Positions 1 to 64,000 of a DNA stretch of 64,000 nt are shown here, piece after piece (the first letter of the stretch is position 1; the number at the start of each line of letters is the position of its first letter). The position numbers and the translations under genes are program-made. The stretch covers positions 1 through 64,000 of the forward strand of contig CANCXM010000001.1 in assembly GCA_947381945.1 (NCBI GenBank), in the 5' to 3' direction. The notes under the pieces are model-generated. The model was not told the DNA's origin. It did no database searches and worked only from the letters and a program-made list of their open reading frames with translations. This DNA is from an uncultured Muribaculaceae bacterium (GTDB taxonomy: Bacteria; Bacteroidota; Bacteroidia; Bacteroidales; Muribaculaceae).

Positions 1-64
1 CTTCCTTCATCTGCTGGTCAGACAAAACGGGAGTTAAAATGAAAACGGTTTCGTAGTGATTCAT
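1..64 (-). CDS. rpsF: Ribosomal protein S6 (bS6), 5' end only
   Basis: Only the first 21 codons lie in the window; the gene continues to the left. Read on the minus strand from ATG at 64 the peptide is MNHYETVFILTPVLSDQQMK and then E. The YETVFILTPVLSD block is the typical N-terminus of bS6, the small-subunit protein that pairs with S18 on 16S rRNA. The start is fixed by this alignment and by a Bacteroidetes promoter about 70 bases upstream. In Bacteroidales rpsF is usually followed by rpsR and rplI, which would lie outside the window. Confidence 0.88.
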   Translation of the reverse strand, partial: MNHYETVFILTPVLSDQQMKE

Positions 65-102
65 TTTACTTTAAATGATTATTTGATTGGTGTTTGATTA
101 GT

Positions 103-118
103 CCCGGATGAATCCGGG
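103..118 (-). promoter_or_regulatory. GC-rich hairpin in the rpsF leader, candidate S6:S18 autoregulatory element
   Basis: CCCGGATGAATCCGGG forms a six-base-pair stem (CCCGGA/TCCGGG) between the rpsF promoter and start codon, in an otherwise AT-rich leader. S6:S18-binding leader motifs that repress rpsF translation are known across many bacteria and contain a conserved CCG in a stem-loop. The position and sequence fit, but the full consensus was not checked. Confidence 0.45.
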
Positions 119-134
119 CACACTTTTTCGGCTG

Positions 135-165
135 CAAAGGTAGTGATTTTATTTTATATAGCAAA
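135..165 (-). promoter_or_regulatory. Bacteroidetes-type promoter for rpsF
   Basis: On the minus strand a perfect -7 box TACCTTTG (135-142) sits exactly 19 bases from a TTTG -33 box (162-165). Transcription would start near 130, giving a leader of about 65 nt that carries the GC-rich hairpin. Confidence 0.82.
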
Positions 166-644
166 GATTTTTTGGTTTTTTGAGTTGGGAGTTGTGAGTT
201 TTTAGTTGTGGGTTGGATGTTGTTGGTGAAAAAAAGATTTTCTTCCGGTTTGATAGGTGTTGTATCTTTGCGGAAGAAAATCTTGAATTAAAGTCAACTG
301 TAAGCTATGAGGAGTTAAAGTCAACTGTAAGAGGTGGGGAAGTTGGAGAGAGGTGTTGTGGAGTGTGTCAAGAGTGATTAAGATAAGATGGTTGTAAAAA
401 GGAAGGAGTCAGGAAGTGGAGAGAGTATATACTTAATGTCAGATTAATTATATATTTAAGATTGATTATATATATTAAGGTATAGGTATATCTTACTTAA
501 TAGGAAGTGGGCTTACTATGGGGTGATTTTTAATATGTGGATATACTATAATAAGAGTATATTAAGATTATGGTATATCTATATCAAGGTATATCCTATT
601 AATGGGGGCAGTTCGTAGTGGTGTGGTAGGGGGAGGTGGAGCGG
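166..644. other. Gene-free AT-rich region
   Basis: No credible gene is visible. The left half contains an isolated plus-strand -7-like box TATCTTTG (263-270) without a good -33 box, followed by two direct repeats. From about 425 to 605 the sequence is low complexity, built from recurring TATATC, TTAAG and GGTATA words, probably intrinsically bent or easily melted DNA downstream of the regulator gene that ends at 645. Confidence 0.5.
288..331. repeat. Two direct copies of a 17-mer
   Basis: TTAAAGTCAACTGTAAG occurs at 288-304 and again, identically, at 315-331, a period of 27 bases. It lies about 20 bases downstream of the isolated -7-like box at 263. Function is not evident; it could be a regulator site or part of a small transcript. 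Confidence 0.6.
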
Positions 645-1283
645 TCAGAAGCGGGAGGTGGGAAGGAGGCCGTAGTTGACGGCATTGAGTACCAGTTCGG
701 CTGAATTGCGGGCGTGGAGTTTGCTGAGGAGGTGTCGGCGGTGGGTCTCGATGGTGTTTGTTGTTAGACCCATGAGCGCCGCGATGTCGTCGGTCCGTTT
801 GCCGGATGCTATGAGTCGGAGGACTTCGAGTTCTTTGGGTGTCGGCATCTCGCAGGTTTCGAGTACACGGCGCAATTGTTCGGCCCGTTTGCAGAAGTAT
901 GTGTCGCCGTCGGCCACTCGCGTAATCGCAGTGGCTATCTCGGAAGAAAGCACATCTTTAAAGAGGATTCCCTCGACGGCTGCGTCGAAGAAATCTTTCA
1001 TTATCCACAATTCTTCGTGGATGGTGTTGACGATGATTTTAATACCGGGTGATTTCTGCCTTATTTTGTGGAGGAGTGTGATTCCGCGGGTGTCGGGGAG
1101 TTCCACGTCGAGAAGGCATAGGTCGTATTGGCGTGAGATGACGAGTGTCATCGCATCTTTGGCGGTCATCGCCGTGTCCACGCGACATTCGGATCCAAAA
1201 ATATCCTCGATGAGATGGCGCATTCCACGAAGCACTATCTCATGGTCATCGACAAGGAGTATTTTAAGATCAGATATAGCCAT
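645..1283 (-). CDS. NarL/FixJ-type response regulator
   Basis: A 212-residue two-domain response regulator. The N-terminal receiver domain begins LKILLVDDHE (acidic pair DD), with the phospho-acceptor Asp in LCLLDVELPDTRG. The C-terminal LuxR-type helix-turn-helix carries MPTPKELEVLRLIASGK and a recognition region near TTNTIETHRRHLLSKL. An upstream TTG at 1313 would add ten residues, but it lies inside the -7 promoter box, so ATG at 1283 is chosen. It follows the histidine kinase on the same strand with an 86-base gap and is its likely partner. The target genes cannot be read from the sequence. Confidence 0.9.
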   Translation of the reverse strand: MAISDLKILLVDDHEIVLRGMRHLIEDIFGSECRVDTAMTAKDAMTLVISRQYDLCLLDVELPDTRGITLLHKIRQKSPGIKIIVNTIHEELWIMKDFFDAAVEGILFKDVLSSEIATAITRVADGDTYFCKRAEQLRRVLETCEMPTPKELEVLRLIASGKRTDDIAALMGLTTNTIETHRRHLLSKLHARNSAELVLNAVNYGLLPTSRF

Positions 1284-1310
1284 CGGTCGCTGTGAAAATG
1301 TTTTGTCTGA

Positions 1311-1318
1311 CAAAGTTA
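1311..1318 (-). promoter_or_regulatory. -7 promoter box for the response regulator
   Basis: TAACTTTG on the minus strand matches TAnnTTTG. No clean -33 TTTG is found at 19 bases. It implies a leader of roughly 20 nt before ATG 1283 and transcription of the regulator apart from the kinase. Confidence 0.55.
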
Positions 1319-1369
1319 GGCAAATACGATGACATATAAATCACGGAAATCCGTGAGACGGGGCGTTTT

Positions 1370-3166
1370 TTAGCCAAAAATTTTCACGCGCATTATGTTG
1401 AGATTGTCTTCGCGCTTACAGGACCATGATCCACGGAGGGCTTTCACCCGGCGGTTGATATTGTCGAGTCCGAGACCATCACTTTTGTTTGCGGAGGGGT
1501 CGAAGGGTGAGCCGTTGTCAGTGATTTCAAGTGTGGTTTCTCCACGAGAAGCAGTCAGGGAGATGGTGATGGCGGTCGCGTCGCTGTGGCGATGGAGGTT
1601 ACCGGTCCATTCCTGAACGATGCGGTAGAGGTGAATCGAGTCGGAGGGGGAGAGGTCAATGGGAGTTGATGGAGGGAGGAATGTGACGGTGTCGTCGCTT
1701 TTCTGGGCGTAGGCTGTAAGGAGTTGGACGATAGTGAGTCCGTTGAATTTCGGCGGGAGGAGTTCGTGGGAGATGGCGCGGACTTCGTCGCGGACGTTGT
1801 GGAGCATTGAGGTGAGTTCGGCACGGTCGGTGCGCGGGGAGGCGAAGAGGAGTTCGATACCGAGGAGGTCGTTGCACACGCCGTCGTGCAGTTCATGGGC
1901 AAGGCGTCCGCGTTCCTGCTCAATCCCGTCGAGCTGCGCACGGATATTGGCGAGTTCAATCTTGCGTCGGCGAGAGCGGAGCCAGAGTGCTAAAAGAAGT
2001 CCGGCAATGACGATAAGGGCCGCGATGACGGCGATGATTGTCTGCTGTCGGGCTTTCTCGGTCTGGAGCCTGGAGATTTCAAGTTCCTTTTCAGCGGTGT
2101 GGTAGCGGACGTTGAATTCTGAAAGCTGGCTGTCGATGTCGGAGTTGTGGATGCTGTCGGCTATCTCGATTGCCCTGGTGTAGGCATCGTTCATCTTTTC
2201 GATGTCGCCGAGACCTTTGTAGTTCAAGGCAATTCGTTGCCACAGGAGGTCTTCGGGCATGAACGGGCGCGAATCCTTCATGCCGAGTATGCGGAACTGC
2301 ATGTCGAGGCTTTCGCGATAGCGGCCCATTCCGGTGAGGATGACGGAGCTTTGCTCCATGAATCCGACAGATTCAACGGATGCTTCTGGGACTTTCGGCA
2401 GGAGGGCTTCGCCACGATGGATGTAGAAGCGGACGGAGTCCGGGTTTTCGAGGCGGTTGTGCATCGCTATGAGGGAGGCGTATGTTTTGAGTATGTAGCG
2501 CGGGATGCCTTTCTTCTCTGCCACATCCATTATCGCCCGCTGGGTGGCGAGGCCTTCGGAATGGTTTCCGTTCAGAAAGAGGATGGAACCGAGGGTGGAG
2601 GCGGCATAGATTTGTGTTTCGATGTCGTCAGTCTGCATGGCTTTCTCGACGGCTTTGCGGCCGAATGGGATTGCGTCGTCAAGACGTTTTGTGTTGCCGA
2701 AGAGTATGGCGATGGATGTGAGGATGCTTGATTCAAGGTCGGGGGAGTCGTGGCCTTCGAGCAGGGCGAGGGCGGTGTTGTAGCAGACGATGGCTGAATC
2801 GGGTTGCTGGTTGAGGCGATAGGCCACACCGAGGTCGGAGAGGGAGTTGACTATCGCAATTGTGTCGGCCGTTTCACGGGCTTGGCTGACAGCAGCGGAG
2901 AAGTCGGTTATGGCGGTTGAGTAGTTGCCGAGTGTGAAGTATGCGTTGCCGCGGATGGTCAATAGGGCAGTGCGGATTGATTTATCGTCGGCGCGCGGTG
3001 TGGCGAGGGCTTCGTTGCAGAGGATGATGGCGCTGTCAGGGTTGGAGTTGACGTAGGAGTCGATGTTTTCGATCCATGCCTCGGTTTCGTCAGTTGAGGC
3101 GAAAAGGTTGGTGTTGAGAAGGAGGATGGTTGTGATGGCTATGAGCAGGCGGGGAAATGAGGTCAT
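1370..3166 (-). CDS. TPR-containing sensor histidine kinase (HisKA_3 type)
   Basis: About 598 residues from ATG 3166: a secretion signal (MTSFPRLLIAITTILLLNTN), a periplasmic array of tetratricopeptide-like helices to about residue 350, one membrane helix near 376-395 (IIAVIAALIVIAGLLLALWL), then a cytoplasmic kinase core. The phospho-histidine is in AHELHDGVCNDLLG (His about 427); the ATPase domain shows RIVQEWTGNLHRH, LEITDNGSPFD and GLGLDNINRRVKALRG. A longer frame starting at TTG 3229 would place a repeat region before the signal peptide, so it is rejected. HisKA_3 kinases pair with NarL-type regulators, matching the next gene. The TonB receptor upstream on the same strand suggests a link to an outer-membrane or periplasmic signal, which is inference. 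Confidence 0.9.
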   Translation of the reverse strand: MTSFPRLLIAITTILLLNTNLFASTDETEAWIENIDSYVNSNPDSAIILCNEALATPRADDKSIRTALLTIRGNAYFTLGNYSTAITDFSAAVSQARETADTIAIVNSLSDLGVAYRLNQQPDSAIVCYNTALALLEGHDSPDLESSILTSIAILFGNTKRLDDAIPFGRKAVEKAMQTDDIETQIYAASTLGSILFLNGNHSEGLATQRAIMDVAEKKGIPRYILKTYASLIAMHNRLENPDSVRFYIHRGEALLPKVPEASVESVGFMEQSSVILTGMGRYRESLDMQFRILGMKDSRPFMPEDLLWQRIALNYKGLGDIEKMNDAYTRAIEIADSIHNSDIDSQLSEFNVRYHTAEKELEISRLQTEKARQQTIIAVIAALIVIAGLLLALWLRSRRRKIELANIRAQLDGIEQERGRLAHELHDGVCNDLLGIELLFASPRTDRAELTSMLHNVRDEVRAISHELLPPKFNGLTIVQLLTAYAQKSDDTVTFLPPSTPIDLSPSDSIHLYRIVQEWTGNLHRHSDATAITISLTASRGETTLEITDNGSPFDPSANKSDGLGLDNINRRVKALRGSWSCKREDNLNIMRVKIFG

Positions 3167-3196
3167 GAAGGGGGAGTTTTTTGGGGGGAGGGATAA

Positions 3197-3241
3197 GGCA
3201 AATAGGGCTAATAAGCCAAATAGGGCCAATAGGCCAAATAG
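3197..3241. repeat. Short imperfect tandem repeat between receptor and kinase genes
   Basis: Three imperfect copies built on CCAAATAGGGC/CCAATAGG words fill the gap between the TonB receptor stop and the kinase start. In frame they would encode a meaningless L/F/G/A string, so this is an intergenic repeat rather than coding sequence. Confidence 0.6.
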
Positions 3242-3266
3242 GGGCAGGGGATGAGGACGGCTGTTT

Positions 3267-5678
3267 TTAGAAGTCGATGGTCAGGCGGAGGTTGAGTTGG
3301 CGGCGGGTGAGGTAGTTGGGGACGGCATATTGGATGTCGTTGACATCGGTGACCCAATAGTAGGAGGCGACGTTGGCAATGTCGAGGAGGTTGAACACGT
3401 CGACACCGAGCCATACGCTCTTGAAGTGACGGGCAAAGCCATAGCGGCTCTCACCTTCCTTGAGGGGGGAGAGGAGGGCGTAGGAGAGACCGATGTCCAC
3501 GCGCTTATAGGGGGGCATACGGAAGTAGCTTTTGTCGCGCGACGAGCGTGGGGCAGTTGAGGGGAGACCGTCCATGAAGATGCCGCGGAGGGCGAATTTG
3601 AGTTTCGGGAATTTCGGGAAGTAGTCGGTGAAGAAGAGTCCGAGACTGTAACGGCGGTCGGTGGGACGCGGAACTTTCACTCCGTGGAGTTTCTCGCTGG
3701 TTTTCATCAGCGAGAAGCTTATCCATGAATCGCTGCCGGGGACGAATTGCCCGAAAAGCTTCAAATCGATACCGGTTGCGTAGCCGGAGCTTTCGTTGAG
3801 ACCGGAGTAGACGATTTTAAGGTTGTCGATTTCGTAGGGGACAAGGTCGGAAAGAGCTTTGTAGTATATTTCGCCTGAGAGTTTGAAGGGACGGTTGAGG
3901 GCGCGGAAGGTATAGTCGGTTCCGGCGATGATGTGGAAGCTGCGCTGCGACTTGATATCGGTGTTCAGCTCGATGGTCTGATTGCCTTTGTCGTCGCTCA
4001 CCGGCACACGGTATTCTTTATAGAAGGGGCTTTGATAGTAGAGGCCGGTGGCGAATCGGAATGCCCAAGAGGGTGATTTCTCAGGAATGAATCCGACTGT
4101 GACGCGCGGACTGAGGAGGAGTTCCTTGTTGAAGCTCCAATAGCTCAGACGAAGACCGGCGTTGAGGGTGAGGAATCCTGCAGCGGTGTTGATTTTCCAA
4201 GCGTCCTGCGCGAAAGCAGAGAAGCGTGTCGAGGATAGGTCGTGGTGCGAGGCGAGATTGTAGACCATGCGCAGGTTTACACCGTCGGAGGGGAGGGAGA
4301 AGCCTGCGGAGTCGCGCAGTTCCCATTCGCGGCTGCGGTCCATGATGTTTTCGCCTTGGATGTTGAGCCCGTAGGTCAGAGTATGGCGTGGATTGATTGC
4401 AGTCTCACCTTTGAGTGCAAGGGAAAGTACCGAAGCTTTGAGGCGGTTGCGCGCATGTTCATGGTAACGGCCTACACCGAGCTCGCCTCCGATGTTGGAA
4501 GTGCCGGCCTGGTCGAGCCAGTATTCACCTGAGATGTCGTAGGCCACGAGTTCGTCGGTCAGATATGCGGAGCCGAGTAGCTGAAGATTGGTGGAACGGC
4601 TGAGGCGGTAGTCGAGAGAGATGGCTCCGAAGTAGGTCTCGAAGCGGTCTTTCTCATGACCGTCGAAGTAGACGGTGAATTGCTTGGCGTCGGCGGTTGT
4701 GCCGAAGGTTGTCGTGCGGTTCTGGGGTGTGAATTTGTAGTGGTTGACGGATATGTTGCCGAGGAGGGAGAGCTTAAATTTAGGTGTCAGTTGCCAGTTG
4801 ATGTTGGTCTGGTAGTCAAAAAATGTCGGGTCATACTCGCCCTTGGTATCCATCGAGCTGAGGAGTGAGGAATTGCGCTTGTAGCGAATGCCGTGGAGTT
4901 GCGAGAATTTTTTCGAGCCTTGTCCGATGGAGAGCGAGGCACCCATGAGGCTTGCGGAGAGCGAGCCTTCGAAGGATTCGGGCTGACGGTAGGTGATGTC
5001 GAGGACCGACGACATCTTGTCGCCATACTCTGCGGGGAAACCTCCCGTCGAGAAGCCTATGGCTCCGACGAGGTCGGGGTTGATGACGCTGAGGCCCTCC
5101 TGCTGTCCGGATGTGATGAGAAGAGGACGGTAGACCTCGATGCCGTTGATATAGACGGAATTTTCATCGTAGGAGCCACCGCGCACGGAGTATTGCGACG
5201 ACATTTCGTTGGAACCGGTCACTCCGGCCATTGTCGTGATGAGCGATTCGACGCTGCCTCCGGATGCGTCGGGGTTCTTGCGGAGTTCGGATGCGTCGAT
5301 GGTGGCGATGGAGCCTGTCTGTTTCTTAAGTTCGGTCACTTCGACCTGCTGGAGCATCTCGGTGGTGAGCTGCAGACGCATGTTGAGGGTCACATCGCCT
5401 GATGCGTCAATCAGACGGCGTGTCTCCTCGCGGTAGCCTATACATGAAAAGTGGACGGTGATTGTGTCTGCGGCAGGACATGAGAGGGAGTAGTCGCCTT
5501 CAAGTCCGGATGTGGTGCCGATGGCAGTCCCGCCGATGCGTACAGTTGCAAACTCGACCGGTTCGCCGTTGGCGTCGGTGATTTTGCCGTGGATTTTTAC
5601 CTGCGCGTATCCGAGGAGCGCAAGCAGTGGTGAAAGAAAGAGCAGGATGAGGATATGACGGTGGCTTAAGCCTTGCAT
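3267..5678 (-). CDS. TonB-dependent outer-membrane receptor
   Basis: An 803-residue outer-membrane transporter. After a signal peptide (LILLFLSPLLALLGYAQ) comes a carboxypeptidase-regulatory-like beta-sandwich (KIHGKITDANGEPVEFATV, FSCIGYREETRRL), then the plug domain (VESLITTMAGVTGSNEMSSQ, YSVRGGSYDENSVYINGIEV), and a barrel ending in an aromatic C-terminus (RRQLNLRLTIDF) typical of Bam substrates. No SusD partner follows; the downstream genes are the TPR kinase and the response regulator, all on the minus strand. The substrate is unknown. No clear -7 box was found in the 80 bases upstream, which instead carry repeated TCTATATA words. Confidence 0.9.
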   Translation of the reverse strand: MQGLSHRHILILLFLSPLLALLGYAQVKIHGKITDANGEPVEFATVRIGGTAIGTTSGLEGDYSLSCPAADTITVHFSCIGYREETRRLIDASGDVTLNMRLQLTTEMLQQVEVTELKKQTGSIATIDASELRKNPDASGGSVESLITTMAGVTGSNEMSSQYSVRGGSYDENSVYINGIEVYRPLLITSGQQEGLSVINPDLVGAIGFSTGGFPAEYGDKMSSVLDITYRQPESFEGSLSASLMGASLSIGQGSKKFSQLHGIRYKRNSSLLSSMDTKGEYDPTFFDYQTNINWQLTPKFKLSLLGNISVNHYKFTPQNRTTTFGTTADAKQFTVYFDGHEKDRFETYFGAISLDYRLSRSTNLQLLGSAYLTDELVAYDISGEYWLDQAGTSNIGGELGVGRYHEHARNRLKASVLSLALKGETAINPRHTLTYGLNIQGENIMDRSREWELRDSAGFSLPSDGVNLRMVYNLASHHDLSSTRFSAFAQDAWKINTAAGFLTLNAGLRLSYWSFNKELLLSPRVTVGFIPEKSPSWAFRFATGLYYQSPFYKEYRVPVSDDKGNQTIELNTDIKSQRSFHIIAGTDYTFRALNRPFKLSGEIYYKALSDLVPYEIDNLKIVYSGLNESSGYATGIDLKLFGQFVPGSDSWISFSLMKTSEKLHGVKVPRPTDRRYSLGLFFTDYFPKFPKLKFALRGIFMDGLPSTAPRSSRDKSYFRMPPYKRVDIGLSYALLSPLKEGESRYGFARHFKSVWLGVDVFNLLDIANVASYYWVTDVNDIQYAVPNYLTRRQLNLRLTIDF

Positions 5679-5756
5679 GGTTATTATCTATATAATTCTG
5701 TGTGGTCTATATAGTAGTAATAACGCCGTCACGGGGTGAAAAATTGTGCTTAAGGT

Positions 5757-6065
5757 TCAGAGTGGAAGGAGAATGATTGAATGACGGCCCGAACCGCAGG
5801 GAGGAGTGGCAATGGCAAGCTTGTTGAGGAAGTCTGTGAAGCCTCCGGGTGCGGCTGTCGCGTGGGGCATGTCGAGTTCGGGTGGAAGTGTGAATCCTGC
5901 AGGGGCGAAGATGATTATTCCGTTGTAGGAGGTGGTTGAGTGGAGTTCGGTTGTGAAAGGTACAATTCGGGGTGGAACCGAGGCGTCGTCAGGTGAATAG
6001 CTGACGATGCAGTTGCGGTGTACCTGTCCGTCGAAGATGGCAGCGTGTGTGCGAACAGAGAGCAT
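5757..6065 (-). CDS. Small uncharacterised protein (102 aa)
   Basis: I do not recognise the family. The 102-residue product has no signal peptide or membrane helix; it reads like a small beta-rich globular protein (VPFTTELHSTTSYNGIIIFA, then PAGFTLPPELD). It lies downstream of the DUF4296 lipoprotein gene on the same strand, separated from it by about 95 bases of tandem repeat. The balanced composition and the lack of a longer competing frame support a real gene, but it could be lineage-restricted. Confidence 0.55.
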   Translation of the reverse strand: MLSVRTHAAIFDGQVHRNCIVSYSPDDASVPPRIVPFTTELHSTTSYNGIIIFAPAGFTLPPELDMPHATAAPGGFTDFLNKLAIATPPCGSGRHSIILLPL

Positions 6066-6072
6066 TCTTTAG

Positions 6073-6138
6073 ATAAGTATAGAGGGTAAAGTATAGAGTA
6101 TAGAGGGGATAGTATAGAGGTAAAAGTATAGAGATTAG
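6073..6138. repeat. Degenerate tandem repeat of AGTATAGAG
   Basis: Five to six copies of GTATAGAG, separated by G- or A-rich spacers, lie between the 102-residue gene and the DUF4296 gene. The irregular spacing argues against CRISPR. It is an intergenic simple repeat and could vary in length between strains. Confidence 0.7.
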
Positions 6139-6160
6139 TGGGATATTTTTTTTGGGGGGG

Positions 6161-6946
6161 TCAGCGGGTTCTGACTGTTTGCTGGCCTTTACGGGCGGCT
6201 ACGTTGTCGTTGCGTCCACGGGTGCGGACGACTGAGATGGAGTCGAGATAGGAGATTTCGTTTTTGGAGGGGGAGTAGTAGATAGAGCCGTAGACAGAGG
6301 TTGCGACCTTTGCGGAGTCGAGTACGAGCGTGAGGGATTTTTTGCCTTCTGAGCCCTCGGTGAGTGTGACGTATTCGGCAGTGCCGTCGTTGTAGGCGAC
6401 AGCGATGGTCATGAACAGGGCTGAACGCGGATTGATGGGGCGCGCTGAGATGGTGTAGCGGTCGCCACGTTCCCAGTGCCTGTCGGTGTTGAAAGTGAAG
6501 GTCAGGAAGTCTGAAGGATTGTTGGCGGTGTTGCGTATGGTTGCAGGACCTTGCCATAGGTTGACAGAGTCGCCGTCGAGGCTGATTGATTGAATGCGTT
6601 CGGTGCTCTTTCCTCCGGCTTTCTCGGCTTCGGCAATGCGGCCTTCGAGGATGGAGACAGTCTTGTCGTAGACCTTGATGTATTCCTGCAGATTGTTGCC
6701 GTACCAGTAGAGTGATGTGTCGAGCTCCTGTGTGGTCACTCCGTGACGCAAACAGATTGACTGGATGAAGGCCTGTTTTGTGGAGTCGTTGCGGAACGAC
6801 GAGCTGTTGGCTTCGACCACTGCCTCTCCGGTGTGGATGTCAGCCATAATCTCGGCCATTTTTCCTTCGGAAATGACATAGCCTGGGGTCTTGCTGCAAG
6901 CGGCAAGGATGAGAAGAATGGTGAGAATCGGCAACAGACGGCGCAT
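6161..6946 (-). CDS. DUF4296 family lipoprotein
   Basis: A 261-residue lipoprotein with lipobox LILAAC (Cys near residue 17). The N-terminal half carries the DUF4296 signature: VISEGKMAEIMADIHTGEAV, a helical region, and YWYGNNLQEYIKVYDKTVSIL. The C-terminal half is a beta-rich region with strands such as DFLTFTFNTDRHWERGDRYT. It is anchored in the envelope; biochemical function is unknown. It sits directly downstream of lspA, whose peptidase would process its own signal, an arrangement known from other Bacteroidales. The ileS-dksA-lspA-DUF4296 order suggests one long transcript. Confidence 0.85.
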   Translation of the reverse strand: MRRLLPILTILLILAACSKTPGYVISEGKMAEIMADIHTGEAVVEANSSSFRNDSTKQAFIQSICLRHGVTTQELDTSLYWYGNNLQEYIKVYDKTVSILEGRIAEAEKAGGKSTERIQSISLDGDSVNLWQGPATIRNTANNPSDFLTFTFNTDRHWERGDRYTISARPINPRSALFMTIAVAYNDGTAEYVTLTEGSEGKKSLTLVLDSAKVATSVYGSIYYSPSKNEISYLDSISVVRTRGRNDNVAARKGQQTVRTR

Positions 6947-7012
6947 AGGGAGTGGGGTCAGGATGTGGGGGATGGTGAAAACGTGTTGGTGAAGAGCGGC
7001 GATGACGCGGAA

Positions 7013-7642
7013 TCAGCGCTCAGGCAGCTCTGCAAGGGCCTTGGGCGTGAGGATGTAGCGATGATAGAAGAGTATCAAGACGATTATGCCACAGGAGATG
7101 GCTGCATCGGCAAGATTGAATATCGGCTGGAAAAATAGGAACTGCTGTCCGCCGACAAAGGGCATCCATGATGGCCAGATGAAGCTGAAAAGAGGGAAGT
7201 AGAGCATGTCGACCACGCGTCCGAGGAACACGGGGGCATAACCGCCGTCGGGTGGAAAGAGGGTTGCGACCTGCGGCGGGATGGGGTTGTTGAACATCAG
7301 TCCGTAGAACACACAGTCGAAGATATTGCCTGCGGCGCCGGCCGTGACGAACGCGAGACAGACGAGATAGCCACGCGGGACGGTGCGGAGGGCGTAGATC
7401 TTGGCCATGTACCATATCAGGAAGCCGACGGCAACGATTCGGAAGAGTGTCAGGACGAGTTTGCTTCCAAGTTCCATGCCAAAGGCCATGCCGTTGTTCT
7501 CAATGAAGTAGAGATGGAACCAGGAGAAGATTCTGAGGTCCTCGCCAAGATAGAAGTGAGTCTTGATCCAGATTTTGGATGCCTGGTCAAGAATCACAAC
7601 TATTAGGGCGATAAATAGGATGAGTGTAGCTCTGCTACGCAT
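7013..7642 (-). CDS. lspA: Lipoprotein signal peptidase II
   Basis: A 209-residue inner-membrane aspartyl peptidase that cleaves prolipoprotein signal peptides. It has four hydrophobic helices, the N-terminal LIVVILDQASKIWI, and the two catalytic aspartates in GAAGNIFDCVFYG and FNLADAAISCG, with VVDMLYFPLFSF between them. It is slightly longer than the E. coli enzyme because of a loop near PPQVATLFPPDGG, which is common in Bacteroidetes. The gene lies between the dksA-like gene and the DUF4296 lipoprotein gene with gaps of under 70 bases. Confidence 0.95.
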   Translation of the reverse strand: MRSRATLILFIALIVVILDQASKIWIKTHFYLGEDLRIFSWFHLYFIENNGMAFGMELGSKLVLTLFRIVAVGFLIWYMAKIYALRTVPRGYLVCLAFVTAGAAGNIFDCVFYGLMFNNPIPPQVATLFPPDGGYAPVFLGRVVDMLYFPLFSFIWPSWMPFVGGQQFLFFQPIFNLADAAISCGIIVLILFYHRYILTPKALAELPER

Positions 7643-7708
7643 TTTCAGTCAGTGAGATTGATGTAGGATTTGGAGTGGGGTTGAGGTAGACCCTCGATTG
7701 GAGGATGA

Positions 7709-8092
7709 CTACTTCTTGTTCTGGGAATTTTTGGCTTCGACGCTGCGGGTTGCGTGGGGGACGGCGCGCAGGCGCTCTTTCGGAATCAGTTCACCGGTCT
7801 CGCAGCAGATACCGTAGGTCTTGTTCTCGATACGGATTAGGGCATTCTGCAGATGCTGGATGAACTTCTTCTGGCGCTGTGCGAGCTGGCCGGCCTCCTC
7901 TTTCGAGAGGGTGCTCGCCCCCTCTTCAAGAATCTTGAAGGTGGGCGATGTGTCGGCAGTGTCGTTGCCATCAGTATTGTTGATGAGTGAGCGGAGGGAG
8001 TCATACTCCTTCTGCGCCTTGTCGAGTTTCTGGAGGATAAGCTCCTTGAATTCCTGGAGTTCCTCGTCGGAATAACGGGTCTTGTCGCTCAT
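7709..8092 (-). CDS. dksA: DksA/TraR family protein lacking the full zinc ligands
   Basis: A 127-residue helical hairpin protein of the DksA/TraR group, which binds in the RNA polymerase secondary channel and tunes initiation. It has a coiled-coil region (EELQEFKELILQKLDKAQKE, LINNTDGNDTADTSPTF) and the C-terminal block YGICCETGELIPKERLRAVP. Canonical DksA has four zinc cysteines; here only the adjacent pair CC remains and the distal pair is missing, so the globular end probably folds without the usual zinc. Similar divergent forms occur in Bacteroidetes. It lies 44 bases downstream of ileS. Confidence 0.85.
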   Translation of the reverse strand: MSDKTRYSDEELQEFKELILQKLDKAQKEYDSLRSLINNTDGNDTADTSPTFKILEEGASTLSKEEAGQLAQRQKKFIQHLQNALIRIENKTYGICCETGELIPKERLRAVPHATRSVEAKNSQNKK

Positions 8093-8136
8093 GGCAATTG
8101 TAGATGAAATATGTGTTTGAATATAGGTTGTCCGGT

Positions 8137-11100
8137 TCAGGCAAGGGTAATCTTGACTTTCGCGTTGATGTCGTCCATGCTGAGTTCCTCGACACCCTCC
8201 TCGCCGTCGGCAAGGGGCGCGATCTCAAGTGAGGTTGCGAGAACCTGACGGGAGATATAGTCTGCGAAGTCACGGATAGCGTCGTCAGTAGCTTCGCCGG
8301 GAGCGAAGGTGAGGGCGATGCGGTCGGTGATGTCGTAGTCGCGCGATTTGCGGATGTTCTGGATGCGGTTGACGATGTCGCGGGCGATACCCTCGCGGCG
8401 GAGTTCGGGAGTGACGGTGACGTCAAGGGCGATGGTGAGATTGCCTTCGTTGGCCACGAGCCATCCGGGGATGTCCTCGGAGATGATTTCCACGTCGGTC
8501 AATTCGACCTCGGCGGGAGTGCCGTTGAGATCAAAGGTGAGTTTGCCGTCGCGCTCGAGGGTGGCGATTGATTTCGCGTCGAGGTTCTTGATGATTTCGG
8601 CGGCTGCCTTCATCTGCTTTCCGAATTTCGGGCCGAGTTTCTTGAAGTCGGGCTTGACGCTCTTGACGAGTATGCCTTCGTCGTTGCCGACAATCTTAAG
8701 GTCTTTGACGTTGATTTCGCTCTTCACCAGTTCCTGAATTGCTTCAAGGGCTGCACGGCGGGCATCGTCGGCCACAGGCACCATGATGGTCTGGAGCGGC
8801 TGACGCACCTTGAGGTTGACTTTGCGACGGAGTGCGAGGGTCATGGATGTGATGTCCTGCGCGAGTTTCTGACGTTCCTCGAGTTCGGGGTCGATGAGGG
8901 CCGGGTCACTCTCGGGGAAGCGGTCGAGGTGGACTGACTCTGTCGAACCGGTGAGGTCGCGGTAGAGACGGTCGGCATAGAAGGGTGCGAAGGGTGCCAT
9001 GAGACGGCTGACGGTCTCAAGGCAGGTATAGAGTGTCTGGTAAGCGGCAAGTTTGTCGGTTGTCATCTCGCCACCCCAGAAACGTTTGCGGTTGAGGCGT
9101 ACATACCAGTTCGAGAGGTTGTCGCCGACGAAGTCACCGATTGCACGGGCTGCACGGGTGGGCTCGTAGTCGTCGAGGGCGGCGGTCACCTCTTTGATGA
9201 GGGTGTTGAGGAGCGAGAGAATCCAGCGGTCGATCTCGGGACGCTCGCTGACGGGTACCTGCGGAGCTGTCGGGTCGAAGCCGTCGACGTTGGCGTAGAG
9301 AGCGAAGAAGCTGTATGTATTATATAAGGTGGAGAAGAGCTTGCGCGAGGTCTCGAGCACGCCTTTCTCATCGTATTTCAGATTGTCCCAGGGTGCGGAG
9401 TTGGAAATCATGTACCAACGCACGGGGTCGGCGCCATACTGGCTTATCTGACCGAAGGGATCGACGGCGTTACCGAGACGCTTGGACATTTTGTTGCCAT
9501 ACTTGTCGAGCACGAGGCCGTTGGAGATGACAGTCTTGTAGGAGATGGAGTCGAAGACCATGCCGGCGATTGCGTGGAGGGTGAAGAACCATCCGCGTGT
9601 CTGGTCGACACCTTCGGCGATGAAGTCGGCGGGATATACCTCGCGGTTGTCAAAAGCCTCCTTGTTCTCGAAGGGATAGTGAATCTGGGCGTAGGGCATG
9701 GAACCGGAGTCGAACCAAACGTCGATGAGGTCTTTCTCGCGGCGCATGGGTTTGCCGGAGGGTGAGACGAGGACGATGTCATCGACGTAGGGACGGTGGA
9801 GGTCAATCTTCTCATAGTTGGCCTTGTCGAAGTTGCCCGGTTCGAAACCTGCCTTGCGGTAGGGGTTCTCGGTCATGAATCCTGCTTCGACGGCGCGCTC
9901 GATTTCATTGAAGAGCTGCTCGACTGATGAGATGCAGAGTTCTTCCTTGGCATCCTCTGTGCGCCAGATGGGGAGGGGTGTGCCCCAGTAGCGGCTGCGC
10001 GAGAGGTTCCAGTCCTGAAGGTTCTCAAGCCATTTGCCGAAACGGCCGCTGCCGGTCGATGCGGGTTTCCACTTGATGCCTTCGTTGAGCTGCATGAGGC
10101 GTTCGCGCACGGCTGTGGTCTTGATGAACCATGAGTCGAGCGGGTAGTAGAGGACGGGTTTGTCCGTACGCCAGCAGTGGGGATAGTTGTGGGTATGCTT
10201 CTCGATTTTGAACACCTTGTCGGTAGCCTTGAGTTCCATGCAGATCTTCACGTCGAGAGTTTCGGTCTGCTCGGTTGCTTCGGGGTCGTAGGCGTTCTTG
10301 ACATACTGACCTTCCCAGGGTTTGTAGGCTTCGACGTCGACCATCTCCTCGACGAATTTCGGGTCGAGGTCAGAGAGGAGGTAGAAGCGGCCTGTGAGGT
10401 CGACCATCGGACGGATGTTGCCGTCGCGGTCAGTGAGGTGGAGCGGAGGAATGCCGTTCTGACGCGACACACGGAGGTCGTCAGCGCCGAAGGTTCCGGC
10501 GATGTGGACGATACCTGTACCGTCCTCGGTTGTGACATAGTCACCGGGGATGACGCGGAATGCACCCTCGCCGGGATTGACCCAGGGGAGAAGCTGCTCG
10601 TAGTCGATGCCGACGAGGTCAAGACCCTTGACCTGAGCAACGACTTCGTAGGGGATGAGCTTGTCGCCCTTCGAGTAGCTGTCGAGGGGGAGTTCCTTGG
10701 CTTTGGCATTGAAGAGCGAACCCATGAGAGCGTCGGCTGCGACAACTGTGATGGGTTTGCCGGAATATGGATTGTAGGTGCGGACGATGTTGTAGGTGAT
10801 GTCCGGGCCTACTGCAAGTGCGGTGTTTGAGGGGAGGGTCCACGGAGTAGTAGTCCATGCGAGGAAGTAGGGAGTTCCCCACTTGAAGAGGAGTTCGCGG
10901 TAGGGAGCGAGCGAGGGATTCTCGTTGTCGAGGACGCGGAACTGGGCCACGCAGGTAGTGTCCTTAACGTCGCGGTAACATCCGGGCTGGTTGAGCTCAT
11001 GGGAGCTGAGGCCTGTTCCGGCTGCGGGTGAGTAGGGCTGGATGGTGTAGCCCTTGTAGAGATAGCCTTTCTCGTAGAGCTGGCCGAGGAGCCACCATAC

Positions 11101-11580
11101 GGTCTCGATGTAGCGGTTGTCGTATGTGATATAGGCGTTGGGCATGTCGACCCAGTAGCCCATGCGGCGGGTGAGGTCTTCCCATTCGCCGGTATACTTC
11201 ATCACCTCGCGGCGGCAGGCGGCGTTGTAGTCATCGACAGAGATTTTCTTGCCGATGTCCTCCTTGGTGATGCCGAGATTCTTTTCAACGCCAAGTTCGA
11301 CGGGGAGACCGTGGGTGTCCCAACCGGCTTTGCGCTTCACCTGATAGCCCTGCATTGTCTTGTAGCGGCAGAAAATGTCCTTGATGGTGCGGGCAAGGAC
11401 GTGGTGAATGCCGGGTTTGCCGTTGGCGGAGGGAGGACCTTCGAAAAATACGAACGAGGGGCAACCTTCGCGTTCAGACATTGTGCGGGCAAACACATCT
11501 TCATTTCCCCACTTTTCAAGGATGGAATCATTGATTTCCGGCAGCTTAAGGCCGTTGTATTCAGGGAATCTCTTTGACAT
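8137..11580 (-). CDS. ileS: Isoleucyl-tRNA synthetase
   Basis: A 1147-residue class I aminoacyl-tRNA synthetase charging tRNA-Ile. The HIGH-type motif is in PSANGKPGIHHVLARTIKDI near residue 55 and the KMSKS motif is GNKMSKRLGNAVDPFG. The editing (CP1) domain spans about 200-480 with TTTPWTLPSNTALAVGP. The anticodon-binding helical domain and a long C-terminal region follow. Length and the absence of a terminal cysteine zinc knuckle suggest the eukaryote-like type 2 group. It heads a minus-strand run with dksA, lspA and the DUF4296 gene. Confidence 0.96.
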   Translation of the reverse strand: MSKRFPEYNGLKLPEINDSILEKWGNEDVFARTMSEREGCPSFVFFEGPPSANGKPGIHHVLARTIKDIFCRYKTMQGYQVKRKAGWDTHGLPVELGVEKNLGITKEDIGKKISVDDYNAACRREVMKYTGEWEDLTRRMGYWVDMPNAYITYDNRYIETVWWLLGQLYEKGYLYKGYTIQPYSPAAGTGLSSHELNQPGCYRDVKDTTCVAQFRVLDNENPSLAPYRELLFKWGTPYFLAWTTTPWTLPSNTALAVGPDITYNIVRTYNPYSGKPITVVAADALMGSLFNAKAKELPLDSYSKGDKLIPYEVVAQVKGLDLVGIDYEQLLPWVNPGEGAFRVIPGDYVTTEDGTGIVHIAGTFGADDLRVSRQNGIPPLHLTDRDGNIRPMVDLTGRFYLLSDLDPKFVEEMVDVEAYKPWEGQYVKNAYDPEATEQTETLDVKICMELKATDKVFKIEKHTHNYPHCWRTDKPVLYYPLDSWFIKTTAVRERLMQLNEGIKWKPASTGSGRFGKWLENLQDWNLSRSRYWGTPLPIWRTEDAKEELCISSVEQLFNEIERAVEAGFMTENPYRKAGFEPGNFDKANYEKIDLHRPYVDDIVLVSPSGKPMRREKDLIDVWFDSGSMPYAQIHYPFENKEAFDNREVYPADFIAEGVDQTRGWFFTLHAIAGMVFDSISYKTVISNGLVLDKYGNKMSKRLGNAVDPFGQISQYGADPVRWYMISNSAPWDNLKYDEKGVLETSRKLFSTLYNTYSFFALYANVDGFDPTAPQVPVSERPEIDRWILSLLNTLIKEVTAALDDYEPTRAARAIGDFVGDNLSNWYVRLNRKRFWGGEMTTDKLAAYQTLYTCLETVSRLMAPFAPFYADRLYRDLTGSTESVHLDRFPESDPALIDPELEERQKLAQDITSMTLALRRKVNLKVRQPLQTIMVPVADDARRAALEAIQELVKSEINVKDLKIVGNDEGILVKSVKPDFKKLGPKFGKQMKAAAEIIKNLDAKSIATLERDGKLTFDLNGTPAEVELTDVEIISEDIPGWLVANEGNLTIALDVTVTPELRREGIARDIVNRIQNIRKSRDYDITDRIALTFAPGEATDDAIRDFADYISRQVLATSLEIAPLADGEEGVEELSMDDINAKVKITLA

Positions 11581-11628
11581 TTCGAGACGGTATTTTATAA
11601 GTTGTAGGTATGTTGGCTAAATTTTTTG

Positions 11629-11636
11629 CAAAAGTA
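11629..11636 (-). promoter_or_regulatory. -7 promoter box for ileS
   Basis: TACTTTTG on the minus strand matches TAnnTTTG. Transcription would begin near 11625, giving a leader of about 45 nt before ATG 11580. No strong -33 TTTG is visible. No T-box-like leader is present. Confidence 0.65.
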
Positions 11637-11648
11637 GTAAATATTTCC

Positions 11649-11769
11649 CGAAAAACCTAAGGGGTTGTGTCATATTTGCTTAATTGATACAGAAGTGTAT
11701 ATGGTCTTGCGGGACATTCAACATTTGTATCAAAGGGCTTTAACGACACACCCCTTCAGGGCTTTTTCG
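11649..11769. repeat. Imperfect fold-back (MITE-like) element between ileS and nitroreductase
   Basis: Two long arms pair across about 50 bases. The outer arms are CGAAAAACCTAAGGGGTTGT (from 11649, running to 11671) and the near-complement ending CTTTTTCG (11745-11769). Inner arms are TTGATACA (11684-11691) and TGTATCAA (11726-11733). The core AAGGGG(T)TGTGTC pairs with GACACACCCCTT. It could be a miniature inverted-repeat element, or the terminator of the nitroreductase gene. No transposase is nearby. Confidence 0.55.
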
Positions 11770-11804
11770 TATGTGTTATGGTCAGGCTGACGGGTGTGGA
11801 AGCC

Positions 11805-12425
11805 TTACCACTTGTTGATGTGGACGTTGTCGGCCTTATACTTATCCTTCGGTTGCTGCGGGCCGTTGGGATAGCCGAGCATTACGACGCTCATCGGGAC
11901 GATTGAGTCGGGGATTTCGAAGAGGTTCTTGACGAGGTCGACACGTTCGCTGATGGGGTAGCATCCACACCATACGGCTCCAAGCCCTACGGCATGGGCG
12001 GCGAGAAGGATGTTTTCGGTTGCTGCCGAGCAATCCTGTACCCAATAATCCTTGCCTTCACCGGGGAAGGTGTTGGTCGTGTCGCCGCAGACCACGATGG
12101 CTGCCTGGGCCTTTGCAGCAGGGCGCCAGTTGCCTTGTGCGAGGCTGTCGAGGAGGTTGCGCTGGTTGATGACAATGAATTTCCACGGTTGCTTGTTGCC
12201 GGCGGTCGGTGCGGCCATGCCTGCGCGCAGGAGGGTGTCGATAGTGGCTTCCGATACGGGAGCGTCGGTGTAGTCGCGGACACTTGAGCGGGTCATGATG
12301 TTTTCGATTACGGCATCGGTGTTGGATGCGCTTGCGGCAGCGTTGCCGCACTCGGAGTTTGAGCAGGAGGCCGAAAGGAGCATTGTGGCTACGGCGGCTG
12401 CGGAGAGAATGAATGATTTTTTCAT
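11805..12425 (-). CDS. Nitroreductase family lipoprotein
   Basis: A 206-residue flavin-dependent oxidoreductase of the nitroreductase fold with an unusual N-terminal lipoprotein signal (ATMLLSASC, Cys near residue 21). The FMN-binding signature is at RSSVRDYTDAPVSEATIDT and MAAPTAGNKQPWKFIVI; the later block LAAHAVGLGAVWCGCYP and the end MVMLGYPNGPQQPKDKY also fit (the MVMLG stretch reads MSVVMLGYPNGP in the protein). These enzymes reduce nitro-compounds or quinones with NAD(P)H as homodimers. The acceptor is unknown. Envelope anchoring is inferred from the lipobox. Confidence 0.88.
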   Translation of the reverse strand: MKKSFILSAAAVATMLLSASCSNSECGNAAASASNTDAVIENIMTRSSVRDYTDAPVSEATIDTLLRAGMAAPTAGNKQPWKFIVINQRNLLDSLAQGNWRPAAKAQAAIVVCGDTTNTFPGEGKDYWVQDCSAATENILLAAHAVGLGAVWCGCYPISERVDLVKNLFEIPDSIVPMSVVMLGYPNGPQQPKDKYKADNVHINKW

Positions 12426-12488
12426 ATTTAGTTTTGGGGTTGAAAATTTGAGTCTGTAAATCTGTAAATTGGGAGGAGGTTACCGTGG

Positions 12489-12911
12489 TCAGAGCCGGTC
12501 GATGCGGACAATCACCGGCCGCGTTCCGTCGGGGCAGGAGATGATTGAGGTGGTCTCGGTGAGGGCTTTCGCGCATGAAGATTGGGATGCGGTGGCGACA
12601 ATGAGGTCCCACAGGCGCGGACAGAATCCGTCGGGACGTCCGGCATCGGCGTCGAAGGTGAACACGTCGCCTGATTTGAACGCCGTGCATGGTCCGGTGT
12701 CGGGATCGTCAAGATAGAGCGACTGGAGGTCGAGGTGACACTCGCGCCTGAGGACACTGACGCGGCAAGGCCGGGATATGCGCCCCGGGGCCGTGGCGGA
12801 CGGCGAGGATGTCGCTGCACGTTGTGCGCTCAAAGCTGCGGCAGGAAAAGCGTTAAGCCCGATTGCCCCTGCGGCGAGGGATGCTATTTTGCAGAAATGT
12901 CTTCGGTTCAT
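12489..12911 (-). CDS. TIGR04076 family protein with Tat-like signal
   Basis: About 140 residues from ATG 12911. The N-terminus MNRRHFCKIASLAAGAIGLN has a twin-arginine-like signal. The mature part fits the TIGR04076 pattern: CRVSVLRRECHLDLQSLYL, then GPCTAFKSGDVFTFD, GFCPRLWDLIVATA, and a cysteine near the C-terminus (SIISCPDGTRPVIVRI). Function of this family is not established; conserved cysteines suggest metal or redox binding. A longer frame from 13064 is rejected because a perfect -7 box lies between it and ATG 12911. It ends 63 bases before the nitroreductase gene on the same strand. Confidence 0.72.
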   Translation of the reverse strand: MNRRHFCKIASLAAGAIGLNAFPAAALSAQRAATSSPSATAPGRISRPCRVSVLRRECHLDLQSLYLDDPDTGPCTAFKSGDVFTFDADAGRPDGFCPRLWDLIVATASQSSCAKALTETTSIISCPDGTRPVIVRIDRL

Positions 12912-12919
12912 TATAGGAG

Positions 12920-12927
12920 CAAAGGTA
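12920..12927 (-). promoter_or_regulatory. -7 promoter box for the TIGR04076 gene
   Basis: TACCTTTG on the minus strand, nine bases upstream of ATG 12911. Transcription would start within a few bases of the start codon, so the message may be nearly leaderless. The -33 box is weak. Confidence 0.6.
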
Positions 12928-13037
12928 GCCATTTCGCGGAAATCGCGGATTAAAGTTGGTGAAAAAAAGTGTGAAATAATTTTCAAGTGACAGAAAAAAC
13001 ATCTAAATTTGCATTCACAAAAGTTATTGGGATTTAT

Positions 13038-13110
13038 GCGGCAGTAGCTCAGTTGGTAGAGCATCAGCTTCCCAAGCTGAGGGTCGCGAGTTCGAGCCTC
13101 GTTTGCCGCT
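13038..13110 (+). tRNA. tRNA-Gly (CCC)
   Basis: A complete 73-nt cloverleaf without encoded CCA. The acceptor stem GCGGCAG pairs with TTGCCGC (one G-T pair), the D-arm is GCTCAGTTGGTAGAGC, the anticodon stem TCAGC/GCTGA encloses loop TTCCCAA with anticodon CCC, and the T-arm is GCGAGTTCGAGCCTCGT. It reads GGG glycine codons. An AT-rich accessory island starts right after its terminator, but I found no second copy of the tRNA 3' end to mark an attachment site. Confidence 0.96.
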
Positions 13111-13111
13111 C

Positions 13112-13163
13112 AAAGCCGGCCTCATCATCAAACCCGCGCGGTTGATGGCGAGGCCGGCTTTTT
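13112..13163 (+). terminator. Rho-independent terminator after tRNA-Gly
   Basis: GCCGGCCTC (13115-13123) pairs with GAGGCCGGC (13150-13158), enclosing a further stem ATCAA/TTGAT, and is followed by TTTTT. It begins two bases after the tRNA. Confidence 0.88.
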
Positions 13164-13188
13164 ACGCTGATATGTCAAATTTTTAATG

Positions 13189-13196
13189 TATCTTTG
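13189..13196 (+). promoter_or_regulatory. -7 promoter box before the KilA-N remnant
   Basis: TATCTTTG matches TAnnTTTG about 28 bases before ATG 13224. It overlaps a TTG at 13194 that would otherwise extend the frame, which argues for the ATG start. Confidence 0.55.
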
Positions 13197-13223
13197 CCTT
13201 TGAAATTAAATGCTTATCCCCAA

Positions 13224-13529
13224 ATGGCAAAAATCACCGTCCAAAATACTCCAATTACTGTTTTCGACATCGAGGAGCAGGACTATATCCATCTTATGGA
13301 CATGGCAACTGCCAAAGATGGAGACAGCAGGGCTGCGGATGTTATCAAGAACTGGATCAGGAATAGATACACCATTGAGTTTCTTGGTACATGGGAACTT
13401 ATCCACAACCCTAATTTCAAAGTGGTCGAATTTGACCACTTTAGAATGAGTGCCGGTTTGCCATCATTTGTATTAAGTGCCTCAGAATGGATAGAGAGAA
13501 CCGGTGCAATAGGACTACCACAATCATAG
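13224..13529 (+). pseudogene. Truncated KilA-N domain protein
   Basis: About 101 residues covering the KilA-N DNA-binding domain common in Bacteroidales mobile DNA: MAKITVQNTPITVFDIEEQD, then IKNWIRNRYTIEFLGTWELI, FKVVEFDHFRMSAGLPSFVL and SASEWIERTGAIGL. Family members normally continue for well over 200 residues with more conserved sequence; here the frame ends abruptly in PQS and a stop, and the continuation is absent downstream. It is therefore a 3'-deleted remnant. KilA-N proteins are phage-related and often lie near defence or toxin genes, consistent with the genes that follow. Confidence 0.75.
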
Positions 13530-13620
13530 CGACTTATCAAACCCAACCAAATCGCCATCCATCAGATGAGCGTGTTGGAGAGTAGTGATAAAGACCGAAA
13601 ACTTTGAAATAAATCTCACG

Positions 13621-14091
13621 ATGATAAAATATATAGAGAAAGGTGATATATTCAATATCAGTGGCGTAAGTAGCTATGCCCACGGATGCAACTGTGCCGG
13701 AGCTATGGGCAAAGGAATTGCCTTGCAATTTCGTAGCAAATACCCGGAAATGTATTCGGAATATAAAACAATGTGCAAGGATGGGATTTACAAGCCAGGT
13801 GATGTTTTCGATTACAATTATGGAGACGGACACATATACAACCTTGGCACACAGGCAACATGGAGAACAAAAGCACGGATAGAATATATAGAGCGGTCGG
13901 TTAAAGCAATGCTTGAATTGGCTGAGAGAGAAAATGTGACAAAAATCGCTCTCCCTGCGATTGGCGCCGGATTGGGTGGCTTGAAATGGGATGATGTGAA
14001 AGATGTTCTGAATAGAGTGTCTGCCGATTATCCAACCATCGAGTTATATGTTGTGGAAACCTATCAAAGCAACATCCCCATCTCCGAATAA
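13621..14091 (+). CDS. Macrodomain (ADP-ribose-binding/hydrolase) protein
   Basis: A 156-residue single macrodomain. Key parts are IEKGDIFNISGVSSYAHGCN (N-terminal strand and first loop), AGAMGKGIALQF (ADP-ribose-binding glycine loop), GHIYNLGTQATWRTKARIE, and IALPAIGAGLGGLKWDDVKD (second loop). The GxMGKGIAxxF and P-x-IGxGxGGLxW pattern resembles the DarG/TARG1/ALC1 branch, which removes ADP-ribose from protein or DNA. No DarT-type toxin is adjacent. It is followed after 40 bases by an ADP-ribosylglycohydrolase. GTG 13585 would extend the frame, but ATG 13621 starts the family alignment. Confidence 0.88.
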   Translation: MIKYIEKGDIFNISGVSSYAHGCNCAGAMGKGIALQFRSKYPEMYSEYKTMCKDGIYKPGDVFDYNYGDGHIYNLGTQATWRTKARIEYIERSVKAMLELAERENVTKIALPAIGAGLGGLKWDDVKDVLNRVSADYPTIELYVVETYQSNIPISE

Positions 14092-14131
14092 TTGGATTCA
14101 AAGGACTCTATATTTAAATGGAAAATGAAAT

Positions 14132-15064
14132 ATGAAGTCACAAGTTATAGATAGAATATTCGGTTGTCTTTTCGGTCAAGCTATAGGTGATGCTCTTGGG
14201 CTTGGAAGTGAGTTTATGGATAAGAAGGAAGTGAAGAAATATTATCCTGATAAACTTAAGAGATATGACCAAATAATACAGGATGGGCATCGTATTAGAT
14301 GGAACATAGGAGCGTGGACTGATGATACAGATATGATGCTATGTTTAATGGATGCCTTTAATAATGGTGGCTTTCTCTATGAACGTGCGGCGCATAATTT
14401 TAAGACTTGGTTTAATGGGATTCCAATGGGTATTGGCCGACATGTTGCTAAAGTCCTTTGTTGCTCGGATTATGAGGACGCCCCGTTTGAAGCATCAAAG
14501 ATAATGTGGATCTCCACTAAATGTAATTGTGCAGCCAATGGCGCGTTGATGAGAACTTCCATTATGGGTCTTTGGAAGGAATATAATAGGGACTGGGTTG
14601 AGCAGGCATGTACACTTACACATTATGACCCTCGTTGTATTTTATCTTGCCATATAGCGTCGTTCATTATAAACCAATTGGTATGGCATAGCCGTTTACT
14701 TTCTGTTGATGAGGTGTTGTCTATGACTGCCGATGCGGAACTTGCAAGCTACATTAAATTAGCTTATGATAGTCCAAATATTAGCGATTTGGAATTGGCT
14801 AAACAACCGGGAATTGGATATACATATCGTACATTATGTGCGGCATTGTGGTGTTATTGGCATTCAGATTCATTTGAATCAGGCTTGATTGATATTGTTA
14901 ATGAAGGTGGCGATGCTGATACTAATGCTGCTATTGCCTGTGCAATCCTTGGAGCCAGATTTGGTTATAATTCAATTCCTATATATTATGTTAATAATTT
15001 ACACAGAAGTGATTATTATATGAATCGGTGCAATGATTTTGTCAAAATTGTGCTGGGTAGTTGA
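14132..15064 (+). CDS. ADP-ribosylglycohydrolase (ARH/DraG family)
   Basis: A 310-residue all-helical dinuclear-magnesium hydrolase that cleaves ADP-ribose from modified targets. The metal-binding signatures are visible: GCLFGQAIGDALGLGSEFMD at the start, WTDDTDMMLCLMDA (first acidic cluster), CNCAANGALMRTS in the middle, and EGGDADTNAAIACAILGARFG near residue 260 (second cluster). Sequence is AT-rich compared with the housekeeping genes around it. With the macrodomain gene upstream it forms a pair of ADP-ribose-removing enzymes. The target modification is unknown. Confidence 0.9.
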   Translation: MKSQVIDRIFGCLFGQAIGDALGLGSEFMDKKEVKKYYPDKLKRYDQIIQDGHRIRWNIGAWTDDTDMMLCLMDAFNNGGFLYERAAHNFKTWFNGIPMGIGRHVAKVLCCSDYEDAPFEASKIMWISTKCNCAANGALMRTSIMGLWKEYNRDWVEQACTLTHYDPRCILSCHIASFIINQLVWHSRLLSVDEVLSMTADAELASYIKLAYDSPNISDLELAKQPGIGYTYRTLCAALWCYWHSDSFESGLIDIVNEGGDADTNAAIACAILGARFGYNSIPIYYVNNLHRSDYYMNRCNDFVKIVLGS

Positions 15065-15232
15065 ATTTAAGATTTGAATATATCTAAAAATTTTGAGTTG
15101 TTTTATAGAGGAGAATATAGCATCTGTTTTCCTCTTTCCGATTCATGATAATATGCGGGGTATTCTAAGCATAAGATTTCTATGATGTGCCGATTTTCTG
15201 CTGATAAGCGTTTAATTGTTAAATGGAATGCT

Positions 15233-15240
15233 TAACTTTG
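15233..15240 (+). promoter_or_regulatory. -7 promoter box for mntA-hepT
   Basis: TAACTTTG ends seven bases before ATG 15247, so transcription should start at or next to the start codon, a leaderless or nearly leaderless message. A weak TTTA lies 18 bases upstream. Confidence 0.6.
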
Positions 15241-15246
15241 CGCTAT

Positions 15247-15552
15247 ATGAAACTGATTGAATTGAATCTGGCACGGATTTTTGAGCTTTGCCGTCTGCAT
15301 CGGGTGAAGTCGCTGGCTGTCTTTGGGTCTATTCTTACGGATAGATTCAATGAGGATAGCGATGTGGATTTGCTTGTTGACTTTGAGCCCACCAATCCCG
15401 ATACGTTTGATTATGTAAGCAATTATTTTGATTTGCGCGATGCACTGGAGCTATTGTTTAATAGACAGGTGGATCTGATAGAGTATGGTGACAATCTTAA
15501 TCCTCTATTCAAGGCATCTGTCGACAGAAAAAAAAAGATGATTTATGGATGA
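15247..15552 (+). CDS. mntA: MntA-type nucleotidyltransferase antitoxin
   Basis: A 101-residue minimal nucleotidyltransferase. The catalytic signature is LAVFGSILTDRFNEDSDVDL followed by LVDF: GS at the nucleotide site and the D-x-D pair for metal. In characterised HepT-MntA (type VII) toxin-antitoxin pairs, MntA neutralises HepT by transferring AMP groups to a tyrosine. ATG at 15223 would add eight residues but lies upstream of the -7 box, so ATG 15247 is chosen. The stop overlaps the HepT start by eight bases, which suggests coupled translation. Confidence 0.88.
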   Translation: MKLIELNLARIFELCRLHRVKSLAVFGSILTDRFNEDSDVDLLVDFEPTNPDTFDYVSNYFDLRDALELLFNRQVDLIEYGDNLNPLFKASVDRKKKMIYG

Positions 15553-15901
15553 ATACATCGCAGTTTACCTATATGATGTCAAAAAGGCAATAATGGAGGT
15601 GGAAAGCTTTTTTGAAGGCTATCCAATGCGTTATGATGTCTTTGAAAAGGACTATCTTCGTAGAAGTGCGGTTGAACGCAAAGCAGAGATAATGGGTGAG
15701 GCGATAAATAGAATTTTAAAGATTCAACGTGATTTCCCTCTTCCAAATGCTAAAGCTGTGATTGATACGCGTAATCGTATAATACATGGTTATGATTCGG
15801 TTAAGCCTGAATTCCTTTGGGGATTGGTGGTGCGCCATATTCCGGAACTGAAGAAAGATGTCGAGAGGCTTTTGGCTCAATATGACATTTCTGTTGACTG
15901 A
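15545..15901 (+). CDS. hepT: HepT-type HEPN toxin
   Basis: A 118-residue all-helical HEPN-domain protein. The ribonuclease motif R-x4-H-x-Y is present in DTRNRIIHGYDSV. The tyrosine two residues after the histidine is the residue that partner MntA proteins AMPylate in studied systems. Other HepT-like regions are SAVERKAEIMGEAINRIL and the C-terminal VVRHIPELKKDVERLL. HepT is thought to act as an RNase toxin, possibly on tRNA. It overlaps mntA by eight bases. The catalytic motif is intact, so the pair is probably functional. Confidence 0.9.
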   Translation: MDEYIAVYLYDVKKAIMEVESFFEGYPMRYDVFEKDYLRRSAVERKAEIMGEAINRILKIQRDFPLPNAKAVIDTRNRIIHGYDSVKPEFLWGLVVRHIPELKKDVERLLAQYDISVD

Positions 15902-16162
15902 ATCCTGTCGGCTTGCTAAGTAACGTCAGAAAAAAATATGAACAATGCTTGACTTTTAGAAGCCCGTGTCAGTTTCGGTCGGTAGATTAATCAGTGGATT
16001 TAACAATTCCGTGTTGACTGATGTTATGAAAAGTGATGACAAATGAATGCTGAATGTCTGCCTACGCACGGATCGCAGCATGTCACCGTCACGTTTTCTG
16101 TCAGCAAACCATCAAATTCAATCGGTAAAAATTTAAAGGAAAATACATAGCACAACATAACT

Positions 16163-17512
16163 ATGACTGAAAAACGCGCTCAGTTCACCACTCGTCTCGG
16201 AGTGATTGCGACGACTGTCGGTTCGGCGGTCGGGCTTGGTAATATCTGGAGATTCCCTTTTGAGGCCGGTGTCCACGGAGGTGGAGCCTTCCTGCTCATC
16301 GACCTCTTCTTCATATTTATAATAGGTGTGCCGGTGGTGTGTGCCGAGTTTATCATCGGGCGTCACACCGGACTTAATGTCCGCGGAGCCTTCCGCGCGC
16401 TTGCTCCCGGCAAGCCGTGGGGAATCGTGGGCTATCTCGGCCTTTTGGCTTCCATACTGATTCTCAGTTTCTACTCTGTCGTGGCAGGATGGACACTCGA
16501 ATACATCTACCAGTCGCTCACAGGTTTCGGCGGCGTCAGTTCGGTCGACGGTCTGCACGACCGTTTCGACGGTTTCGCCACCTCCAACTGGAGGCCGCTG
16601 ATGTGGACACTGATATTTCTTGCCCTGAACTATATCGTGCTTTCGAGAGGGGTGCAGAAGGGAATAGAGAAGATGTCAAACATCATGATGCCCTTGCTTT
16701 TCGTAATCCTCGTGGTCTTCTGCATCAACTCATTGCGTATGCCTGCCGCCGGGGAGGGCCTGACCTTCCTTTTCAAACCTGATTTCTCGAAAGTGACACC
16801 ATCGGTCATGCTCGGTGCCATGGGACAGGCCTTCTTCTCGCTCAGTCTCGGACTCGGTTGCCTCATTACATATTCGAGCTACTTCAAGAAAGATACGCCT
16901 CTGCTGAAGACAGCCGGAATAATGGCTTCGCTCGATACTTTAGTGGCCATTCTTGCCGGAGTCATCATCTTTCCGGCAGTATTCACCTTCGGGATGGAAC
17001 CTGCTGCCGGACCGAAACTTGTGTTTGAGATCTTGCCCTCGATATTCATGCATCTGCCCGGCTCGATGCTGTGGTCGACACTGTTTTTCATCCTTCTCTT
17101 CCTTGCCTCGCTGTCATCGACAATATCCATGAGCGAGATTACCATCGCCTACATGACGGATGAGTTCGGCTACTCGCGCAGGAAGGCGACGATTTGCAAC
17201 ACCGCCGTTGCCATGGTGCTCGGTGCGGTGTGTGCCCTCTCGTTTGGAGCGTTGTCGGGATGGACGGTGTGCGGACTGACGGTTTTCAATCTCTTCGACT
17301 ATCTTTCGTCCAACATCCTTCTGCCCGTAGGCGGCATGATTATCTCCATCTTCGTCGGGTGGGTGCTCGACAAGAGTATCGTTCGCCGTGAACTTATCGG
17401 CAAGGACAGCGGAGTACGTCCGTGGATGGTCACGGTCGTGGTTGCCTGTCTGCGCTATGTCGCTCCTGCCTGTATAGGGCTTGTGTTCATCTATGGGCTC
17501 GGAATCTTCTGA
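16163..17512 (+). CDS. Neurotransmitter:sodium symporter family transporter
   Basis: A 449-residue inner-membrane transporter of the NSS/SNF family (LeuT fold), which couples sodium entry to uptake of amino acids or related solutes. The first helix has the hallmark RLGVIATTVGSAVGLGNIWR with the sodium-site unwinding at VGLGN, followed by FPFEAGVHGGGAFLLIDLFF. About eleven hydrophobic helices follow, including AFFSLSLGLGCLITYSSYF (helix 6 to 7 region). The substrate cannot be predicted from sequence alone. It stands alone, with 261 bases before it lacking a recognisable -7 box and about 200 bases after it before glgB. Confidence 0.92.
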   Translation: MTEKRAQFTTRLGVIATTVGSAVGLGNIWRFPFEAGVHGGGAFLLIDLFFIFIIGVPVVCAEFIIGRHTGLNVRGAFRALAPGKPWGIVGYLGLLASILILSFYSVVAGWTLEYIYQSLTGFGGVSSVDGLHDRFDGFATSNWRPLMWTLIFLALNYIVLSRGVQKGIEKMSNIMMPLLFVILVVFCINSLRMPAAGEGLTFLFKPDFSKVTPSVMLGAMGQAFFSLSLGLGCLITYSSYFKKDTPLLKTAGIMASLDTLVAILAGVIIFPAVFTFGMEPAAGPKLVFEILPSIFMHLPGSMLWSTLFFILLFLASLSSTISMSEITIAYMTDEFGYSRRKATICNTAVAMVLGAVCALSFGALSGWTVCGLTVFNLFDYLSSNILLPVGGMIISIFVGWVLDKSIVRRELIGKDSGVRPWMVTVVVACLRYVAPACIGLVFIYGLGIF

Positions 17513-17629
17513 GCCCCCTGAAAGGTCAGGCAGAACCTTATAGGGCATCGCACAAAATGTACGACCCTCTTAAAGATTAAATAGACATAAAAAATATTTG
17601 ATTATAGCTGATTATTGGAAAATTATTGT

Positions 17630-17663
17630 TAAGTTTGTGGAAACAAAGCCCGCTTCCGGCGGG
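17630..17663 (+). promoter_or_regulatory. -7 promoter box and leader hairpin before glgB
   Basis: TAAGTTTG (17630-17637) matches TAnnTTTG; transcription would start near 17643. The leader then has a small GC hairpin, CCCGC (17649-17653) with GCGGG (17659-17663). The leader is about 70 nt. No clean -33 TTTG is seen. Confidence 0.5.
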
Positions 17664-17715
17664 TTGATATATTCGAATTTACAATACTTCTCCGGACTAA
17701 TCATCGATTCTCCCC

Positions 17716-19776
17716 ATGAAAAAGAAGACTCTCAACATTATCAAGAACGATCCCTGGCTTGAACCTTATACCGACGCGATTGTCGGCCGTCACAACGACG
17801 CACTTGCCAAGGAAGCCGAACTCTGCGGCTCTGAAGGCACTCTCGATACCTTTGCAAACGCACACAATTTTTTCGGTCTCCACCGCACTGCCGACGGAGG
17901 CTGGGTGTTCCGCGAATGGGCACCAAACGCTACTGCCATCAATCTCATAGGCGACTTCTCGAAGTGGAAGCTTATGAAAAAATATGCCCTCAAACCGAAG
18001 AAAAACGGTGTGTGGGAAATCAAACTCAAACCGACCGATCTCCATCACGGCGACCTTTACAAGATGAAGGTCACTTGGGACGGTGGCGAGGGTGAACGCA
18101 TCCCCGCCTACGCCACCCGCGTCGTGCAGGACGAGAACACGAAAGTATTCTCCGCCCAGGTCTGGGCGCCCGAACCTTACAAGTGGAAGGTGCGCCGTTT
18201 CCGCCCCGACACCCGTCCGCTCCTCATCTATGAGTGCCATATTGGCATGGCTCAGGAAAGAGAGGGAATCGGCACATACGCTGAATTCCGCGACCTTATC
18301 CTCCCGCGTATTGCGGCCGACGGCTACAATGCCATACAGATTATGGCCATTCAGGAACATCCGTATTATGGTTCGTTCGGCTACCATGTGTCGAGCTTCT
18401 ACGCTCCATCGAGCCGCTTCGGTACGCCAGAAGAGCTTAAGAGCCTCATTGACCGTGCCCATGAGCTCGGCATCGCCGTCATCATGGACATTGTCCATTC
18501 CCACGCCGTGAAGAACGAGGTCGAGGGTCTTGGACGTCTCGACGGCAGCTATGACCAGTATTTCTACGGTGACGGTCGCCGCGAGCACCCGGCATGGGAT
18601 TCGCTCTGCTTCGACTATGGCAAGAACGACGTCATCAACTTCCTTCTCTCAAACTGCAAATACTGGCTTCAGGAATTCCGTTTCGACGGCTTCCGTTTCG
18701 ACGGTGTGACCTCGATGCTCTACTACAGCCACGGTCTCGGTCAGGCATTCGGAGGATATGATGATTACTACAACGGTGGTCAGGACACCAATGCCATCAC
18801 ATATCTCACCCTCGCCAACAAACTTATCCATCAGATCAACCCCAACGCGATTACCATCGCCGAGGAGATGAGTGGTATGCCCGGTCTTGCAGTACCTGTC
18901 AAGGACGGTGGCATCGGCTTTGACTACCGTATGGCAATGGGTATCCCTGACTACTGGATTAAGGTTCTCAAGGAGAAGAAAGACGAGGATTGGCATCCGA
19001 CATCTATTTTCTGGGAGCTGACCAACCGTCGCGCCGACGAAAAGACAATCTCCTACGTCGAGAGCCATGACCAGGCACTCGTGGGCGACAAGACAGTCAT
19101 CTTCCGCCTTATCGACAAGGAAATGTATTGGCACATGATGAAGGACGACGACAATATGGTCGTTGCCCGTGGCATGGCGCTCCACAAGATGATACGTCTG
19201 GTGACCGCATCGACCATCAACGGCGGTTATCTCAACTTCATGGGCAACGAGTTCGGCCATCCCGAATGGATTGACTTCCCGCGCGAAGGCAATGGCTGGA
19301 GCTATAAGTATGCCCGCCGCCAGTGGGACCTCGTCGACCGCAAGGATTTGAAATATGAATTGCTCAATGCGTTCGACAACGCTATGGTCCACCTCATTTC
19401 GGGTGTCTATAATTTCCAGTCACTTCCCGTTGTGAAGCTTTGGGAGAAGGACGACGACCAGGTGCTTGCTTACATGCGCGGCGACCTTGTGTTTGTCTTC
19501 AACTTCAATCCCTCCAAGGCGTTCACCGGCTATGGAGTCCTTGCTCCGGCTGGCGAGTATGATGTCGTGCTGTCGACCGACAATCCCGAATTCGGCGGCT
19601 ATGGCAACATCGACGAGACTGTCAGCCATCTCACTCAGAACGATCCTCTCTTCGCTCCCTCCGGGCGTGAATGGCTCCGCCTCTATCTTCCCCCGCGTTC
19701 CGCACAGGTGCTCCGCCTCCGCCGTGCCCAGCCCGAGAAGAAAACAAGAGCGACCAAGACAAAGAAAGCTGAATGA
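17716..19776 (+). CDS. glgB: 1,4-alpha-glucan branching enzyme (GH13)
   Basis: A 686-residue cytoplasmic enzyme that introduces alpha-1,6 branches in glycogen. It has an N-terminal CBM48-type domain (WVFREWAPNATAINLIGDFS), then the GH13 barrel: IMDIVHSHAVKNEVEGL, nucleophile Asp in FRFDGVTSMLYYSHG, acid/base Glu in AITIAEEMSGMPG, and the third Asp in YVESHDQALVGDKT. The C-terminal beta domain includes DLVFVFNFNPSKAF. The block NFMGNEFGHPEWIDFPREGN resembles the eukaryote-like branching enzymes found in Bacteroidetes. The C-terminal tail is lysine/arginine-rich. It converges with the GH28 gene. Confidence 0.95.
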   Translation: MKKKTLNIIKNDPWLEPYTDAIVGRHNDALAKEAELCGSEGTLDTFANAHNFFGLHRTADGGWVFREWAPNATAINLIGDFSKWKLMKKYALKPKKNGVWEIKLKPTDLHHGDLYKMKVTWDGGEGERIPAYATRVVQDENTKVFSAQVWAPEPYKWKVRRFRPDTRPLLIYECHIGMAQEREGIGTYAEFRDLILPRIAADGYNAIQIMAIQEHPYYGSFGYHVSSFYAPSSRFGTPEELKSLIDRAHELGIAVIMDIVHSHAVKNEVEGLGRLDGSYDQYFYGDGRREHPAWDSLCFDYGKNDVINFLLSNCKYWLQEFRFDGFRFDGVTSMLYYSHGLGQAFGGYDDYYNGGQDTNAITYLTLANKLIHQINPNAITIAEEMSGMPGLAVPVKDGGIGFDYRMAMGIPDYWIKVLKEKKDEDWHPTSIFWELTNRRADEKTISYVESHDQALVGDKTVIFRLIDKEMYWHMMKDDDNMVVARGMALHKMIRLVTASTINGGYLNFMGNEFGHPEWIDFPREGNGWSYKYARRQWDLVDRKDLKYELLNAFDNAMVHLISGVYNFQSLPVVKLWEKDDDQVLAYMRGDLVFVFNFNPSKAFTGYGVLAPAGEYDVVLSTDNPEFGGYGNIDETVSHLTQNDPLFAPSGREWLRLYLPPRSAQVLRLRRAQPEKKTRATKTKKAE

Positions 19777-19811
19777 AATGCCAATCCTTAGATTGAATTT
19801 TCAAATTTAGT

Positions 19812-19913
19812 ATACAAAAGCACAAAAGCTAAGAAAAGACATAAGTTTCAGAGGTGTAGATGGTTCAACCTTAATGAAACTTATGTCTTTTCTTAGCTTT
19901 TGTGCTTCTGTAT
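19812..19913. repeat. Long inverted repeat between convergent genes
   Basis: Arms of 39 bases (19812-19850 and 19875-19913) are complementary with one mismatch, around a 24-base loop. The right arm starts TGAAACTTATGTCTTTTCTT. The stem is AT-rich, unlike usual terminators, but sits exactly between the ends of glgB (plus) and the GH28 gene (minus), so a bidirectional terminator is the simplest reading. A transposon-derived fold-back is the alternative. Confidence 0.85.
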
Positions 19914-19936
19914 CTTGGACGTTAGATCATGCAGAT

Positions 19937-21490
19937 TTACTTGATGACTACATCCTTGTTTTCGCCGGTGTAGACGATTTTGTCGGCATCCGGTGAGTTG
20001 AATGTGCAGTTGGTGAGTTTGGCATCAATGACATTGTTGATAGTCAGGGCCGGACCCTTGGTCGAAGTGATGCTGACGTTGTCAAACTTGATTCCGGTGG
20101 ACTCTGAAAGCAGGCCGCCGTTGGTCGCTGTGAAGATTGAATTGGTCAGTTTTACGTTTTCGATGTGCATTTCGGGGAGACCGTTGAACTTGACCGACAT
20201 TCCGGAGTTGAACGAGGCCACGTTGTTGATGGTGATGTTGCGGAACTGGGGAGTAGTCTCGTCGACCGGCGGGATTGTCTTGGGAGCGTTCTTTACCCAA
20301 TAGTAGAGGTCGAAGAGGAGACCTTCACCGCTGATGTTGAGCATGTTGATGTTGTCGATATAGATGTTCTCGACCACACCGCCGCGTCCGCGTGTGCTCT
20401 TGAAACGGAGACCGACATCAGTGCCGATGAACTGGCAGTCGGTGACCGATACATTGTTGACACCGCCCGACATTTCGCTGCCGACCACGAAACCACCGTG
20501 GCCCTGGAACACACGGCAGTCCTTCACGATTACATTCTCGGTCGGGATTCCGCGCTTGCGTCCATCCTCATCCTTGCCGGACTTGATACAGATAGCATCG
20601 TCGCCGACATCGAGGGTTGAGCGGTAGATGATTACGTTCTTGCAGGATTCAACGTCAAGACCGTCGCCGTTCTGGGCATATTCGGGGTTTTTGATGTAGA
20701 CATCGTCGATGATGAGGTTCTCACACATGAGCGGATGGAGGTTCCATGCCGGTGAGTTCTGGAAGAGGACACCCTGGAGATAGACATTCTTACACTTCAC
20801 GAACTTAAGCATCACGGGACGGATGAAATGTTTGATGGCCGATGCTTCCTCTTTGGTAAGGTTCTTGAGATTGTCGCGCACCTTCTCGCCTTCGATATAG
20901 TTTTCGGAGGGATACCAAGTGTTGTCGTTCTTCACGATACCACCCGAAGCCACGAGACGTTTCCATTGTCCGGCGGTCATCTTGTCGCGTTTCACCTGTC
21001 GCCATGCGCCGCCGTTGCCGTCGATCACACCGTCGCCTGTGATTGCGATGTTTTCAAGATTCTCTCCGTTGAGGGGAGAGATGGCGCGGTAGGCTTCGTA
21101 GCCCTCATAGACGGTGTAGACGACAGGATAGAGGTCTGTTTCGGGCGAGAAGAGGATAAGCGCACCGCCGTCGAGATGGAGATTGATGTTTGATTTGAAG
21201 GTGATGGGACCGGTCAGCCAGATGCCTGCTGGTACATTGAGAGTGCCGCCACCTTTCGAAGCGAGGGCATCGATGGCTTTTGCGAAAGCTTCGGTGTTGA
21301 GAGTCTTGCCGTCGGCTACCGCACCGAAATCGGTCAGTGATACCTCGCGGTCAGGGAATGTGGGTTTGTCGATTACGGGCATTTCAAAAGGAAGCCCTTC
21401 GTAGAGGTGGCTGTAGGAGGATTTTTCACCTGCGGCCAAAGCCACTGTCGAGCTCAGACACAGTCCGAGCATAGCTGTAAGAAATCTCAT
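19937..21490 (-). CDS. Secreted GH28 family pectinase (polygalacturonase-like)
   Basis: A 517-residue exported parallel beta-helix enzyme. A signal peptide (MRFLTAMLGLCLSSTVALAA) precedes the domain that opens VSLTDFGAVADGKTLNTEAF and VPAGIWLTGPITFKSNINLH. Catalytic-site motifs of GH28 are NGDGLDVESCKNV, DVGDDAICIKSGKD and GHGGFVVGSEMSGGV, supplying the acidic residues and the conserved histidine-containing loop. It should hydrolyse galacturonic-acid linkages in pectin (homogalacturonan or rhamnogalacturonan); exo or endo action cannot be told. It is transcribed from its own promoter and lies apart from the larger glycan locus at 36-48 kb. Confidence 0.92.
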   Translation of the reverse strand: MRFLTAMLGLCLSSTVALAAGEKSSYSHLYEGLPFEMPVIDKPTFPDREVSLTDFGAVADGKTLNTEAFAKAIDALASKGGGTLNVPAGIWLTGPITFKSNINLHLDGGALILFSPETDLYPVVYTVYEGYEAYRAISPLNGENLENIAITGDGVIDGNGGAWRQVKRDKMTAGQWKRLVASGGIVKNDNTWYPSENYIEGEKVRDNLKNLTKEEASAIKHFIRPVMLKFVKCKNVYLQGVLFQNSPAWNLHPLMCENLIIDDVYIKNPEYAQNGDGLDVESCKNVIIYRSTLDVGDDAICIKSGKDEDGRKRGIPTENVIVKDCRVFQGHGGFVVGSEMSGGVNNVSVTDCQFIGTDVGLRFKSTRGRGGVVENIYIDNINMLNISGEGLLFDLYYWVKNAPKTIPPVDETTPQFRNITINNVASFNSGMSVKFNGLPEMHIENVKLTNSIFTATNGGLLSESTGIKFDNVSITSTKGPALTINNVIDAKLTNCTFNSPDADKIVYTGENKDVVIK

Positions 21491-21565
21491 GGTGTTGTTA
21501 GATTCTTGCTTTTATGATTAATAATTGAATAATCAAAAGTGAATATTTTCGGTCAGATTTTCGCT

Positions 21566-21597
21566 CAAAGGTACTAATAAATTCTCTAAACCGCAAA
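21566..21597 (-). promoter_or_regulatory. Promoter for the GH28 gene
   Basis: -7 box TACCTTTG (21566-21573) and -33 box TTTG (21594-21597) on the minus strand, 20 bases apart. The leader would be about 70 nt. Confidence 0.78.
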
Positions 21598-21697
21598 CCA
21601 CGGACCCAAACCGCTCCAGGCCATAAGGTAATAATAACGTTCTGACAATAAAAATAAATTAACCTGTGGTTAGAGACATAATATTTGGAAAAATCGT

Positions 21698-21705
21698 TAC
21701 CTTTG
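21698..21705 (+). promoter_or_regulatory. -7 promoter box for the AAA ATPase/DUF4276 cassette
   Basis: TACCTTTG on the plus strand. The only nearby TTTG (21684-21687) is too close to be a -33 box. The leader to ATG 21820 would be about 110 nt. Confidence 0.55.
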
Positions 21706-21819
21706 TGGATAGTCCGCTTAATGCGTGGCTTTAAAGTATGATTGACCGGAAAAGAGCTGTCAGAATACGGACGGTTGCTTTCTTTATGAAGTCGACATTT
21801 CCAAAAATCGGATATACCT

Positions 21820-22980
21820 ATGTTAAAAAGAGTCATAATTGATAATTATAAATCCATCCGTCATGCCGAGATTGATTTCGGCAGGATTAATATTCTTATT
21901 GGAGAAAATGGTGCGGGAAAAAGCAACCTGTGTTCATTTTTTGAATTGGCTCAGGTCGGTTCGCACGGTATGAATCAATACATTCATACCCATTTGGGAA
22001 TGGGTAGAATCCTTCATGGAGGTTCAAGAAAATCACGGAGACTTTCAGGGCAATTGCTCTTTGCAGGCACTACAAATAGCGATGATAAATTAAATGAACA
22101 GGGCAATACTGCCTATTCGATTGAAATCGGGATTGCTATTGATGGCACGACACCAGTTGTACTGGAGGAAGCCCAATATGTCCGCATTCCTGAAGGTTCC
22201 GGGATAGAAGCGGGTGAGAAATCACTTTTGGGTGGAGTTGCCGAGGACGAGGAACTGCGGCAGCTTAATGTTGGTATGGTAGCTGAAAGCAACCCCGGCT
22301 TTTTGTCTGCTGTTGGTAGAGTTCGTTTTATTAAAGTCCCTATAAATTCAATTTCTATATTCCATTTCTCGGATACAGGAGACGGTGCGGAAATCCGGAG
22401 CAAGGTGAGCCTGGATGACAATGCCGAACTGAAGAAAAATGGCGGGAATCTTGCAGCGATACTCTATCTTATCAAGGAGAAGGATCCGCAGGCTTTCCGA
22501 TTGATAGAGTCTATGATGCGCAGGGTCGCTCCATATTTTAAATGCTTTGACCTTAAGCCCGACAGGTTGAATCCAAACCTTATCACTATAGAATGGAAGG
22601 AACTGGATTCGGAAGTATATCTTGATTCCACATCTTTTTCAGACGGCACAATAAGGTTTCTGGCTCTTTCTGTGCTCCTTTTGCAACCCAATCCTCCGAA
22701 GACAATAGTCATTGATGAACCTGAACTTGGATTGCATCCTGCTGCTATCTCCATGCTTGCCGGACTTATCCGCAGGGCCTCCCATAAATCTCAGATAATA
22801 GTGGCGACGCAATCACCTGATTTGCTTAGTGAATTCTCACTCAATGATGTGATTGTTGTTGACAGGAGGGATGGTCAGTCAACATTCAACCGTTTTGACG
22901 AAGAGACATTCAAGGAATGGCTTAGCGAGTATTCGGTCGGAGAACTCTGGAAGAAAAATCTTATAGGAGGACAGCCATGA
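21820..22980 (+). CDS. OLD/RecF-like AAA ATPase
   Basis: A 386-residue ABC-class ATPase of the AAA_15/AAA_21 group. Walker A is LIGENGAGKSN near residue 33, Walker B is TIVIDEPELGLHP near 303, with a degenerate signature in TSFSDGTIRFLALSVLL and a switch region VATQSPDLLSEF. This is the ATPase part of OLD-family proteins but without the C-terminal TOPRIM domain; that role may be filled by the next gene, whose start overlaps this stop in an ATGA. The pair resembles split ATPase/nuclease anti-phage systems. The start follows a 110-nt leader from a -7 box. Confidence 0.88.
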   Translation: MLKRVIIDNYKSIRHAEIDFGRINILIGENGAGKSNLCSFFELAQVGSHGMNQYIHTHLGMGRILHGGSRKSRRLSGQLLFAGTTNSDDKLNEQGNTAYSIEIGIAIDGTTPVVLEEAQYVRIPEGSGIEAGEKSLLGGVAEDEELRQLNVGMVAESNPGFLSAVGRVRFIKVPINSISIFHFSDTGDGAEIRSKVSLDDNAELKKNGGNLAAILYLIKEKDPQAFRLIESMMRRVAPYFKCFDLKPDRLNPNLITIEWKELDSEVYLDSTSFSDGTIRFLALSVLLLQPNPPKTIVIDEPELGLHPAAISMLAGLIRRASHKSQIIVATQSPDLLSEFSLNDVIVVDRRDGQSTFNRFDEETFKEWLSEYSVGELWKKNLIGGQP

Positions 22981-23645
22981 AAAGATTGGATATAATAGTA
23001 GAAGGATACTCCGAACGTGAGTTTATTTCAGAGGTGTTTGCTCCGTATCTTGAAAGTCACGGAATCATAGATGCATATAATGTCTCTCCTATAATGGTGA
23101 GGACCAATCCGAATCATAGGGGTGGTGCCACTTCATATACTCAGATTAAGTCCGACATCCGTAGGGCGCTTCATTCTGCCAATCAGCGTCTTGTAGTGTC
23201 GATGCTGATTGATTTTTTCGGTCGCCCTTCAAATCTTCCTTCATTAGATAGATCGGTTAAGCCTGTAAGCGACTATGAGATGGCGGATGCAATCGAGGCT
23301 GCTATTGCAGACGATATAGGTGATTCACGCTTTATCCCATATCTGCAGATGCACGAATTTGAAGCATTCCTGTTTGTATCTACGAAAGGCTTTGAGTATT
23401 GCTATAATGGTAATGCTGTTGGCTATCAGAAATTTAAAAGCATAATTGAAGAGTATGAGAATCCGGAGGATATAAACACCACTCCTGCCGGTGCCCCGTC
23501 AAAACGCATATTGTCGATTATTCCTGATTATGATAAGGTTATACATGGGAATACCATCATCATGGAGAACGGCTTGGATATGATTCTTGCAAAATGTCCG
23601 CGGTTCAGAGCTTGGGTTGACAAGTTGGTTGAAAAATTGTCATGA
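22977..23645 (+). CDS. DUF4276 protein, predicted TOPRIM-like partner of the ATPase
   Basis: A 222-residue protein matching DUF4276. The start KRLDIIVEGYSEREFISEVF has the TOPRIM-like E-G-x-S/T-E pattern, and VVSMLIDFFGRPSNLPSLD supplies an acidic strand end followed by glycine. A further conserved block is YLQMHEFEAFLFVSTKGFEY, with SKRILSIIPDYDKVIHGN toward the end. TOPRIM-type folds in OLD and related systems act as metal-dependent nucleases; that activity here is inferred. The 4-base overlap with the ATPase gene implies coupled expression and a shared complex. Confidence 0.82.
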   Translation: MKRLDIIVEGYSEREFISEVFAPYLESHGIIDAYNVSPIMVRTNPNHRGGATSYTQIKSDIRRALHSANQRLVVSMLIDFFGRPSNLPSLDRSVKPVSDYEMADAIEAAIADDIGDSRFIPYLQMHEFEAFLFVSTKGFEYCYNGNAVGYQKFKSIIEEYENPEDINTTPAGAPSKRILSIIPDYDKVIHGNTIIMENGLDMILAKCPRFRAWVDKLVEKLS

Positions 23646-23677
23646 CGAAAACTTCGATGGATTCGTGAGGCTTCCGA

Positions 23678-23709
23678 TTTGCTTTATTCGGGGCATTTGA
23701 TTACTTTTG
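23678..23709 (+). promoter_or_regulatory. Promoter for the YhcH-family gene
   Basis: TTTG (23678-23681) and TACTTTTG (23702-23709) are 20 bases apart, a full Bacteroidetes promoter beginning just after the DUF4276 stop. Leader about 30 nt. Confidence 0.78.
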
Positions 23710-23746
23710 CAGTATATTGTTTCAACTCCCATAAATCACAAGAACC

Positions 23747-24304
23747 ATGTCAACAGAATCTGTAATCACTCCTGCCGAGGCGCGCGAGTGGGTTGAGAGC
23801 CGCGAATGGGCCAACGGATGGAATGTCAATGTCGATGCTACTGTCGATGCTGTGGAATTTGCCACCCAATACCGTCGTAACAAACCCCTTTGGGACAAGC
23901 TCTTCAAATTCCTTGCCGAGACTGACCCCATGACACTCGAACCCGGCAAGATTGAACTTGAGAAGGGTCGTCTGTGGATCAACGTCCCCGAAGCATATAC
24001 TCCGAAATCAATCGAGGAGACAAGAACTGAAAACCACCGTAAGTTCATCGACCTCCAGTACACTTTCGTGGGCGATGAGCTTTATGGACTTGCCGATGCC
24101 GACAAGGTGACACCCACAATGGAATATGACCCCGTGAAGGACCGCACTTTCTACCGTCTTGATGCTCCCGCATCTTACGTTCCCGCAGGTGCCGACCGCT
24201 TCTTCCTCTACTTCCCCAAGGATCTCCACCAGCCTTCGGTGCGCACTTCGGAAAATCCCGGACTCTCGCGCAAGCTCGTCGGTAAGATTGAGTATGCCGA
24301 ATAA
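23747..24304 (+). CDS. YhcH/YjgK/YiaL family protein
   Basis: A 185-residue cupin-like protein of the YhcH/EbgC/YiaL group, members of which act as sugar anomerases (for sialic acid) or accessory subunits of sugar enzymes. Family features are NVPEAYTPKSIEETRTENHR, KFIDLQYTFVGDELYGLADA and the C-terminal FFLYFPKDLHQPSVRTSENP, with the metal-binding histidine in DLHQP. The N-terminal extension of about 45 residues is longer than in E. coli YhcH. It is monocistronic, with its own promoter and a terminator. The sugar substrate is not evident from the neighbours. Confidence 0.88.
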   Translation: MSTESVITPAEAREWVESREWANGWNVNVDATVDAVEFATQYRRNKPLWDKLFKFLAETDPMTLEPGKIELEKGRLWINVPEAYTPKSIEETRTENHRKFIDLQYTFVGDELYGLADADKVTPTMEYDPVKDRTFYRLDAPASYVPAGADRFFLYFPKDLHQPSVRTSENPGLSRKLVGKIEYAE

Positions 24305-24330
24305 GCTCGATATAATGATAAAATCAAAGC

Positions 24331-24371
24331 AGACAGGCCCGGCAACCCCGACAGCCTGTCTGTTCTTTTTT
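24331..24371 (+). terminator. Terminator after the YhcH-family gene
   Basis: AGACAGGC (24331-24338) pairs with GCCTGTCT (24354-24361), followed by a T-rich run. It ends about 28 bases before the Fur-family start codon. Confidence 0.85.
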
Positions 24372-24398
24372 CATAACCCCAAATGACTTGACTTCATC

Positions 24399-24821
24399 AT
24401 GGAAAACACGGTAATTGAAAGCCGGCTTCAGAAAAAGGGTGTCAAACCGACTGCCAACCGCATAACCGTCTTCCGGACTCTATCGGAGATGCAGGGGCCT
24501 GTCAGTCTTTCAGACCTTGAGGACAGATTGCCTACGCTGGACAGATCGAGCATCTTCCGGACACTCACTCTCTTTCTCGAACATCATCTGCTCCATTCAA
24601 TCGAGGACGGAAGCGGGTCGTTGAAATATGAGATGTGTGGCAACGATGATGACTGTTCAATCGACGATATGCATGTCCATTTCCATTGCGAGGTCTGTGG
24701 GAAGACATATTGCTTCGAGGACCTGCATATTCCGTCGGTCGACCTCCCCTCCGGTTTCATTCCGCGTTCGGTCAACTATGTGGTCAAGGGGATATGCGAC
24801 AGTTGCAAAAACAAACAATGA
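24399..24821 (+). CDS. Fur-family metalloregulator
   Basis: A 140-residue Fur-superfamily repressor. The winged helix spans the first 80 residues (GVKPTANRITVFRTLSEMQG, then LDRSSIFRTLTLFLEHHLLH). The dimer/metal domain has DDMHVHFHCEVCGKTYCFED, with the HVHFHC histidines and the first C-x2-C zinc pair, and GICDSCKNK with the second. Presence of both pairs indicates a structural zinc as in Fur, Zur and PerR. Its neighbours are two metal-exporting P-type ATPases, so it probably senses zinc or a similar metal and controls them. A palindrome right after its stop is a candidate operator. Confidence 0.9.
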   Translation: MENTVIESRLQKKGVKPTANRITVFRTLSEMQGPVSLSDLEDRLPTLDRSSIFRTLTLFLEHHLLHSIEDGSGSLKYEMCGNDDDCSIDDMHVHFHCEVCGKTYCFEDLHIPSVDLPSGFIPRSVNYVVKGICDSCKNKQ

Positions 24822-24827
24822 ATAAAG

Positions 24828-24846
24828 TTTGCAATCCGGTTGCAAA
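24828..24846. promoter_or_regulatory. Palindromic operator candidate (TTTGCAA-N5-TTGCAAA)
   Basis: TTTGCAATCCGGTTGCAAA is a perfect 7-bp inverted repeat with a 5-bp spacer, placed between the Fur-family stop and the -7 box of the first P-ATPase, where a repressor would block polymerase. It is the most likely site for the adjacent regulator, by position. Confidence 0.6.
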
Positions 24847-24856
24847 TGTTTTCTGT

Positions 24857-24864
24857 TATCTTTG
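24857..24864 (+). promoter_or_regulatory. -7 promoter box for the P-type ATPase genes
   Basis: TATCTTTG matches TAnnTTTG, about 27 bases before ATG 24891. It rules out the longer frame from 24840. The upstream palindrome overlaps the expected -33 region. Confidence 0.65.
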
Positions 24865-24890
24865 CAGAGAGAAACAGAAAACGACAATTT

Positions 24891-26996
24891 ATGAAACATA
24901 ATAACCATTTGAATGAAGCTGCCGATTGCTCGTCGGAAGATATAAGAATAGATAGGGCTGACAGTGCCGGTAAATGTGACTGCGGGCATGACAATGACGG
25001 ATGTTGTGATTCCGCCGGTAAATGCAGTGAGGCATCCGGAAAGCATGATGACTGTCATGACCATGGCGGTTCATCGTGCTGCTGTGGTGGTCATTGCCAC
25101 TCGGGTTCAGGAAAATCATCACAATTCGCATTGCCGGCTGTCTCGTTCGTGCTTCTGATTGCCGGAATAGTGTTGAATCACTTGCAGGCGCCCTGGTTCA
25201 CGCAGCCGGTGGTCAATCTGCTTTGGTTTGTCATTGCCTTCCTCCCTGTAGGATTGCCTGTGATTAAAGAGGGTTGGGAAGCCGCGTTGCGGAAGGATGT
25301 ATTCAGCGAATTCACTTTGATGATTGTAGCAAGCATCGGTGCGTTCTGCATCGGGGAGTATCCTGAAGCCGTGGCCGTGATGCTCTTCTACACTGTCGGA
25401 GAGATGTTGCAACACAAGGCTGTCGACCGTGCCACACGCAATATTGAGAAACTCCTCGACGTGCGTCCCGAACGTGCCTCGGTGTTGCAACCAGATGGTT
25501 CTTCGGTTGAAATGTCGCCAAAGGAAGTGGCTATAGGTGAGACAATTGAAGTCAAACCCGGCGAACGCGTCCCGCTTGACGGAGAACTTCTTGATGGTGA
25601 AGCAATGTTTGATACCTCTGCATTGACCGGAGAGAGTATGCCACGGACAATAGTCCGAGGTGGGGAAGTCCTTGCAGGCATGATAGCCTCAGGCACTCCC
25701 GTAAAGGTTAAAGTCAACCGGCCTTACGGAGAGAGTGCCCTTTCGCGCATTCTTGCTCTTGTCAAGGACGCGTCATCGCGCAAGGCTCCGACTGAAATGT
25801 TTATCCGTCGTTTCGCCCGCGTCTACACTCCGATTGTCATGCTGCTTGCGGTTATCATCGTGGCTGTTCCGGCCATTGTCGGTGCGTTCTCGCCATCGTT
25901 CCACTATGTGTTCTCCGATTGGCTTTACCGTGGACTTGTGTTTCTTGTCATCTCATGTCCCTGTGCGCTCGTGGTCAGTGTGCCCCTCGGTTATTTCGCC
26001 GGAATTGGTGCTGCATCCCGTGCAGGCATCCTCTTCAAGGGTGGCAACTATCTTGATGCACTCACTTCCGTTGATACCGTAGCATTTGACAAAACCGGCA
26101 CTCTTACCACCGGACGTTTCGATGTCACCGGTATTGAACTCTCCGGTCTGACGGAAAGAGAGCTGCTTGACATTGTGCTTTCAGTTGAGAGCCGAAGCAC
26201 CCATCCGATTGCAAAAGCAGTTGTTGCGTATGCCCAAGGTCATGGTGCGGAGATGGTCAAAGTGACCTCCATGAAAGAGATTTCCGGCAGAGGTGTCGAG
26301 GCGGTCATTGACGGCAAGGACATTCTTGTGGGTAATCTCCGGTTATTGCAGGACAGGGGTATCGGATTCCCTGACAATCTGGCAGCCACTTCCGCCACTC
26401 TCGTTGTCTGCGCCGTCAACAATAAATATAGCGGAGCACTTTCCCTTGCCGATACCATAAAATCTGATTCCCCGGATGCCATAGAGCGACTGAAAGGACT
26501 CGGAATCAATGAGATTCATCTCTTGTCGGGCGACAAGAAAGAGGTTGTGGCCGACTATGCCGCCAAACTGGGCATCGACAAGGCTTCAGGCGGACTTCTC
26601 CCTGAGGATAAGGCCGGACGCATCGAGGCATTGATAAAGAACGAAGGAAGGAAAGTCGCCTTTGTTGGCGACGGCATGAACGATGCTCCCGTCCTCGCAC
26701 TGAGTGATGTCGGTATTGCCATGGGTGGCCTCGGTTCGGATGCTGCTGTCGAGAGTGCCGATGTTGTCATTCAGACTGACCAGCCTTCGAAGGTGGCCAC
26801 GGCAATTGTCATCGCACGGACTACACGCGCCGTGGTCCGCGAGAATATCATAGGAGCCATCGGTGTAAAAGTTATAGTTCTGCTTGCCGGTGCGCTTGGC
26901 TATGCATCCCTCTGGGGTGCGGTGTTTGCAGATGTGGGTGTGGCCCTGCTTGCAGTGCTCAATTCATTGCGTATTCTTTACAAGAATTTCAAATAG
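24891..26996 (+). CDS. zntA: Heavy-metal P1B-type ATPase, Zn/Cd exporter type
   Basis: A 701-residue metal-pumping ATPase. Instead of an HMA fold, the N-terminus is a cysteine/histidine-rich tail (CDCGHDNDGCCDSAGKCSEA, HDDCHDHGGSSCCCGGHCHS) likely to bind metal. The core shows the TGES actuator loop (LTGESMPRT), membrane metal site SCPCALVVSVPLGYFAG, phosphorylation site DKTGTLTTG, the HP motif in STHPIAKAV and the hinge GDGMNDAPVLALSDVG. The SCPCAL plus VVSVPLG context fits Zn/Cd/Pb pumps rather than copper. ATG 24891 is chosen because it follows the -7 box. It lies 15 bases before copA and is probably co-transcribed. Confidence 0.92.
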   Translation: MKHNNHLNEAADCSSEDIRIDRADSAGKCDCGHDNDGCCDSAGKCSEASGKHDDCHDHGGSSCCCGGHCHSGSGKSSQFALPAVSFVLLIAGIVLNHLQAPWFTQPVVNLLWFVIAFLPVGLPVIKEGWEAALRKDVFSEFTLMIVASIGAFCIGEYPEAVAVMLFYTVGEMLQHKAVDRATRNIEKLLDVRPERASVLQPDGSSVEMSPKEVAIGETIEVKPGERVPLDGELLDGEAMFDTSALTGESMPRTIVRGGEVLAGMIASGTPVKVKVNRPYGESALSRILALVKDASSRKAPTEMFIRRFARVYTPIVMLLAVIIVAVPAIVGAFSPSFHYVFSDWLYRGLVFLVISCPCALVVSVPLGYFAGIGAASRAGILFKGGNYLDALTSVDTVAFDKTGTLTTGRFDVTGIELSGLTERELLDIVLSVESRSTHPIAKAVVAYAQGHGAEMVKVTSMKEISGRGVEAVIDGKDILVGNLRLLQDRGIGFPDNLAATSATLVVCAVNNKYSGALSLADTIKSDSPDAIERLKGLGINEIHLLSGDKKEVVADYAAKLGIDKASGGLLPEDKAGRIEALIKNEGRKVAFVGDGMNDAPVLALSDVGIAMGGLGSDAAVESADVVIQTDQPSKVATAIVIARTTRAVVRENIIGAIGVKVIVLLAGALGYASLWGAVFADVGVALLAVLNSLRILYKNFK

Positions 26997-27011
26997 CTAC
27001 AGTCTGAATTT

Positions 27012-29555
27012 ATGGATAAAAATATAAAGAAGAATTTTCCCGTGACGGGGATGACGTGCGCCTCCTGCGCGGCAAGGGTTGAGAAAGTTCTCAATTCCTG
27101 TCCGGGAGTGAACGCCGCCGGGGTGAATTTCGCCACTTCCACTGTTAATGTGGATTATGATGGTGAATCATGCTCACCCGAGGTGCTGCAACAGATTGTC
27201 CGCGATGCCGGTTATGACCTTCTGCTTGATGAATCGGTGGATTCGCTTGATGCCGAACAGGCCCGTAAATACCGCGCGCTGAAGTCGAGGACCATCTGGG
27301 CTATCATATTGTCGCTGCCCGTAATGGTGATAGGTATGTTTTTCATGAACATGCCCTACGCCAACCTCATAATGTTTCTGTTTTCCACCCCTGTGGTCTT
27401 CTGGCTTGGCCGACAGTTTTTCATCGGTGCGTGGAAGCAACTCCGCCATCGCTCGGCGAACATGGATACGCTCGTGGCTCTGAGTACGGGTATCGCATGG
27501 TTGTTCAGTGTGGCAAACATGCTTTTTCCCGACTACTGGATGTCGAAAGGCATTCATCCCCATGTCTATTTCGAGGCTTCCGCCGTCATCATTGCCTTTA
27601 TTCTCCTTGGCCGTACTCTCGAAAGTAAGGCTAAGGGCAACACTTCGTCGGCTATAAAGAAACTGATGGGCTTGCAGCCGAAAACAGTAATGATACTCCT
27701 GCCCGATGGTTCGACGACTGTCTATCCGATTGACCGTATCCGAATCGGCGACACTGTGGTGGTGCGTCCGGGCGAAAGGATTGCCGTCGATGGTCTGGTG
27801 ACAGATGGCAGTTCTTTTGTAGATGAGTCGATGCTAAGCGGTGAGCCTATTCCCGTTGAAAAGCGTCCCGGAGAGAAGGTATATGCAGGAACCATCAACG
27901 GTACAGGCTCTTTCCACTATAAGGCTGAGAAGGTTGGGGGCGATACGCTGCTTGCCAAAATCATCCGCATGGTGCAGGATGCCCAGGGCAGCAAGGCTCC
28001 CGTCCAGCAACTTGTCGACAAGGTTGCCGCTATCTTTGTCCCGGTCATTATGTCTATTGCTCTTCTTTCGTTTGTCGTCTGGATGATTGCCGACAGCAAC
28101 GGAGGATTTTCCCATGGACTTTTAGCTGCGGTGACGGTGCTCATCATTGCCTGTCCGTGCGCTCTCGGACTTGCAACCCCGACAGCCATAATGGTCGGGA
28201 TAGGGAAGGGTGCCGAGCTTGGAATTCTCATAAAGGACGCCGAGGCGCTGGAAACCGCTCCGAAGATTGATGCTGTGGTGCTCGACAAGACAGGAACCGT
28301 GACAGCCGGTCGGCCTGTGGTCGAGAATGTGGTCCGTGTAAGGACGCTTCCGGAAGCCGATGCCATACTCTCGGCATTGGAGCAACGGTCGGAACATCCT
28401 TTGGCGCAGGCCATAGTCTCACGCTTTAAGGATGTGCAGATTGGCAATGTAGTGCTTTCTGATTTCGAAAGTGTGACCGGCCGTGGTGTCAGGGCTGATG
28501 TTGATGGAGTGACTTATTATGCCGGAAACCGTCGCTTCATGGAGGAAAACGGAGTGGAGATTTCCCCCGTGGTCAGTGAGCGGGAGGAGAAACTGACAGC
28601 CGATGCCAATTCCGTCGTATGGTTTGCCGATGCGGATGGCGTGATTTCCTTGATTGGTATTTCCGATCCGATAAAACCGACTTCTGCCCGGGCTGTCGCC
28701 GAACTGGAGAAGATGGGTATTGAAGTCTATATGCTCACAGGCGACAACCGCTCTACAGCCGGGGCGGTGGCGAGGAAAGCCGGAATCCGTCACTGCATAG
28801 CCGAGGTGTTGCCTCAGGATAAGTCCGCTTTTGTCGAGAAACTTCGGAAAGAGGGGCGCAAGGTGGCGATGGTCGGCGACGGTATCAACGACAGTGCAGC
28901 CCTTGCAGTGGCTGACCTGAGCATCGCAATGGGCACCGGCAGCGACATTGCCATTGATGTGGCCAAGATGACAATAATCTCCGCTGAATTGACAAAGATA
29001 CCGCTTGCTATACGGCTTTCGCGGGCCACGGTGAGGACAATCCGTCAGAATCTTTTTTGGGCTTTCATATATAATGTCATCGGTGTGCCGGTTGCAGCGG
29101 GTGTGCTCTATCCGTTCTGCGGTTTCCTGCTGAATCCGATGATTGCAGGTGCGGCTATGGCGTTCAGCAGTGTCAGTGTTGTCACCAACAGTCTGTTGCT
29201 GAAACGCAAGAGTTTCGCTGACGGAACAGATGCTGTGAATGGACAGTCGGTTCTCACGAAAAATGAATCCGACGTGAATATCTCAGATGAAAAAATATCA
29301 CCGGTGGACACAAAACCGGTTGAAGAACCAACAACTATAAAAACAAACGCAACTATGAAACAGGAATTTAAAATTGAAGGCATGGCCTGCACACATTGTT
29401 CGGGCCGAGTAGATGCAGCCATTCGTGCTCTCCCCGGAGTGACGGCTGTAAATGTCGATCTCGCATCTGGAACGGCAGTGGTTGAGGGCGATGTCGCGCC
29501 GGAAACTGTAATCGAAACAGTGACCGCCGCAGGCTATCCCACCCAAAAGAAGTAA
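27012..29555 (+). CDS. copA: Copper P1B-type ATPase with a C-terminal HMA domain
   Basis: An 847-residue copper exporter. An N-terminal HMA domain carries [17 protein letters not shown]; the pump core has [14 protein letters not shown], the copper site [38 protein letters not shown] and [16 protein letters not shown]. Unusually, after the last membrane helices and an acidic linker (residues about 735-780) a second HMA domain follows, starting [20 protein letters not shown] at residue 782, like a CopZ chaperone fused to the C-terminus. The internal ATG at 29355 has an A-rich context typical of Bacteroidetes starts, so a free chaperone might also be made. Regulation is probably shared with the upstream Fur-family site. 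Confidence 0.94.
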
Positions 29556-29650
29556 ATACACCCCTAATATCCTTCAGATACAAAATGCTCTATTGCGCTG
29601 GAGGAAGGGTACATAAAGACAGAAGGTCAGAAGAAACAAAAGATTTTTGA

Positions 29651-29671
29651 CCTATATGTCAGATTTTTTCG
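29651..29671. repeat. 21-base repeat, left copy (pairs with 35585-35605)
   Basis: Starts CCTATATGTCAG and ends TTTTTTCG; 20 of 21 bases match the copy at 35585. The two copies bracket the AT-rich island holding the RhuM remnants and the GTPase operon. They could mark insertion boundaries or simply be a common intergenic word. Confidence 0.5.
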
Positions 29672-29696
29672 GAATCGATTTATTAGCTATAAATTT

Positions 29697-29743
29697 AGAA
29701 GTGGTTTATCGCAATCTTTAACAGCGATAAACCACTTCTTTTT
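29697..29743 (+). terminator. Strong terminator downstream of copA
   Basis: A perfect 16-bp stem, AGAAGTGGTTTATCGC (29697-29712) with GCGATAAACCACTTCT (29724-29739), loop of 11, followed by TTTTCC. The last codons of the RhuM remnant on the other strand lie inside it. Confidence 0.85.
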
Positions 29744-30001
29744 CCTTTAACACCTTATTGGCCCATTGACGGAACTGTGTGCCCCTAAAAGACTTCACCC
29801 TATATCCGACAGATATTATAACGTCAAGACTATAATATTTAGTCCTGTACCGTTTGCCGTCTGCGGCAGTTGTCAAGTAATACTTGACAACTGTATTGCG
29901 CTGTAACTCGCCTTCTTGAATATATTATTGATATGAAGGCTTATATTTTTATTTTGCTTAGTTGATTGAAACAAATCTACCATCTGAGCCTCATTAAGCC
30001 A
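29718..30001 (-). pseudogene. RhuM-family remnant, copy B (frameshifted)
   Basis: The minus strand encodes LNEAQMVDLFQS, ISLHINNIF in one frame, then, after loss of one base near 29935, QEGELQRNTVVKYYLTTAAD, DVIISVGYRVKSFRGTQFRQ and WANKVLKEKE in the next frame. This is the conserved N-terminal block of RhuM/virulence-type proteins, which are common beside toxin-antitoxin and restriction genes in Bacteroidales. The frameshift and absence of the rest of the protein mark it as dead. It abuts a second remnant upstream. Confidence 0.75.
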
Positions 30002-30218
30002 TAAACACCTTATTCGCCCACAGACGGAACAATATAGCATTAATACTGTTAACTTGGTAGCCAACAGATAGAATTATATCAGGATTATAAAATTTAGTTT
30101 GGTGATTTTTACCGTCTACAGCAGTATGTTCCAAAATGGAACATACTGAATCCACATCTGTCTTTCCTGATTTAAATATGTTGGATAAGTGTTTTGTCAA
30201 TAGTTCGGTAAAAACGAA
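29994..30218 (-). pseudogene. RhuM-family remnant, copy A (fragment)
   Basis: A 60- to 70-codon fragment with KHLSNIFKSGKTDVDSVCSI, then KFYNPDIILSVGYQVNSINA and FRLWANKVF, paralogous to copy B immediately downstream. It has no proper start codon (preceded in frame by FVFTELL and a stop) and ends right after WANKVF where copy B begins. The two were probably tandem or fused genes, now decayed. Confidence 0.65.
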
Positions 30219-30235
30219 CTATTGTTATTAAAGAA

Positions 30236-31432
30236 TTACCAATATTTACCAGCAATAATCTTACCGTCATACATTAACACTACATAATAATATTGAGAAG
30301 TGTCCAATGTCCGGTGAAAGTCAAGAGACTCTTCTCCTCCACCTTTATAAAAGGTTAAGGTGTGATTATTTGATAAGATCTCAGAATTGTTACTGTTGAC
30401 AGCTTTAAGAGTTATTGTTATATCTTTCTCCTCATCACAATAATACTTAAACTTGTATCGGCTTGAATTTACTTCACTTTCTGTTACAATGAATGGATAT
30501 GCGCTACAAATGTTCTCTAATTTATCATTCAGTTCAGACTTTTCTCTTCTAACTTGTTGCAGCGAATTTTCTAAATTTGAGATGGAATCTTTCAAATTGG
30601 AGATACGCTCATTTCTATTGTCAATTATCAAATTTTTTTCTTTAATGGTATCATTAGCTGCATCTAATTCATACTGTGTATTATTCAGATTTTCATATAG
30701 AAAATATATACCCATTCCACATGCAACAACTGTGAGAAATAGAAAAATAACATTCTTAAATTGTTTCTTTTGGCGTAAAATCTGTTTGTTGGTTTCCTTT
30801 AATTTCTCAACCTCCTTTGATAAGGATTCATTTTGTGCATTTAATTGTTTAAGTGTGTTTCTATAACTCGTAGAACGAATGGTGTCGTAGTTTTCTTGCT
30901 TAAGGATTACAGTGAATCCATAAGTATAAGATGATTTTACGATTTCACTATTATTATCGTTTTCATTGAAAAGTTTTTGAGATTTAATCGAGACAGTATA
31001 ATCTGCTTGAGGAATTTTTTTTACTATTTTAATTGATGATATTTCATTATGAAGATAATTAGCATATCCCATCACCTCCTCCTCTTCCTTCATAAGAGAA
31101 GATAAAGAAGTCACTATATCACCATTTTTCGAATAATTGATAATGACACCGCGCTCAGCAAGTTGTTCTATTTGCTTTTCAAATAATGGAAATAAAGGAC
31201 TAACTTGCGTAAAATAATATCCATTTATTGCAACTGCTAATCCAATATATCTTTTTATGTCTATTTTTCGAATATATACATAATACATCATACTCTCATC
31301 TCTATGAATTATCATCTGAGATGGGGCATTGCATTTAGAATATATTAATTTAAAAAGATTTGAAGAACTATCTTCGGGATATTGGGAGTAACCTTCCGAC
31401 AATTCTCCAAAAATATAGGTTGAGCAATTCAC
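30236..31432 (-). CDS. Coiled-coil membrane protein, last gene of the GTPase operon
   Basis: I do not recognise a named family with certainty. The 398-residue product has an N-terminal globular domain (1-180; NCSTYIFGELSEGYSQYPED, RYIGLAVAINGYYF), a coiled coil at 192-225, one membrane helix at about 227-246 (NVIFLFLTVVACGMGIYFLY), a second coiled coil at 250-306, and a C-terminal beta domain (ITITLKAVNSNNSEILSN, QYYYVVLMYDGKIIAGKYW). This mirrors the 498-residue protein of the same operon, suggesting diverged paralogues. The large cytoplasmic head with an opening like Y-x-x-G-x-x-x-G recalls GTPase-associated GAP1-N-type domains, which is only a hypothesis. It lies 4 bases after the retropepsin gene. 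Confidence 0.82.
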   Translation of the reverse strand: MNCSTYIFGELSEGYSQYPEDSSSNLFKLIYSKCNAPSQMIIHRDESMMYYVYIRKIDIKRYIGLAVAINGYYFTQVSPLFPLFEKQIEQLAERGVIINYSKNGDIVTSLSSLMKEEEEVMGYANYLHNEISSIKIVKKIPQADYTVSIKSQKLFNENDNNSEIVKSSYTYGFTVILKQENYDTIRSTSYRNTLKQLNAQNESLSKEVEKLKETNKQILRQKKQFKNVIFLFLTVVACGMGIYFLYENLNNTQYELDAANDTIKEKNLIIDNRNERISNLKDSISNLENSLQQVRREKSELNDKLENICSAYPFIVTESEVNSSRYKFKYYCDEEKDITITLKAVNSNNSEILSNNHTLTFYKGGGEESLDFHRTLDTSQYYYVVLMYDGKIIAGKYW

Positions 31433-31436
31433 TGTT

Positions 31437-31943
31437 TTATTTCTTATTAAAGTTTATTGTCTTTGCTATATTATCAACTTCAACAGATGCCAGTTCATCA
31501 AGAACCGCATTACCAAGTAATATTGGTGCGACCTGATTCAGAGCAACGCTTGCAGTTTTATTCTCAAGAACGATACCATCTTCACCTCCTATTTCTATAC
31601 GCTTTATGTTGATGGTACCATTCTCTACGATAGAGCCATCGGCAATTGTAGCATACGAGGCATCTAAAATATCGCTCCCATCAAGTTTGCCATTCTTTGC
31701 AAGAGTTTGGACTTCATTTAATGAAAGATGAATACCGGAACACCCAGTATCATATATCATATTCATTGTTATTCCGTTCAATTTGACCGGTATGGTTTTT
31801 ACACCACCTATTTCCTCATAAGGAATAGAAATGGCCTCTGATGTTTGCTCATCAAGGTTATAGGGTGGTTTGTTTGACTTCTTATCACATGACGCGAATA
31901 ATATAATAGACAAACTTAAAAATATTAAATGATATTTTGCCAT
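31437..31943 (-). CDS. Retropepsin-like aspartic protease lipoprotein
   Basis: A 168-residue lipoprotein (lipobox SIILFASC, Cys 19) with a single retropepsin-type domain of clan AA. The catalytic signature is MNMIYDTGCSGIHLSLNEV (DTG at 65-67, with Cys inserted before Ser); the flap-like strand is SYATIADGSIVENGTINIKR, and the second conserved element is APILLGNAVLDEL. Single-domain members work as dimers. Anchored on the outer face of a membrane, it could cleave the extracytoplasmic domains of the two coiled-coil membrane proteins encoded on either side; that substrate assignment is inference. Gaps to both neighbours are under 5 bases. Confidence 0.85.
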   Translation of the reverse strand: MAKYHLIFLSLSIILFASCDKKSNKPPYNLDEQTSEAISIPYEEIGGVKTIPVKLNGITMNMIYDTGCSGIHLSLNEVQTLAKNGKLDGSDILDASYATIADGSIVENGTINIKRIEIGGEDGIVLENKTASVALNQVAPILLGNAVLDELASVEVDNIAKTINFNKK

Positions 31944-31944
31944 T

Positions 31945-33441
31945 TTATTTAATCACTTTTAGGGTTCGATTCAATACAACTCTCCCATCAACAACATAAT
32001 CAACTCGAACATTTGTTCCAGTGGCTGTTTCAGTAGGTAATATAAACTTATTATCTTTGTTAATTGGTTGGTCACGGCTATCTATCCATACCAACCATTG
32101 TCCTCGCGGAACATTTGCTGCAGTAAAATCCTTCTTTTGCACTTTCAGAGTATAATTCCTACTGTTTACGATTGTGTCACCTCCTCCAACAATATTTATA
32201 AGACAGGAATCCCAAGAGTCATGATTATTCGTGTTAGTACCTGATTCTGCATTTGCATCGAGGGGAGTCGAAGCACTATTTGCTTCAGTGGCTTCATTAT
32301 CAGATTTTGGTGTAACAACTGCATCCGAAGGTTCTGTCAATCTTCCATTGGAATTGATATTAGCAAAATTCGGTTTCAGGGCTACAAAATATAGAATAAC
32401 AAGACAAAGAGCAATAATAATAGCAAGTAATATACTATTAAGCCTTGAAGTCCGTATTGTCTTTGAATATTTCGCATGAGATTTTTTTGAAGATTCCATA
32501 TATTCATCAAAATCCTTCTTAGCGTTCTCAGGAAATCGACCCGCCAGAAGGCGGGTAAGCTTCTGAAACGGTTTATCCATGAGATCTATTGAAGACCTTG
32601 CATCTTCAATTTTAGTTTTAAGCTCATCTCGTTCCTGATATGTAGCTTTTAAATCAGATTTAAGCTGATTAATTATAGAAGAATATTTCTTTTCCGATGC
32701 AGAAGCGGAAGTATGAAGTTGCTTGGTAAGGCTTTGATTTTCTTTTAACAACAATGAATTCTCAGATTGCAATTGAGAATTGGAAGATTCAAGGGACTTC
32801 TTTTGTGAGATTACAGAATTGAGCTGCTTGGAAATCGTTTGATTTACTATGGATGCAGGTTCGAGGTTTGGTAATACTACAATTGATTGTTTTTTGAAAT
32901 AATCAAAAAACAAAGGGCTATCAACTTCAATGAGGCTATACTGCTTTTTTTCCTTGTTGAATGTGTCAGGCACATTTCCTAGAGGTGAAATAAAGGGGGC
33001 GATTAATTCTGCGATGTTTTTGACAAAGATTGCATGAATCTTATCGACAGTAGCACTATTCCCTGAACGAGATGACTCAAAATCTGAAACAAGGAATATT
33101 TCTTTATTTTGTTTCTGTGCTATAAGACTACCAACACAAACCTTACTATAAACTGTCTCAAAAATTTGATACAGTTTATATACATTAGTACAGAAAGACC
33201 TTGGGAAACAGACTGTCATGGCGAAGAATGATCCGGGTCTTCCATTGGAATCATATACCTCTTGTTGGCGAATATATGTGTAATAAGAATCTCCCATGCA
33301 TATATCTATCTGCATAGCGGCTTTATCCGCAATATTTGAATCATGATTATAAAAAGTATCGATATAATCGTGATTCTTATCGCTACCCCAAATTTGGTGC
33401 CCTTTTGGAGTGCCATGTAAGTATAAATCAAATGTACTCAT
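31945..33441 (-). CDS. Coiled-coil membrane protein, third gene of the GTPase operon
   Basis: A 498-residue protein of no family I can name with confidence. Residues 1-185 form a globular domain (MSTFDLYLHGTPKGHQIWG, then FFAMTVCFPRSFCTNVYKLY); 198-290 is a long coiled coil rich in S, Q, K and E; 334-356 is a membrane helix (NSILLAIIIALCLVILYFVA); then an acidic S/T/N-rich linker to about 410 and a C-terminal beta domain (VVNSRNYTL-like strands, PRGQWLVWIDSRDQPINKD). The order head, coiled coil, helix, beta domain repeats in the 398-residue protein. The N-terminus resembles the G-x-x-x-GH opening of GAP1-N domains of GTPase-associated conflict systems; this needs profile searching. Confidence 0.82.
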   Translation of the reverse strand: MSTFDLYLHGTPKGHQIWGSDKNHDYIDTFYNHDSNIADKAAMQIDICMGDSYYTYIRQQEVYDSNGRPGSFFAMTVCFPRSFCTNVYKLYQIFETVYSKVCVGSLIAQKQNKEIFLVSDFESSRSGNSATVDKIHAIFVKNIAELIAPFISPLGNVPDTFNKEKKQYSLIEVDSPLFFDYFKKQSIVVLPNLEPASIVNQTISKQLNSVISQKKSLESSNSQLQSENSLLLKENQSLTKQLHTSASASEKKYSSIINQLKSDLKATYQERDELKTKIEDARSSIDLMDKPFQKLTRLLAGRFPENAKKDFDEYMESSKKSHAKYSKTIRTSRLNSILLAIIIALCLVILYFVALKPNFANINSNGRLTEPSDAVVTPKSDNEATEANSASTPLDANAESGTNTNNHDSWDSCLINIVGGGDTIVNSRNYTLKVQKKDFTAANVPRGQWLVWIDSRDQPINKDNKFILPTETATGTNVRVDYVVDGRVVLNRTLKVIK

Positions 33442-33442
33442 C

Positions 33443-34357
33443 TTATCCTTTTATACATTTCATGAGTTGATTCCAAAGAAGTTTTGGATACATCTCCTCG
33501 CTTTCATTGTATTTAGGCTTTCCTCCCACCTGCTTAGTATAATATCCTGTGCAGAAAGGAACAAACCGATAGTTATATCGACGCCATAGACTTGTTATAG
33601 GATTGGGGTTTTTGAATATCGATGAAAGACCTTCGTATTCGTCCTTCATTGCCTTTTCGGCAGAAGATACATGGAGTTTACCATCTTCAAATAGTTCTTC
33701 TTTCTGATCTACTTTGTTGTATAAAATTACAACACGGTCAGAGTTACGAAGAAGTTGATGCTTGCAGTTGCGGATACGACCTACATACGAATCCTTGACA
33801 GAAGCATGAACATTCCATTCTGCTTCTGTAATATATACCCATATTTTCCTGTTGGGTAGATTACGTATGATTTGAGTCAAGTATGGACGGAAATTTCTCG
33901 CGCTTATTTCTTCCGGTTTCTTCGGATTGAAATAATGTTCGCCGGGGGCCTCAAGTATTTGGCAGACAGTTGTTCCGTGATTAATTACCTTAACCATCAA
34001 AAACTCATTAAGTGCATTGCCGAGAAGTGCCTCTGTTGTATTGAGGTTTTTGTGAAATTTCGCACATCTTTCTTCATATGTATCATCAGCCTTGAATGTT
34101 TTATCTGCCTTTACGGTATAACCCAATTTACGCAGATAACGGGCCAAGCGTACGAGAGTCATAGACTTACCGCTTGTGGGGGGACCAAATAACATAACTA
34201 TTGGAGCTTTCTTATCTCCAATCTTAATGTCATCCTCGTCAATAACGGATGTTGTGTTGGAGTCCTCATTTACAGCATCATCGGATACTGTATCTATTGT
34301 GGGAATTGTTTCTTCTCCGATGTTGATATCATCAACATTTAAATCTATATCTTTCAT
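33443..34357 (-). CDS. TRAFAC-like GTPase
   Basis: A 304-residue soluble nucleotide-binding protein. A disordered acidic N-terminus (1-48) precedes the G domain: P-loop LFGPPTSGKSMTLVRL (G1, residues 58-65), a switch/G3 equivalent CQILEAPGEHYF at 133-144 where Glu replaces the usual Asp of D-x-x-G, and G4 VILYNKVDQKEE (NKVD 214-217). A conserved-looking block RPYLTQIIRNLPNRKIWVYI precedes G4. This fits the bacterial GTPase groups used in multi-gene conflict systems more than translation or division GTPases. It overlaps nothing but is 1 base from the next gene and 4 bases from the previous one, so it is co-transcribed with the membrane components. Confidence 0.85.
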   Translation of the reverse strand: MKDIDLNVDDINIGEETIPTIDTVSDDAVNEDSNTTSVIDEDDIKIGDKKAPIVMLFGPPTSGKSMTLVRLARYLRKLGYTVKADKTFKADDTYEERCAKFHKNLNTTEALLGNALNEFLMVKVINHGTTVCQILEAPGEHYFNPKKPEEISARNFRPYLTQIIRNLPNRKIWVYITEAEWNVHASVKDSYVGRIRNCKHQLLRNSDRVVILYNKVDQKEELFEDGKLHVSSAEKAMKDEYEGLSSIFKNPNPITSLWRRYNYRFVPFCTGYYTKQVGGKPKYNESEEMYPKLLWNQLMKCIKG

Positions 34358-34361
34358 AATT

Positions 34362-35408
34362 TCAATCGTTTTTATTCATGAATGCAATGTCAAAGAATAT
34401 GAATGCAGCAATATCCACAAGTATTGATAAGATAACATAGTACCAAAAGGAACCTGGATATTTACCACTAAGGAAATCAACGAAAAATACATCGATTACA
34501 GATGCTATTCGTTTTGTACGCGTCTCTCCATTTTCTTTCGTGTATATCTGCTCATCCTCTGAGTTCTTGTCAAATTGTACAAATGTCTTATTATTTGATA
34601 CTATATTATATCCATCCTTTAACTCTTTTTCACACTGTCGAATCTCATCTTCATTAAGGCTTGCAGATGCAACATGATCTTGTATAGAGTCGTTAAGTGC
34701 GGACAGTCGTTTAATTTGTTTCCTTGCAGCTTGAACTGACTGTTCTGAGATGGTATGAGTTCTTAATGCGTGTGATAAAGCCTTATTTATTTCAACTTGA
34801 TAACCGTTTAGGATTGTCGGGTCTTGACTATTATAACGAGGATCCTGTTGAATACTTGAATTTAACGTCTTGTTAATTATTTCAAGATGTTCTCCAATTT
34901 TTTTACCGTTTCCACGCTTAAAGGGAGCTTCATCGCCATTAAATTGAGCCACAATGTGCCGACGTTGTTCCTCTACGGCATCTTTCATCTTTTTCCCTTC
35001 TTCATCTAAAACCATTGTGGAGGAGGTACCCATATCAACAACTTGTTGTAGATACTTATTGGTGGTCTTTATGTCCTCAGATATCGTTGACCCAATCTTA
35101 TCATTATAGAAGAAAGTATGTGTGTTCGTTGGCATACTCATAATCAGCCAAAAAAACACAACAAGCAGTATGCCACCCCATAATTTTCCCTTTCGGTTAT
35201 CAATGAAATCATTGGAGAAAAGAGAATCTGCAATCATCTTCGTGCCGATTGATGCGACCACAAAGAAGGCAATAGTAATACCCCACACTAACACTTCTGG
35301 CCATCCGGCAGGAAGAAGCAGGTGTAAGGATTTTTCGGTTGCCCAACAACTTATTCCAGCAAGAATAAGAAAGGCGAGGCTACAGCCAATTACACGAAAC
35401 TTGTTCAT
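34362..35408 (-). CDS. Four-helix membrane protein, first gene of the GTPase operon
   Basis: A 348-residue integral membrane protein without a family I recognise. Three helices lie in the first 95 residues (VIGCSLAFLILAGISCWA, VLVWGITIAFFVVASIGTKM, WGGILLVVFFWLIMSM) and one at about 319-343 (WYYVILSILVDIAAFIFFDI). Between them is a soluble region of about 220 residues, mostly helical (NTLNSSI-type and QSVQAARKQIKRLSALNDS stretches), likely extracytoplasmic. It is the first gene of five closely spaced genes and is followed by the GTPase gene after 4 bases. It may form the membrane pore or sensor of the system, which is inference. Confidence 0.8.
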   Translation of the reverse strand: MNKFRVIGCSLAFLILAGISCWATEKSLHLLLPAGWPEVLVWGITIAFFVVASIGTKMIADSLFSNDFIDNRKGKLWGGILLVVFFWLIMSMPTNTHTFFYNDKIGSTISEDIKTTNKYLQQVVDMGTSSTMVLDEEGKKMKDAVEEQRRHIVAQFNGDEAPFKRGNGKKIGEHLEIINKTLNSSIQQDPRYNSQDPTILNGYQVEINKALSHALRTHTISEQSVQAARKQIKRLSALNDSIQDHVASASLNEDEIRQCEKELKDGYNIVSNNKTFVQFDKNSEDEQIYTKENGETRTKRIASVIDVFFVDFLSGKYPGSFWYYVILSILVDIAAFIFFDIAFMNKND

Positions 35409-35452
35409 CTTTTTAGTTGGTTTATTATTATTGTTTATACAAATTGTTGTAC

Positions 35453-35481
35453 AACTCTTGGCAAGAGATTTGGATGACTGC
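35453..35481. repeat. 29-base direct repeat, copy 1, with 13-bp palindrome
   Basis: Begins AACTCTTGGCAAGAGATTTG and ends GATGACTGC; matches 35627-35655 at 28 of 29 bases. The sole difference is the centre base of palindrome CTCTTG-G-CAAGAG. It lies 45 bases upstream of the GTPase operon start, so it could be an operator or a recombination site. Confidence 0.75.
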
Positions 35482-35584
35482 GTATGTGTATGTATAACAG
35501 CTGCTTAATTATAAAACAATAGAATAATCGCTAACCAAAATAAAAAATAATGAATAAAATGATAGAAAAGTTTGTTGCTGATGC

Positions 35585-35605
35585 CCTATATATCAGATTT
35601 TTTCG
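35585..35605. repeat. 21-base repeat, right copy (pairs with 29651-29671)
   Basis: Begins CCTATATATCAG and ends TTTTTTCG, one mismatch from the left copy. It is followed directly by an isolated TACTTTTG -7-like box (35606-35613) with no gene behind it. Confidence 0.5.
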
Positions 35606-35626
35606 TACTTTTGCAATTGGTTAAGT

Positions 35627-35655
35627 AACTCTTGCCAAGAGATTTGGATGACTGC
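35627..35655. repeat. 29-base direct repeat, copy 2, with 13-bp palindrome
   Basis: Second copy of the element at 35453, here with centre C (CTCTTG-C-CAAGAG). It lies just beyond the terminator of the degenerate integrase gene, the usual place of a phage-type attachment site. Weaker similarity extends about 20 bases further upstream in both copies. Confidence 0.75.
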
Positions 35656-35666
35656 TAAATAAAATA

Positions 35667-35690
35667 GCCACGATGCGGTTGCACCGTGGC
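35667..35690 (-). terminator. Terminator of the decayed integrase gene
   Basis: On the minus strand GCCACGGTGC pairs with GCATCGTGGC around tetraloop AACC, followed by TATTTTATTT. It starts 11 bases after the stop of the integrase remnant. Confidence 0.8.
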
Positions 35691-35700
35691 ATTTGTGTAT

Positions 35701-35886
35701 TTATAGGGACTTTAGGATGTGGTCGTTTTTGAGATATGCCATGTCGATAAAGCTTATGTTTTGGAGTATAAAGCTGATAATTAGCATGTTGTGTGAGTAT
35801 TCCAGTGATGGGATGAGAGACAGGTCAAGTGCCTTTATCTTCTTATGCGAGTTCGAGATAAGGAACTCCATAAAAAAGTTGCCGAT
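35701..35886 (-). pseudogene. Tyrosine recombinase (integrase) remnant
   Basis: The minus strand encodes KKIKALDLSLIPSLEYSHNM followed by LIISFILQNISFIDMAYLK. This lines up position by position with the intact integrase of this window (RRILRLDFRTSPSLDYARDM, then FMLSFYMRGMSLIDMAHLKK). The catalytic Arg of YMRGMS is changed (LQNIS) and both ends are missing, with an in-frame stop at 35887-35889. It is a decayed piece of the catalytic domain of a Bacteroidetes-type integrase, marking the right side of the AT-rich island as former mobile DNA. About 90 bases of non-coding sequence separate it from the GH43-like gene. Confidence 0.68.
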
Positions 35887-35980
35887 TCAATTTTTTAGGA
35901 TTCTCTTATCCTGAACTCGCGTGATTAATATCAGGTGGTCTCCCTTAAAGTCTCCCTCAAATCTTCCGGTATACGGCCTA

Positions 35981-37033
35981 TCATGGTTTTTTATTCAGGG
36001 CTTCTATGCGGTCATATTCTTCTTTGGTGATGCGCATGAAGGAGCCATGTTGGGGTGCTTCGACGCCTTGGATGTCGACAGGCGAGTGGAAATTGCGGAG
36101 ATATTCGTCTGCCTGACATATTCTGTAGTGCTTGGGATTGGATGAGTATTCGATATAGCCAATCCTCCAGCCTTTCTCTCCCGGAATCCTGAATGCCGAC
36201 ACTCCCTCACATTTTTTCTTACCCTCGAAATTCACATAGTCATCATCCACGGGTAGACTCCACGGGCCGTGAAGCGTCGGTGCGGTTGACGTGAAAAGTC
36301 CCGGTTTGCCTCCCTCTTTCTTTATCATAAGGTGGTAGAGGCCGTCGCTTTCAAGATAGTTGATGTCAGCATCTATTGTCGCATATCCCCAGTCGAAGAG
36401 CAAGCGGGGTTTGGTCAATGTCGAGAAGTTTTCGTCTGCGTAGGAGTAATACATGCGGTCATACTCCTCGCCTGCGTCCGGATTCCAGAGAGAGTAGTAT
36501 ATCATATAGCCGCCTTTCCGTCCGTCGGGCCATTGATAGTCGGGATTCCAGAAAATTTGTGGTGCCCACACGCGGATAATGGAACTGTAGTCGGTGTATG
36601 TATCCGGACTTTCAGGGTCGGAAAATATCTCGGCTCCTTTACGGAAATCAAATGTTACGGATTCCCAGTTGATGAGGTCGGGACTTGTCAGCAGATTTAT
36701 ACCGTAATTGTTCCATTTCTTGCTTTTGCGTACACACATGTCGGTTGTGACCATTAGATAGCCTGAACCGTCATGCTTGCGGGTGATGTATGCATCGCGC
36801 GTGCCACCTTCGATGAGGGCTTTTTCTGCCGGGCTGAAGATGGAGTCGCCGTTGATGATGTCGTGATAGTTGAGACCGTCGCGGCTCAGTGCGTATGCGG
36901 TCCACTCACCGCGTCCGCTCATGTGGCAATACAGGAAGCCATAGTCACCGCGTTCAAGATTTTGTGCGGTCGACACTTCTGCGATTGCTGTCAAGCATAA
37001 TGCCGTGAGTACTGGGCGAAAAAGTCTTTTCAT
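35981..37033 (-). CDS. GH43-like secreted glycosidase
   Basis: About 350 residues from ATG 37033, with a signal peptide (RLFRPVLTALCLTAIAEVST). The rest fits a five-bladed propeller of the GH43 group: GDYGFLYCHMSGRGEWTAYA, LTSPDLINWESVTFDF, IRVWAPQIFWNPDYQWPDGR (the W-A-P motif near the central Asp), ATIDADINYLESDGLYHLMI and GKKKCEGVSAFRIPGEKG. Such enzymes remove arabinose, xylose or galactose residues from plant polysaccharides. The frame stays open far upstream to 37375, but that part overlaps the esterase gene and has no coding character. It is the last gene of the GH2-esterase-GH43 run. Confidence 0.82.
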   Translation of the reverse strand: MKRLFRPVLTALCLTAIAEVSTAQNLERGDYGFLYCHMSGRGEWTAYALSRDGLNYHDIINGDSIFSPAEKALIEGGTRDAYITRKHDGSGYLMVTTDMCVRKSKKWNNYGINLLTSPDLINWESVTFDFRKGAEIFSDPESPDTYTDYSSIIRVWAPQIFWNPDYQWPDGRKGGYMIYYSLWNPDAGEEYDRMYYSYADENFSTLTKPRLLFDWGYATIDADINYLESDGLYHLMIKKEGGKPGLFTSTAPTLHGPWSLPVDDDYVNFEGKKKCEGVSAFRIPGEKGWRIGYIEYSSNPKHYRICQADEYLRNFHSPVDIQGVEAPQHGSFMRITKEEYDRIEALNKKP

Positions 37034-37073
37034 CTGATTGTTCTGTTTTGCGGTTCGGTTGCCGGATGTTTCT

Positions 37074-37114
37074 CCTACGGAAACTGATAGGACTGTCCTA
37101 TCAGTTTCCGTAGG
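37074..37114. repeat. Perfect 20-bp-arm palindrome across the esterase stop codon
   Basis: CCTACGGAAACTGATAGGAC (37074-37093), one centre base, then its exact complement (37095-37114). The TGA stop of the triple esterase (37101-37103) lies inside the right arm. There is no T-run in the direction of transcription, so an attenuator or message-stabilising hairpin between this gene and the GH43-like gene is more likely than a terminator. Confidence 0.88.
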
Positions 37115-39914
37115 GTTTCTCATTGTCATAGAACGGGGCGAGAGGCCAGACGAATGTTTCAGGATTGTCCGGAGCTGACGGATTGTAGGTTTCGTCCAAA
37201 GTGATGTGTTCTGCCAGTTCCGGGGCGACTTTGCGGAGCCCTTCGACAATACATTTGGCAACCTGTGTAGCACCGTAGGGATTGAAGTGTGTATTATCGG
37301 CGAGTTCTTCATTCTGTCCGGGGAATGTTCCTGCCGGATAGTGGACAAGAGCTTTCTTCGACTCCTCCACGCCAAGGCTTTCGAAGAGAGTTGTGGTCAT
37401 GACGGTGAGGTCGATGAGGGGAACATTCTCTCTTTCAGCCACCGCGCGCATCGCTACGGGATATTCACCGTGGGTGTCCTTGAGTTTGCCGTCGGGGTTG
37501 AAGAAACGTCGTGCGGTAGGAGTGACGAGAATGGGTTTCAAGCCTTTTGCACGGGCGCGGTCGATGAAGAGTTTGAGATTCGTGCTGTAGTTGTACCATG
37601 CGCCTTTACCTGCTCCACGGTCTTTCTCATCGTTATGTCCGAATTCCATGATGACCCAGTCACCCGGTTTGGCCATTGCCATAACCTTGTCAAAACGGCG
37701 TTTGGCGAGGAAGGAACTTGTGCGTTCACCGCTTTCGGCATTGTTGGCGATGGCGATTTTGTCGTCGAAATAGGCGGGAATAATCTGTCCCCAGCTTGCC
37801 CAGGGTTCCTTGCAGTTATCAACCACAGTACTGTTTCCGCAGAGGTAGACGGTGGTTATACCGTCGGCCTCAGTCACAGGTTCGATGCTGATGGCACTGA
37901 CTGCAGGAGCATCGCCGGTGAATTCAAGTGTCAGTTTGTCGTCCCATGTCGGGGTACCGACCTCGCGGGGATTGATTTTCACCGAATCGCGCAGATTGAT
38001 GGCAGGAGTGCGTTTGTGGACAATGAATGTACGCTCACTGAATTCACCTTTGCGGGTGGCCACACGGTCGAGCATCAGTCGGCGGCTCTCGGCACGGACA
38101 GTAGTGATGGCCTTACGCTTTTTATCGCCAAGTTTGAGTGTCACCTTATAGTTACCGTCGGGAACGCGCACGGAGAAGAAGAAGGGTTTGGAACCATCCT
38201 TTGCGGGAGCGGTGCCGAAGTCGTAGCCATAGCCGTCGAATTCATTGTAGGCACCCATGCCTTGCATCTTGTAGTCGTAAGTCGAAGGTTTGAGGTAGTT
38301 TTTTAGTGCGCAGTCAGTGTTCATCAGCCCTTCGGCAATGCCTGCTGCGTTGAGGCGCGCACCGGCTTTTGATGAGTGGGTATGGTCTTTTTTGAAATAT
38401 GCCGCTGTGTTTCCTTCACCGAGCGACTGGAGCTTTTTGCCGCTGATTGTGTTGAGGTCGACGAAGTATGCCTTGCCTTGTTTTGCTGCCTGACGCGCCC
38501 ACAGCCCGAAACTGCCCTTGTTGCTTTCGATTTTGCCGTCAGTCCACTTGTTGCGTGGAGTATGGCTGACAATGATGGGTATGGCACCTTTTTCCTTTGC
38601 ATCCATGATGAATTTGCGCAGATACCATCCGTAGGTGTAGACCACCTGATTCTTGCCGGTAGCCTCCATTTTGAACACCTTGCTTTCCGGTCCGGCTCCG
38701 TGAAGTTCACCACGGGCCTTGCCTTTGTTGATGTCGCCTCCGTCGTTATGGCCGAATTGTATCAGCACGAAATCGCCCGGCTGGAGGGCGTTGTAGACCT
38801 TGTCCCAGCGGCCTTCGTCGAGGAAGGTGCGCGCGCTGCGGCCTGCCATCGCATGGTTCTCGACCGAGATTCGTGTGGTGTCGAAGAGTTCGCCAATGAC
38901 GCTTCCCCAACCCCACATTGAATCGTCGTCCTTATCCTCGTTTTTCACTGTGCTGTCGCCGATAGTGAAGAGGACGGGGCATCCCGGTTTGCGCGAAGCT
39001 CCTGTGACGGTATCCGTGACGGTTGGTAGTAGCCAGTTCTTCAAGGGTACATTTTCAAGTGTCATCAGGCCTTCGACGGCAGATTCGGCATTGACCCTCG
39101 CTCCGAATTCCGAGGTGTGGATGCGGTCGATGTAGAACATTGTCTTGACTTTGTCCTTGCCGAAACGCTCGAATTTGCTTGCGGTGATGTCGTTGAGGTC
39201 AACGAACGGGACCTTCTCCTCCTCGGCCACCTGCTTGGCCCAAAGTCCGAAAGTGTTGTTGACGCGGGTCACTTTTGTGCTGTCCTTGTTGTCCCACGCA
39301 CAGCGCGGTGTGAGTGAGAAAAGGATGGGGTTGCCACCCTTGCGGCGCACGTCGTTGATGTAGCGACGCATGTATTCTCCGTAGGTGTAGACGGTCTCTT
39401 TCTCTCCTGTTTCCTTGATGGTCACGTTGAGACTATCCTTGCCGATGCCGGGGATCGATGCACGTGCGCGTCCGCTGTCGTAGGGGCCGTTGTCGTTGTG
39501 GCCGAGTTCGATGATGACCCAGTCGCCGGGACGGATGCCGTCGACGACATCTTTCCAGAGTTTATTGTAGAAGGTGCGGCTGCTCATTCCGCCGAGCGCA
39601 TGGTTCTCGACTGTGATTTTACTCTTGTCGAAATAATCCGGCATGAAGTAGCCCCAGCCCCACTGGCCGTTCTGGCCGTTGCCGAGAGTGCCTGTGCGCA
39701 TTGTTGAATTGCCGACAAGGAAGAGGACGGGATTGTTGCCGACTCTCGTCGAGCCTGCTATGGGGCGCACTGTGCGTGCTTTGTTAAGGCTGTCAAGGGT
39801 ATTGTCGACAACCTTGTTGACATCTTCCATCGGGGAGGCAACCTTGCTTTGGCTGCAGACGGCCATCGGGGCGCAGAGGGTGAGCGTGGAGATTAGAAAT
39901 CCTGCAAGTTTCAT
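37101..39914 (-). CDS. Triple SGNH-domain rhamnogalacturonan acetylesterase-like protein (CE12)
   Basis: About 937 residues from ATG 39914, with a signal peptide (MKLAGFLISTLTLCAPMAVC). Three SGNH esterase domains are fused: block I motifs FLVGNSTMRTGTLG, FTIGDSTVKNEDKD and YLCGNSTVVDNCKE; block III motifs IIELGHNDNGP, LIQFGHNDGGD and IMEFGHNDEKDRG; and catalytic D-x-x-H ends DRIHTSEFG, DHTHSSKAG and NTHFNPYG. Between the second and third lies a beta-sandwich (about 545-690) typical of CE12 enzymes. Each should deacetylate pectic rhamnogalacturonan. The third lacks the Asp of D-x-x-H in the usual place (N-T-H), so its triad may differ. It lies 61 bases after the GH2 gene. Confidence 0.9.
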   Translation of the reverse strand: MKLAGFLISTLTLCAPMAVCSQSKVASPMEDVNKVVDNTLDSLNKARTVRPIAGSTRVGNNPVLFLVGNSTMRTGTLGNGQNGQWGWGYFMPDYFDKSKITVENHALGGMSSRTFYNKLWKDVVDGIRPGDWVIIELGHNDNGPYDSGRARASIPGIGKDSLNVTIKETGEKETVYTYGEYMRRYINDVRRKGGNPILFSLTPRCAWDNKDSTKVTRVNNTFGLWAKQVAEEEKVPFVDLNDITASKFERFGKDKVKTMFYIDRIHTSEFGARVNAESAVEGLMTLENVPLKNWLLPTVTDTVTGASRKPGCPVLFTIGDSTVKNEDKDDDSMWGWGSVIGELFDTTRISVENHAMAGRSARTFLDEGRWDKVYNALQPGDFVLIQFGHNDGGDINKGKARGELHGAGPESKVFKMEATGKNQVVYTYGWYLRKFIMDAKEKGAIPIIVSHTPRNKWTDGKIESNKGSFGLWARQAAKQGKAYFVDLNTISGKKLQSLGEGNTAAYFKKDHTHSSKAGARLNAAGIAEGLMNTDCALKNYLKPSTYDYKMQGMGAYNEFDGYGYDFGTAPAKDGSKPFFFSVRVPDGNYKVTLKLGDKKRKAITTVRAESRRLMLDRVATRKGEFSERTFIVHKRTPAINLRDSVKINPREVGTPTWDDKLTLEFTGDAPAVSAISIEPVTEADGITTVYLCGNSTVVDNCKEPWASWGQIIPAYFDDKIAIANNAESGERTSSFLAKRRFDKVMAMAKPGDWVIMEFGHNDEKDRGAGKGAWYNYSTNLKLFIDRARAKGLKPILVTPTARRFFNPDGKLKDTHGEYPVAMRAVAERENVPLIDLTVMTTTLFESLGVEESKKALVHYPAGTFPGQNEELADNTHFNPYGATQVAKCIVEGLRKVAPELAEHITLDETYNPSAPDNPETFVWPLAPFYDNEKPYGN

Positions 39915-39975
39915 ATTCGGTATATAGATAGTTTGTCGTGAGGTTGGAAGCGGAATGGTCATCACGGACTGCAAA

Positions 39976-42393
39976 TCAGATTGTGTTCATCCTGTATCTG
40001 ATTTCCTTGCCGTTTTCAGGGGAGATGGTGAGGATGACGGGTCCGGCTTCATCCGTGGAGCGGAGTATGACGGAGGCACGTCCGTTGTAGAGCGAGCGGG
40101 TATTGCCGGTCATCATTTCGTCGCTTGAGAGGTTGCCGTTGATGACTCCGACGATTTCAGCAGGTCCTTCGACTTTGAATGTCAGTTTTGTATCGGTTCC
40201 GGGTACAATGCGCGACTTGCTGTCGAGCGCCTCGATTCTGACATGCTGGAGATCCATGCCGTCGGCTTTCCATGACTGATTGTCGCCTTCGGCGCGGAGT
40301 TTGGCGACTTTTCCGGCTGTCTCGATGCGGTGGGTGGCTATTTTCTTTCCGTCCCGGTAGGCCACGGCTTCGAGCGCACCTGCTTTATAAGGAATGTTTT
40401 CCCAAAGGATGCGGTTGCGGTTTTTGGGATTGTCAATCTCGTTGGATTTCTTTCCGAGGCTCTTGCCGTTGAGCAGAAGCTCGACTTCATCGCCGTTGGT
40501 GTAAGTGTAGAGGTCGACGGTGCTTCCGGGTTTGCGGTTCCAGTGTTCCGACATGCGTTTTGTGCCGACCTTGACGTCGTTCCACACTGTGTTGTCGTCG
40601 CTGTCGATGATGCCGATATGCACGATGGGTTCTTCCGGTTTGAAGATGCTGCGCAGGAACCACGCGATGGGTTTGGGTTCGAGTGATATGTCAAAAATAC
40701 CCTCTGTCCAACCCTTGGCAGGCCAGCCGTGTGACTCACCGAGATAGTCAATCATGCCCCAGTAGGCGAGACCGATGACTTTGTCGAGATTCATCTCATA
40801 GAAGTTCGGACCCATGCCTGAGGTGTTGGCCTCGCTCTGATAGAACATCATCCAGGGGAAGCGGCGGCTGTCGCCGGGGAAATACATGTAGCGGTAATTG
40901 TAGGAGGCGATGTCGGTTTCAAGTACGAGCGGCGCGGGAAGAGAATCGGTCGAGATGTCGCGTCCGCGTGGATGCATGGCCACTGTCACCGGACGGGTGG
41001 TATCGTAGCGGTCGAGAAGCACTTTCTGCATTTTATAGGGTGTCACGCCCCAGTCGGCGTAGGGGAGATTCCAGAGAAGCTGCAATTCGTTTCCGAGGCT
41101 CCACATCACGACTGAGGGGTGGTTGCGGTCACGTTTCACCCATTCGGGGACATCCTTTGGCCATTGCTCCATCCAGTCCTTGCGGCCACCTGCATATTGG
41201 GTAAGCCACTTGTCATACAGCTCGTCAACAACAAGAATGCCGTAGCGGTCACAGAGTTCCATAAACTCTTTGCTGTATGGATTGTGGGATGTCCGGATGT
41301 GGTTGAATCCGAAATCCTTGAGCATTTTGATGCGCTTTTCGATTGCAGCCGGGTAGGCGGCGGCACCGAGCGGGCCGAGAGTGTGGTGGTTGGCGATACC
41401 TTTGAGGAGAGTTTTCTTGCCGTTGAGTTTCAGACCGAATTCAGGGGAATATTCGATGGTGCGTATACCGAATTGCTCCTTGACATTGTCAAGTTCCTTG
41501 CCGTCGGGGGAGAGGAGTGAGAGTTCGACCGTGTAGAGATGCGGGTTATCGCAATCCCAGAGGCGGGGATTGTCAATCGTGAGGCTGTCGAGAGTGTATT
41601 CGTTTACTTTTTGTTTACGTCTGAACGGTAGTTCGATTGTGCGGTCATAAACAGTGGCTCCGTCTATGTCTGTTATTTTCGCTTTGACTGTCAAAGTCTT
41701 GCCCTTATGACGTAAAGCCGCGATTTCAGCCTGAAGTTTCACACTTGCCTTGTCATCTGTCACGACCGGGGTGGTGACGTAGAGTGGATGACGCGTGAAA
41801 TACATGTCGGGGTCGGTCACGATGACATTGACATCACGGTATAGACCTCCTCCGGTGTACCAGCGTGAATTTTCCGGTTTGCCTGTGTCGGCTCTGACCG
41901 CTATGACATTCGGCTCGTCAAAATTGAGAAGGCGGGTCACGTCAACTTCAAAACCGAGATAGCCATAGTCGGTTCCACCCACAGGTTTTCCGTTGAAATA
42001 GACATCACCGTTGAGCATTATGCCACCGAAGTCGAGGAGGACACGTTTGCCTTTCCAAGAAGGGTCTGCGACAAGCTCACGGCGATACCATCCGGTCCCC
42101 ATCTCTTTGAATCCACGGGAACTGAGACGCGAGCTGACATTGGCCACAGAATTGTTTTTGTCTGCTTTCTCGTCGGCTGCGGGTGCGACCCATGGTTGGG
42201 AAATCTGGAAATCATGAGGGAGGTTGACAGTCTGCCATCCGCTGTCGTCGAAGTCCGGATTGCTTGCTTCAACAATCTCTCCGGGGGAGAAGCGCCATCC
42301 GAAATTTATATTTTCCACTTCACGGCTGTCAGCCTGACAAGTGAATGAAAAAGCCCATGAAAGGCCAAGTATTGCAAGAAATCTATTCATCAT
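39976..42393 (-). CDS. GH2 family glycosidase (beta-galactosidase-like)
   Basis: About 805 residues from the ATG pair at 42390-42393, starting with a signal peptide (MNRFLAILGLSWAFSFTCQA). Domain order is jelly roll (GWYRRELVADPSWKGKRVLL), immunoglobulin-like, and TIM barrel with acid/base Glu in VVMWSLGNELQ and nucleophile Glu in MFYQSEANTSGM, then C-terminal sandwich domains. The loop HTLGPLGAAAYPAAIEKRIK and NHIRTSHNPYS are GH2 hallmarks. Exo-acting beta-galactosidase is likely, but glucuronidase or mannosidase cannot be excluded. A full promoter lies 20-50 bases upstream; the extra upstream codons of the open frame overlap it and are excluded. It heads the minus arm of the divergent glycan locus. 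Confidence 0.9.
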   Translation of the reverse strand: MMNRFLAILGLSWAFSFTCQADSREVENINFGWRFSPGEIVEASNPDFDDSGWQTVNLPHDFQISQPWVAPAADEKADKNNSVANVSSRLSSRGFKEMGTGWYRRELVADPSWKGKRVLLDFGGIMLNGDVYFNGKPVGGTDYGYLGFEVDVTRLLNFDEPNVIAVRADTGKPENSRWYTGGGLYRDVNVIVTDPDMYFTRHPLYVTTPVVTDDKASVKLQAEIAALRHKGKTLTVKAKITDIDGATVYDRTIELPFRRKQKVNEYTLDSLTIDNPRLWDCDNPHLYTVELSLLSPDGKELDNVKEQFGIRTIEYSPEFGLKLNGKKTLLKGIANHHTLGPLGAAAYPAAIEKRIKMLKDFGFNHIRTSHNPYSKEFMELCDRYGILVVDELYDKWLTQYAGGRKDWMEQWPKDVPEWVKRDRNHPSVVMWSLGNELQLLWNLPYADWGVTPYKMQKVLLDRYDTTRPVTVAMHPRGRDISTDSLPAPLVLETDIASYNYRYMYFPGDSRRFPWMMFYQSEANTSGMGPNFYEMNLDKVIGLAYWGMIDYLGESHGWPAKGWTEGIFDISLEPKPIAWFLRSIFKPEEPIVHIGIIDSDDNTVWNDVKVGTKRMSEHWNRKPGSTVDLYTYTNGDEVELLLNGKSLGKKSNEIDNPKNRNRILWENIPYKAGALEAVAYRDGKKIATHRIETAGKVAKLRAEGDNQSWKADGMDLQHVRIEALDSKSRIVPGTDTKLTFKVEGPAEIVGVINGNLSSDEMMTGNTRSLYNGRASVILRSTDEAGPVILTISPENGKEIRYRMNTI

Positions 42394-42416
42394 GGTAAAT
42401 TTACAAAAAGGTGAAA

Positions 42417-42448
42417 CAAAGGTACTAAATTTATAAATTCGCCACAAA
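42417..42448 (-). promoter_or_regulatory. Promoter of the minus arm of the glycan locus
   Basis: -7 box TACCTTTG (42417-42424) and -33 box TTTG (42445-42448) on the minus strand, 20 bases apart. Leader about 20 nt. Confidence 0.8.
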
Positions 42449-42520
42449 TGCGCTTGTCAATAAATTTTAACGGACCACAGTATGTCATTAACTTTTTTAT
42501 CGTGTGAATCACAGCCGGAT

Positions 42521-42551
42521 TTTGTATGTGACCTATAATTAACTAAATTTG
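42521..42551 (+). promoter_or_regulatory. Promoter of the plus arm of the glycan locus
   Basis: -33 box TTTG (42521-42524) and -7 box TAAATTTG (42544-42551), 19 bases apart. The two divergent promoters are about 70 bases apart, leaving room for a shared regulator site. Leader about 90 nt. Confidence 0.8.
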
Positions 42552-42648
42552 CGTGGAATATCAGATGAGTGTGCTTTGAATCATAGCCGCCGTTGCTTGA
42601 CCGTCGGTATGCTCATCTGTCTGCCATGAAATATTCAACCAAGTGCTT

Positions 42649-45633
42649 ATGACTATCAGAAATAAAATCCTTCGTATGCTGCTGTGTGGAGCCATGCCTT
42701 TGCTCATGACCGGGCCTTTGCTTGCGCGCGAAACCTATAATTTCAATCCCGGATGGCTTTTGAAAGTCGGGGATGAAAGCGGGGCTGAAAAGACCTCGTG
42801 GGATGACAGAGACTGGAAAAGAATAAGTCTGCCCCGCGCATTCAATGAGGATGAGGCCTACAAAGTTGGAATCGCCCAACTGACCGACACTGTCGCATGG
42901 TATCGCAAGCATTTCAAAGTGCCCGCGTCGGCCAAAGGGAAGAAGGTGTTTCTTGAATTTGAAGGTGTGAGGCAGGGGGCCGATTTCTATGTCAACGGTC
43001 AGCACATCGGTCTTCACGAGAACGGAGTGATGGCTGTCGGATTCGACATCACTCCATATATCCGTTACGGCAAGGAAAATGTGGTTGCGGTGCGCACGGA
43101 CAATGACTGGGATTACCGTGAGCGCTCGACCGACAGCCGTTTTCAGTGGAACGACCGCAATTTCAACGCCAACTACGGTGGCATCCCCAAGAACACTTGG
43201 CTGCATATCGCCGATCCGGTCTATCAGACACTACCGCTCTACAGCAATCTCGGGACCACGGGCACATATATCTATGCCACCGACATAAAGGTGAAAAGCC
43301 GCACTGCCGACATCCATGCAGAGTCGGAGGTGAAGAATGACGGACGCAAAAGTGTGACTGTCGGATATAATGTGAGGATTTTTGACAACGATAACAAGGA
43401 GGTAGCTTCATTTTCCGGCACCCCCGAAACGATAGCTCCGGGAGAGACGGTTGTGCTGAAAGCATCGGCCCCACTTTCAGGTATACATTTCTGGAGCTGG
43501 GGCTACGGCTATCTCTACAAGGTGAAGACTTCGCTTGTCATTGACGGCAAGGAGACGGATGAGGTCACCACAACTACCGGTTTCCGCAAGACACGCTTCG
43601 GTGAAGGAAAGATATGGATAAATGACCGCGTTCTTCAGATGAAAGGCTACGCGCAGCGTTCGAGCAACGAGTGGCCGGGTGTCGGGATGTCCGTGGCTCC
43701 TTGGATGAGCGACTACTCCAATGCGCTTGTGGTCGAGGGCAACGGCAATTTCGTGAGATGGATGCACGTCTCTCCGTGGAGGCAGGATGTTGAATCCTGT
43801 GACCGCGTCGGGCTGATGCAGATGCTCCCTGCGGGAGATGCGGAGAAGGATGTTGACGACAGGCGGTGGGAACAGCGCAAGGAGCTGATGCGCGATGCGA
43901 TTATCTATTACCGCAACAATCCGAGTGTGATTTTCTGGGAGAGCGGAAATGAATCCATCAGCCGTGACCACATACTTGAGATGCGCGAAATCCGCGATAT
44001 GTATGACCCTCACGGCGGACGTGCGATAGGGTCGCGTGAGATGCTCGACATCCGCGAGTCGGAATACGGCGGTGAGATGCTTTATGTCAACAAGAGCGAA
44101 CACAGTCCGATGGTGCAGACGGAGTATTGCCGTGACGAGGGGCTGCGGAAATATTGGGATAACTGGAGTTACCCTTACCACCGCCACGGCGACGGGCCAC
44201 TCCACAAGGGGAAGGATGCAACGGCATATAATCAGAATCAGGATATGCTGACGGTTGAATTCGTCCGCCGTTGGTATGATTTCTGGCGTGAGCGTCCCGG
44301 AACAGGACGGCGTGTGAACTCCGGAGGTGCGAAAATCATTTTCTCTGACACGCAGACACATGGACGGAGTGCCGAAAACTTCCGTCTGAGCGGTGTCGTA
44401 GACCCGATGCGTATTCCGAAAGACGGTTTCTTTGCCCACAAGGTAATGTGGGATGCCTGGGTTGACCATGAAAATTATGCCACCCATATCGTCGGTCATT
44501 GGAACTATCCCGAAGGTACGGTGAAACCGGTCTATGTCGTATCGTCGTGCGACTCGGTCGAACTTAAGGTCAATGGCAAAAGCTACGGACCGGGTCGTCA
44601 GGACTACCGTTTTCTTTTCACCTTTGATTCCATTCCGTATCAGCCCGGAAGGATAGAGGCCATAGGTTATGACAAGGACGGCAAGCAGCGCACATTCTCG
44701 ACCATCGAGACTGTCGGAGAGGCCAAGGCGTTGAAACTTACAAAGCTGACAGGTCCTGACGGAGTCCATGCCGATGGTGCGGATATAGTGCTCGTGCAGG
44801 TCGAGGTTGTCGATGCGCAAGGTCGACGTTGTCCTCTTGCCAACGACACCATTGATTTCAAGCTCACCGGCCCGATGGAATGGCGCGGAGGCATTGCACA
44901 GGGCAAGGATAATTTTGCATTCGCAAAATCGCTTCCGGTTGAGGCCGGAGTAAACCGCGTGATGCTCCGCACGATGCCTGAGGCAGGACATGTCACTCTT
45001 ACCGCCTCCGCTCCCGGATTTGAAACTCAGGAAATCAGTTTTGACACGAAGCCGGTCAAGGTTACAGACGGATTGACTGAATTCATCCCCGCTGCAGCTC
45101 TCAGCTCCAGACTTGACCGTGGAGAGACACCCGAAGGGCCATCATACGCCGATTCGAAAGTTGACGTCAGGGTGGTCAGCGCAAAGGCCGGATGCAATGA
45201 GGATAAGGTCACGGCAAGTTATGATGACAATGAACTCAGCGAATGGCGCAACGATGGCCGTCTGTCGACCGGATGGATTACCTATACCCTTGAACGTCGT
45301 GCGGTGATAGATGATATATGCGTGAAGCTGACCGGTTGGCGACAGCGGTCCTATCCACTTGAAATCTATGCAGGAGACACCCTCGTCTGGAGCGGTAACA
45401 CCGACCGCAGTCTCGGCTATGTCCATCTGAATATCGAAAAACCGGTCATGGCCGACACCTATACCGTCAGGCTAAAAGGGAGCGCAACCGAGGGGGATGC
45501 TTTCGGCCAGATTGTCGAGGTTGCCGAATCGAAGGCCGGAGAACTCGACGTGGTGAAAGCCAAACGGGATGGCAAAGCCAAAAAGGAACTCCGCATTGTC
45601 GAGATAGAATTTCTTGAAACCCTCAATCGGTAA
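42649..45633 (+). CDS. GH2 family glycosidase with C-terminal binding domain
   Basis: About 994 residues, secreted (signal MTIRNKILRMLLCGAMPLLM). The jelly-roll domain includes WYRKHFKVPASAKGKKVFLE; the barrel has acid/base Glu in VIFWESGNESISRDH and a likely nucleophile Glu in MVQTEYCRDEG. A DUF4982-like beta domain (YVVSSCDSVELKVNGKSYG) follows, and the last 170 residues resemble a discoidin-like or lectin sandwich (EWRNDGRLSTGWITYTLERR). It is the GH2 subgroup distinct from the paralogue on the other strand. The start ATG 42649 is preferred to GTG 42643. The GH115 gene follows after 3 bases, so they act together. Confidence 0.9.
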   Translation: MTIRNKILRMLLCGAMPLLMTGPLLARETYNFNPGWLLKVGDESGAEKTSWDDRDWKRISLPRAFNEDEAYKVGIAQLTDTVAWYRKHFKVPASAKGKKVFLEFEGVRQGADFYVNGQHIGLHENGVMAVGFDITPYIRYGKENVVAVRTDNDWDYRERSTDSRFQWNDRNFNANYGGIPKNTWLHIADPVYQTLPLYSNLGTTGTYIYATDIKVKSRTADIHAESEVKNDGRKSVTVGYNVRIFDNDNKEVASFSGTPETIAPGETVVLKASAPLSGIHFWSWGYGYLYKVKTSLVIDGKETDEVTTTTGFRKTRFGEGKIWINDRVLQMKGYAQRSSNEWPGVGMSVAPWMSDYSNALVVEGNGNFVRWMHVSPWRQDVESCDRVGLMQMLPAGDAEKDVDDRRWEQRKELMRDAIIYYRNNPSVIFWESGNESISRDHILEMREIRDMYDPHGGRAIGSREMLDIRESEYGGEMLYVNKSEHSPMVQTEYCRDEGLRKYWDNWSYPYHRHGDGPLHKGKDATAYNQNQDMLTVEFVRRWYDFWRERPGTGRRVNSGGAKIIFSDTQTHGRSAENFRLSGVVDPMRIPKDGFFAHKVMWDAWVDHENYATHIVGHWNYPEGTVKPVYVVSSCDSVELKVNGKSYGPGRQDYRFLFTFDSIPYQPGRIEAIGYDKDGKQRTFSTIETVGEAKALKLTKLTGPDGVHADGADIVLVQVEVVDAQGRRCPLANDTIDFKLTGPMEWRGGIAQGKDNFAFAKSLPVEAGVNRVMLRTMPEAGHVTLTASAPGFETQEISFDTKPVKVTDGLTEFIPAAALSSRLDRGETPEGPSYADSKVDVRVVSAKAGCNEDKVTASYDDNELSEWRNDGRLSTGWITYTLERRAVIDDICVKLTGWRQRSYPLEIYAGDTLVWSGNTDRSLGYVHLNIEKPVMADTYTVRLKGSATEGDAFGQIVEVAESKAGELDVVKAKRDGKAKKELRIVEIEFLETLNR

Positions 45634-45636
45634 CTG

Positions 45637-48039
45637 ATGATGATTAAACTCCACTCTTTCCTGATAACGATACTTTTTATGTCGGCCCTACTGCCAATGC
45701 ATGGCAAGGGGAAGTCTTTTCAGCTCAAACGAGGTGAAAAACTGAAAATCGAACGGCTTGATGAGGCAGCTCCCGTTGTTAGTTCGGCTATAGAATTGCT
45801 TGGACGCGACATGGAAGCCGTGATTGGCATAAGTCCTCGTCGCGATGCGGGGAAAGGGAAGATTGTGGTCGGGACAGCCGATGGGTTGCGTACCAAGATT
45901 AAAGGTATTGATGCGCTCTTGGACTCATTGGAGGGGAAGCGTGAGGCTTTTTCGATGAAGGTGCTTCCCGACGGACGCTTGCTCATAGCGGGCAGCGACA
46001 GTCACGGTGCAGCCTACGGCGTGATGCAGCTCAGCCGGTTGTTGGGAGTGTCGCCGTGGGAATGGTGGGCCGACGTGACTCCACGGAAAATGGAAGTGTT
46101 CACCCTTCCGGCCGGATACAGCGACTGTCAGTCACCGTCGGTTGAATACCGTGGAATATTCATCAACGACGAGGACTGGGGACTGATGCCCTGGAGCGGT
46201 AACAACTATGAGCCCGGAGGGCCGAAAGGGCAGATAGGGCCTAAAACCAACAGCAGGATTTTCGAACTTATGCTGCGTCTGCGCGCCAACACCTATTGGC
46301 CCGCGATGCATGAATGCTCCCTGCCTTTCTTCCTCACGGAAGGCAACAGGGAGGCAGCGAAAAAGTATGGAATCTACATAGGTGGCTCGCACTGCGAACC
46401 GATGGCCTGCAATGCCGCAGGTGAGTGGTCGCGCAGGGGAAAAGGTGAGTATGACTATGTCAATAACAGTGCCGCTGTCCAGCAATTCTGGGAAGACAGA
46501 GTCCGTGAGGTGGCAGGACAGGAGATACTCTATACACTCGGTATGCGCGGAGTGCATGACGGTGCGATGAAGGGCGCGAAGACTACCGGAGAGAGAAAGA
46601 GGGTACTTGCACGTGTGTTTGACGACCAGCGCAATATGCTCAGTCGCTATGTCAACCCGGATGTGACAGAAATCCCGCAGGTATTCATTCCCTACAAGGA
46701 GGTGCTTGACATCTACAATGCAGGTCTTGAAGTCCCGGAGGACGTGACTTTGATGTGGTGTGACGACAACTATGGCTACATCCGTCATTTCCCGACCGCG
46801 GAAGAGCGCAGTCGAAAGGGAGGCAACGGTATCTATTATCACATCTCCTACTGGGGCCGTCCCCACGACTATCTGTGGCTTGGGACATTCAGCCCCTATC
46901 TCCTCTATCAGCAGATGAGCCTTGCCTACGACCTTGGAATACGGAAGATTTGGATGCTGAATGTCGGTGACATCAAACCGGCGGAATATCAGATTGAGCT
47001 ATTCATGGATATGGCGTGGGACATTGACCGCGTAAAAGCCGAAGGCCCTGAGAAGCATCTCTCCGCTTTCCTTGCGCGTGAATTCGGTGATGAGGCTGCA
47101 GAGGAATTGCTTCCAGCCATGAACGAGCACTACCGTCTGGCCTACGTCTCAAAGCCTGAATTCATGGCCAACACACGCACTGAGGAGGCTCGAAAGGCAT
47201 ATTTCAATACTGTCCGCGATAATTCCTGGGGACTTGATTCAATCCGTGGACGGAAAGAACTCTACTGTCAGCTCTCCGACAAAGTCGAGACCATCTCCAA
47301 GATGATACCCGAAGATAGGGAGGATGCCTATTTCCAGCTTGTCAAATATCCTGTCCAGGCAGCCGCGCAGATGAACAGAAAGTTCATCGACGCGCAGATG
47401 GCCCGTCACGGAATTTGCGGGTGGGAGAAGAGCGATGAGGCATACGACAGCATCGCCTCTCTTACACAAATCTACAACAACGGTCTCCGCAACACCGGGA
47501 AATGGAAGGGCATAATGGATATGGCTCCTCGCAGGTTGCCGACATTCGGGCGAGTGCCGCATTCGACAGATTCACTGCCGATGGCCGAACCGCAGCGACC
47601 GGTTGCCGTGTTCAACGGCATTGACGGAAAAGGGCGCTTCACCCCCTGCGAGAATCTCGGTTACGACGGTGGAGCGGCGGCAATCGGCAAGGACGAGGTG
47701 GCGGATTTCAATCTGCCCGCAGTTAGCGGCTGTGACTCATTGACGATTGATGTGAGACTTCTTCCTGTTCACCCTGTGACCGGTAAGAGTCTTTCATTTT
47801 CCCTGATGCTTGACGGTAAGCCTATTGCCACGGATGTCCGCTATCAGACCAAAGGCCGGAGTGAAGAATGGAAGATGAACGTGCTGAGAAATCAGGCCAT
47901 CCGAAAATACACTATTCCAAACGATGGTCAAGCCCACACACTTCAGTTTGTCGCCTTGACGGATGGTATCGTTCTCGACCAGATTCATCTCTTCCGGACC
48001 GTTCCTGCAGACGCAAATCAATGCAAAGCTGTTGAATAG
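45637..48039 (+). CDS. GH115 family alpha-glucuronidase
   Basis: An 800-residue secreted protein. After the signal (FLITILFMSALLPMHGKGKS) comes an alpha/beta domain (GKIVVGTADGLRTKIKGIDA) and the GH115 barrel: VEYRGIFINDEDWGLMPWSG, RLRANTYWPAMHECSLPFF, VTLMWCDDNYGYIRHFPTAE and YHISYWGRPHDYLWLG. A helical bundle and a short C-terminal beta region follow; usual GH115 proteins are somewhat longer because of a larger C-terminal domain. Members remove glucuronic acid or its 4-O-methyl form from xylan or arabinogalactan side chains. Coupled to the GH2 gene it suggests an arabinogalactan-type or glucuronoxylan substrate. Confidence 0.92.
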   Translation: MMIKLHSFLITILFMSALLPMHGKGKSFQLKRGEKLKIERLDEAAPVVSSAIELLGRDMEAVIGISPRRDAGKGKIVVGTADGLRTKIKGIDALLDSLEGKREAFSMKVLPDGRLLIAGSDSHGAAYGVMQLSRLLGVSPWEWWADVTPRKMEVFTLPAGYSDCQSPSVEYRGIFINDEDWGLMPWSGNNYEPGGPKGQIGPKTNSRIFELMLRLRANTYWPAMHECSLPFFLTEGNREAAKKYGIYIGGSHCEPMACNAAGEWSRRGKGEYDYVNNSAAVQQFWEDRVREVAGQEILYTLGMRGVHDGAMKGAKTTGERKRVLARVFDDQRNMLSRYVNPDVTEIPQVFIPYKEVLDIYNAGLEVPEDVTLMWCDDNYGYIRHFPTAEERSRKGGNGIYYHISYWGRPHDYLWLGTFSPYLLYQQMSLAYDLGIRKIWMLNVGDIKPAEYQIELFMDMAWDIDRVKAEGPEKHLSAFLAREFGDEAAEELLPAMNEHYRLAYVSKPEFMANTRTEEARKAYFNTVRDNSWGLDSIRGRKELYCQLSDKVETISKMIPEDREDAYFQLVKYPVQAAAQMNRKFIDAQMARHGICGWEKSDEAYDSIASLTQIYNNGLRNTGKWKGIMDMAPRRLPTFGRVPHSTDSLPMAEPQRPVAVFNGIDGKGRFTPCENLGYDGGAAAIGKDEVADFNLPAVSGCDSLTIDVRLLPVHPVTGKSLSFSLMLDGKPIATDVRYQTKGRSEEWKMNVLRNQAIRKYTIPNDGQAHTLQFVALTDGIVLDQIHLFRTVPADANQCKAVE

Positions 48040-48354
48040 CAGGCCTTCAGTATTGAATAGCGCTAAACATCACATACGGAAACCAAAAATTCCAGATATG
48101 GACTAAAAATGACGAGGCGTGACGTTGCCATCCTGGAAAGTGATGTCGCTTCGCAACTTGTAGTTTGCCCTCCGGCGAGGTGACTATGACAGGATTGTAC
48201 TTTTCTACTATAATTATAAGCTATAAGATTATCATTAAAGAGTCCTTGGGTTCAGGTTTTTTTGATGCAAAGTTAGAACCTCATTTTTCAAAAATGTTAC
48301 GATAATGCAAAAGCGCCCCCGTTTTTTTAATGTGCGATGATGCAAAAGCGGCTG
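48040..48354. other. Intergenic region with repeat-family sequence
   Basis: No gene. From about 48115 the sequence matches, imperfectly, the region downstream of the intact TonB receptor (52070-52340): shared words include GATGTCGCTTCGCAAC, TTGGGTTCAGGTTTTTTTGA and CCTCATTTTTCAAAAAT. It is thus part of the duplicated segment. GCAAAAGCG occurs twice. Confidence 0.7.
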
Positions 48355-49126
48355 CTATTTTTTCAAGAACAGGGAGAAGAGCAGTTCGCGTCCACGGAGA
48401 TTGCGTTGCGATTCGAATGAGCTTAACTGATTGTAGGTGGTGTAGTTGTAACTGCGCTTGTTGCAGATATTTGTCAGCGAGGCTGAAAATTCTATGCGGC
48501 GGTTCAGCTTATAGATGAGTTTGGTGTCGAGCAGGAGGATACTCTTGAAATTGTCGGCTGTCAGTTCATTGCGGTAGTGGTCGCCGATGATGTGCCATTC
48601 CCATTTCCTGTGAGGCATGATGTTGATGAGCAGACGGTTGGTCATTGCGGTCAGCCACGATGCGTTGATTTCATTCATGGTCAGGCGGTTTGACGAGAAG
48701 CGAAGTGCATAGTCGAAACTCAGCCATTTTGTGGGTGCTCCGCTGATGCTTGCCCCTGTCTGCCATCCGGTGCTGACAGACTCCACGAAAGCGCTGCCGG
48801 GAGCCTGTGCCTCGCCGTCGGCCATCGAGATGAGCTGCGATTCCCTGCGGCTGAAAGAGCCGTTGATGCTGATGCTGCCTCGCATGAAGTCAAGAGTCTT
48901 CCCGACACTTCCCATCGCCATCAGACTGCGGCTATCGTTCTTGGCCGAGGAGTAGGAATAGACAATGTAGTCACCGAACAATTGCTGGGAGAGGGTGTAG
49001 GGGAGATGTGACCACCGTTGCGATACCATTGCGTTGGCGAATAGACCGCTGGCCGTTTTGCGGTAGTTGACCGAGGCCGAGATGCTTTGCGATGATGAGG
49101 TGTGGAAATCATCCACGCCTTGTGTG
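48355..49126 (-). pseudogene. Duplicated 3' end of the TonB receptor gene
   Basis: Roughly the last 257 codons of the receptor at 52458-55073 are repeated here on the same strand almost without change, from the region DDFHTSSSQSISASVNYRK to the terminal GRELLFSLFLKK; only two codons near the C-terminus (NKRSYNYTTYNQ against NKQSYNYITYNQ) and a few silent sites differ. There is no promoter, plug or signal peptide, so it is a dead copy. Identity stops sharply at 49126, where transposase sequence begins. The downstream flank is also duplicated. Confidence 0.92.
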
Positions 49127-49551
49127 GACGCAGAGACAATCACACATCATGCCCATATTATAGCATACCCAGGCGTAAAGAAACACAAGATTATCCATTT
49201 GCTCACAAACGATATGGACTCTGATCCCGATGAAATCATTGCCATATATCGCCAACGTTGGGAGATAGAGTTGTTGTTCAAACAGATAAAACAGAACTTT
49301 CCATTGAAATATTTCTATGGCGAGAGCGCAAATACGATAAAGATACAGATTTGGGTCACCTTGATTGCCTGTCTGCTTCTGATAGTGATGCAGCGTGGCC
49401 TGATACATTCATGGAGCTTATAGGGGCTGCCGACCATGTTCAGTTGATGTACTACGTTGACTTCTACAGCCCGTTCAACCACCTTGAGAAAGACTGGGAA
49501 ACCATACTTGAATCGGCATCCGCTGCACCCCCCTTATCCATCGCTTTTTGA
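49127..49551 (+). pseudogene. IS4-type DDE transposase remnant
   Basis: The 3' third of an IS4-family transposase. Recognisable are LLTNDMDSDPDEIIAIYRQR, WEIELLFKQIKQNFPLKYFY (the Y-x2-R-W-x2-E signature with the final catalytic Glu) and GESANTIKIQIWVTLIACLL. The frame shifts near 49420; the C-terminal part continues as VQLMYYVDFYSPFNHLEKDW in another frame. The catalytic Asp residues and the left end are missing. The junction with the duplicated receptor fragment is at 49126/49127. The next 110 bases may hold the old right end of the element. Confidence 0.85.
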
Positions 49552-49698
49552 CTGAGGGGGACTTGTCTTTGGCAAAAACTAGACTCGACCACTTGAATTC
49601 AGCGACCGAGCCATACGTTTTTGCGATTATTGGGTTTTATTGGACAGTAATAATTTGATTTGAACATAAAGTTAGGGAAGAGCTCTCTGATTCTTATA

Positions 49699-50307
49699 CT
49701 ACTCGATATACCATCCAGAAATTTGTAGATAACAGCGCTCCTCTGGCCATGCGCCCTTACCATCAAACCAATTAGCCAAGGAAATTCTTACGATTGAACC
49801 AGCCGGAATTCGTGCGATAGCAGGTAATAAACCAACATACTTAATTTTTAAACCACGATAAAGGTAATAGTCCTTTTCAAACGATACTATATGAGTCAGA
49901 CTATCATCGGGAATCCAAAACTGGGTACTAAAACCAGGAACTCGATCTTTTGTTATGTAGATTCTGGATTGAAGGCAACCCTCAAAAGTACCATTTAAAG
50001 AACCTGAGTATAGACGAGATCCCAGATTATGATTTCTTACATATTCAATAATACCCTGAGTACCAACATTACCTAGTTTTCTAATTGGGGATGTTTGCTT
50101 ATCCTCAACATGGGGTGCTTCTCTAACATTCCATGCAGTTTCAACTGACAGATCCCAACGATCACCTATCTCGTATGGGGCATCTTCTTTTAGGTTGCCT
50201 CCACGTTCATTGTGTAGACGGATTAATTCTCCAGTATATTCATTTATACCGCCGACACATACACCATTTGCCATTTTTGTTTTAGAAACAATAAGTACAG
50301 TTGTCAT
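49699..50307 (-). CDS. Dual OB-like domain protein, third gene of the DUF488 cassette
   Basis: A 202-residue soluble protein opening MTTVLIVSKTKMANGVCVGG, INEYTGELIRLHNERGG, followed by beta-rich sequence (YEIGDRWDLSVETAWNVREA, VRISLANWFDGKGAWPEERC, YLQISGWYIE). I relate it tentatively to the dual OB-fold family, in which similar openings occur; OB folds bind nucleic acids or nucleotides. No catalytic motif is evident. It starts 6 bases after the second DUF488 gene on the same strand and is surely in the same transcript. Confidence 0.72.
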   Translation of the reverse strand: MTTVLIVSKTKMANGVCVGGINEYTGELIRLHNERGGNLKEDAPYEIGDRWDLSVETAWNVREAPHVEDKQTSPIRKLGNVGTQGIIEYVRNHNLGSRLYSGSLNGTFEGCLQSRIYITKDRVPGFSTQFWIPDDSLTHIVSFEKDYYLYRGLKIKYVGLLPAIARIPAGSIVRISLANWFDGKGAWPEERCYLQISGWYIE

Positions 50308-50313
50308 AAGATT

Positions 50314-50796
50314 CTAAAGATTAATTATTTTACAATCAAGTATTTCCGCTAGTTTATTGGCGACTAATGATCGGTGGCAAGCTGTTGCATGCTCCTCTAC
50401 GCAGAAGAACACGATGTTCTCTGCACCACTATTACTTAGCTCATTTGCCAGTTCCTGTAGGTTATATGGGGCTAAGATTTGTTTAATATATTCAGATTTA
50501 AAAACGGAACCAAGCGTAGTTCTCTGTTTTTTAGTTTCGCCATTTGCTTTATCGGCATCTTTTTGTTTTTGACGAATATCATTTGTAGGTGCCAGCTCTT
50601 TTATATATCTATATCCAATGCCGAGATCTTGCAACTTAGATTGAAGGTAATTGCTATTTACGTATTTATATTGAGAACCACGCACACCTCGACGTTGACG
50701 AATGTCGCAAAAGAGATCTATTTTATTCTCTTGAAGTTTACCAAAGTAAGACTCTTCAGTGGAGTTATAGACTCCAATAGTGTAAATTTTAATCAT
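50314..50796 (-). CDS. DUF488 family protein, second of pair
   Basis: About 160 residues from ATG 50796. The Rossmann-like DUF488 pattern is present: IKIYTIGVYNSTEESYFGKL, DLFCDIRQRRGVRGSQYKYV, GIGYRYIKELAPTNDIR and the C-terminal VFFCVEEHATACHRSLVANK, containing the C-x-E-x5-C-H-R signature. The frame continues upstream to 50892, but that part overlaps the previous gene, so the ATG that overlaps its end by eight bases is chosen. It differs strongly from the first DUF488 protein and has a helical insertion rich in K and Q (QKQKDADKANGETKKQRTTL). Function of DUF488 proteins is not established. Confidence 0.85.
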   Translation of the reverse strand: MIKIYTIGVYNSTEESYFGKLQENKIDLFCDIRQRRGVRGSQYKYVNSNYLQSKLQDLGIGYRYIKELAPTNDIRQKQKDADKANGETKKQRTTLGSVFKSEYIKQILAPYNLQELANELSNSGAENIVFFCVEEHATACHRSLVANKLAEILDCKIINL

Positions 50797-51406
50797 ATGG
50801 GTTATAAGTTTCTTCGGATGTATCAGTAAGATTTTTATATGACTTGCGAGATTTAAAAAATGGCGGTTCACATGGGCCAAATAAATTTCCATCAGGTTCC
50901 CATAAGCCTTTGGTTAAAGTTTTCATAATTTCTTCTTGACTTATGGTTTTGTTAATGGCAATAATATGGTTCATAGAAATATTATGGAGGAAGTAGAGTT
51001 CTCTGCCAATAAGTTTGCTCCGATGGCATTCTGAAGGGTCGGATTCACTACACATAATTGCCACTCTGCACTTTTTATTATTAGCATCCACCAGCCTATT
51101 AAGCCCAATCTTGAAAGTAGGTTCTTCTGCCATCATACGATAATCAAAATAACCTTCTTCATCGTAGCAAATATCATTTAGAGGTCGCCCTCCGATATAA
51201 TCTCCCATATAAACATATCTAACACTTTCTTGTTTTAGCCATCTTTCAATTATCCCCTGATTGAAATGATTAACCCATTTAGAGTATGGACTACTCCTAA
51301 CATCAACAAGAAAATGTATGTCAAAAGACCTGAGTTCGGAAATGAACTCCTCTTGAGTTTTCTGACCGTGACCGATTGAGTATAGAGATGAATTACTTCG
51401 TACCAT
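50789..51406 (-). CDS. DUF488 family protein, first of pair
   Basis: A 205-residue protein matching DUF488: SLYSIGHGQKTQEEFISELR, FLVDVRSSPYSKWVNHFNQG, VRYVYMGDYIGGRPLNDICY and AIMCSESDPSECHRSKLIGR with the C-x-E-x5-C-H-R signature. The conserved Asp-Val-Arg strand and the Cys/His cluster suggest an enzyme active site, but no activity is established for the family. The C-terminal 40 residues extend beyond the domain. It begins about six bases after the predicted transcription start of a full promoter and is translated first in the three-gene cassette. Confidence 0.87.
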   Translation of the reverse strand: MVRSNSSLYSIGHGQKTQEEFISELRSFDIHFLVDVRSSPYSKWVNHFNQGIIERWLKQESVRYVYMGDYIGGRPLNDICYDEEGYFDYRMMAEEPTFKIGLNRLVDANNKKCRVAIMCSESDPSECHRSKLIGRELYFLHNISMNHIIAINKTISQEEIMKTLTKGLWEPDGNLFGPCEPPFFKSRKSYKNLTDTSEETYNPYD

Positions 51407-51416
51407 AATTAGTTTA

Positions 51417-51447
51417 CAAAATTAATACATATTACTCTAAACGCAAA
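51417..51447 (-). promoter_or_regulatory. Promoter of the DUF488 cassette
   Basis: -7 box TAATTTTG (51417-51424) and -33 box TTTG (51444-51447) on the minus strand, 19 bases apart. The transcription start should lie about 5-7 bases before ATG 51406, a nearly leaderless message. Confidence 0.8.
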
Positions 51448-52457
51448 AAACGGCTTCATGTTATAAAGCATATTTTAATTGTGATTAGACTATTTAAAGA
51501 CCATCAAATTACCTCTATTTTTCAGATGACATCGCAAGATGTGTTTTTGTCTGACATTCGCAATATTTCATGCCACCTAAAAACACTATTGCAAGGGGAT
51601 ACCCATAGCCCCGATTTATGATGGCGACAACGCACTTTATTTGGTGCTGCTCGTTACAGTTATATATAACTACGACATTGATTATGACTGACATTTCTAA
51701 ATTCATACTCGACCTTAGCTCCATCTGCACTTTATATACAAGTGTTCTTTCCGCGAGGAGTATTATCTGTGAAGAAACACTTTCTCCGGTTGTTTTCTTT
51801 AATTTTTTCACTTCAGTTCAAATATAGAAGTTGGAATTCTGGATCTTATTCTTAAAGCCCTATCAGATCGAATGGATATGATTCTAAAAAGCTACTGACA
51901 AAGGTCTACGTCTCTGTCTTTCTTATTAACAATTCAGAGAGTAAATATTAACTTTGAATCTCTTATGCAAAGGTAAAAGCTATGAACGCATCGCTGCTGC
52001 TATATAACTACCCGTTTGTTATTTTTATTTAAGCTGATGATGGAATCATCATTTGGACTTCGCAGCTTACTGGTTGCCCTCCGGGAAAGCGATGTCGCTT
52101 CGCAACATGTCGTTTGTATCCGGGAAGGTTATGTCGCAATGCTGCGATATAACTACCTATCACTATTTGTTATTTAAGTTGATGATAGAATCTCCATTTG
52201 GACTACGTAGCTTGTCGTTTGTATTCGGCGAGGTGACTATAGCTGGGTTGTTGTTTTTCTATTATAATAAGATTATAATTAAAGAGGCTTTGGGTTCAGG
52301 TTTTTTTGACGCAAAGTTAGAGCCTCATTTTTCAAAAATAGTGCGATGATGCAAAAGCACCTATTATATAACAATTTGTTGTATTGCTTCAATCTAATGC
52401 GGAACGCGTTATAGGAACTTCTGTTTTTCAAAAAAGGTGCCATGAAGCAAAAGCGCG
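51448..52457. other. One-kilobase gene-free region with intergenic repeats
   Basis: No convincing gene. Short frames at 51515-51811 (minus) and 52053-52349 (plus) lack family features. From about 52005 two imperfect copies of a 100- to 130-base unit follow each other: ATAACTACC, TTTGTTATTT, AAG(C/T)TGATGAT(G/A)GAATC and CATTTGGACT recur near 52005-52070 and 52149-52213. Parts also match 48115-48300. The last 150 bases form the downstream flank of the intact TonB receptor. Confidence 0.6.
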
Positions 52458-55073
52458 CTATTTTTTCAAGAACAGGGAGAAGAGCAGTTCGCGCCCACGG
52501 AGATTGCGTTGCGATTCGAATGAGCTTAACTGATTGTAGGTGATGTAGTTGTAACTTTGCTTGTTGCAGATATTTGTCAGCGAGGCTGAAAATTCTATGC
52601 GGCGGTTCAGTTTATAGATGAGTTTGGTGTCGAGCAGGAGGATGCTCTTGAAATTGTCGGCTGTCAGTTCATTGCGGTAGTGGTCGCCGATGATGTGCCA
52701 TTCCCATTTCCTGTGAGGCATGATGTTGATGAGCAGACGGTTGGTCATTGCGGTCAGCCACGATGCGTTGATTTCATTCATGGTCAGGCGGTTTGACGAG
52801 AAGCGAAGTGCATAGTCGAAACTCAGCCATTTTGTGGGTGCTCCGCTGATGCTTGCCCCTGTCTGCCATCCGGTGCTGACAGACTCCACGAAAGCGCTGC
52901 CGGGAGCCTGTGCCTCGCCGTCGGCCATCGAGATGAGCTGCGATTCCCTGCGGCTGAAAGAGCCGTTGATGCTGATGCTGCCTCGCATGAAGTCAAGAGT
53001 CTTCCCGACACTTCCCATCGCCATCAGACTGCGGCTATCGTTCTTGGCCGAGGAGTAGGAATAGACAATGTAGTCACCGAACAATTGCTGGGAGAGGGTG
53101 TAGGGGAGATGTGACCACCGTTGCGATACCATTGCGTTGGCGAATAGACCGCTGGCCGTTTTGCGGTAGTTGACCGAGGCCGATATGCTTTGCGATGATG
53201 AGGTGTGGAAATCATCCACGCCTTGTGTGAAGGAGCGGTAGGAGGTCATGATGTAACCCGGATGTATGAGGCTCAGATCCATCGGGGAGCGTCCGGCCGA
53301 TCCGTGCAGACTTATTGACAGACGCGAGTTCGGTTTCCACGTCATGCTGAGCGAGGGGGAGAAATATGCCTCGGAACGGTCGGCGATAGCCTTGTTGAAT
53401 TTGTAACGGGCGAAACTTACAGGCGCGTTGAGAGAGAAATTAACCCTGTCCATCCAATATTCGAAACGCGGTGTGGCATAGACGGTCAGATAGTTGGTGT
53501 TGACAGCGTTCACGCTCTCCCAGGGAATCATGTCGTTGTCGGGTAGTTCCGGCAAATCTGATGTGAGCGAACGGAAATAGCCTTTTATACCACCTTCGAG
53601 ACTGACCGTCACCCCTTTCAACACAAAAGCGTAGGCGGCACTTTCATGGGTGAAAAAGGCGTGGTTGCCGATATGTTGCTCCGGCCTTCCTGCCGCAAGA
53701 TTCACGTTGAGAGTCTGCGGAAGGGATTCCCATTCGTTGATGCTTTGGAATGTGACAAGATGCTTCTGCCGGAAGCGTTTTATCATCTTGAAATTATTGT
53801 TGACATAGTAGTCCGGAAGAGAGGCCGACTGGGTGTTGGGGATTGATCCCGTCATCCCGAGGGTGACATCGTCCCAGTCGATGTTGGTTTTCAGTGTGTT
53901 GTTGATGAAAGTCGTGCGCTTGTTCACCTCATAGATGAATTTTCCCGACAGCGAGTGGGTGCGCTCCGTGCCGTCGCGGTTTTCGGTGATGACACGGTTG
54001 CCGTTTTCCAGAAAATATGTCGTGACATTGGCTGCCGAAGCTGTGACACGGTTGAATCCATAGTCGAGCTGCGCCTTGAATTCTCCGTTTTTCAGCTTCT
54101 GCAGAGTGTTGGTCGATGCGAGGACCGAGCGGTTGAAAAGTGTGCGTTGAGCGTTGAGCGACGGCACCGTCGGCAGAGCGATGTCCACATAGCGGCTCAG
54201 TTCGGTGTTGCGTCTCTTCGAGAAGAAATCGGTCGATTGTGTAGAAAGGTCAGTCCCAGTGTTGTTGGACTTTAGAGTGGTGATGTTCTGGAACGATGGC
54301 ATGACGGCCATTGCGAAAATAGAGCCGTCCCACACACCGCCTTCCGGCTGGCTTGAATATCCGCCTCCTGCATCGCCGTGGACAGCCCATGTCGCCTTGG
54401 ATTTATTTTTCAATTTGAGGTTTATGGCTGCTTTGTCGGAGAAGTTTATGCCTGCAAGCACCTGCATGGGCTGATGGTTCTCCATCACTTCGACTGCCCC
54501 GACATCGTCATGGCTTATACCGTTTGTGGCTATGCCGTATTTGCCTCCGAGCAGGTCGGAGCCTTCTATGTAGAATTTGTTGATGTCCTCGCCCTGATAT
54601 TGGATTTTGCCTGATTTCTCGACGTTGATGCCCGGCATACGTTTGAGCACATCGCCGATGGTGCGGTCCTGCGCCTGCGCGAACGATCCGACAGAGTAGG
54701 TGATGGTATCGCCCTGTTCGCGTATGCGCTGCCCCTTGACAGCCACTTCCTTAAGCTCAAAGGATGAGGATTCAAGACTTACTGTGAGGGGAAATTTCAC
54801 GCCGTCAAGACCGACCGATTTCTTAGCGAAACTTATCATGGAGACTTCCAGGGTGCATCCGGCGGTCGAGGGGACGGAAAGAGTGAAGTTTCCATCCACA
54901 TCAGATGTTGCGAACTTCTTGATTTTCCCTTCTGCATTACGGAAAATGACCGATGCACCGGTGATTGGTTCGCCGGAGGGCGCCTCGACCACACGGCCCG
55001 ACACACTGACCTGTGCCATCGTCGGAAGCGCGGCAAAAATAATCAGACATGCAAGAATCAGTTGTTTCATCAA
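52458..55073 (-). CDS. TonB-dependent receptor-like outer-membrane protein
   Basis: An 871-residue outer-membrane barrel with signal peptide (LILACLIIFAALPTMAQ), a carboxypeptidase-regulatory-like domain (VSVSGRVVEAPSGEPITGAS, VSMISFAKKSVGLDGVKFPL), a plug (RTIGDVLKRMPGINVEKSGK, DINKFYIEGSDLLGGKYGIA) and a barrel ending GRELLFSLFLKK. Plug and barrel fit the group whose genes pair with GLPGLI proteins in Bacteroidetes. The start overlaps the stop of the GLPGLI gene by four bases. Its 3' third is duplicated at 48355-49126. The substrate is unknown. Confidence 0.9.
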   Translation of the reverse strand: MMKQLILACLIIFAALPTMAQVSVSGRVVEAPSGEPITGASVIFRNAEGKIKKFATSDVDGNFTLSVPSTAGCTLEVSMISFAKKSVGLDGVKFPLTVSLESSSFELKEVAVKGQRIREQGDTITYSVGSFAQAQDRTIGDVLKRMPGINVEKSGKIQYQGEDINKFYIEGSDLLGGKYGIATNGISHDDVGAVEVMENHQPMQVLAGINFSDKAAINLKLKNKSKATWAVHGDAGGGYSSQPEGGVWDGSIFAMAVMPSFQNITTLKSNNTGTDLSTQSTDFFSKRRNTELSRYVDIALPTVPSLNAQRTLFNRSVLASTNTLQKLKNGEFKAQLDYGFNRVTASAANVTTYFLENGNRVITENRDGTERTHSLSGKFIYEVNKRTTFINNTLKTNIDWDDVTLGMTGSIPNTQSASLPDYYVNNNFKMIKRFRQKHLVTFQSINEWESLPQTLNVNLAAGRPEQHIGNHAFFTHESAAYAFVLKGVTVSLEGGIKGYFRSLTSDLPELPDNDMIPWESVNAVNTNYLTVYATPRFEYWMDRVNFSLNAPVSFARYKFNKAIADRSEAYFSPSLSMTWKPNSRLSISLHGSAGRSPMDLSLIHPGYIMTSYRSFTQGVDDFHTSSSQSISASVNYRKTASGLFANAMVSQRWSHLPYTLSQQLFGDYIVYSYSSAKNDSRSLMAMGSVGKTLDFMRGSISINGSFSRRESQLISMADGEAQAPGSAFVESVSTGWQTGASISGAPTKWLSFDYALRFSSNRLTMNEINASWLTAMTNRLLINIMPHRKWEWHIIGDHYRNELTADNFKSILLLDTKLIYKLNRRIEFSASLTNICNKQSYNYITYNQLSSFESQRNLRGRELLFSLFLKK

Positions 55074-55933
55074 TGATAGTCAGTTTCGAGAAAATCAAAG
55101 TTTTGGGTATTTTCTTTAGGCTTTATTTCCGGAATATCGATTTTGCTTTCGTCCGGACCGTTTGCAAGTATCTGTCTGGTAATCGCTCCACTGTTGTTGC
55201 GGTATTCGCGATAGGCTTTCAGCATCTTCTTCCGGTCCATCTTGTCATATTTTTTCTTGCTGTAGATGGGAAACATTTCCATGTCGGTCTTTTCAATCCC
55301 GTCGGCAGTGAAGGAGTGCTGACCGCTCTCCTCTGAGGCTTCAAGGATGAGTCCGGGAAGGCCGCAGAGTTTCCACGGACCTTCGCTGAGAGGAATGTCG
55401 GTAGTGAACCATGCTGTCCAGTGCCGTCCATGATAATCGGCGGTCGCCGAGATGCATTCGTAGCCCAACACGGTCTTTGTCGAATCGCCTATTTGCCAGT
55501 CGATTTCCGCGAAAGGTTCTGTGTAGTAGCCGCGCTCCATAAGTCCGTATGCATCATAGACAGTGGTTGTGTTTTGCGGTCTTGACTTGAAGATATACAT
55601 GTAGCCCTTGCTGCGCGGAATGCCTGAGTCATCACCGGTTTTCAGACATTGATCCACACCGGCCGACATCAGTTTGTAGGAAAGGGCGCGTCCGGATGGG
55701 GTGGATTTGAGGGAATCAAGATATTCGTTTGAGATGCAATAAAACTTCGACTCTTCGGGATTAGAGAGAAGAATGTAAGGCCAATCGTGGGTGAGCACCT
55801 CACCGTCGTCTCTCAGGGAAAGGTTATGGTAGTTGTAGCTAACCTTCAGGTCAGCGCGCGGATTGTTCTTTTTGGCCTGGAGTGCGGCCGACGTAAGCAA
55901 TAGTGCTATAAGCAGCGAAAGTCTGTGAAGCAT
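55070..55933 (-). CDS. GLPGLI family protein
   Basis: A 287-residue exported protein (signal RLSLLIALLLTSAALQA). The diagnostic motif is present as GPWKLCGLPGLILEASEESG, preceded by the typical DSTKTVLGYECISATADYHG and WTAWFTTDIPLSEG. GLPGLI proteins are exported, of unknown function, and commonly encoded beside TonB-type outer-membrane proteins, as here with a four-base overlap. They may help in assembly or maintenance of the receptor, an inference from context. A -7 box lies about 45 bases upstream. Confidence 0.9.
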   Translation of the reverse strand: MLHRLSLLIALLLTSAALQAKKNNPRADLKVSYNYHNLSLRDDGEVLTHDWPYILLSNPEESKFYCISNEYLDSLKSTPSGRALSYKLMSAGVDQCLKTGDDSGIPRSKGYMYIFKSRPQNTTTVYDAYGLMERGYYTEPFAEIDWQIGDSTKTVLGYECISATADYHGRHWTAWFTTDIPLSEGPWKLCGLPGLILEASEESGQHSFTADGIEKTDMEMFPIYSKKKYDKMDRKKMLKAYREYRNNSGAITRQILANGPDESKIDIPEIKPKENTQNFDFLETDYH

Positions 55934-55974
55934 AAATGAGGGAGGTTGTGATGAATGAAAGGATGGTATGCCTG

Positions 55975-55982
55975 CAAAATTA
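55975..55982 (-). promoter_or_regulatory. -7 promoter box for the GLPGLI/receptor operon
   Basis: TAATTTTG on the minus strand. No good -33 TTTG at 19-20 bases. Leader about 38 nt. Confidence 0.55.
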
Positions 55983-56008
55983 CAAAAATAGTTCTAAAAA
56001 AAACATTT

Positions 56009-56031
56009 TAATCATGAAAAATACATGATTA
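56009..56031. repeat. Inverted repeat between GLPGLI and integrase genes
   Basis: TAATCATG (56009-56016) and CATGATTA (56024-56031), spacer 7. TAGTTC(T)AAAAA words flank it on both sides. It lies between the divergent GLPGLI promoter and the recombinase gene and could be a regulator or recombinase-binding site. Confidence 0.55.
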
Positions 56032-56169
56032 GTTCAAAAATAATATCATTGGCAGTCGTGACTGTATAATGAAAGTCGACAGTCTGCGATAATTTCAGAT
56101 TCAGAAGCGGGTTGACAAATGAACTACAGACACTTTGTATTAACTTCCGCGAAAAAAACTCTACAAATT

Positions 56170-57402
56170 ATGGCATCAGTAAAAATCAAATTCCAGCCCG
56201 ACAGACCGAATGGGGGTAAGGGTGCAAACGTCTGCGGGGATGAGGAGGGACACATTGTCCTGACAGTTACTCACAATTCACTTTCAAGATCAGTGGCCAC
56301 CGACTATCGGGTCTATTCCTCCGAATGGGACAGGCGGGTTTCGCGTTTCATAGTTCCGGCGGACAGCTCACGGCTTAAACTCATCGGCAATTACCGCGAG
56401 GAGCTGAGGCGCGACGTAGGACGGCTGCGGAGAATTATAATCTCAATGGAAAACAGAGACATGGACTTTTCGGCCGACGACGTTGTTGAGGCTTTCAGGA
56501 TGTTTGTGGTCGACTATTCACTGCGGGCATTCATGACCCATCAGATTGAATTTATGAAAGAGCGCGGACGCTTGCGGACAGCCGAGACATATTCATCCGC
56601 GCTCAGGAGTTTCATGAGGTTCCGCCGGGGGAAGGACCTTCTCATGGACTGTCTGACTCAGGAGATGATGATGCGCTATGAGTCCTACCTGCGGTCGAAT
56701 GGACTGACACCGAACTCGACATCATTCTACATGCGCATCCTCAGGGCCGTCTACAATCGTGCGGTCGAACAGGGAGGTGTGATGCAGGAAATGCCGTTCA
56801 GAAAAGTCTATACGGGGGTGGCGAATACGCGCAAGCGCGCACTGACGCTGTCCGACATCCGGCGCATCCTGCGTCTTGATTTCAGGACCTCTCCCTCGCT
56901 CGACTATGCACGCGACATGTTCATGCTCAGTTTCTACATGCGCGGAATGAGCCTGATTGATATGGCCCATCTCAAGAAGGCGGATCTGGAGGATGGCCAC
57001 ATCACCTACCGCCGCAGGAAGACCGGGCAATGTCTGTGTGTGGCATGGACACAGGAGATGCAGTATATATCGGACAAGTACAATCTCGCCACGAGTCCAT
57101 ATCTCTTGCCGCTAATCTCGCCCGGAAGCAAGAACACCCGCGTAGCCTACCGCAACGTGGCCTACCGGATAAACCGCAGTCTGAAGGTTATCGGAGCCAT
57201 GATTGGTTACAGCTCTCCACTCACTCTCTATTGCGCCCGCCATTCATGGGCTTCGATAGCCCAGGCAAAGAATATTCCTGTCTCGGTCATCAGCGCAGGA
57301 ATGGGCCACAACTCGGAAAAGACAACGCGGATATACCTTGCATCGCTCGACACTTCGACCGTCGACCGTGCCAACAGTATAATCCTTAAGGCTCTCCGCT
57401 GA
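56170..57402 (+). CDS. Bacteroidetes-type tyrosine recombinase
   Basis: About 410 residues from ATG 56170 (MASVKIKFQPDRPNGGKG is the usual type of beginning; ATG 56119 would add 17 residues). The N-terminal arm-binding region reads HIVLTVTHNSLSRSVATDYR; the core-binding SAM-like domain includes RLRTAETYSSALRSFMRFRR; the catalytic domain has Arg in SFYMRGMSLIDMAHLKK, TLYCARHSWASIAQAKNIP, and GHNSEKTTRIYLASLD with the nucleophile Tyr. All key residues are present, so it should be active. No cargo, excisionase or attachment site is evident; such solitary recombinases often invert promoters or swap surface-protein segments. Confidence 0.92.
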   Translation: MASVKIKFQPDRPNGGKGANVCGDEEGHIVLTVTHNSLSRSVATDYRVYSSEWDRRVSRFIVPADSSRLKLIGNYREELRRDVGRLRRIIISMENRDMDFSADDVVEAFRMFVVDYSLRAFMTHQIEFMKERGRLRTAETYSSALRSFMRFRRGKDLLMDCLTQEMMMRYESYLRSNGLTPNSTSFYMRILRAVYNRAVEQGGVMQEMPFRKVYTGVANTRKRALTLSDIRRILRLDFRTSPSLDYARDMFMLSFYMRGMSLIDMAHLKKADLEDGHITYRRRKTGQCLCVAWTQEMQYISDKYNLATSPYLLPLISPGSKNTRVAYRNVAYRINRSLKVIGAMIGYSSPLTLYCARHSWASIAQAKNIPVSVISAGMGHNSEKTTRIYLASLDTSTVDRANSIILKALR

Positions 57403-57419
57403 AAAATTTTCAGGTTCAA

Positions 57420-57451
57420 TTTGGATAATCGCCCCAAGGCTGTTAACTTTG
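57420..57451 (+). promoter_or_regulatory. Promoter of udk
   Basis: TTTG (57420-57423) and TAACTTTG (57444-57451), 20 bases apart. Leader about 20 nt to ATG 57476. The upstream TTG at 57449 lies inside the -7 box. Confidence 0.8.
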
Positions 57452-57475
57452 CATAAAATATATAATATAGAAACC

Positions 57476-58096
57476 ATGTTAATCATAGGCATAGCAGGCG
57501 GCACCGGCTCAGGCAAGACAACCGTCGTCAACAAGATAATAAACAGCCTTCCGGCAGGTGAGGTGGCTGTCCTTCCGCAGGACTCATACTACAAGGATTC
57601 AAGCCATGTCCCGGTCGAGGAGCGCAGCAAAATAAATTTTGACGAACCGGCAGCCATCGAGTGGTCGCTGCTTGTCGACCATATCAAGCAGCTCAAGGAG
57701 GGCAAGAGCATCGAGATGCCGACCTACTCCTACCTGACCTGTACGCGTCAGGCAGAGACTGTCACCGTCGCCCCCCGCGAGGTGGTGATTGTCGAGGGTA
57801 TCCTCGTGCTGACCGACCCCGTGTTGCGCGACATGATGGACGTGAAAGTCTTTGTCGATGCTGATGCCGATGACCGTCTGATCCGCGTGATTGCCCGTGA
57901 CTGCGTCGAGCGTGGACGCACCCCGATGATGGTGCTTAACCGTTATCAGGATGTGTTGAAGCCGATGCATGAGATGTATATAGAGCCGTCCAAGCGTTAC
58001 GCCGACCTCATTGTTCCGCAGGGTGGAAGCAACGTTGTGGCCATTCAGCTCCTCACGGACTATATCGAATCGCGCCTTCGCCGGTCAAGCATGTAA
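57476..58096 (+). CDS. udk: Uridine kinase
   Basis: A 206-residue cytoplasmic kinase of the pyrimidine salvage pathway, phosphorylating uridine and cytidine. Features are P-loop [18 protein letters not shown], the substrate-binding [18 protein letters not shown] and [20 protein letters not shown], the Walker-B-like [17 protein letters not shown] and the lid [21 protein letters not shown] 57476 is chosen because it follows the -7 box. The lptB gene follows after 14 bases, so both are probably co-transcribed although functionally unrelated. Confidence 0.95.
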
Positions 58097-58110
58097 CTGA
58101 AACGCCTTTT

Positions 58111-58956
58111 ATGGAAGAAATGCATAACGAACAGCAGCCGACCCGGCCGGTGGACCAACCGGCCGAGCCGGCGCGCGATTATCCTGTCGGAACCCCCGAC
58201 AAGATGGTGCTCCGCACCGACAATCTTGTCAAGAAGTATGGCAAGCGTACGGTGGCCAACCATGTGTCAATCAATGTGACGCAGGGTGAGATCGTCGGTC
58301 TGCTCGGCCCTAACGGTGCCGGAAAGACCACGACTTTCTATATGACCGTAGGACTTATCACCCCCAACGAGGGTCAGATATTCCTCAATGACCTCAACAT
58401 CACGAAATATCCCGTCTACAAGCGTGCGCAGAACGGCATCGGCTATCTTGCACAGGAGCCGAGTGTGTTCCGCAAACTTTCTGTCGAGAACAATATCAAG
58501 GCCGTCCTTCAGATGACCAACACATCGGCCGAATATCAGCGCGACAAGCTCGAAAGCCTCATTGCCGAGTTCAGCCTCGAGAAGGTGCGCCACAATCTCG
58601 GCGACCAGCTTTCGGGTGGCGAACGACGCCGAACCGAGATTGCCCGCTGTCTGGCCATCGACCCGAAGTTCATCATGCTCGACGAGCCTTTCGCGGGTGT
58701 GGACCCCATTGCGGTGGAGGACATCCAGTCGGTTGTCTACCATCTCAAGGAAAAAAACATCGGTATCCTCATCACCGACCACAACGCTCAGGAGACACTG
58801 CGCATCACCGACCGTGCATATCTTCTTTTCGAAGGAAAGATTCTCTTCCAGGGCACATCCGAGGAGTTGGCCGAGAATCCCACGGTGAGAGAGAAGTATC
58901 TTGGACGGGATTTTATGTTCTATCGTAAAAAATTCGATTACCCTGAAAACAAATAA
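58111..58956 (+). CDS. lptB: LPS export ABC transporter ATPase LptB
   Basis: A 281-residue ATPase that powers extraction of lipopolysaccharide from the inner membrane with LptF/LptG. The domain begins at [20 protein letters not shown]; Walker A is [15 protein letters not shown], the Q-loop region [20 protein letters not shown], signature [16 protein letters not shown], Walker [14 protein letters not shown] and H-switch [12 protein letters not shown]. The first 30 residues are a proline-rich, apparently disordered extension ([20 protein letters not shown]); translation might instead start at 58204, giving a conventional length. lptF, lptG and lptC are not in this window. Confidence 0.94.
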
Positions 58957-59023
58957 CCTATTTTAAAGGTTATTAAGACACATAGTTATAAAAATGTGAA
59001 AAACTAAACATGTCTACTAAAAA

Positions 59024-60853
59024 ATGAAAAGAATCCAAATTTTGACCGCTTTATTGTTGGCCACGGTTGCGACATCCAGTGCGCAGATTGCCAACTGGGT
59101 CGTATCGCCGGAGTATGAGGCAATCCGTCTTCGTGACAATGGAATGCTCGAAGTAAGCAAAAACAATAAGACCGGACTGATGGACGGGGGAGGCAAGGAG
59201 TTTCTGAAAATCGCCTATGACAGCATCGGTGATTTCAACTCCGGACATGCCCTGCTTTTCAATGACTCAAAGATGGTCGGCTTTGTCAACACCGAAGGCA
59301 ATGTCGTCGAGACCGACAGCGAGTTTGAGCCGGTCGAGGGCATGGAGTTTTTCTCGGAAGGCTTCCTTCCAGTGAAGAAAGGCCACTATTTCTATTATCT
59401 CAACACCATCGGCGAGCAGGTGGCCGGTCCTTTTGCGGAAGTGCGCCCCTATTTCAACGGTTTTGCAGCCGTGCGTGTCTATGAGGATATCCAGAAGAAC
59501 ACAAAGGATACCTATCTGTCATATATCAACAGCGAACAGCACCTTTCACGTGCCGACGGTCTGGACAAGAACGATGATATTTCATTCATCTCATCGTTCC
59601 GCGACGGTAAGGCGGTGTGTGTCTACAAGCGTAAGGCTTATTTCGTCAGCAATGACATGACTTCGGCTCCGATCATCACCGACAGCCTTTCACCGAAAAA
59701 GTCGATTATCAATTTCGACAAGGACTATATTCTTGCACCGGTTGAAGGTGGCTACCTCATGAAGGCCAAGACTGCCTACCTCTATTTCAACGACGCCATG
59801 CAGCTCGACAAGATCGAGACAGTCGGGACCGTGCTTTATGCCTACAAGGAACCGGCCAAGGAGGTCAAGGAAAGAGTCTGCGACATCGTCGCATTCGGCG
59901 AAAAAGGTTCGATGGGTATCAAGTATAAGGATGAGGTCGTGTTGCCGCAGCAGTTCGGCGAGGTAGTTCCCCTTGATGGCGAATATGCCGCTGTCGAGAA
60001 GGATGACAAGTGGGGCATTATCCGCCTTGATACCAAGAACAGTCCCGTGTTCAAGCTCAATAACAACGAGCATATTGGCTTCAACCACCGCTATTTCACT
60101 GCCAAGCTCTCAGCTTCGCTCCCCTCATATCTTAAGGCAAATGATGCCACAATCATCTCTAAGTCCGATAACTGCGAGATTCAGGTGGAAAGCCGCCACG
60201 AGAACAACAATGTGGAGCGCAACACCCTGACCTACGATTGCCGTCTCGCCATCCCCGAGCAGCTTTCCGACACCCTTTCGATGCATGACTATATCTATGC
60301 ACTGAAATACAACGGTTTCACCTCTGTCGACTACAAGGTGACCATCCCGCAGTGGTATGTGAAATATTATGAGGTGCAGCTCCCCAACACCCAGTTCACC
60401 CTCACTCCCAAGGATACTATCTCGGTTGAATTTGACCTCGTGAAGACAGATGCCGCCCGCAACGACGACACCAACTATTTCAAGACTGTCGAACTCGTCA
60501 CTCCCGAAGCTGAGGGAATCCAGTTGAGCAAGATTACTGAAAACCACTATTCATTCCGCGTCGGCGGTGTCAACCGCGACAAGCTCTCGTTCATTGTCCG
60601 CATCACTGAGGTCGGATGTCCTCCCATCGAATATCCCTTCGAGATGGCATTCTCCAATCCTGCTCCTGAATCAGGCAAACAGGCCACAAGTGTGGTCGTA
60701 AGCCCGATTCTCAAGGCCACCAAGGCCCTTATTCCGGGTGAGATTGCAAGTGCGGAAGGCGAGGAAGCCACCGTCGAACCGGTGACAGCTCCGGATGCTA
60801 CCAAGCCTCTTGAAGTACAGCCTCAGGAGCTTCCGGTCAATATTGCGGATTGA
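59024..60853 (+). CDS. Exported WG-repeat-like protein
   Basis: A 609-residue exported protein (signal MKRIQILTALLLATVATSSA). The first 350 residues contain degenerate WG-type beta repeats such as NKTGLMDGGGKEFLKIAYDS, VGFVNTEGNVVETDSEFEP, YYLNTIGEQVAGPFAEVRPY and DDKWGIIRLDTKNSPVF. The second half is a beta-rich region, and the C-terminus ends in an acidic and proline-containing tail (EEATVEPVTAPDATKPLEVQ). WG repeats are thought to be protein-binding modules; a specific role is unknown. It stands between lptB and a strong terminator. Confidence 0.78.
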   Translation: MKRIQILTALLLATVATSSAQIANWVVSPEYEAIRLRDNGMLEVSKNNKTGLMDGGGKEFLKIAYDSIGDFNSGHALLFNDSKMVGFVNTEGNVVETDSEFEPVEGMEFFSEGFLPVKKGHYFYYLNTIGEQVAGPFAEVRPYFNGFAAVRVYEDIQKNTKDTYLSYINSEQHLSRADGLDKNDDISFISSFRDGKAVCVYKRKAYFVSNDMTSAPIITDSLSPKKSIINFDKDYILAPVEGGYLMKAKTAYLYFNDAMQLDKIETVGTVLYAYKEPAKEVKERVCDIVAFGEKGSMGIKYKDEVVLPQQFGEVVPLDGEYAAVEKDDKWGIIRLDTKNSPVFKLNNNEHIGFNHRYFTAKLSASLPSYLKANDATIISKSDNCEIQVESRHENNNVERNTLTYDCRLAIPEQLSDTLSMHDYIYALKYNGFTSVDYKVTIPQWYVKYYEVQLPNTQFTLTPKDTISVEFDLVKTDAARNDDTNYFKTVELVTPEAEGIQLSKITENHYSFRVGGVNRDKLSFIVRITEVGCPPIEYPFEMAFSNPAPESGKQATSVVVSPILKATKALIPGEIASAEGEEATVEPVTAPDATKPLEVQPQELPVNIAD

Positions 60854-60894
60854 TTTTCTAAGACATTCTTTCAGCCACAGGCTTTACGAAATCA

Positions 60895-60939
60895 TGCGTC
60901 CGAAAGGCTCCGACGGCCATTTCGGACGCATAAATTTTG
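60895..60939 (+). terminator. Terminator after the WG-repeat gene
   Basis: TGCGTCCGAAA (60895-60905) pairs perfectly with TTTCGGACGCA (60920-60930), followed by TAAATTTTG. The tail overlaps the -33 box of the next promoter. Confidence 0.85.
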
Positions 60940-60966
60940 TGGCCTCGGAGGGTTTTTGTAATTTTG
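60936..60966 (+). promoter_or_regulatory. Promoter of the LysE-family gene
   Basis: TTTG (60936-60939) and TAATTTTG (60959-60966), exactly 19 bases apart. Start of transcription near 60972 excludes the longer frame from GTG 60937. Confidence 0.8.
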
Positions 60967-60993
60967 CAAATTGTGATACACTTACCCGTCATA

Positions 60994-61614
60994 ATGTTTC
61001 GCGGACTGCTGATAGGCATTCTTGTGTCGGCCCCTATGGGACCGATCGGTATGCTCTGCATCCAGCGCACACTCAACCGTGGGCGTTGGCCGGCATTCTT
61101 TACGGGTGTGGGAGCGGCGTTGAGCGATCTCGTCTACTGCCTGCTCACCGGTCTCGGCCTATCGTTTGTCACGGACTTCATCGAATCCAACCAGAGCATC
61201 CTTCAGGTCATAGGTTCAGTGGTTCTGATGATTTATGCGGCCTACCTCTTTGTGGCCAATCCTTCAAAGGCCCTGCAGCCGGCGGCTATGCACCCCAACA
61301 GCTATTGGAAGGATTTCGGGACAGGCTTTCTCTTCACCTTCTCCAATCCTCTGATTCTTTTCTTTATTATAGGTCTCTTTGCGCGTTTCAGTTTCCTCGC
61401 GCCGGAGTTCAAGGCCTATCACTACGTTGGGGGCTACCTTTCCATCTTCCTCGGAGCCATCCTGTGGTGGTTCGGGGTGACATATTTTGTCAATAAGGTG
61501 CGCCGCCATTTCAACATCCGTTCCATGTGGCTGCTCAACCGTATCCTTGCAGGTGTCATCCTTGTCATGGGGCTCTTCGGTTTCGTCACCGGCCTTAGCG
61601 AACTGTTTTTCTAA
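60994..61614 (+). CDS. LysE/RhtB family transporter
   Basis: A 206-residue inner-membrane protein with six hydrophobic segments. It opens MFRGLLIGILVSAPMGPIGM with the LysE-type P-x-G-P motif in SAPMGPIGMLCIQRTLNRGR, and continues with VGAALSDLVYCLLTGLGLSF, IQVIGSVVLMIYAAYLFVA-like helix 3, and FLFTFSNPLILFFIIGLFAR (the S-N-P motif). The family exports amino acids such as lysine, threonine or homoserine; the substrate here is unknown. ATG 60994 is chosen because the open frame's upstream codons lie before the transcription start. Confidence 0.88.
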   Translation: MFRGLLIGILVSAPMGPIGMLCIQRTLNRGRWPAFFTGVGAALSDLVYCLLTGLGLSFVTDFIESNQSILQVIGSVVLMIYAAYLFVANPSKALQPAAMHPNSYWKDFGTGFLFTFSNPLILFFIIGLFARFSFLAPEFKAYHYVGGYLSIFLGAILWWFGVTYFVNKVRRHFNIRSMWLLNRILAGVILVMGLFGFVTGLSELFF

Positions 61615-61649
61615 TATTCACTCATTCACTCTACTTATCTTTCCAACTT

Positions 61650-62330
61650 ATGTCCCAGACCTTGCAGGTCCCCTTCATTGCGGATCTTGATTTTCTTAAC
61701 ACCGATGCCATCTTCAACCGTCTGGAATCATCCGGTGTGCGCCACAATATAGGTGAGCTTAACTGGAAGGATGAATACCCCTATCATCCTCTCACCACCT
61801 TCACCATCGCACACTCGGCAAAGTACATATATGTCAACTTCTTTGTGCGCTGCAATTATCTCCGTGCGGTAAATTTTGAAAACAATTCCCCTGTCCATGA
61901 GGATTCATGCGTGATGTTCTATCTGCGCAATCCCCAGTCGGACACCTACGAATGTTTCGAGTTCAATTGCATAGGAGCCGTCAACGCCTCTCGCCGCAGG
62001 CTCACCGGTGCCGTAAACGAGAATGGCGGCAAAGCTGTTGAATCCACTCCGATGACTGATGAGGAAATCGCCTCCATCGCAGTTCTTCCTTCCTGCGGCC
62101 GTCGACCCTTCCGTGAGATAGAAGGGCTCTTCACATGGGACATCCTTGCCGCCATTCCTGTAAGCCTTATGGGGGTTGAATACAAAGAAGGTCCCCTCAC
62201 GCTTAACGGCAACTTTTTCAAATGTGCTTCCGGCACTTCCCAGCCCCACTTCCTCAGTTGGTCACCAGTTGTCTCCCCAAAGCCCGACTTCAACCGTCCC
62301 GACTCCTTCGGCGATATAATCCTGCAATAA
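61650..62330 (+). CDS. CBM9-like carbohydrate-binding family protein
   Basis: A 226-residue protein without signal peptide, consisting of one beta-sandwich of the CBM9-like/DOMON-type group found in Bacteroidetes. Segments are ELNWKDEYPYHPLTTFTIAH, YIYVNFFVRCNYLRAVNFEN, VHEDSCVMFYLRNPQSDTYE and FTWDILAAIPVSLMG, ending LSWSPVVSPKPDFNRPDSFG. Such domains bind sugars or redox cofactors; absence of a signal peptide suggests a cytoplasmic or linked role. It follows the LysE gene after 35 bases and ends before a clear terminator. Confidence 0.78.
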   Translation: MSQTLQVPFIADLDFLNTDAIFNRLESSGVRHNIGELNWKDEYPYHPLTTFTIAHSAKYIYVNFFVRCNYLRAVNFENNSPVHEDSCVMFYLRNPQSDTYECFEFNCIGAVNASRRRLTGAVNENGGKAVESTPMTDEEIASIAVLPSCGRRPFREIEGLFTWDILAAIPVSLMGVEYKEGPLTLNGNFFKCASGTSQPHFLSWSPVVSPKPDFNRPDSFGDIILQ

Positions 62331-62358
62331 TCCATATTGAACAGTTATAATCTTATCA

Positions 62359-62390
62359 AAAGAGCCATGATATTCCGGTCATGGCTCTTT
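62359..62390 (+). terminator. Terminator after the CBM9-like gene
   Basis: AAAGAGCCATGA (62359-62370) pairs perfectly with TCATGGCTCTTT (62379-62390), loop of 8. A short T-run is part of the stem. Confidence 0.85.
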
Positions 62391-62558
62391 CTGTACTTAC
62401 CATATACCTTATATATAATATGTGGTGAATTTTGCCTGTCCGGGTATGCTGCTTTTTCATATTGCTGTATTTGAGGACGTTTTTATTTGAAAATGTAAGG
62501 GTAAAGTTGCGTTGGATAAACGTTTTTATCGAAAAATGCGTAGAAATATAGCAAAAAT

Positions 62559-62589
62559 TTTGTAATTACGGCTAAAAGCTTTAACTTTG
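62559..62589 (+). promoter_or_regulatory. Promoter of gdhA
   Basis: TTTG (62559-62562) and TAACTTTG (62582-62589), exactly 19 bases apart. Leader about 95 nt, AT-rich, without an obvious stable hairpin. Between the terminator at 62390 and this promoter there is nothing recognisable. Confidence 0.82.
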
Positions 62590-62689
62590 TAGCGAAAAGT
62601 AAGATTTTACTTTCAATATGTTTGTAAAACTAATTACAGAGAAAAAGAATTACAGAGTAAAAAATACATAATTTACAATTTCCAAAGGT

Positions 62690-64000
62690 ATGAATGCAGT
62701 AGCAGTAGTCGACGAACTGAAGCGTCGTTTCCCGAACGAACCTGAGTATATCCAGGCTGTGGAAGAGGTATTAACCTCGATTGAAGATGTCTATAATGAA
62801 AATCCAGAATTCGAACGCTATAACCTTATCGAGCGTCTTTGCATACCCGACCGTATTTTTGCATTCCGTGTGTCGTGGGTCGACGACAAGGGTAAGGTCC
62901 ACAACAACATGGGCTACCGCGTTCAGCACAACAATGCCATCGGCCCGTACAAAGGTGGCATCCGTTTCCACTCTTCAGTAAACCTCTCAATCCTCAAGTT
63001 CCTCGCTTTCGAGCAGACATTCAAGAATTCCCTCACCACTCTCGCGATGGGCGGTGCCAAAGGCGGCAGCGACTTCTCGCCCCGTGGCAAGAGCGACATG
63101 GAAGTGATGCGCTTCTGCCAGGCATTCATTCAGGAACTCTGGCGTCAGATCGGTCCCGATACCGACGTGCCTGCAGGTGATATAGGCGTAGGTGGCCGCG
63201 AAGTTGGCTACATGTTCGGTGAATACAAGAAGATGGCCCGTGAGTTCACAGGAACATTCACCGGTAAGGGCATCGAGTTCGGCGGCTCTCTTATCCGTCC
63301 CGAGGCAACCGGTTATGGCAACGTCTACTTCCTTCTTGAAATGCTCAAGACACGCGGTCTTGACATCGAGGGCAAGCGTGTAGCCATCTCAGGTTCAGGC
63401 AATGTGGCAACTTATACTGCCGAAAAGCTCCTCAGCCTTGGCGCAAAGGTCGTTTCGATGAGCGACAGCGACGGTTCAATCTATGTTCCCGACGGACTCA
63501 CACGCGAACAGCTCGACTATATCTTCAAGCTCAAGAATATCTATCGTGGCCGTATCCGCGAATTTGCCGAGGAATACGAATGTCAGTACTTCGAAGGCGA
63601 ACGCCCCTGGCATCATGTCGCATGTGATATTGCCATGCCTTCCGCCACACAGAATGAAATTGACGGTGACGACGCCCGCGCCCTCATTGCCAACGGCTGT
63701 ATCGCTGTCAGCGAAGGTGCCAACATGCCCTCTACCCCTGAAGCTATCCGCGAATTCCAGAAAGCCCGCATCCTCTACGCTCCCGGCAAGGCTGCAAATG
63801 CAGGTGGTGTTTCAGTCTCAGGTCTTGAAATGGCTCAGAACTCCCAGAAACTCTCATGGAGCGCTGAGGAAGTCGACAATAAGCTCAAAGGCATCATGGC
63901 CGAAATCCACAAGCAGTGTGTCAAGTATGGCACCGAGGCCGACGGCTATATCAACTATGTCCGTGGCGCCAACGTTGCAGGCTTCATGAAAGTTGCCCGC
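62690..64000 (+). CDS. gdhA: NADP-type glutamate dehydrogenase, 3' end outside window
   Basis: 437 codons from ATG 62690 to the window end without a stop; hexameric glutamate dehydrogenases of this type have about 445 residues, so only a few codons are missing. The frame reads through VDELKRRFPNEPEYIQAVEE, YRVQHNNAIGPYKGGIRFHS, MGGAKGGSDFSPRGKSDMEV (catalytic lysine region), DVPAGDIGVGGREVGYMFG, the Rossmann glycine loop ISGSGNVATYTAEKL and SEGANMPSTPEAI. It makes glutamate from 2-oxoglutarate and ammonium, the main nitrogen-assimilation route in Bacteroidales. It is expressed from its own strong promoter. Confidence 0.96.
   Translation, partial: MNAVAVVDELKRRFPNEPEYIQAVEEVLTSIEDVYNENPEFERYNLIERLCIPDRIFAFRVSWVDDKGKVHNNMGYRVQHNNAIGPYKGGIRFHSSVNLSILKFLAFEQTFKNSLTTLAMGGAKGGSDFSPRGKSDMEVMRFCQAFIQELWRQIGPDTDVPAGDIGVGGREVGYMFGEYKKMAREFTGTFTGKGIEFGGSLIRPEATGYGNVYFLLEMLKTRGLDIEGKRVAISGSGNVATYTAEKLLSLGAKVVSMSDSDGSIYVPDGLTREQLDYIFKLKNIYRGRIREFAEEYECQYFEGERPWHHVACDIAMPSATQNEIDGDDARALIANGCIAVSEGANMPSTPEAIREFQKARILYAPGKAANAGGVSVSGLEMAQNSQKLSWSAEEVDNKLKGIMAEIHKQCVKYGTEADGYINYVRGANVAGFMKVAR

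Follow-up and report, generated by a model that had tools for sequence, protein, structure and literature searches.

A recurrent Bacteroidales operon combining a DO-GTPase relative with two membrane proteins whose heads are predicted longins

An earlier note had read five minus-strand genes as one membrane GTPase operon, probably of acquired origin and perhaps defensive; which kind of system do they encode? We confirmed the five open reading frames at their coordinates in the window (the whole stretch of 64,000 nucleotides that was analysed). The operon spans 30236-35408 on the minus strand, and its intergenic gaps are 4, 1, 1 and 4 bases, within the 1 to 4 bases given in the earlier note (see Table 1, where the genes stand in order of transcription). 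A hydropathy scan agrees with the helix content: four helices in TM, none in GTP, one each in CC1 and CC2, and an N-terminal signal-like stretch in PEP.

Table 1. Features of the operon and of its surroundings in the window.
Feature	Coordinates	Strand	Description
TM, gene 1	34362..35408	-	348 aa, four predicted membrane helices
GTP, gene 2	33443..34357	-	304 aa, P-loop GTPase, DO-GTPase relative
CC1, gene 3	31945..33441	-	498 aa, predicted longin head, coiled coil, one helix, Ig-like domain
PEP, gene 4	31437..31943	-	168 aa, retropepsin-like (clan AA) aspartic protease, predicted lipoprotein
CC2, gene 5	30236..31432	-	398 aa, CC1-paralogous head, one helix, coiled coils, variable C-terminus
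Left 24-bp direct repeat copy	29648..29671	.	bounds segment
Right 24-bp direct repeat copy	35582..35605	.	22/24 identical to left copy
Two RhuM-family fragments	29718..30200	-	inside bounded segment; Pfam
47-nt repeat, two copies	35435..35655	.	81% identical, upstream of gene 1; contains palindrome CTCTTGSCAAGAG

A recurrent unit and its genomic setting

We surveyed 73 loci (72 fetched and the window). By profile search, 72 of them have the gene of the four-helix (4-TM) protein, 69 have coiled-coil membrane genes and 51 have the protease gene; the exact gene order of the window was recovered in 33. Since the TM gene lies directly 5' of the GTPase gene in 69/73 loci, a coiled-coil (head) gene directly 3' of it in 68/73 and the protease gene in the same gene run in 49/73, the linkage of the five genes goes beyond chance. 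The five genes are one recurrent unit in scattered Bacteroidales, and the linked system of the earlier note stands. The GTPase and its 4-TM partner are the most constant parts of this unit, while nine loci have TM, GTP, CC1 and CC2 without the protease, which weakens the protease as a core component. The labels CC1 and CC2 were assigned by the higher-scoring profile, because the two profiles cross-match after iteration; such labels upstream in loci L038 and L039 are likely to be coiled-coil artefacts.

The unit is patchy, being present in 2 of 61 genomes, one of which is the window's own. It lies within an AT-rich segment of 5.96 kb (GC 0.35 against 0.49 for the window) which has a 24-bp direct repeat at both ends; the 20-bp core of this repeat occurs only twice in the window's genome. 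Two RhuM fragments are recognised by Pfam in the segment (29994-30200 at 42.6 bits and 29718-29870 at 60.5 bits). The AT-richness, the RhuM remnants and the acquired origin proposed in the earlier note are thus all sustained, and the unit was probably acquired. The bounding repeat is present at one of 49 loci, which is the window itself. To look for an empty site, 27 genomes of the same genus were searched with the repeat core; outside the window's own genome every match had 2-3 mismatches, and in several genomes such matches were about as numerous as those of the control. One genome (G020) carries a 74%-identical copy of the left-flank gene and has no close orthologue of the right-flank gene. 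No copy of the operon was found in 72,556 plasmid records or in 50,697 phage records, nor in viral contigs by pattern search. Upstream of the first gene, the 47-nt repeats with their palindrome CTCTTGSCAAGAG are candidate regulatory sites.

The GTPase and the paired heads

The window's GTPase has the features described in the earlier note: G1 GPPTSGKS, G4 NKVD and a Glu at G3. The Walker-B/G3 motif that holds this Glu reads LEAPGE. Among 72 loci (one main GTPase per locus, the window included and L060 left out), E-x-x-G-E is found in 72/72, G1 in 71/72 and NKxD in 62/72. These P-loop motifs and the conserved Walker-B Glu are those of DO-GTPases (PF19975 / PF19993). The kinship with this family that the earlier note had suggested holds through intermediates and is not shown directly: the window GTPase had no match to the two Pfam families up to E 5 and the GTPase of L073 reached 19.3 bits, under the cut-off of 27, while the intermediates L118-L121 score 27.1-34.8 bits and reach the cut-offs. 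Six aligned DO-type proteins gave 91-95% in profile comparison with the GTPase. This signal was traced to L121, itself an intermediate, whose profile scored 52.5 against the GTPase when the maximum of 33 P-loop controls was 39.5; none of the five DO-type proteins of L078, L079 and L122 rose above the best P-loop control, and direct membership was rejected. We therefore file the GTPase as a DO-GTPase relative, not a member, because it does not match the family profile; as judged by these profiles, it is related to DO-GTPases via intermediates. Against PDB sequences, its profile matched short P-loop stretches of a few proteins, SRP54/FtsY and replication factor C among them.

The two coiled-coil proteins are built as the earlier note had described, and profile comparison adds that their heads are paralogous. 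CC1 consists of a head (~1-150), a coiled coil (~196-300), a membrane helix (~337-355) and an Ig-like beta domain (~407-498). CC2 consists of a head, a membrane helix (~228-246) flanked on both sides by coiled coil, and a variable C-terminal domain; its start codon is GTG, at the place where most aligned relatives begin with MN. Structures were predicted for CC1 and for GAP1. The model of the CC1 head predicts a longin fold, which the CC2 head would share by profile homology to CC1. A loop before strand 5 holds Arg68 in 38/38 aligned CC1 heads, and this Arg loop has no counterpart in CC2 in the profile alignment. One CC1-labelled protein outside this set has His at the position. The head profiles found no longin and nothing credible for the heads among PDB sequences, and no longin family stands among the Pfam matches listed. 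Among known proteins, TagF (PDB entries 9t0n and 6iz8) is also counted as close, but it differs in being a type VI secretion protein. It is distinctly unlikely, in our estimate, that the unit is an ordinary accessory operon of Bacteroidales for envelope maintenance, in which case the longin match would reflect a common alpha/beta sandwich with no relation to GTPase regulators.

The earlier note had pointed to GAP1-N as a possible identity of the heads, and one can ask whether the unit is a bona fide GAP1/DO-GTPase system with CC1 and CC2 as shortened GAP1 proteins. Several features are shared: the head protein is encoded downstream of the GTPase, as in GAP1 systems, GAP1-N1 has an Arg just before strand 5 (R74, 40/40) as CC1 has R68, the elements of the CC1 and GAP1 models come in the same order as far as the helix that follows strand 5, and both models have longin or DENN structural neighbours. 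The sequences do not bear this out. With hhalign, CC1, CC2, combined and bridge heads gave probabilities <5% against 37 GAP1-N1 proteins. CC1 heads plus bridges scored 15.2, within the range of 100 shuffled-column decoys (95% at 16.8, maximum 18.8); the six bridges as one set (19.6) and two single bridges (20.9 and 20.4) lie slightly above this maximum, which is that of the CC1-plus-bridges decoys. The 23 Pfam families listed for CC1 include no GAP1 family, nor do the best 25 of the 37 listed for CC2, and GAP1-N2 was compared through Pfam only. The three-domain layout N-M-C is also absent, as neither a GAP1-M nor a GAP1-C region follows the head. We thus rejected membership by sequence and hold a bona fide GAP1 system to be unlikely. 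As the model of GAP1 N+M most resembles a DENN module, a longin plus DENN-like GAP1 would suggest that GAP1 acts as a GTPase GAP or GEF.

Protease, tails and possible roles

The retropepsin-like lipoprotein of the earlier note is confirmed at family level, since PEP matches Pfam gag-asp_proteas (PF13975) at 33.4 bits, over the curated cut-off of 28.2. Its catalytic motif is DTGCS, and among 49 proteins this motif reads D-T/S-G in 46, D-P-G in 2 and D-T-A in 1; by profile and motif, PEP is classed as a retropepsin-like protease of clan AA. A lipobox was found by regular expression in 37/49 proteins; in these, positions +2 to +6 relative to its Cys carry 57 basic and 29 acidic residues. Surface signals of Bacteroidetes lipoproteins are Asp/Glu-rich (SDDDD in B. 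fragilis; excerpts of PMC5080379), so the surface protease which the earlier note had assumed finds no support.

The C-termini of the CC proteins are hypervariable on a conserved core and are the fastest-changing part of the unit. The tail clustering leaves out 19 of the 131 CC-labelled ORFs (8 without a membrane helix and 11 with tails of <=40 residues). One tail (L072) contains LysM, a wall-associated domain. In the 4-TM protein, helices 3 and 4 are separated by ~230 residues, for which the charge pattern predicts a periplasmic location. The signature of the protein combines N-x-H/N (N95, H97), where helix 3 ends, with an Asp in helix 4 (D332). As a family for this protein DUF4407 was rejected: only 2/34 members match, with a best E of 0.013.

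A defence role is possible. In that case the variable periplasmic domains would sense an event at the envelope during infection or attack, with the GTPase setting a threshold; killing or arresting the cell would fall to the 4-TM protein or the protease. This would suit a compact cassette that is patchy and laterally moved, whose segment is AT-rich and has RhuM fragments next to the operon, with a GTPase akin to DO-GTPases and with tails that recall the variable effectors of GTPase-centred conflict systems (excerpts of PMC7159879); among the neighbours there are also matches to families that are candidates for defence or TA-like (SoFic, PDC-S01, PDC-S04, HipA). Against it, PADLOC-DB 2.0.0 gave no full-length match of the five proteins to a system, the best matches being weak ones to the P-loop (mad8, 2.5e-6, GTPase residues 42-78) and to a coiled-coil stretch of CC2 (LmuB, 2.7e-5). 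We compared 108 flanking proteins of 130-900 aa (the nearest, one per side where the contig allowed; 109 were chosen and L072:8844-9899 was dropped as a head gene) with 63 proteins lying a few kb further out (65 chosen, two dropped as already in the near set). There were 28 PADLOC families beside the operon and 37 in the control, counting families and not distinct proteins, which shows no defence enrichment near the operon, and beside it no family matches more than 3 of the 108 proteins among the matches listed. The defensive role of the earlier note is therefore unsupported by the neighbourhood. The unit has no copies in plasmid or phage records or in viral contigs, no toxin-like domain was recognised, and we find this reading rather unlikely.

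We give an even chance to a membrane GTPase switch with outside-in signalling, in which the DO-GTPase-related P-loop GTPase would be controlled by a single-pass pair with predicted longin heads. An acquired switch that reads the condition of the envelope seems likely because the GTPase, the 4-TM protein, the predicted lipoprotein protease and two membrane proteins with predicted longin heads recur together, longins being domains that control such GTPases in yeast and animals. The heads of CC1 and CC2 would pair as a heterodimer binding the GTPase, as in NPRL2-NPRL3 and FLCN-FNIP with Rag GTPases, CC1 supplying a catalytic arginine (Arg68) and CC2 having none. The domains past the membrane helix would be periplasmic and would sense or bind envelope-side ligands, which would explain why the tails are swapped so readily. 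The retropepsin lipoprotein, dispensable in some versions, may cut or trim them, or some other substrate close by, and so provide input to the switch or reset it. The 4-TM protein, near-constant membrane partner of the GTPase, would be the likeliest output, because its membrane Asp and Asn/His are conserved. The signal would thus run from a periplasmic event to the longin pair, the state of the GTPase and the 4-TM output; envelope stress, phage adsorption and attack by rivals are candidate purposes.

The direction could also be inside-out: the state of the GTPase would drive the longin heads and, via the membrane helix, act on the protease and on the domains in the periplasm, for instance in peptidoglycan remodelling or in regulating an outer-membrane process. 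The wall-associated LysM tail and the constancy of the GTPase and its 4-TM partner would fit, and MglA-MglB is a known bacterial GTPase with a longin-related regulator (excerpts of PMC10933270 and PMC8336837). However, the envelope-side domains sit on the regulators and not on the GTPase, and ligand sensing suits the tails better than a fixed output, as they change fastest. We consider the inside-out direction improbable.

Comparison with known systems

Like other clan AA retropepsins (PF13975 / PF13650), PEP is over the curated cut-offs and has the DTG and LLLGN motifs; unlike them, it is a predicted lipoprotein in a GTPase operon. The pairs NPRL2-NPRL3 and FLCN-FNIP differ from the CC proteins in being eukaryotic, with no detected sequence similarity to the CC heads, and they are not known to have a coiled coil with a single membrane helix. 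The likeness lies in two paralogous longins, one with a conserved loop Arg, and a GTPase at a membrane (NPRL2-NPRL3 in GATOR1; excerpts of PMC7464330). It is conceivable, at somewhat less than even chances, that bacteria have transmembrane longin heterodimers, receptor pairs with envelope sensors outside whose inner part is a GATOR1/FLCN-like GAP for a DO-type GTPase, and that GAP1 systems follow the same logic. If true, mobile cassettes that guard the envelope would be a diverse bacterial counterpart of the longin/DENN-GTPase regulation of eukaryotic endomembranes. An operon in which a GTPase is accompanied by two paralogous longin-type proteins that span the membrane would offer a direct and genetically tractable test of regulator pairing and of signalling across the membrane; deletion and reconstitution look feasible because the cassette is short and self-contained and because Bacteroides luti (L036) and one Bacteroides fragilis genome (L009) have it.

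MglA-MglB likewise joins a GTPase to a longin-related regulator, but MglB is a roadblock homodimer whereas the regulators of the operon span the membrane and carry envelope-side domains (excerpts of PMC10933270 and PMC8336837); roadblock/longin families are thought to be archaeal in origin, with bacterial roadblocks only sporadic (excerpts of PMC10933270). The GAP1/DO-GTPase conflict systems of Kaur et al. 2020 share with the operon a GTPase with a conserved Walker-B Glu, a regulator encoded downstream of it, a frequent link to the membrane, C-terminal domains that vary and patchy mobile neighbourhoods; longin, DENN and retropepsin are unmentioned in the main text of that paper (PMC7159879). 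Unlike these systems, the operon has no GAP1-M/C and its heads are undetectable as GAP1-N by sequence, and in their place stand two longin-type proteins with one membrane pass each, a 4-TM protein dedicated to the system and a retropepsin that is a predicted lipoprotein.

Recurrence of the five genes

The earlier note had described five minus-strand genes, 1 to 4 bases apart, and we found them so at 30236-35408 (see the table): a four-helix membrane protein (TM), a GTPase (GTP), two coiled-coil proteins (CC1 and CC2) and a retropepsin-like protease (PEP). A 25-sequence GTPase alignment searched against genome contigs gave 72 loci, by record title mainly from Bacteroidales; outside that order there is one locus each from Flavobacteriaceae and Dyadobacter, and three come from MAG records whose titles name Firmicutes groups. 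Genes were then counted with iterated profiles on the ORFs of 73 loci (the 72 and the window); as the CC1 and CC2 profiles match each other, these labels were given by the higher score. The GTP profile matches in all 73 loci, that of TM in 72, those of CC1 and CC2 each in 69, and that of PEP in 51. The gene-neighbourhood check for conserved co-occurrence gave a positive answer: TM lies directly upstream of GTP in 69/73 loci and a coiled-coil gene comes next after GTP in 68/73. The exact order TM-GTP-CC1-PEP-CC2 is kept in 33 of the 73 loci and TM-GTP-CC1-CC2 is seen in nine, one additional gene stands between CC1 and PEP in seven (L041 included), and the others have varied orders, partly owing to contig ends. 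The five genes are a real cassette.

Features of the operon and of its bounding repeat
Feature	Position	Strand	Remark
TM, 348 aa	34362-35408	minus	first gene transcribed
GTP, 304 aa	33443-34357	minus	second gene transcribed
CC1, 498 aa	31945-33441	minus	third gene transcribed
PEP, 168 aa	31437-31943	minus	fourth gene transcribed
CC2, 398 aa	30236-31432	minus	fifth gene transcribed
24-bp direct repeat, left copy	29648-29671		22/24 identical to right copy
24-bp direct repeat, right copy	35582-35605		22/24 identical to left copy

One locus, L060, was rejected as a false companion: its GTPase domain lies within a 619-aa protein in a different setting. There (L060:6900-8759), the N-terminal stretch to which the GTPase relative is fused resembles by eye a calcineurin-type phosphoesterase, and the adjoining genes a restriction-modification locus.

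Upstream of TM in the window, and nowhere else in it, two near-identical sites (35453-35476 and 35627-35650) carry the perfect palindrome CTCTTGSCAAGAG; they are candidate operators.

Mobility of the cassette

The cassette moves between genomes. Its GTPase occurs in 2 of 61 genomes, namely that of the window and a second from its genus, and is matched in 5 of 295 genomes of the order (three strongly, own genome counted). The window GTPase shares 88% identity with a protein labelled Parabacteroides distasonis, 40% with the other same-genus match and 36% with the protein of a further P. distasonis strain (L025). GC is 0.30-0.39 in the operon genes and 0.35 in the segment bounded by the direct repeat, against 0.49 in the window. 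The repeat copies enclose the operon and two RhuM fragments, and the 3.15-Mb genome holds two occurrences of their 20-bp core (at most 2 mismatches). Site-specific insertion leaves such a pattern, but the repeat is present at only one of 49 loci, the window, and no empty site could be demonstrated. The earlier view that the operon was probably acquired is supported. No copy of the cassette was found in plasmid records, phage records or viral contigs.

Just within the left end of the segment, a perfect 16-nt inverted repeat at a RhuM fragment end (29697-29739) looks like a terminator. Elsewhere in the window, tRNA-Gly is followed by an AT-rich stretch encoding a macro-domain protein and an ADP-ribosylglycohydrolase (13038-15064), a possible ADP-ribose conflict island; an AAA_21 (AbiEii-like) ATPase gene overlaps a 222-aa gene by four bases (21820-23645), possibly an ATPase-partner pair; and an AT-rich group at 49699-51406, whose low GC is typical of an acquired segment, encodes two DUF488 proteins together with one that has a DuOB domain.

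Protease, tails and a possible signalling path

Among the operon proteins PEP alone passes a curated threshold (gag-asp_proteas of Pfam, 33.4 bits against 28.2); the Pfam and NCBIfam matches listed for the other four are all below theirs, and PADLOC, whose models have no such cut-offs, gave weak matches to P-loop and coiled-coil stretches. None of the 49 PEP proteins has lost the catalytic Asp (D-T/S-G in 46). A regular expression finds a lipobox in 37 of the 49, and in most of the remaining 12 a signal-like helix is followed by Cys. The claimed retropepsin-like lipoprotein thus holds as a prediction, which cannot be said of its placement at the surface: residues after the lipobox Cys are more often basic than acidic, unlike the acidic ones described for Bacteroidetes surface-export signals in one account (PMC5080379), and therefore PEP is likelier to face the periplasm.

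In L049, an operon without a labelled PEP, a 536-aa lipoprotein-like gene (L049:13107-14717) has a fervidolysin-type prodomain (Pfam) and a GTSFAAP stretch, which we take to be a serine motif of subtilases. These features point to a role for proteolysis, though not to a particular enzyme.

Single-linkage clustering of the 112 CC1/CC2 tails that extend for more than 40 residues past the membrane helix gives 49 clusters, the largest with 33 and 19 members and 39 being singletons; one tail (L072) has LysM (Pfam), and some others resemble by eye MORN repeats or SH3-like domains. In TM, seven residues (N95, H97, D332, S20, S27, G166, F336) are invariant in 34 aligned rows, and N-x-H/N with a helix-4 Asp recurs by eye in the TM proteins of L072, L073, L118, L119 and L120; these polar residues within the membrane hint at a putative ion or proton passage.

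We infer every step of the following scheme. A ligand would meet the periplasmic domains of CC1 and CC2, or PEP would trim them; the coiled coils would carry the signal to the pair of longin-like N-terminal heads, which would shift the nucleotide state of the GTPase, with the 4-TM protein acting as output. A defence role, as proposed earlier, is possible but gains no support from family matches or from the flank survey of cassette loci, in which defence-family matches show no local enrichment.

Kinship with DO-GTPases and a possible parallel to longin proteins

DO-GTPases are defined by a conserved Walker-B glutamate and by GAP1, a regulator encoded downstream (Kaur et al. 2020, PMC7159879). 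Besides G1, the cassette GTPases carry E-x-x-G-E (72/72) and NKxD (62/72). The profile comparison suggested in the earlier note gave no direct match: the window GTPase is not matched by the Pfam DO-GTPase models, and none of five canonical members scores against the cassette GTPase above the best of 33 P-loop controls. Four operons (L118-L121) retrieved with these models nevertheless link both. In L118, L119 and L120 (DO-GTPase 34.8, 27.1 and 31.6 bits), the TM proteins score 56.7, 66.4 and 47.9 against cassette TM (control maximum 32.2, n=18), and the gene behind the DO-GTPase occupies the place of the head protein; their GTPases score 40.4, 36.1 and 35.0 with the main GTPase set, only that of L118 being above control, narrowly. 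The L121 GTPase (DO-GTPase2, 33.2 bits) is the best match to the cassette GTPase profile (52.5, control maximum 39.5), while its TM protein does not match cassette TM. Against CC1 heads, the bridge head proteins give 74% (L119), 56% (L121) and below 2% (L118 and L120), and a retropepsin-like lipoprotein ends the L120 operon (by eye). Hence we term the cassette GTPase a DO-GTPase relative, a kinship that appears from sequence comparison through the bridges.

In L121:5643-9811, the DO-GTPase2 stands behind a repeat-like N-terminal region, beside the unmatched four-TM protein and a head protein of 600 aa that carries an RPG motif; this operon may represent a further branch of the cassette's design. 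In L118:2-5101, a long YD-repeat ORF (Rhs-like, by eye) directly precedes the 4-TM/DO-GTPase operon.

Arg68 of CC1, in the loop before strand 5, is invariant in 38 aligned heads (38 of the 75 ORFs labelled CC1); outside this set, the second CC1-labelled protein of L049 has His there. CC2 does not have this loop in the profile alignment and has its own invariant Arg44 (33/33). A review describes analogous longin loops with NPRL2 Arg78 and FLCN Arg164, one subunit per heterodimer, both arginines lying far from the nucleotide in solved complexes (PMC7464330). We infer that Arg68 parallels them and, by this analogy, it is possibly a catalytic arginine.
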